This document shows, piece by piece, positions 1 to 16,482 of a stretch of 16,482 nt of DNA (within the stretch, counting starts at the first letter, position 1; the number at the start of each line of letters is the position of its first letter). Source of the stretch: Caldisericota bacterium (GTDB taxonomy: Bacteria > Caldisericota > JANLFM01); assembly GCA_024655865.1 (NCBI GenBank), contig JANLFM010000020.1:1-16482 (forward strand), given 5' to 3'. The notes below the pieces were generated by a model. The model was not told where the DNA came from. It saw only the letters and a list, made by a program, of their open reading frames with translations, and searched no databases. Position numbers and translations under genes: made by a program.

Positions 1-163
1 CCTCAATCACTACCCTTAATTTATCCTGAAGGCTTTTGAAGAACTCGACTATCTCAAGGTCCCTGTTTTCCAACTTCCTCCCTTTCACCACCTCGTTTCC
101 GCTGTCATCCACTACCGTTACCACGGAGAAAAGCTTGTGCATGTCCATCCCTGCATATAACAT
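1..163 (-). CDS. IS110-family transposase, N-terminal fragment (cut by window edge)
   Basis: The minus strand reads in frame from an ATG at 163 to the window edge, giving 54 residues that begin MLYAGMDMHKLFSVVTVVDD. The opening GMDMHK followed by short beta strands is typical of the RuvC-like DEDD domain of IS110/IS1111 transposases, where the first Asp is a catalytic residue. A good ribosome binding site (AAGGAGG, about 9 nt before the ATG) supports the start. These enzymes are RNA-guided serine/DEDD recombinases that excise and insert the element as a circle, using a bridge RNA encoded in one non-coding end. The rest of the gene lies left of the window, so the C-terminal serine domain cannot be checked. 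The family call rests on the N-terminal pattern only. Confidence 0.8.
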   Translation of the reverse strand, partial: MLYAGMDMHKLFSVVTVVDDSGNEVVKGRKLENRDLEIVEFFKSLQDKLRVVIE

Positions 164-203
164 AATTTCAAGCCTCCTTTTGTTGCTGCCCCTACTCAAA
201 AAA

Positions 204-226
204 GAGTAGCATGGGAGGCTACTTTT
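204..226. other. hairpin beside the IS110 transposase start
   Basis: AGTAGC at 205-210 and GCTACT at 218-223 form a perfect 6-bp stem around the 7-nt loop ATGGGAG. It can extend outward by a G-T pair and several A-T pairs, and T-rich sequence follows on the plus strand. It could be part of the end of the insertion sequence, a bridge RNA stem, or a weak plus-strand terminator that shields the element from outside transcription. The sequence alone does not decide. Confidence 0.4.
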
Positions 227-232
227 TCATGG

Positions 233-334
233 AATCAAAAATTTTCTGGCAAAGAAGATCTGAAGATTGGTCTTGACGGTGAACCAATTTCTTTGTCCAG
301 TATCAAAACAAAGATTATGGAAGAGGGGGATTAG
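233..334 (+). pseudogene. 3' tail of a gene truncated by the insertion sequence
   Basis: A frame ending at TAG 332-334 encodes a protein-like tail (about GKEDLKIGLDGEPISL and then a helix-like SIKTKIMEEGD). The frame stays open leftward into the insertion sequence but has no convincing start. It stops 3 bp before the ATG of the next gene, the close spacing expected of an operon partner, and its last codons supply that gene's GAGGGG ribosome binding site. The simplest reading is the C-terminal end of an upstream operon gene whose 5' part was separated by the IS110 insertion. I do not recognise the family from about 30 residues. Chance coding potential in an IS end is the alternative. Confidence 0.4.
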
Positions 335-337
335 AAG

Positions 338-1000
338 ATGGATGATGTTAGAAGAGAAATAACCTACTTTCGGTATTGTGGCGAGGCAAACACTGAAAAG
401 GTGCTACAAGCCGCAAAAAAGAGGTGCAAAGAACTGGGAATTGACCAAATAGTCATTGCATCCGAGACTGGCAGAAGTGCTCTGAAAGCTGTTGAGGTGT
501 TTCGCGGCACCAAAACTAAGATAATTGTGGTCACGCACTATCCTGCAACTACCTGGGGACCAAGGGGCGATATACCAATCGGATTAATGAGGGAGGAGTA
601 CTCAGAAACTCGGAAAAGACTATTAGAAAATGGGGTGATAATTGTTCAGGGTTCAAGACCTTTTGCTCCACCATCTCGATCAATTAAGTGGGAGTTTCCA
701 ACCCCTGAAGGTATCCTGGATAAAACCCTTGAGATATTTGGTGCCGGTACAAAAATAGCTATCGAGGCAGCGATTATGGCAACCGATGCAGGGAAAATCA
801 ATGAAGGCGAGGAGGTCGTGTCCTGTGCAGGCACTTACAAGGGTTTAGATACAGCTCTGGTGGTGAGGACTGCATATAGTATGAATTTTTTTAAGGATTT
901 CGAAGTGAGAGAGATTATAGTCAAACCCAGGTATCGAGTGAGAGAGCTTCCAGAATACAAATACGAAAACTGGAAAGGAGATCTGGATAAATATTATTAG
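338..1000 (+). CDS. pyruvate kinase alpha/beta (C-terminal) domain-like protein
   Basis: This 220-residue protein resembles the stand-alone relatives of the pyruvate kinase C-terminal domain (PK_C-like). Residues about 15-35 form a helix, and then IDQIVIASETGRSALKAVEV (36-55) is the strand-loop-helix seen in PK_C, with TKIIVVTHY as the next strand. A second alpha/beta half holds a GAGTKIAIEAAIMATDAGKI segment. There is no pyruvate kinase catalytic barrel, so it should not be a pyruvate kinase. In pyruvate kinase this fold carries the allosteric site; the role of free-standing versions is not established. The ATG is preceded by GAGGGG at a suitable distance and lies 3 bp after a truncated reading frame, suggesting it was once a downstream operon gene. 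Its codons look more A/T-rich than those of the genes that follow. Confidence 0.7.
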   Translation: MDDVRREITYFRYCGEANTEKVLQAAKKRCKELGIDQIVIASETGRSALKAVEVFRGTKTKIIVVTHYPATTWGPRGDIPIGLMREEYSETRKRLLENGVIIVQGSRPFAPPSRSIKWEFPTPEGILDKTLEIFGAGTKIAIEAAIMATDAGKINEGEEVVSCAGTYKGLDTALVVRTAYSMNFFKDFEVREIIVKPRYRVRELPEYKYENWKGDLDKYY

Positions 1001-1034
1001 CCTTCTTCCAGTTCCTTTTTTTCCTCCCTGCCTT

Positions 1035-1040
1035 TAAAAT
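1035..1040 (+). promoter_or_regulatory. possible -10 box (TAAAAT) just before the glycerate kinase start
   Basis: TAAAAT lies 9 nt before the ATG at 1050, and no Shine-Dalgarno sequence occurs in between. If used, transcription would begin at or next to the start codon. No good -35 hexamer is visible in the pyrimidine-rich stretch upstream, so this is weak. Confidence 0.3.
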
Positions 1041-1049
1041 TGAATTACC

Positions 1050-2381
1050 ATGAAAGAGATTCTGGAATCCTGTTTCAGGGAAGCCCTTAGGGCCCTCGAC
1101 CCCTACTGGCTAGTCAAGGACAACCTCCACCTGGAAAAAGAAAGACTTTACTGGGGAAACAATTTCCTGATTGATTTGAAGGATTATCGCCGGGTGCTTC
1201 TTGCGGGTCTGGGGAAGGCAGCGCCCTTAATGGCCCAGGGAGTCCTGGATGTTCTGGGAGACGTGATCGAGGCAGGGCTCATCGTTTCCCATCACTTCCC
1301 CTCCAGCTTGCCGGAAAAAATTCGCACCCTCACGGGCTCTCACCCCATTCCGGACGAAAAAAGCCTTGAGGCGGGAAAAGCTCTCTATTCTTTCCTTTCA
1401 AACTTGAACAAAGACGACCTGGTGATCTTCATTACAACTGGGGGAGGCTCGGCCATAGCCATTTATCCGGTAGAGGAGGTATCCCTCGAGGATAAGGCTC
1501 TGACATTCCAGGCTTTGATCAGTGCTCCTCTGAGCATTAGGGAGATAAATTCGGTGCGCAGGAAGCTCTCCCGGATCAAGGGAGGCGGCCTGGCCAGGGT
1601 GAGCTCTCCGGCTACAGTGATCAACCTGGTAATCTCGGATGTAGTAGGGGACGATCTTGCCACCATCGCCTCAGGACCGTTCGTTTCTGATCCGGACCCT
1701 TCCCCAAAAGCTCTGGAGGTCATCGCCTCTTACAATCTGGAGGAGAAAATCCCCACCCGGGTGATGGAATATCTAAGGCAATTAGAAAAGGGTGAACAGG
1801 GTGAAGCGAGGTCAGAAGTATTCCAGGACCGCATCAAAAACCTAATTGTGGCCTCGAACCTCCACTTTTTAAAGAAGTGCCAGGAAATCTTAAGCGAGAG
1901 GGGAATCAAAGCCCATATTCTTTCCTCTCGCCTTGAGGGGGAAGTGGAACCCCTGGCCCGCTTCCACGCTCAAATTGCTCAGGAAGTTATCTCGAGCGGT
2001 TATCCCTTTTCTCCTCCCTGCGCCCTTCTCTCGGGTGGGGAGTCCACTGTGAATTTAAAAGGCAAGGGGGTAGGGGGGAGAAATCAGGAATTCGCCCTGC
2101 ACTTCCTTTTAGCCATGGAAGGCTTTAGAGGGCGCTTCCACATCCTTTCTTGCGGTACTGACGGGAAGGACGGCAACTCGGAAGCCGCCGGGGCTTATGC
2201 TGGTTTTGAGGACTATATAAAGATAAAAGCTCTCAGCCTGGATCCCCGAGATTTCCTTTCGCATAACGACTCCTATCATTTTTTTGAAAAAACAGGAGGT
2301 TTGATCGTCACAGGGCCCACAGGGACCAACCTGGCGGATGTAAGGATTATCTTTTTGGAGGGTGAATGTAATGAAAAATAG
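1050..2381 (+). CDS. glycerate 2-kinase (MOFRL family)
   Basis: The 443-residue protein has the two-domain layout of MOFRL-type glycerate kinases: an N-terminal DUF4147 domain (about 5-245) and a C-terminal MOFRL domain (about 323-430). Visible signatures are AGLGKAAPLMA with the conserved Lys56, SHPIPDEKS (97-105), TTGGGSA (129-135), NSVRRKLSRIKGG (167-179), SDVVGDD and ASGP (196-210), GGEST (329-333), GRNQEFAL (343-350) and CGTDGKDG (368-375). The family phosphorylates D-glycerate with ATP to 2-phosphoglycerate, which enters glycolysis, and acts in the cytosol. Length is normal and the key motifs are intact. No Shine-Dalgarno is visible before the ATG, and a TAAAAT box 9 nt upstream hints at a leaderless message. 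The 3' end overlaps the M28 peptidase start, so the two are probably co-transcribed although their functions look unrelated. Confidence 0.92.
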   Translation: MKEILESCFREALRALDPYWLVKDNLHLEKERLYWGNNFLIDLKDYRRVLLAGLGKAAPLMAQGVLDVLGDVIEAGLIVSHHFPSSLPEKIRTLTGSHPIPDEKSLEAGKALYSFLSNLNKDDLVIFITTGGGSAIAIYPVEEVSLEDKALTFQALISAPLSIREINSVRRKLSRIKGGGLARVSSPATVINLVISDVVGDDLATIASGPFVSDPDPSPKALEVIASYNLEEKIPTRVMEYLRQLEKGEQGEARSEVFQDRIKNLIVASNLHFLKKCQEILSERGIKAHILSSRLEGEVEPLARFHAQIAQEVISSGYPFSPPCALLSGGESTVNLKGKGVGGRNQEFALHFLLAMEGFRGRFHILSCGTDGKDGNSEAAGAYAGFEDYIKIKALSLDPRDFLSHNDSYHFFEKTGGLIVTGPTGTNLADVRIIFLEGECNEK

Positions 2382-3531
2382 CATTGATTTCCTCAGGGAA
2401 CTCTGTGCTTTTCCGCACAGAGGATCGGCTACGAAAGAGGAGAGAAAAGCCGCTTCCTTAATCAGGGGAAAGCTTGAAGAGTTTGGATACAAGGTAATAG
2501 TACAAGAATTTCACGCTACAAGGGACAACTTTTACCTCTTGCCAGTTCAGGTGTTGTTCCTGGCTATTATCGCCGGCCTGCTTTCCTTATTTTCCAGTCT
2601 TTCCTGGCTTTCCCTTCTCCTCCTGGTGTATGGCCTCGTGCTCCTTTTTCTGGAAGTCTCCGGATTTGACATAGACCTGACCGTTATGCCCAGGTTCAAA
2701 TCGCAGAATATATACACTCTCCCCGATAAACTGCCCTCAAAGCTGGTGATTGTCTCCGCCCATTACGATACTCAGAGGGGGAGTTTTATTTTCCATCCCT
2801 CTTTCATTGACAGGATTCCCCTGCTTTTCGGAGTGAGTTATTTAGGCGTAGGGCTGATGCTCCTGGGAGTTATCCTCAGGTTTTTCTCACTGGTGTCCAG
2901 CTCTTTCTGGCTTCTCTCGATTGGAGTTGCTTTATCCTTTTTGGTTTTCCTGGTTTTTCTCTTTGCTTGGATCACAGGAAGATATACCCAGGGGGCGAAT
3001 GACAATGGTTCCGGAACAGCCTTAGCTCTTTTCCTGGCCCAGGACTATAAGGTGAATCGTGCTGATTATCCTTCAGATACCGAAGTGCTCTTCCTCTTCA
3101 CCGGAAATGAGGAAGGAGGAACGAAGGGGATGAAGGCTTTCCTGAGGAAAATGTCTCAGGAGCTCCCTCGAGATGCCACAAAGTTCATCGTATTGGACAA
3201 CCTGGGGACGGGAAAAGTGACCTTTCTTAAAGGTGAGGGAATGATTCTTTACCGGAAAGCCGGAAAGGAGCTTTTGGAAGTGGCGCGGGAGCTTAAGAAA
3301 ACTTTCCCGGCAGAGATTCAAGAACAAAAGAACTTACTCCTGCCTACTGACTCCCTGCCGGTGGCGACTAAGGGTTTTCAAACCATCTCTTTTTTGGGGA
3401 AAGACGAAAAGGGGAGGCTGGGAAACTACCACTACTTCACAGACGTTTTTGAGAACGTGGATCAAGACTTTCTCAGGCTCGAGGAGAACTTCTTTAAAGA
3501 GTACCTGAAAAGGGTAACCTCCTTAAAATAG
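2371..3531 (+). CDS. M28-family zinc aminopeptidase with inserted membrane helices
   Basis: Recognisable M28 zinc ligands occur in order: SAHYDT (His134, Asp136, counted from the GTG at 2362), GANDNGSGTA (Asp214), GNEEGG (Glu250/Glu251, the catalytic pair), LDNLG (Asp279) and NYHYFTD (His357). Unusually, four hydrophobic stretches interrupt the domain: about 59-79, 81-99, 152-172 and 182-204. The last two fall between the first His ligand and the bridging Asp. With an even number of helices on each side, all zinc ligands end up on the same face, probably cytosolic. I chose ATG 2371 because GGAGG (2357-2361) lies 9 nt before it, whereas GTG 2362 overlaps that site. It overlaps the glycerate kinase by 11 bp, implying translational coupling. 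The substrate is unknown; membrane-bound aminopeptidase activity is an inference from the family. Confidence 0.82.
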   Translation: MKNSIDFLRELCAFPHRGSATKEERKAASLIRGKLEEFGYKVIVQEFHATRDNFYLLPVQVLFLAIIAGLLSLFSSLSWLSLLLLVYGLVLLFLEVSGFDIDLTVMPRFKSQNIYTLPDKLPSKLVIVSAHYDTQRGSFIFHPSFIDRIPLLFGVSYLGVGLMLLGVILRFFSLVSSSFWLLSIGVALSFLVFLVFLFAWITGRYTQGANDNGSGTALALFLAQDYKVNRADYPSDTEVLFLFTGNEEGGTKGMKAFLRKMSQELPRDATKFIVLDNLGTGKVTFLKGEGMILYRKAGKELLEVARELKKTFPAEIQEQKNLLLPTDSLPVATKGFQTISFLGKDEKGRLGNYHYFTDVFENVDQDFLRLEENFFKEYLKRVTSLK

Positions 3532-3599
3532 CGGTCAAAGAAGCTCCTCTGGTTGAAACAACCAAAGCTGGCAAGGTCGGCTAAAAACAGAGGAAAACG

Positions 3600-3640
3600 G
3601 ATGGGGCGCCCTGAAGGCGCCCCATCTTTAGTTTAATATT
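3600..3640. terminator. bidirectional intrinsic terminator
   Basis: GATGGGGCGCC (3600-3610) and GGCGCCCCATC (3616-3626) form a perfect 11-bp stem with loop CTGAA. TTTAGTTTAATATTCTTTT follows on the plus strand. On the minus strand the stem is followed by CGTTTTCCTC. It lies between two converging genes, the M28 peptidase and the zinc-ribbon membrane protein. Confidence 0.88.
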
Positions 3641-3658
3641 CTTTTCTGTTAAACCAGA

Positions 3659-4639
3659 TCAGCTCTGCGGGGTCTCAGGAGGTGGGGGAGGTGGTTGCTG
3701 CTGGGGAGGTGTGGGTGGAGCTCCAATCTGGAAACCACAGTATGTGCAGAACTTGGTTCCTACCGGGACCTGCTTTCCGCAGTTGGGGCAGAACATGTAT
3801 CCCGGTGCCGGTCCAGCCTGAGGAGGTGGTGGCGGAGGATATGGGTATCCAGCCTGAGGAGGCCTCCTCTTTCTGGCACTCAAGCTCACAAGGAGTACGA
3901 TGATTGCCAGGACGAAGAGCGCTCCAAAGGCAATGATGATGATCCAGGTCGTGCTTAACCCACCACCTGAAGGAGCAGGTCCTCCCGTAGGAGTGGGTTG
4001 TGGAGGTTGAGTGGTACCAGGCGGTGGAGTAGTGGCAGGGGGTGTTCCGGTAGGAGGTGGAGTCTGAGTTGTAGGAGGTGGAGTCTGCGAGGTTGGCGGA
4101 AGTGCCCCGCTTGGCTTAAAAGTGATGGTCCCGGTAGGCGAACCCTTAAAAACTGCGGTGTCATTGGCGGTCTTCTGCCCCACGGTCTCGGTGATGTTAC
4201 CCTGAACATGGACGGTCAGGGTCTCAAAGGAGCTAAGATCGCCCAGATCGATGGTAATTGTTCCATCCGGGTTAATGGTAACCATCTCCTCGCCGAAGAA
4301 TTTTTGAGGGTCAGTCCACCTGAAAGCAATGCGGAAATTTCCCCCGCCTAGATCCTGAGCTGATGTGACTTCAGCCGATTCATCCTGTTGCATCTGCTCC
4401 ACCATAGCATCCAGAGTAAACCCCATTTCAATGAATGCCTGGGGAACAGTCAAGTTTAATACTGCATTTCCAGCGCCTGTGCTCTGAAGCCACATTTCCC
4501 CGTTTGCAGTCATAACTGGCTCTTCAGTTTGGGCGCTGGCTTGAAAAGGTGTAAAACTGAGCAGGAAAAGGGCTATGAAAACAAGCAGCAAAAACCTGCC
4601 GGTAGTTGAACTGGCTAACTTACTCAAAATGACCTCCAT
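3659..4639 (-). CDS. single-pass membrane protein: secreted beta-rich domain, Pro/Thr linker, cytosolic zinc ribbon
   Basis: The 326-residue protein begins with a signal peptide (hydrophobic 16-31, likely cut after FQASA at 36). An outer domain (about 37-178) follows, predicted rich in beta strands with a LNLTVPQAFIEMGFTLDAMV segment loosely like LppM/DUF3153 proteins. Next come a Pro/Thr/Gly linker (179-227), one membrane helix (230-252) and the stop-transfer ARKRR. The tail is Pro-rich, a zinc ribbon with Cys284/287/298/301 (CPNCGK ... CTYCG), and a Pro-rich end. The topology puts the zinc ribbon inside the cell, so the protein could link an outer ligand to cytosolic partners; its function is unknown. 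ATG 4639 has only GGGG 3 nt upstream, while TTG 4627 is preceded by GGAGGT, so it may start 4 codons later. Its own TATAAT promoter and the terminator at 3600 suggest a single-gene unit. Confidence 0.75.
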   Translation of the reverse strand: MEVILSKLASSTTGRFLLLVFIALFLLSFTPFQASAQTEEPVMTANGEMWLQSTGAGNAVLNLTVPQAFIEMGFTLDAMVEQMQQDESAEVTSAQDLGGGNFRIAFRWTDPQKFFGEEMVTINPDGTITIDLGDLSSFETLTVHVQGNITETVGQKTANDTAVFKGSPTGTITFKPSGALPPTSQTPPPTTQTPPPTGTPPATTPPPGTTQPPQPTPTGGPAPSGGGLSTTWIIIIAFGALFVLAIIVLLVSLSARKRRPPQAGYPYPPPPPPQAGPAPGYMFCPNCGKQVPVGTKFCTYCGFQIGAPPTPPQQQPPPPPPETPQS

Positions 4640-4643
4640 TTCC

Positions 4644-4655
4644 CCCCGTTCGGGG
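4644..4655. other. small CCCCG-TT-CGGGG hairpin in the 5' leader of the zinc-ribbon protein gene
   Basis: CCCCG and CGGGG form a compact 5-bp stem between the promoter at 4666-4694 and the start codon at 4639 on the minus strand. On the plus strand CTTTTT follows, so it could also stop stray plus-strand transcription. In the minus-strand leader its G run overlaps the only purine-rich sequence close to ATG 4639, so it might modulate initiation. Confidence 0.35.
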
Positions 4656-4665
4656 CTTTTTGGGT

Positions 4666-4694
4666 ATTATATCAAAAAGAGCTTTCCTGGTCTA
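4666..4694 (-). promoter_or_regulatory. sigma-A-type promoter of the zinc-ribbon membrane protein gene
   Basis: On the minus strand a perfect TATAAT (4671-4666) is preceded at 17 bp by TAGACC (4694-4689), which matches four of six bases of TTGACA. The predicted start near 4659 gives a leader of about 20 nt before ATG 4639. It lies in the 87-bp gap after the Lon-like protease gene. Confidence 0.7.
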
Positions 4695-4726
4695 ACTCCG
4701 CTTTCTTGTGAGGAAAATGTTCGGGC

Positions 4727-7108
4727 TTAAATTTTGAAAAAGTCCTTGAGCTGATAGGCATACTGGCGGAGCTTTTCATAAACCCGAGCGTGGATACTCT
4801 CTGGAGTGAACTTTCCGTCAGGCTCCCTTTTTCCAGCGGGAATACCTGTGAGGATTTCCAGCCCTTCCTCCACCTTTTCTATAGCCCAAATGTGAAAGAG
4901 GTTCTTTTCCACTGCCTCCACTACTTCGTCCTTGAGCATCAAATGCTGAACATTGGCTTTAGGAATGATCACTCCCTGATTCCCGGTTAACCCCAAAGCC
5001 TTACACACTGAAAAGAAACCTTCAATTTTCTCGTTTACACCGCCAATGGGCTGGATCTCTCCGAACTGGTTCACGGAGCCTGTAACGGCAATTTCCTGGC
5101 TTAAGGAAACTTCGGCCAGGGCAGAGAGAAGAGCGAAAAGCTCTGCTGCGGAGGCACTATCTCCTTCAATTTCCTCGTACATCTGCTCGAAGGTCAAAGA
5201 TGCAGATAAACTCAGGGGAAAATCCTGGGCGTATTGCCCGCCGAGATACCCGGTGAGGATGAGCACTCCTTTGCTATGAATAGGCCCGGAGAGAGCAATT
5301 TCCCTTTCAATATTCACGACACCAGCACGGCCCAAAAATACCCGGGCCGTAATCTTGTTCGGTCTGCCAAAGGAGTAGTTCCCTGCGGCGTAAATGGAAA
5401 GGCCATTGATCTGCCCCACTTTCTCTCCTCTGGTTTCTATTAAGAGAACCCCCTTTTCGATCATTTCCTGGATTTTGTCCTCGATCAGGCGCGAGCGATA
5501 AAATTTCTCCTCAAGCGCCTTCTTCACATGGGATGCTTTGACGAACTCGCTGGATTCGCTCTTCGCCCAATAGCAGGCCTCGTAGGCGATGTCCGCGATC
5601 TCCATGAAACTTGCGGAGAGCTTGTCCTTTGACCCGGCGAGCCTCGATCCGTACTCCACAAGAGAGGCTACAGCACCGGCGTCAAAGTGGGAAATGCAGG
5701 GATCCTCACTGGCCAGGAGATTGATAAAGGAGGCATAATCGGCAACGGACTGTTCGTTACGATGAAATTCAGTATCGAAGTCGGCACGAATCTTAAAGAG
5801 CTTGGGAAAGTCCTCATCCAGAGCATAGAGGAGGAAGTAATGCCTTGGTTGCCCTATGATGATTACCTTCAAATCCACGGGGATGGGCTCCGGACGGAGG
5901 GTTGTAGTGGGCACACCGCCCACAAACTCCGAAAGGTTTTCCACTCTGGCCTCGCCTGAACGAAGCGCCCTTTTTAGCGCCTCCCAGGAAAAAGGGGAAG
6001 CCAGGAGCTCCTGGGCGGGGACAATCAGATACCCTCCATTTGCCTGCTGAAGTGCTCCTGCCTTGATCATGGTCTGATCGGTTATCCAGGTGCCGAAAGC
6101 CGAACGGTACTCAATTTTTCCCATGAGGTTGTAATAAGAGGGATTGGGCTCAAAGATCACAGGGGCGCCTTTGAGGCCAGCTCTGTTTACGAAGACGTTC
6201 ACCCTGTATTTCCCGAGTTCCGGTGCCCCTTTTTCCTCCTCTGCTCCCTCTTTTTCCCTAAATTCCCTGAGCCTGGAAACCAGGTCATTTTTGACTTCCT
6301 TAAGCCAGGAGATCAGCTCCTCTTGTCCCTGGAAGGGCTCCTCGTACTTCTGAAAAAGAGGTTCCAGCAGGGAGTAGGCCAGCTCTTTTTCAATTTTTCT
6401 CAGTTCCTCTCCGTACTGGCGGTCTATACGCCTGGATTCCAGTACCATTTCCTCAAGCAGTTGGTGCAATTTCTGGGAGTTCTCCCCGTAGGCTTTTTTC
6501 TCTTCCTCTGACAAAGCCTCGAACTCCTCCGGGCTGAGCTTTTTACCATCCTTTACGGGGATAGTGAGGATGCCCTGCGGGGTAGGCTCAATAGCAAAAC
6601 CTAAATTCAAAGCCGATTGCTGAACCTTGAGGAACAAGTCATGCTTTAAAGTCGCGACCTTTTGCTCTAAAGCATTTTTTCTTTCCTGGTAAACGGGGGA
6701 GGTGAAAAGCTTTCTCAACTCCACCTCACAGGAGGAAATCAGGGAGTCCACGGAGCGGGAAAAGAGAATCCCGGTTCCCGGTGGCAGGGAAATAGCTTTA
6801 GGACGATCTGGCTGAGTAAAATCGTAAACGTAAATCCAGTCTGAAGGAACCGGTTCCTTAAGTGCTCGCTCGCGAATTAGATTGGTAACGATGGAAGTTC
6901 GACCAGTACCCGTCCTGCCGGAGACAAAAATATTGAACCCCCGCGCTTTAATTCCCAGGCCTACCTCCAGGGATCTCATGGCCCTCTCCTGACCCACAAT
7001 TCGATCCAGAGGCCTGAGCTCCCTCGTATTTGAGAATTTGAGCTCATCGGTATTCAGGTGAGCGCACAACTCTTCTGGCTTCAGCCTCAAAGAATCTCTG
7101 TAAGACAT
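4727..7108 (-). CDS. LonB-like ATP-dependent protease (COG1067 type)
   Basis: The 793-residue protein has the layout of the Lon-related family with an N-terminal AAA module and a C-terminal Lon protease domain. The nucleotide loop is GRTGTGRTS (64-72), with Arg70 where the canonical Walker A Lys sits. A long charged, likely coiled-coil insert spans about 125-295. QQANGGYLIVPAQE (354-367) occupies the Walker B region, and VIIIGQPRHY the sensor region. The protease domain is about 565-755, with the catalytic dyad Ser651 in EGDSASAAE and Lys694 in GGVNEKIEG, and TGSVNQFGEIQPIGGVNEKI linking them. Such enzymes unfold and degrade damaged or specific proteins in the cytosol; some family members are membrane-associated, but no membrane helix stands out here. 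The start ATG has only a weak GAGGGG upstream. It is divergent from nadA across a 50-bp gap. Confidence 0.88.
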   Translation of the reverse strand: MSYRDSLRLKPEELCAHLNTDELKFSNTRELRPLDRIVGQERAMRSLEVGLGIKARGFNIFVSGRTGTGRTSIVTNLIRERALKEPVPSDWIYVYDFTQPDRPKAISLPPGTGILFSRSVDSLISSCEVELRKLFTSPVYQERKNALEQKVATLKHDLFLKVQQSALNLGFAIEPTPQGILTIPVKDGKKLSPEEFEALSEEEKKAYGENSQKLHQLLEEMVLESRRIDRQYGEELRKIEKELAYSLLEPLFQKYEEPFQGQEELISWLKEVKNDLVSRLREFREKEGAEEEKGAPELGKYRVNVFVNRAGLKGAPVIFEPNPSYYNLMGKIEYRSAFGTWITDQTMIKAGALQQANGGYLIVPAQELLASPFSWEALKRALRSGEARVENLSEFVGGVPTTTLRPEPIPVDLKVIIIGQPRHYFLLYALDEDFPKLFKIRADFDTEFHRNEQSVADYASFINLLASEDPCISHFDAGAVASLVEYGSRLAGSKDKLSASFMEIADIAYEACYWAKSESSEFVKASHVKKALEEKFYRSRLIEDKIQEMIEKGVLLIETRGEKVGQINGLSIYAAGNYSFGRPNKITARVFLGRAGVVNIEREIALSGPIHSKGVLILTGYLGGQYAQDFPLSLSASLTFEQMYEEIEGDSASAAELFALLSALAEVSLSQEIAVTGSVNQFGEIQPIGGVNEKIEGFFSVCKALGLTGNQGVIIPKANVQHLMLKDEVVEAVEKNLFHIWAIEKVEEGLEILTGIPAGKREPDGKFTPESIHARVYEKLRQYAYQLKDFFKI

Positions 7109-7123
7109 AAATGCCCCTCGCCC

Positions 7124-7152
7124 TTCATCAGGTCTTTTTTTAAGTTTATAAT
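7124..7152 (+). promoter_or_regulatory. promoter of nadABC, implying a leaderless nadA mRNA
   Basis: TATAAT at 7147-7152 is a perfect -10 box, with a weak -35 (TTCATC, 7124-7129, three of six matches) at 17-bp spacing. Only 6 nt separate the -10 box from the nadA ATG at 7159, so transcription should start on or next to the start codon. No Shine-Dalgarno sequence is present. The leader is too short to hold a riboswitch. Confidence 0.6.
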
Positions 7153-7158
7153 AAAACG

Positions 7159-8070
7159 ATGGTGAAAAATCAGGAATCCTGGAAAGAGAAAATACTTGCC
7201 CTCAAAGAGGAGAAGGGGGCTTTAATTCTATCCCATAATTATCAATTGCCCGAAATTCAGGACGTAGCAGATTTTGTGGGCGATTCCCTGGAGCTTTCGC
7301 TTGAGGCGCAAAAAACCGATCGCGATTTAATTGTGTTTTGTGGAGTTTACTTTATGGCCGAGGTGGCCAGAATCCTTTCGGGAAAAAGGGTTCTAATGCC
7401 CGTCCTCACTGCTGGCTGTCCACTGGCCAACATGGCTACTAGGGAAGCTGTTCTGCGCATGAAAGAGGAGCATCCCAAAGCAGCCGTAGTCACCTATATC
7501 AATTCCTCGGCTGAGGTGAAAGCGGTCTCCGATGTTATTTGCACTTCCGCAAACGCCCTGAAAATCGTGGAGAAGGTACCGCAGGAGGAGATTATCTTCG
7601 TTCCCGACCAGGGCTTGGGAGGCTGGGTGAAAGAGCATACAAATAAAATAGTCCACCTCTGGCCCGGTTTTTGCCCCACTCATTACCGGATCATGGCTGA
7701 GGACATCATGAAGGCCCGTTCCGCTCATCCCGAGGCCAAAGTGCTGGTTCACCCGGAATGCCGTCCTGAGGTCAGGCGCCTGGCTGATCAGGTTTTAGGA
7801 ACAGGAGGGATGCTGCGCTTCGTCAGAAGCGATAGCGCCTCGAGCTATATCATCGGCACGGAGGAAGGCCTGCTCTATCGTTTAAGAAAGGAAAATCCCC
7901 AGAAGCAATTTTTCCTTGCTTCGCCTCTCCTTCTCTGCCCGAACATGAAAAAGACTGACGCCGCGGCCCTTTATGAATGTCTTAGAAACGAGACGGGGGA
8001 AATAGAAGTGCCCGAGGAAATTGCATCACAGGCGCGAAGGAGCCTCCTTTTGATGCTGGAGCTTACATGA
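7159..8070 (+). CDS. nadA: quinolinate synthase A
   Basis: NadA condenses iminoaspartate with dihydroxyacetone phosphate to quinolinate, the second step of de novo NAD synthesis, using a [4Fe-4S] cluster. The 303-residue length matches the short NadA form seen in thermophiles such as Thermotoga. Cluster ligands are Cys87 (TAGCPLA), Cys172 (GFCPTH) and Cys260 (LLCPNMK). Other family marks are LSHNYQLPEIQDVADFVGDS (24-43), TYINSSAEVKA (112-122), FVPDQGLGG (147-155) and HPECRPEV (198-205). The ATG at 7159 is preceded by TATAAT after only 6 nt, so it is probably translated leaderless; the next in-frame ATG comes far inside conserved sequence. The gene overlaps nadB by 4 bp (ATGA), which couples the two. 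Confidence 0.95.
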   Translation: MVKNQESWKEKILALKEEKGALILSHNYQLPEIQDVADFVGDSLELSLEAQKTDRDLIVFCGVYFMAEVARILSGKRVLMPVLTAGCPLANMATREAVLRMKEEHPKAAVVTYINSSAEVKAVSDVICTSANALKIVEKVPQEEIIFVPDQGLGGWVKEHTNKIVHLWPGFCPTHYRIMAEDIMKARSAHPEAKVLVHPECRPEVRRLADQVLGTGGMLRFVRSDSASSYIIGTEEGLLYRLRKENPQKQFFLASPLLLCPNMKKTDAAALYECLRNETGEIEVPEEIASQARRSLLLMLELT

Positions 8071-9656
8071 GAAGATACTTGATCTCTCCCTCCCTTATGA
8101 GGAATTTCCCCAGGGTAAAGACTGAGGTTCTCGTGGCCGGCACCGGTATTGCCGGCCTGTTTTTTGCTCTGAATTTTCCAGGCAAAGTTCTCCTTGTTTC
8201 CAAGGGGAAAGCTTTCGTCAGCAATTCTTCCCTCGCCCAGGGTGGCGTGGCTTGCGCTATCGGGCATGGCGATTCCCCAACTCTGCACTTCCAGGATACC
8301 ATCCGTGCGGGAGCTGGGCTCTCTTCTGAGGAAGCGGCCTGGGTTCTGGTCAGGGAGGCTGGTGCGGCAATCAGGGACCTGATTAAGATGGGGGTCAATT
8401 TCGATCGAGAGGACGGCCACCTTTCCCTGAACCGAGAAGGAAGCCATTCCGCCCGCCGCGTTCTTCATATCCGGGATAAGACCGGGGATGAAATCATCAG
8501 GACCCTTTACGAAAGGGCTCTTTCCCTTGATCGAGTACAATTTCTCGAAAATGAATATCTCGTCGACGTGCTCACCGAGGAAAACGCGGTAGTTGGAGCT
8601 GCGCTGTATGGCGCAAACGGGCCCTTAATCGTGGAAACTGGAGCGGTTGTTTTGGCCACAGGTGGTTACGCTTCTCTGCTTACCCCTTCCACCAACCCGG
8701 AAGGAACCACCGGCGATGGGCTAAGCATTGCCTATCGTGCGGGAGCTGAACTTTGCGATTTGGAATTTATTCAATTTCATCCCACAGTCCTCTATCATCA
8801 GGAATCCCCTCGCTTTTTGATCTCGGAGGCTGTACGAGGGGAAGGGGCCATTTTATTGAACCACAAGGGGGAACGCTTCATGCCCTCCTACCATCCTTTG
8901 GCGGAACTTGCTCCCAGAGACATCGTCTCCTACTCTATATACCAGGAAATGCAAAAGGAAGGTGTGGATCACGTATTTCTGGATATGAGGCCTATCGAGA
9001 AGGAAACTATTTCCAGGAGGTTTCCGGCGATCATAGAGAAATGCCGCTCTCTAGGCTGGGATCCAGTTTCAGAGCCCGTGCCTGTTTCCCCCGCCGCTCA
9101 TTATACAATGGGTGGAATTAAGGCTGACACCTGGGGTTTCACCTCGGTCAAAGGGCTATATGCTGTGGGGGAGGCCTCCTGCACCGGGGTGCATGGGGCG
9201 AACAGGTTAGCCTCCAACTCCTTGCTTGAGGGATTAGTATTTTCCAGAAGGCTGGCCCAGAAATTAGGCGAAACGAAAGCCGATTCTCCTACCCTCTCTT
9301 TGAAAGGAGAGGGTCTGAAATTGGTAGAGCGTAGGCCATCCTTCACCCTTCATGAACTGCGTTCTCTTCTGGGAACAAGAGCCGGGATCGTAAGGGATCG
9401 CACAGGGCTGGAAATGGCCTTGAAGCAGGTTTCTCAATGGCAGGAGGAGATTCAGCTTGCTTCCCTTAACAACGTCGAGGAGTTCCAGCTCTACAATTCC
9501 TGCACTTTGGCCTACCTGATTCTCGAAGCTGCAATGATGAGGGATGAAAGTCGAGGAGCGCACCAGAGATCGGATTTCCGAACTCGGGACGACGTCCGCT
9601 GGCAGAAACACATCTGCTTCAAATGGGAAGGAGAGGAAAGGACGATGGTGAGGTGA
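8067..9656 (+). CDS. nadB: L-aspartate oxidase
   Basis: NadB oxidises L-aspartate to iminoaspartate, the unstable substrate handed to NadA; it is a cytosolic FAD enzyme that can use oxygen or fumarate. The 529-residue protein shows the FAD-binding GTGIAG (25-30), SLAQGG (55-60), HSARRVLHIRDKTG (127-140), ATGG (197-200), the substrate-site QFHPT (His238), SEAVRGEG, PRDIVSYS (Arg284) and AHYTMGG (His345). The flavin-clasping VHGANRLASNSLLEG (375-389) and the C-terminal helical domain with ESRGAHQRSDF (494-504) are also present. All key residues appear intact. The start codon overlaps the nadA stop and has GGAG 5 nt upstream. The N-terminus carries about 18 residues before the FAD strand, so an internal start at ATG 8097 is possible but less likely. 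The end overlaps nadC. Confidence 0.95.
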   Translation: MRRYLISPSLMRNFPRVKTEVLVAGTGIAGLFFALNFPGKVLLVSKGKAFVSNSSLAQGGVACAIGHGDSPTLHFQDTIRAGAGLSSEEAAWVLVREAGAAIRDLIKMGVNFDREDGHLSLNREGSHSARRVLHIRDKTGDEIIRTLYERALSLDRVQFLENEYLVDVLTEENAVVGAALYGANGPLIVETGAVVLATGGYASLLTPSTNPEGTTGDGLSIAYRAGAELCDLEFIQFHPTVLYHQESPRFLISEAVRGEGAILLNHKGERFMPSYHPLAELAPRDIVSYSIYQEMQKEGVDHVFLDMRPIEKETISRRFPAIIEKCRSLGWDPVSEPVPVSPAAHYTMGGIKADTWGFTSVKGLYAVGEASCTGVHGANRLASNSLLEGLVFSRRLAQKLGETKADSPTLSLKGEGLKLVERRPSFTLHELRSLLGTRAGIVRDRTGLEMALKQVSQWQEEIQLASLNNVEEFQLYNSCTLAYLILEAAMMRDESRGAHQRSDFRTRDDVRWQKHICFKWEGEERTMVR

Positions 9657-10480
9657 ATATCCGGGATAAGCTTAAGGAAGCTCTGGCAGAGGACATTGGC
9701 TCCGGGGATGTAACGAGCGAAGCCCTGATCCCTGAGGGACATGTCTCCCGCGCTTTCTTTCTGGCAAAGGAGGGAGGAGTTCTCTGCGGCTTGCCTTTTG
9801 CCCTGGAGGTATTCAGATTCCTCGACCCGAATCTGGAAACAGAACCCAGCTTTCAGGATGGAGACCTCCTTGAACCGGGAACAATTTTTTGCAGGATTAA
9901 GGGCCTTACCAGGGCCATCCTCTCCGGGGAAAGGGTCGCCCTTAATTTGCTCTGCCGCCTTTCGGGAATTGCCACGATGACGCACAGGTTCGTTCAGCTT
10001 GTTGAGGGCACCGGGGCTCGCATCCTGGATACCAGAAAAACCACCCCCCTCTGGCGGGATCTGGAAAAATATGCCGTGCGCACTGGAGGGGGAATGAACC
10101 ACCGCATGGGCCTCTACGATATGGTACTGATCAAGGACAACCATATAAGAGCGAAGGGTGGGATCAAAGAGGCCATAAAAGCGGCCAGGGAATCCATCAG
10201 ACCAGGAATGATGGTGGAAATTGAAGTGACTAATTTTGAGGAGTTCCAGGAAGCACTGAAGGAGAAGGCCGACTGGATTATGCTCGATAACATGTCTCCC
10301 CTTGAGATGAGGCGTTGCGTGGAGGTGGGTAAGAGCAAGGCAATCCTGGAAGCTTCCGGAGGGATAAATGAAAGGAACATCCGGGAGGTGGCGGAATCCG
10401 GCGTAGATTTTATATCCCTTGGGGCTTTGACACACTCGGTTAAGGCACTTGATATTAGTCTGGAATTGGAGGAAAATTAA
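9653..10480 (+). CDS. nadC: nicotinate-nucleotide pyrophosphorylase (quinolinate phosphoribosyltransferase)
   Basis: NadC joins quinolinate and PRPP, releasing CO2 and pyrophosphate to give nicotinate mononucleotide, the last enzyme of the nadABC operon. Family marks, counted from the GTG start, are AEDIGSGDVTSEALIP (12-27), ERVALNLLCRLSGIAT (93-108), LDTRKTTPLWR (125-135), GGGMNHRMGLYD (145-156), IKDNH (160-164), EIEV, MLDNM (210-214), EASGGI (233-238) and SLGALTHS (255-262). I place the start at GTG 9653 because it overlaps the nadB stop as GTGA, has AAAGG upstream, and gives the usual N-terminus VNIRDKLKEALAEDIG. An ATG at 9623 would add ten atypical residues with no ribosome site. Length 275 residues is normal. 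A terminator follows 30 bp after the stop. Confidence 0.95.
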   Translation: MNIRDKLKEALAEDIGSGDVTSEALIPEGHVSRAFFLAKEGGVLCGLPFALEVFRFLDPNLETEPSFQDGDLLEPGTIFCRIKGLTRAILSGERVALNLLCRLSGIATMTHRFVQLVEGTGARILDTRKTTPLWRDLEKYAVRTGGGMNHRMGLYDMVLIKDNHIRAKGGIKEAIKAARESIRPGMMVEIEVTNFEEFQEALKEKADWIMLDNMSPLEMRRCVEVGKSKAILEASGGINERNIREVAESGVDFISLGALTHSVKALDISLELEEN

Positions 10481-10497
10481 ACAATCCGCTGAAACCA

Positions 10498-10547
10498 GGC
10501 GGCGAAACCTCCAGAGTTTTTGCTCTGGAAAGTTTTTCTAAACCGCC
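10498..10547 (+). terminator. intrinsic terminator after nadC, nested in a larger stem before the S1 gene
   Basis: TCCAGAG (10510-10516) and CTCTGGA (10523-10529) pair as a 7-bp stem around TTTTTG, followed by AAGTTTTTCT. An outer pairing, GGCGG (10498-10502) with CCGCC (10543-10547), can enclose this hairpin. The outer stem ends just before the first possible S1 start codon, so the folded RNA could either end nadABC transcription or act as part of the S1 leader. Confidence 0.7.
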
Positions 10548-10580
10548 CCATTGAGGGCAAGTATTAGGAGAGTGATTGAA

Positions 10581-11804
10581 GTGAATGAATTAGAAAAGGC
10601 AAGTTTGGAAAATGAGGTAGCTCAGCCAGAAGCGCAAGAGCAAGTGGTGCACGAGTCCTCACCGGAAACCCTGATAGAGAAGTACATCTCTCGAACCTTC
10701 AAAGAAGGGGAGTTAATCAAGGGATTGGTTGTAGCCGTAGAGAACGATAGTGCACTCGTGGACATCGGCTACAAATCCGAGGGTATCGTTCCCTTAAAGG
10801 AGCTTTCCCGCGAGCCGGTCTCTTCCGCCAAAGACGTAGTGAAGGTGGGAGATGAACTTACTCTTTACGTGCTCAAGGTGGAGGACGATCAGGGAAACAT
10901 CATCCTATCCAAAAAGCGCGCCGACTACGAAATTGCCTGGACGAAGATCAAAGAGGCATTCCAGGAAGGTAAAGTGGTAGAGGCTCCGGTTGCGCGACAT
11001 GTCAAGGGAGGAGTTCTCGTTGATCTGGGCATCTGGGGTTTCGTCCCGCGCTCTCAGATTGGTTCCAAGCTCAGAGGGAACAAAAGCCTGATTGGCGAGA
11101 CACTCAGATTGAAGGTCGTGGAACTGGACGAGGAAAACCGGAAATTCACATGCTCCGCGCGCAAGGTTGAGGAAGAAGAGAAGGAGCTCAAGAAAACCCA
11201 GGTCTTTACCAGGATTAAAGAAGGAGACATCGTTGCCGGTAAGGTCTCCCGAATTGTTGACTGGGGTGTGTTCGTGGATGTAGGGGGTGTGGATGGATTA
11301 ATCCACTTCTCCGAACTCACCTGGGGAGCGCCCAAGCATCCTTCCAAATTCGTAAGCGTAGGCGAAGAGATAAAAGTCAAGGTCCTGAAGGTGGTTCCTG
11401 AGGAGGGCAGGATTTCCCTGAGCCTTCGTCAGACGGAACCCGATCCCTGGGAGAACGTCGAGCTCAAATATCCCGTTGGCTCTACCGCACAGGGCAAGGT
11501 AGTCAAGTTAGGGAAATACGGCGCCATCGTGGAGCTGGAGAAGGGAATCTCTGGACTGGTACACATCTCCGAATTAGCAGATGAAAAGGTCAACAAGCCC
11601 GAAGAGGTCGTAAAACTCGGGGACGAGGTCCTGGTGAAGGTGATCAACTTAAAGAAGAAGGAAAGAAGGATCACCCTCTCCATGAAGCCTACAGAGCTGG
11701 AAAAGGAGACCCCACCTCCTCCCAGGGGGAAGACGAAAAGCCAGGAAAAAATAGAGCACCTGGCGACCTTAGGGGACATCTGGAGAACAACCTCCAAAGA
11801 GTAG
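10581..11804 (+). CDS. rpsA: 30S ribosomal protein S1 (four S1 domains)
   Basis: Four S1 RNA-binding (OB-fold) domains can be read, counted from the upstream TTG 10551: about 52-122 (ELIKGLVVAVENDSALVDIG), 139-205 (VARHVKGGVLVDLGIWGFVP), 224-293 (GKVSRIVDWGVFVDVGGVDG) and 310-379 (GKVVKLGKYGAIVELEKGIS). The acidic N-terminal stretch precedes domain 1, and a basic Pro-rich tail follows domain 4. S1 holds mRNA near the small ribosomal subunit. The four-domain form, shorter than the six-domain enterobacterial protein, is usual for Gram-positive-type bacteria. GTG 10581 is preferred because AGGAG lies 10 nt upstream; the TTG at 10551 lacks a ribosome site and sits next to the preceding terminator stem. 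In a genome with leaderless-looking starts, the exact role of S1 in initiation may differ from the Escherichia model. Confidence 0.88.
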   Translation: MNELEKASLENEVAQPEAQEQVVHESSPETLIEKYISRTFKEGELIKGLVVAVENDSALVDIGYKSEGIVPLKELSREPVSSAKDVVKVGDELTLYVLKVEDDQGNIILSKKRADYEIAWTKIKEAFQEGKVVEAPVARHVKGGVLVDLGIWGFVPRSQIGSKLRGNKSLIGETLRLKVVELDEENRKFTCSARKVEEEEKELKKTQVFTRIKEGDIVAGKVSRIVDWGVFVDVGGVDGLIHFSELTWGAPKHPSKFVSVGEEIKVKVLKVVPEEGRISLSLRQTEPDPWENVELKYPVGSTAQGKVVKLGKYGAIVELEKGISGLVHISELADEKVNKPEEVVKLGDEVLVKVINLKKKERRITLSMKPTELEKETPPPPRGKTKSQEKIEHLATLGDIWRTTSKE

Positions 11805-11806
11805 TT

Positions 11807-11833
11807 AAAAAAATCCCTTCGAAGGGATTTTTG
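11807..11833 (+). terminator. intrinsic terminator of the S1 gene, overlapping the next start codon
   Basis: AAAAATCCCTTC (11809-11820) and GAAGGGATTTTT (11821-11832) form a perfect 24-bp palindrome with an A tract before it and a T tract after it, 4 bp past the S1 stop. The palindrome can stop transcription in both directions. The TTG start inferred for the endonuclease III gene (11831) lies in the T tract. Confidence 0.8.
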
Positions 11834-12484
11834 AAGGAGCTCCACTCCCGGCTGAAAAGCTTTTATGGGGAAGTAAATATCTCTCCGACTGATCCTACGG
11901 AGGAGCTAATTTCTACTATTCTCTCCCAGAACACCAATGACCGGAATCGGGACCTGGCGTTCGCCAAGTTGAGGAAGAGATTCCCCGCATGGGAAGATGT
12001 AACTCAGGCTCCTACTCGCGAGGTGGAGGAGTCCATCAGGATGGCCGGACTTGCTACCTCCAAGGCCCCGCGCATCCAGAAGGTCCTTCGTCTAATTAAG
12101 GAGAAATACGGCCAGTTTTCTCTTCCTGATACGGAAAAACGCAAGGAACTATTTAAGTTTCTCCTTTCCCTTCCCGGAGTTGGTCCTAAAACCGCAAGGT
12201 GCGTTCTCCTTTTCTCGTATGGTTACCCCGTGTTCCCGGTGGATACCCACATCCTCCGCGTGGGAAGAAGGCTAAGATTCATCGGGGAAAAAGAAAGTCC
12301 CGCAAGGGCTATGGATAGACTGGATCGCTTGATTCCAGAAGGCCTTCACCTTTCCCTGCACCTCTTATTAATCGAGCACGGAAGAAAGACTTGTCGGCCT
12401 CGCCCTCTTTGCGAGGTTTGCCCTCTCAGAGATCTCTGCTCCTTTTTTGAGGAAAAAACTCCTTTAATGTCCGAGAAAGTTTGA
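11831..12484 (+). CDS. nth: endonuclease III-type DNA glycosylase/AP lyase
   Basis: Endonuclease III removes oxidised pyrimidines and nicks the abasic site in base excision repair. The 217-residue protein has the helix-hairpin-helix LPGVGPKTA with Lys120, the Schiff-base lysine, and Asp138 in FPVDTHILRV. Four Cys (188, 194, 197, 203) form the C-terminal iron-sulfur loop. The first spacing is Cys-X5-Cys rather than the usual X6; the others are X2 and X5. ISTILSQNTND (27-37) is the conserved N-terminal helix. The start is uncertain: no ATG or GTG is available in frame upstream of conserved sequence, and TTG 11831 lies in the T tract of the S1 terminator. The only purine-rich site before it, AAGGGA, is inside the hairpin stem. 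Expression may therefore depend on read-through from the S1 gene. Confidence 0.88.
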   Translation: MKELHSRLKSFYGEVNISPTDPTEELISTILSQNTNDRNRDLAFAKLRKRFPAWEDVTQAPTREVEESIRMAGLATSKAPRIQKVLRLIKEKYGQFSLPDTEKRKELFKFLLSLPGVGPKTARCVLLFSYGYPVFPVDTHILRVGRRLRFIGEKESPARAMDRLDRLIPEGLHLSLHLLLIEHGRKTCRPRPLCEVCPLRDLCSFFEEKTPLMSEKV

Positions 12485-12517
12485 AAAAGCGAGGTTAAAC
12501 CTCGCTTTTTTCTTTTG
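12484..12517 (+). terminator. intrinsic terminator after the endonuclease III gene
   Basis: AAAAAGCGAGG (12484-12494) and CCTCGCTTTTT (12500-12510) form an 11-bp stem with loop TTAAA, followed by a T-rich tract to 12517. It begins in the stop codon. About 65 bp remain before the next gene, so that gene must have its own promoter; TTGCGT (12541) with TTTACT (12564) at 17 bp is a weak candidate. Confidence 0.88.
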
Positions 12518-12584
12518 GAAAGTATTTCCTTTCCTACCTCTTGCGTCCATTTGATTTTCCGACTTTACTTAAAGTGAGGTAAAA

Positions 12585-13379
12585 ATGGGCGACATTCAAG
12601 CTTCCCTGCGTTGGAGAGGATTCAGGGTGGTGGCCGCAAATAGCCTGGAGAGCGTCATTCTCCCTCCAGAGAAGAAGGACTGGGAGGAATACTACCAGTT
12701 TCTCAGGGATTATTATTTCCGCCGTATGTTAGCGGACATCGTCCAGCTAAAGACAATCGGCAAGGAAGAGCGCCAGGCTCTGGCCGAAAGGTGGAGTGAA
12801 GAGGCTTTAGGGAAGTACTGGCCTGTATACGAACGCCTTGGCTTGATACGGAGAGCCGACCGCGGCTACCTGTTTTTTAAACCTCATCTGGACAACTTCG
12901 GCGCCACGTTTGAATGGTTTCTGGCCCAGGTTCTGGAGAGGGAGTTTTTTGCCCAGGTACTGTGGTCCGTGCGATTGGAAGGTCTCTCCGGTGGAGGGGA
13001 TTTTGACGTTCTTTCCCTCTTCGGGGAGCGGCTTTTCTATATAGAAGGGAAGTCTTCACCTCCCAACAACGTTCCGTACGCAGAAATTGAGAACTTTCTC
13101 CAGAGGGAGGAGGAGCTCTCTTGCGACTGCGCCCTCATGATCAACGACACAACCCTGAGGATCGAGCGCAATATCCTGGATAACATGATTTATGCTATCA
13201 GACAGAGGTTTGGCCTGGAAAAGGATAAGGCCTACTCCCTCGTTGAAGCCCTAAATGGGAACATCTATTTCATTTCTCCCAAAATTTTCATTATGAACAC
13301 TAAGAGGGACATCGTGGTGAACCTGGAGCGGGCCCTGAATTTCTATTTTTCTCGCTTAGTGCCCAAAATAAAGCCATGA
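12585..13379 (+). CDS. uncharacterised protein with PD-(D/E)XK-like nuclease motif
   Basis: I do not recognise this 264-residue family. An N-terminal helical part (about 30-85) leads into YWPVYERLGLIRRADRGYLFF (78-98), which has the helix-strand-turn-strand look of a winged helix. The second half holds GGGDFDVLSLFGERLFYIEGKSS: Asp139/Asp141, then Glu154 and Lys156 thirteen residues on, matching the core of PD-(D/E)XK nucleases, with a preceding acidic helix (FEWFLAQVLEREFF, 109-122) where such folds often place another acid. After it, AEIENFLQREEELSCDCALMI resembles the helix and strand that close the fold. No membrane segment or signal is seen. GAGGT 6 nt before the ATG supports the start, and a terminator isolates it from the gene before. 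It overlaps the CinA-like gene by 4 bp, so the two are made together. Nuclease activity is an inference. Confidence 0.6.
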   Translation: MGDIQASLRWRGFRVVAANSLESVILPPEKKDWEEYYQFLRDYYFRRMLADIVQLKTIGKEERQALAERWSEEALGKYWPVYERLGLIRRADRGYLFFKPHLDNFGATFEWFLAQVLEREFFAQVLWSVRLEGLSGGGDFDVLSLFGERLFYIEGKSSPPNNVPYAEIENFLQREEELSCDCALMINDTTLRIERNILDNMIYAIRQRFGLEKDKAYSLVEALNGNIYFISPKIFIMNTKRDIVVNLERALNFYFSRLVPKIKP

Positions 13380-14416
13380 GGAGCCTGATTGTATTCTCCT
13401 CGGAATTCCCGAAGGAAGGCGAGCTTTTTAAAGCGTTGAAAGCCCTCGATGACCTGGGTTTGGCCTGGGAAAGCGTTCATATAATCTCAGATTTCAGGGA
13501 AGTGGAAGGTCTGGCGAAAGCCTTTCTAGGAAAGCCAATATTTGTTTTTGGGTCTCGGACGCCGCAATCCCTATTAGAAAAAGAAGGATGGCTCAAATTA
13601 GCCGAGCAGGAAGAGAGCTTGATTCTTATGAAGAGGGACAGCCCGCTCTTTTTTATTAGGGAAGTCGATGCTTTATCATCCTTGGTCCCAAAGCTCAACC
13701 TGGCCGGACTTGATGCCAAAACCTATGGCAAAACTATTTATCTTTTTCCCTGCAGTCAGGGAGTGCGGGAAACAATCTGGGAAACGCTTTTTCCCAACCC
13801 CGAGATCTTCACTACTAAATGCCATGCTCTGATTCATCTGGTTTTCCAGGGGGAAAAGGATGAATCCCAAGGTTTCTTCCAGAGTTTGATGGAGCGCGTT
13901 AAGGATGCTTTGAAGGAAAAGGTTGAATTGTTTTACCTGGGACCTAAATTTTTGTGGCAGGAAGTAGGGGAGGAACTTTTAAAAAGGAGGATAAAGGTGG
14001 GGGTTGCTGAATCGCTGACCGGGGGCCTGATCTCTCATCTTTTAACTGAAACCCCGGGTGCATCCAATTACTTTTATCAGGGTCTTGTGACTTACAGAAC
14101 GGAGTCCAAATCCCATATTTTAGGGATCGGGAAGATTATCGAGGAGAAAGGGGTAATTTCCGGAGAAGTGGCTTTGGAAATGGCACGAAAGGCGAGGGAG
14201 CTTGCTCGTGCGGAAATCGGGATCGGGATCACCGGACTGGCGGGACCAGGCGGTGGATCAGTAGAAATTCCGGTGGGAACCGTATTTCTGGGGGTAGTGG
14301 GCGGGGGAAAAGAGATCCTGCGCAGACTGGCTATGGAGGGGGACAGGCAGGAAATCAGGCTTCAAAGCGCTTGTTGGGCTCTACTACTTTTGAAAATGGT
14401 CTTAGAAAAGCTTTGA
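13376..14416 (+). CDS. CinA-like protein with intact PncC (NMN amidohydrolase) domain and decayed N-terminal domain
   Basis: The C-terminal half (about 196-346) is a clear CinA/PncC domain: VGVAESLTGGLISHLL with catalytic Ser213, ETPGASNYFYQGLVTY, GVISGEVALEMA and GITGLAGPGGGSVEIPVGTV (284-303). This domain deamidates nicotinamide mononucleotide to nicotinate mononucleotide. The N-terminal 155 residues have the order of strands expected of the MoCF-like COG1058 domain of full-length CinA (IVFSSEFPKEGELF; VHIISDFREVEGLAKAF; KPIFVFGSRTPQSL; GKTIYLFPCSQGVRETIWE). However, the usual GGLGPTxDDxT loop is replaced by FGSRTPQSLLEKEG. Its ADP-ribose pyrophosphatase-type activity is therefore probably lost. 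The 4-bp ATGA overlap couples it to the nuclease-like gene. The product enters the same NAD pathway as the nadABC operon 3 kb upstream. Length 346 is shorter than the usual 400-420. Confidence 0.82.
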   Translation: MRSLIVFSSEFPKEGELFKALKALDDLGLAWESVHIISDFREVEGLAKAFLGKPIFVFGSRTPQSLLEKEGWLKLAEQEESLILMKRDSPLFFIREVDALSSLVPKLNLAGLDAKTYGKTIYLFPCSQGVRETIWETLFPNPEIFTTKCHALIHLVFQGEKDESQGFFQSLMERVKDALKEKVELFYLGPKFLWQEVGEELLKRRIKVGVAESLTGGLISHLLTETPGASNYFYQGLVTYRTESKSHILGIGKIIEEKGVISGEVALEMARKARELARAEIGIGITGLAGPGGGSVEIPVGTVFLGVVGGGKEILRRLAMEGDRQEIRLQSACWALLLLKMVLEKL

Positions 14417-14446
14417 TGAACTTGAAATGACTTAAAATGAGCCCGG

Positions 14447-14459
14447 CGCTCCGTGAGCG
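14447..14459. other. small CGCTC-CGT-GAGCG hairpin downstream of the CinA-like gene
   Basis: A 5-bp GC-rich stem with a 3-nt loop lies 30 bp after the CinA-like stop codon. No T tract follows, so it is not a terminator by itself. It may only protect the 3' end of the message. Confidence 0.3.
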
Positions 14460-14493
14460 GTGACTCTGGAAGGTAAGGAGCAGCAATTCTTGA

Positions 14494-14539
14494 AAGCCAG
14501 AAGGCGGGGGAGGCCCCGCCTTCTGGCTTAAGTTTTTTA
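14494..14539. terminator. strong intrinsic terminator between converging genes
   Basis: AAGCCAGAAGGCGGGG (14494-14509) and CCCCGCCTTCTGGCTT (14514-14529) form a perfect 16-bp stem with loop GAGG, followed by AAGTTTTTTAG on the plus strand. It ends the nuclease-like/CinA unit and, from the other side, the surface protein gene. On the minus strand only a short TTTC follows, so it is stronger in the plus direction. Confidence 0.88.
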
Positions 14540-14551
14540 GACCGCTCTTTT

Positions 14552-16482
14552 TTAAAAGTCTTCCTTCTTACTCTTTTTCAGCACCAGGAAGAGCACCCCT
14601 CCAAGAATAAGGAGTATGCCGCCAATGCCGAAGAGGTAAGAAATGGGGACTCCCGTCACAGGGAGAGCAGTTTCTCCCGCAACTTCAGGGGTTGGAGTGG
14701 GGGGCGGAGTAGCTGTTTCGCCGGCTACTTCTGGCGATGGGGGTGTAGGAGGTGGAGTAACTGTTTCGCCGGCAGGGGGAGTTGGAGTAGGGGTAGGGAC
14801 AGGAGTTGGCGTATTTATTATGTCTCCAAGATCCACAACCTTCCCCTGGGAATCGATCACCACGTTCCAGCTCGTGGTGAGGAGCTCGTAACCCTCAGGG
14901 GCCTTGGTCTCCTTGAGGATGTATTCCCCGTAAGGGATCCCGGTGAAGCTCAATGTGCCGTCCGATGCCGTTGTTCTGGAAGCGACCACGGCCCCATTAG
15001 CGTCGTAGAGCGTGAACTCGGCACCCGCTAAAGGAGTTCCTGTAGAGGTAACCTTCCTCAGGGTGAGCGAGCCAGTTATGGGCATGTTGGAAATGTTTCC
15101 AAGATCTACTACTTGCCCTTGGTAACTGATGGAGACATTCAAGGGATCGATTGCGGCAATGTAACCCTCAGGGACCCCAGTCTCCTTGAGGATGTAACTC
15201 CCATAAGGGATCCCGCTGAAAGTCAGTGTGCCATCAGCAGCCGTAGTTCCCACCCGGATTACTGTTACTCCATTAGCAGCGTAGAGCGTGAACCCGGCAC
15301 CCGCTAAGACCGCTCCTCCCGCACCTAACTTCCTCAGGGTGAGGCTGCCAGTTATGGGAATGTTCGTAAGGTCGAAGCTGACTACCTGGCCCTGGCTGTT
15401 AATAACTACAGCTCTGTCAGCGACGCCTAAATAACCAGCTGGTACCAAACTTTCCACCAGGACATAGTGACCGAAGGGAATGTTAGTGAAAGCAAGGTTT
15501 CCGTTAGCATCAGTTATCCCGGAATTCCGGACAAGACTCTCACCAGAATCGTGAGTACCGTTCTTGTTATCGTCGACGAAGAGGACGAAGCCTGCTCCGG
15601 CCAGTGGTCCTGCTCCGATGCCCCTCTTGTGAATCGTGACGCTGCCCAGAATCTGGGTGTTGGTTGCCGTGAAAGTAAAGTCGAGAGCGTTGGCGGTAAC
15701 GGTGAATGTTTGCGGCAATCCACTGGCAACGTACCCCGCAGGAACATTTTCGCTGAGAGTGTACTGGCCCCAATCCAGGTTATCCCAAACCAGATTGCCA
15801 GCTCCGTTAAGGCTCTTCGTGGATCCGCTTGGACCACTTAAAGTGAAAGAAACGTTTCCAGCGGGTGGTGTACCAACATAGACCTTTGTTAAGGTAACCT
15901 TTCCAGGAGACCTACTATTCCTGAAAGTGAAGGATATTGTTAGATGCTCCCCATCAATAGTTCCCGTTTGAGGTGGTGCAATGTCGTATCCGGCAGAGGC
16001 AGATTCTTCCTTCACGGTGTAGGTTCCCCAATCCAGACCGGTCCACTCCACTGTGCCTGAACCGTCTGTGGTCTTGTTCCCGTCTATTTGCACGCTATCT
16101 TTCCATAGAGAGAAGGTCACGCCAGCCAAGGGAAGCCCAGTTTGGGCGTCCAATTTTAAAACCTCCACCGTCCCCTTATTCTGGGTGTTGGTGGCTGTGA
16201 AGGTGAAGGAGAGGTTGCTCCCGTCGATGGTGAAGGTCTCAGAGAAAGCTCCCGTGTATCCCGCAGGCACCCCGGTCTCCGCCAGGGTGTACTGGCCCCA
16301 ATCCAGGTTATTCCAGACCAGGGGATTGCTCCCGTTCGTGGTCAGGGCGCTCGCATAGCTGTTTTCTGTGCTGGTCAGGGTGAACTCCGCTCCAGCCAGG
16401 GGTTTCCCGTCCTGATCCACCTTGGTTACCTCCACCGTCCCCTTATTCTGGGTGTTGGTGGCTGTGAAGGTGAAGGAGAGGT
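14552..16482 (-). CDS. LPXTG-anchored surface protein with SpaA/Cna-B-type repeats, C-terminal part
   Basis: The frame is open from the right edge to TAA at 14552, so the N-terminus and signal peptide lie outside the window. The GTG at 16435 is an internal codon in a repeat, not a start. Six consecutive domains of 86-99 residues follow (each beginning like VEVTKV, VEVLKL, VTLTKV, VTIHKR, LTLRKL, LTLRKV), and a further one begins at the edge. Each has the E-box (ETGVPAGY, ENVPAGY, ETKAPEGY and variants) of SpaA/Cna-B prealbumin-like domains. A stalk of about 47 residues rich in Pro/Thr with two EVAGETA units precedes LPVTG, a hydrophobic helix and KKSKKEDF, the standard sortase sorting signal. 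The protein is thus covalently wall-attached, as pilins, adhesins and structural rods are. No sortase gene is in view. Terminators flank its 3' end. Confidence 0.85.
   Translation of the reverse strand, partial: LSFTFTATNTQNKGTVEVTKVDQDGKPLAGAEFTLTSTENSYASALTTNGSNPLVWNNLDWGQYTLAETGVPAGYTGAFSETFTIDGSNLSFTFTATNTQNKGTVEVLKLDAQTGLPLAGVTFSLWKDSVQIDGNKTTDGSGTVEWTGLDWGTYTVKEESASAGYDIAPPQTGTIDGEHLTISFTFRNSRSPGKVTLTKVYVGTPPAGNVSFTLSGPSGSTKSLNGAGNLVWDNLDWGQYTLSENVPAGYVASGLPQTFTVTANALDFTFTATNTQILGSVTIHKRGIGAGPLAGAGFVLFVDDNKNGTHDSGESLVRNSGITDANGNLAFTNIPFGHYVLVESLVPAGYLGVADRAVVINSQGQVVSFDLTNIPITGSLTLRKLGAGGAVLAGAGFTLYAANGVTVIRVGTTAADGTLTFSGIPYGSYILKETGVPEGYIAAIDPLNVSISYQGQVVDLGNISNMPITGSLTLRKVTSTGTPLAGAEFTLYDANGAVVASRTTASDGTLSFTGIPYGEYILKETKAPEGYELLTTSWNVVIDSQGKVVDLGDIINTPTPVPTPTPTPPAGETVTPPPTPPSPEVAGETATPPPTPTPEVAGETALPVTGVPISYLFGIGGILLILGGVLFLVLKKSKKEDF
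16161..16215 (-). repeat. 55-bp direct repeat, copy 1, in the surface protein gene
   Basis: This segment is identical base for base to 16428-16482. The offset is 267 bp, exactly 89 codons, the length of one repeat domain. It encodes the last strand and linker of one domain and the start of the next. Confidence 0.9.
16428..16482 (-). repeat. 55-bp direct repeat, copy 2, continuing past the window edge
   Basis: It matches 16161-16215 perfectly over 55 bp and is cut by the edge, so the identical stretch may be longer. A shorter shared stretch of about 25 bp (GTGTACTGGCCCCAATCCAG and the next bases) occurs at 15759 and 16287. Such identity is expected from recent domain duplication or gene conversion. 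Confidence 0.88.

Follow-up and report, generated by a model that had tools for sequence, protein, structure and literature searches.

The locus in the Caldisericota genome

The window analysed here is a stretch of 16,482 nucleotides from a Caldisericota bacterium (contig JANLFM010000020.1 of assembly GCA_024655865.1; C12 among the 63 contigs of the 1.82 Mb source genome, G000). On its forward strand, positions 12585-13379 encode a 264-residue protein, here called X, which is a Can2/Card1-like protein of the PD-(D/E)XK type without a CARF domain. A Shine-Dalgarno-like GAGG (12576-12579, forward) lies 5 nt 5' of its ATG, and a similar GAGG precedes X in the congeneric genome G001. The next gene is cinA/pncC (13376-14416, forward), with a degenerate N-terminal domain and an intact PncC domain. 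The two genes overlap by 4 bp (ATGA), the cinA ATG starting at 13376 and the TGA stop of X occupying 13377-13379, and the same overlap is present in G001. The cinA gene lacks a Shine-Dalgarno sequence of its own, which fits translational coupling to X.

Upstream of X are nadA, nadB, nadC, a gene for an S1-domain protein and then nth (11831-12484, forward; endonuclease III family, PF00730, E 6.7e-17). The three nad genes overlap one another (7159-10480, forward), and the same surroundings, with S1, nth and cinA, are seen in genomes of the same family. A terminator-like hairpin lies between nth and X (12483-12511, forward; -16.9 kcal/mol, z -4.6), and a second lies 3' of cinA (14494-14529, forward; -35.4 kcal/mol, z -5.8). 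The preliminary description had reported this pair, its 4-bp overlap and terminators on both sides; its coordinates and lengths are exact, and the hairpins bear out the terminators. By eye, no comparable hairpin is found in the nth-X gap of G001.

Fold and active site of X

The AlphaFold2 (AF2) model of X is confident (pLDDT 90, pTM 0.88) and has two parts. Residues 30-97 (12672-12875, forward) form a winged-helix-like region, with helices at 30-40, 43-55, 60-70 and 72-84 and strands at 88-91 and 94-97, and winged-helix chains of the MarR/ArsR type align to residues ~29-125. Residues 104-256 (12894-13352, forward) form the core, in which a helix (104-121), three strands (124-132, 139-146 and 149-156), a helix (165-178) and a further strand (182-187) follow each other in the predicted model in the alpha-beta-beta-beta-alpha-beta order expected of the PD-(D/E)XK superfamily. 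The nuclease domains of Can2, Cdn1, AF1548, Hjc and FokI align to this core.

The conserved acidic residues and the E-x-K of the superfamily are also present. The GGDFD motif (12993-13007, forward) contains Asp139 and Asp141 and falls at the place of Can2 Glu276/Asp278, the residues altered in the inactive Can2 mutant E276A/D278A (PMC7969007). The E-x-K motif (13044-13052, forward) contains Glu154 and Lys156 and is followed by an invariant Pro159-Pro160, while Glu110 in the first core helix (12912-12914, forward) is kept in 52 of 53 aligned homologues. Positions that never vary among these 53 are Tyr43, Arg46, Gly137, Gly138, Asp139, Asp141, Glu154, Lys156, Pro159, Pro160, Arg174, Asp188, Thr189 and Leu191. 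A motif of this kind is weak evidence by itself, but here all four active-site residues are invariant in 53/53 homologues. X is thus well supported, on its modelled fold and conserved residues, as a predicted PD-(D/E)XK nuclease. The motifs GGGDFD and IEGK, the numbering of the four residues, the PD-(D/E)XK active site and the winged-helix-like segment had all been proposed from the sequence, and each is upheld by the model and the alignment. By analogy with other nucleases of the family, Asp139, Asp141 and Glu154 would hold the metal and Lys156 would assist cleavage, with the winged helix probably binding nucleic acid.

Relationship to the effector half of Can2, Card1 and Cdn1

When compared alone with Pfam, NCBIfam, PADLOC and PHROGs, X falls into no family, and searches of the PDB by sequence, with single sequence and profile, gave nothing meaningful. 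PF09002 does not match the window protein, and the best relative reaches E 0.057, under the curated cut-off. Comparison of the model with solved structures (VIA-align) is more informative. Residues 1-252 of X superpose on Can2 140-365 with Z 14.3 (rmsd 3.6 over 194), Cdn1 follows with Z 13.7 and VC1899 with 12.4, and Cdn1, VC1899, Can1 and Card1 all lie at Z 10-14; the Foldseek E-value of the model against VC1899 is 1.6e-6. AF1548 scores Z 8.6 and other nucleases at most 7.6. As X fits Can2 140-365 along its whole length, it corresponds to the effector half, with the CARF half absent.

Profile comparisons, which had been suggested as a check of the nuclease assignment, lead to the same enzymes. 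The X family profile matches a 392-aa Card1_endonuc protein of genome G148 (E 7e-5), and in the alignment residue 3 of X pairs with residue 142 of the G148 protein, GGDFDV...IEGK with ENEFDV...IECK. Four further Card1-type proteins align in the same register (probability 93.7), the NEFDV of the Card1 family falling on the GGDFD of X and VECK/IECK on its E-x-K. In addition, the PADLOC models CARF_PDDEXK and Csx1 match several members of the X family, down to 1.7e-6, and where match ranges are listed they are in the post-CARF half. By eye, the neighbours of the G148 gene are a Cas10-like gene, genes for RAMP proteins and a gene resembling reverse transcriptase-Cas1 (RT-Cas1-like). Together with the CARF/Card1-type nuclease they make up what appears as a type III CRISPR locus of G148 (L141:2287-10001).

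Together these comparisons show homology between X and the effector half of Can2/Card1/Cdn1, nucleases of type III CRISPR; the CARF domain, which senses cyclic oligoadenylates, is missing from X. With Can2, Card1 and VC1899 (DUF1887, PF09002) X shares the winged helix and PD-(D/E)XK half over its full length, an active site of acidic-x-Asp and Glu-x-Lys, and the helix Glu. It differs from them in having no CARF domain, in falling below the PF09002 cut-off, in having no link to a type III CRISPR locus, in its vertical inheritance, and in its own invariant motifs G-G-D-x-D, E-x-K-x-x-P-P and D-T-x-L. The effector half of Cdn1 (9u49, 8z4i) aligns to X 1-255; Cdn1, however, has a cyclic-oligoadenylate sensor and X has none. 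Archaeal Hjc/AF1548-type PD-(D/E)XK enzymes share the core fold (Z 6-9), and Hjc gives weak profile matches (E 0.015-0.04), but here only the nuclease core aligns, from X ~105 onward, and scores are lower. The kind of enzyme is thus a known one, the Can2/Card1-like effector half, and what is new is the CARF-less variant. No CARF-less Card1-like family was found in a literature search, outside the scope of which lay the 2020 CARF classification.

A winged helix follows CARF in most CARF proteins (PMC4012209). In the X family only a short helix precedes the aligned part in homologues. In most of them an N-terminal helix of 25-35 residues with heptad repeats stands at the place of CARF, significant in most against shuffled sequences; it is absent in the lineage of the window protein and in a few others. 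Most homologues may pair through this helix, which would replace the CARF dimer, and the window protein would lack this means of pairing.

The same relatives raise the question of substrate. Can2 cleaves both DNA and RNA (PMC7969007) and Cdn1, which aligns at Z 13.7, is described as a ribonuclease in the title of PMC12825302, so that X might be an active nuclease that processes or turns over RNA and does not act on DNA. An active site of the EndoMS/AgeI type together with a winged helix is, however, more usual in DNA enzymes, and no RNA-metabolism gene is a conserved neighbour of X. Action on RNA in place of DNA is considered rather doubtful.

Distribution and inheritance of X

Homologues of X were found in 21 of 61 relatives, in 36 of 386 genomes sampled across the domain, in 7/7 genomes of the phylum of G130 and in 36/148 genomes of the phylum of G313, a few of the last being weak matches. 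When genome contigs were searched with the single X sequence, the congener alone matched. Genomes with X include G388 and G389, which we take to be Dictyoglomus, and G008, presumably Caldisericum exile. X is thus a member of a widespread, uncharacterised bacterial nuclease family without an entry in the copies of Pfam and NCBIfam that were searched.

X is a single-copy gene. In the tree of 53 homologues each lineage forms one clade and the tree follows taxonomy, which shows vertical inheritance. A horizontal origin from Dictyoglomota was also considered and is unsupported; the Caldisericota sequences lie on one side of a branch that is neither supported nor rejected (68/67). No homologues were found in plasmids, phages or viral contigs.

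As all the closest structures are type III effectors, X could instead act on its own against phages or as an ancillary effector of type III CRISPR, activated by another protein in place of its own CARF. Cas10 is indeed found in 28 of the 56 X-bearing genomes tested, but the other 28 gave no match, and neither Cas10 nor Card1 was matched in the window genome. As usual, a gene missing from a draft genome is a less certain absence. Inspection of the neighbours at ~50 X loci revealed no recognisable cas genes. Set beside the taxonomic tree, the failure to find X in plasmids or phages and the lack of any PADLOC family for the window protein, this makes a defence effector unlikely, and X is independent of type III CRISPR.

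Single copy, a tree that follows taxonomy, no copies found in plasmids, phages or viruses, and the lack of Cas10 in half of the genomes are what one would expect of a housekeeping gene on the chromosome. The best explanation, to which we give a probability of roughly 0.6, is that X is a metal-dependent, vertically inherited, stand-alone housekeeping nuclease of winged helix plus PD-(D/E)XK that serves chromosomal maintenance. It would act in the maintenance of chromosomal DNA, possibly of RNA, and not in inducible defence; a role in genome maintenance appears likeliest, with moderate confidence. X is unevenly spread across phyla and turns up in about 5-9% of the genomes sampled, fewer than a core repair enzyme would lead one to expect, and this counts against the explanation.

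Genomic neighbours of X

Within single lineages some neighbours are stable. Dictyoglomus has rarA, holB and ricT beside X, family f5 has surE and topoisomerase IA, f2 has genes for a rhomboid protein and a nucleoside phosphorylase, and part of the G313 phylum has polX. No neighbour is common to more than 3 of 15 lineages. Genes for DNA repair (nth, rarA/holB, topoisomerase IA, polX, recJ, dnaN) stand within two genes of X in about 5 of 15 lineages, against about 2.7 expected if a rough 5% gene share is assumed. The assignments of nth, rarA/holB, topoisomerase IA, polX and recJ hold. A repair operon was considered on this basis, and so rough an estimate does not separate it from chance. A restriction-modification reading was likewise set aside: no methyltransferase was recognised among the neighbours, and a restriction-like neighbour occurs at one locus only (L133).

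CinA and its association with X

CinA of the window matches PF02464 (E 6.8e-45 over residues 194-341). PF00994 gives no match, and matches to the CinA models of NCBIfam do not begin before residue 140. Ser213, Tyr240 and Lys245 are invariant in alignment A4, with the spacing of S31/Y58/K63 in A. tumefaciens CinA (PMC5384747), and the CinA model matches the whole chain of T. thermophilus CinA. Like the CinA/PncC NMN deamidases of T. thermophilus (4ct8) and A. tumefaciens (2a9s), it has a PncC domain with the Ser/Lys dyad and a whole-chain fold; unlike them, it has a shortened COG1058 (MoCF-like) domain at the N-terminus, which Pfam does not recognise. The N-terminal ~190 residues (13376-13954) look like a degenerate MoCF/COG1058 domain, and the same is seen by alignment in G001, G002 and G004. 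No second CinA gene was found in the source genome, and with nadA, nadB and nadC upstream an NMN deamidase gene is natural in this neighbourhood. From its sequence CinA is predicted to be an NMN deamidase that belongs with the NAD genes beside it.

The preliminary description had raised the possibility that X and CinA form a system. A functional two-gene system of this kind would couple NAD(P) precursor or nucleotide metabolism to nucleic-acid cleavage. The overlap in both congeneric genomes, the lack of a ribosome-binding site before cinA and the hairpins flanking the pair are in its favour. However, X stands beside cinA only in the window genome and G001, two of about 50 X loci. Twenty genomes tested have one CinA gene each, and in every other X-bearing genome tested it is located elsewhere, in complete genomes far from X (e.g. 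662 kb and 781 kb, G008). In G002 and G004, of the same family, X was not found; their gene order likewise runs from the nad genes through S1 and nth to cinA, and there nth and cinA are immediate neighbours. The N-terminus of CinA is degenerate in these two genomes as well, so its degeneration is independent of X.

A system of X and CinA is thus largely refuted by comparative genomics and is regarded as highly improbable. Random neighbours in other genomes had been named beforehand as evidence against it, and the neighbours of X do vary between lineages. Of the preliminary description, then, the nuclease identity of X stands and the X-CinA system falls. As far as gene order tells, cinA is a local neighbour of X and no conserved partner. 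X may have arrived between nth and cinA in the genus of the window, or vanished from there in the sister genera, and cinA would now merely be translated after it.

Possible origin of Can2/Card1-type nucleases

The Can2/Card1-type nucleases known so far are switched on by second messengers of CRISPR systems. The X family is broad and vertically inherited, shares their effector half with the active site intact and has no sensor, which points to a housekeeping origin or to independent control of this nuclease. We tentatively suggest, as a possibility well short of even odds, that X represents the free-standing housekeeping nuclease that was the source of the Can2/Card1 effector half before CARF fusion. 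If so, the activator and substrate of X would show the role of Can2/Card1-type enzymes before cyclic-nucleotide control. Thermophile members of the X family, as in Dictyoglomus and Caldisericum, would be practical targets for structure and assay.

Other genes of the window

At the downstream end, a SpaA-type repetitive protein (14552-16480, reverse) runs off the window. It has six or more prealbumin-like domains and, at its C-terminus, an anchor of the LPVTG type; its counterpart in G001 is partly masked as N. At the other edge, an open reading frame cut by the window (2-199, reverse) resembles by eye the start of an IS110-type transposase, with no Pfam match at this length. A LonB/LonC-like AAA protease is encoded at 4727-7108 (reverse; PF13654, PF20436, PF20437), and a stand-alone protein at 338-1000 (forward) matches nothing but the C-terminal, alpha/beta domain of pyruvate kinase.
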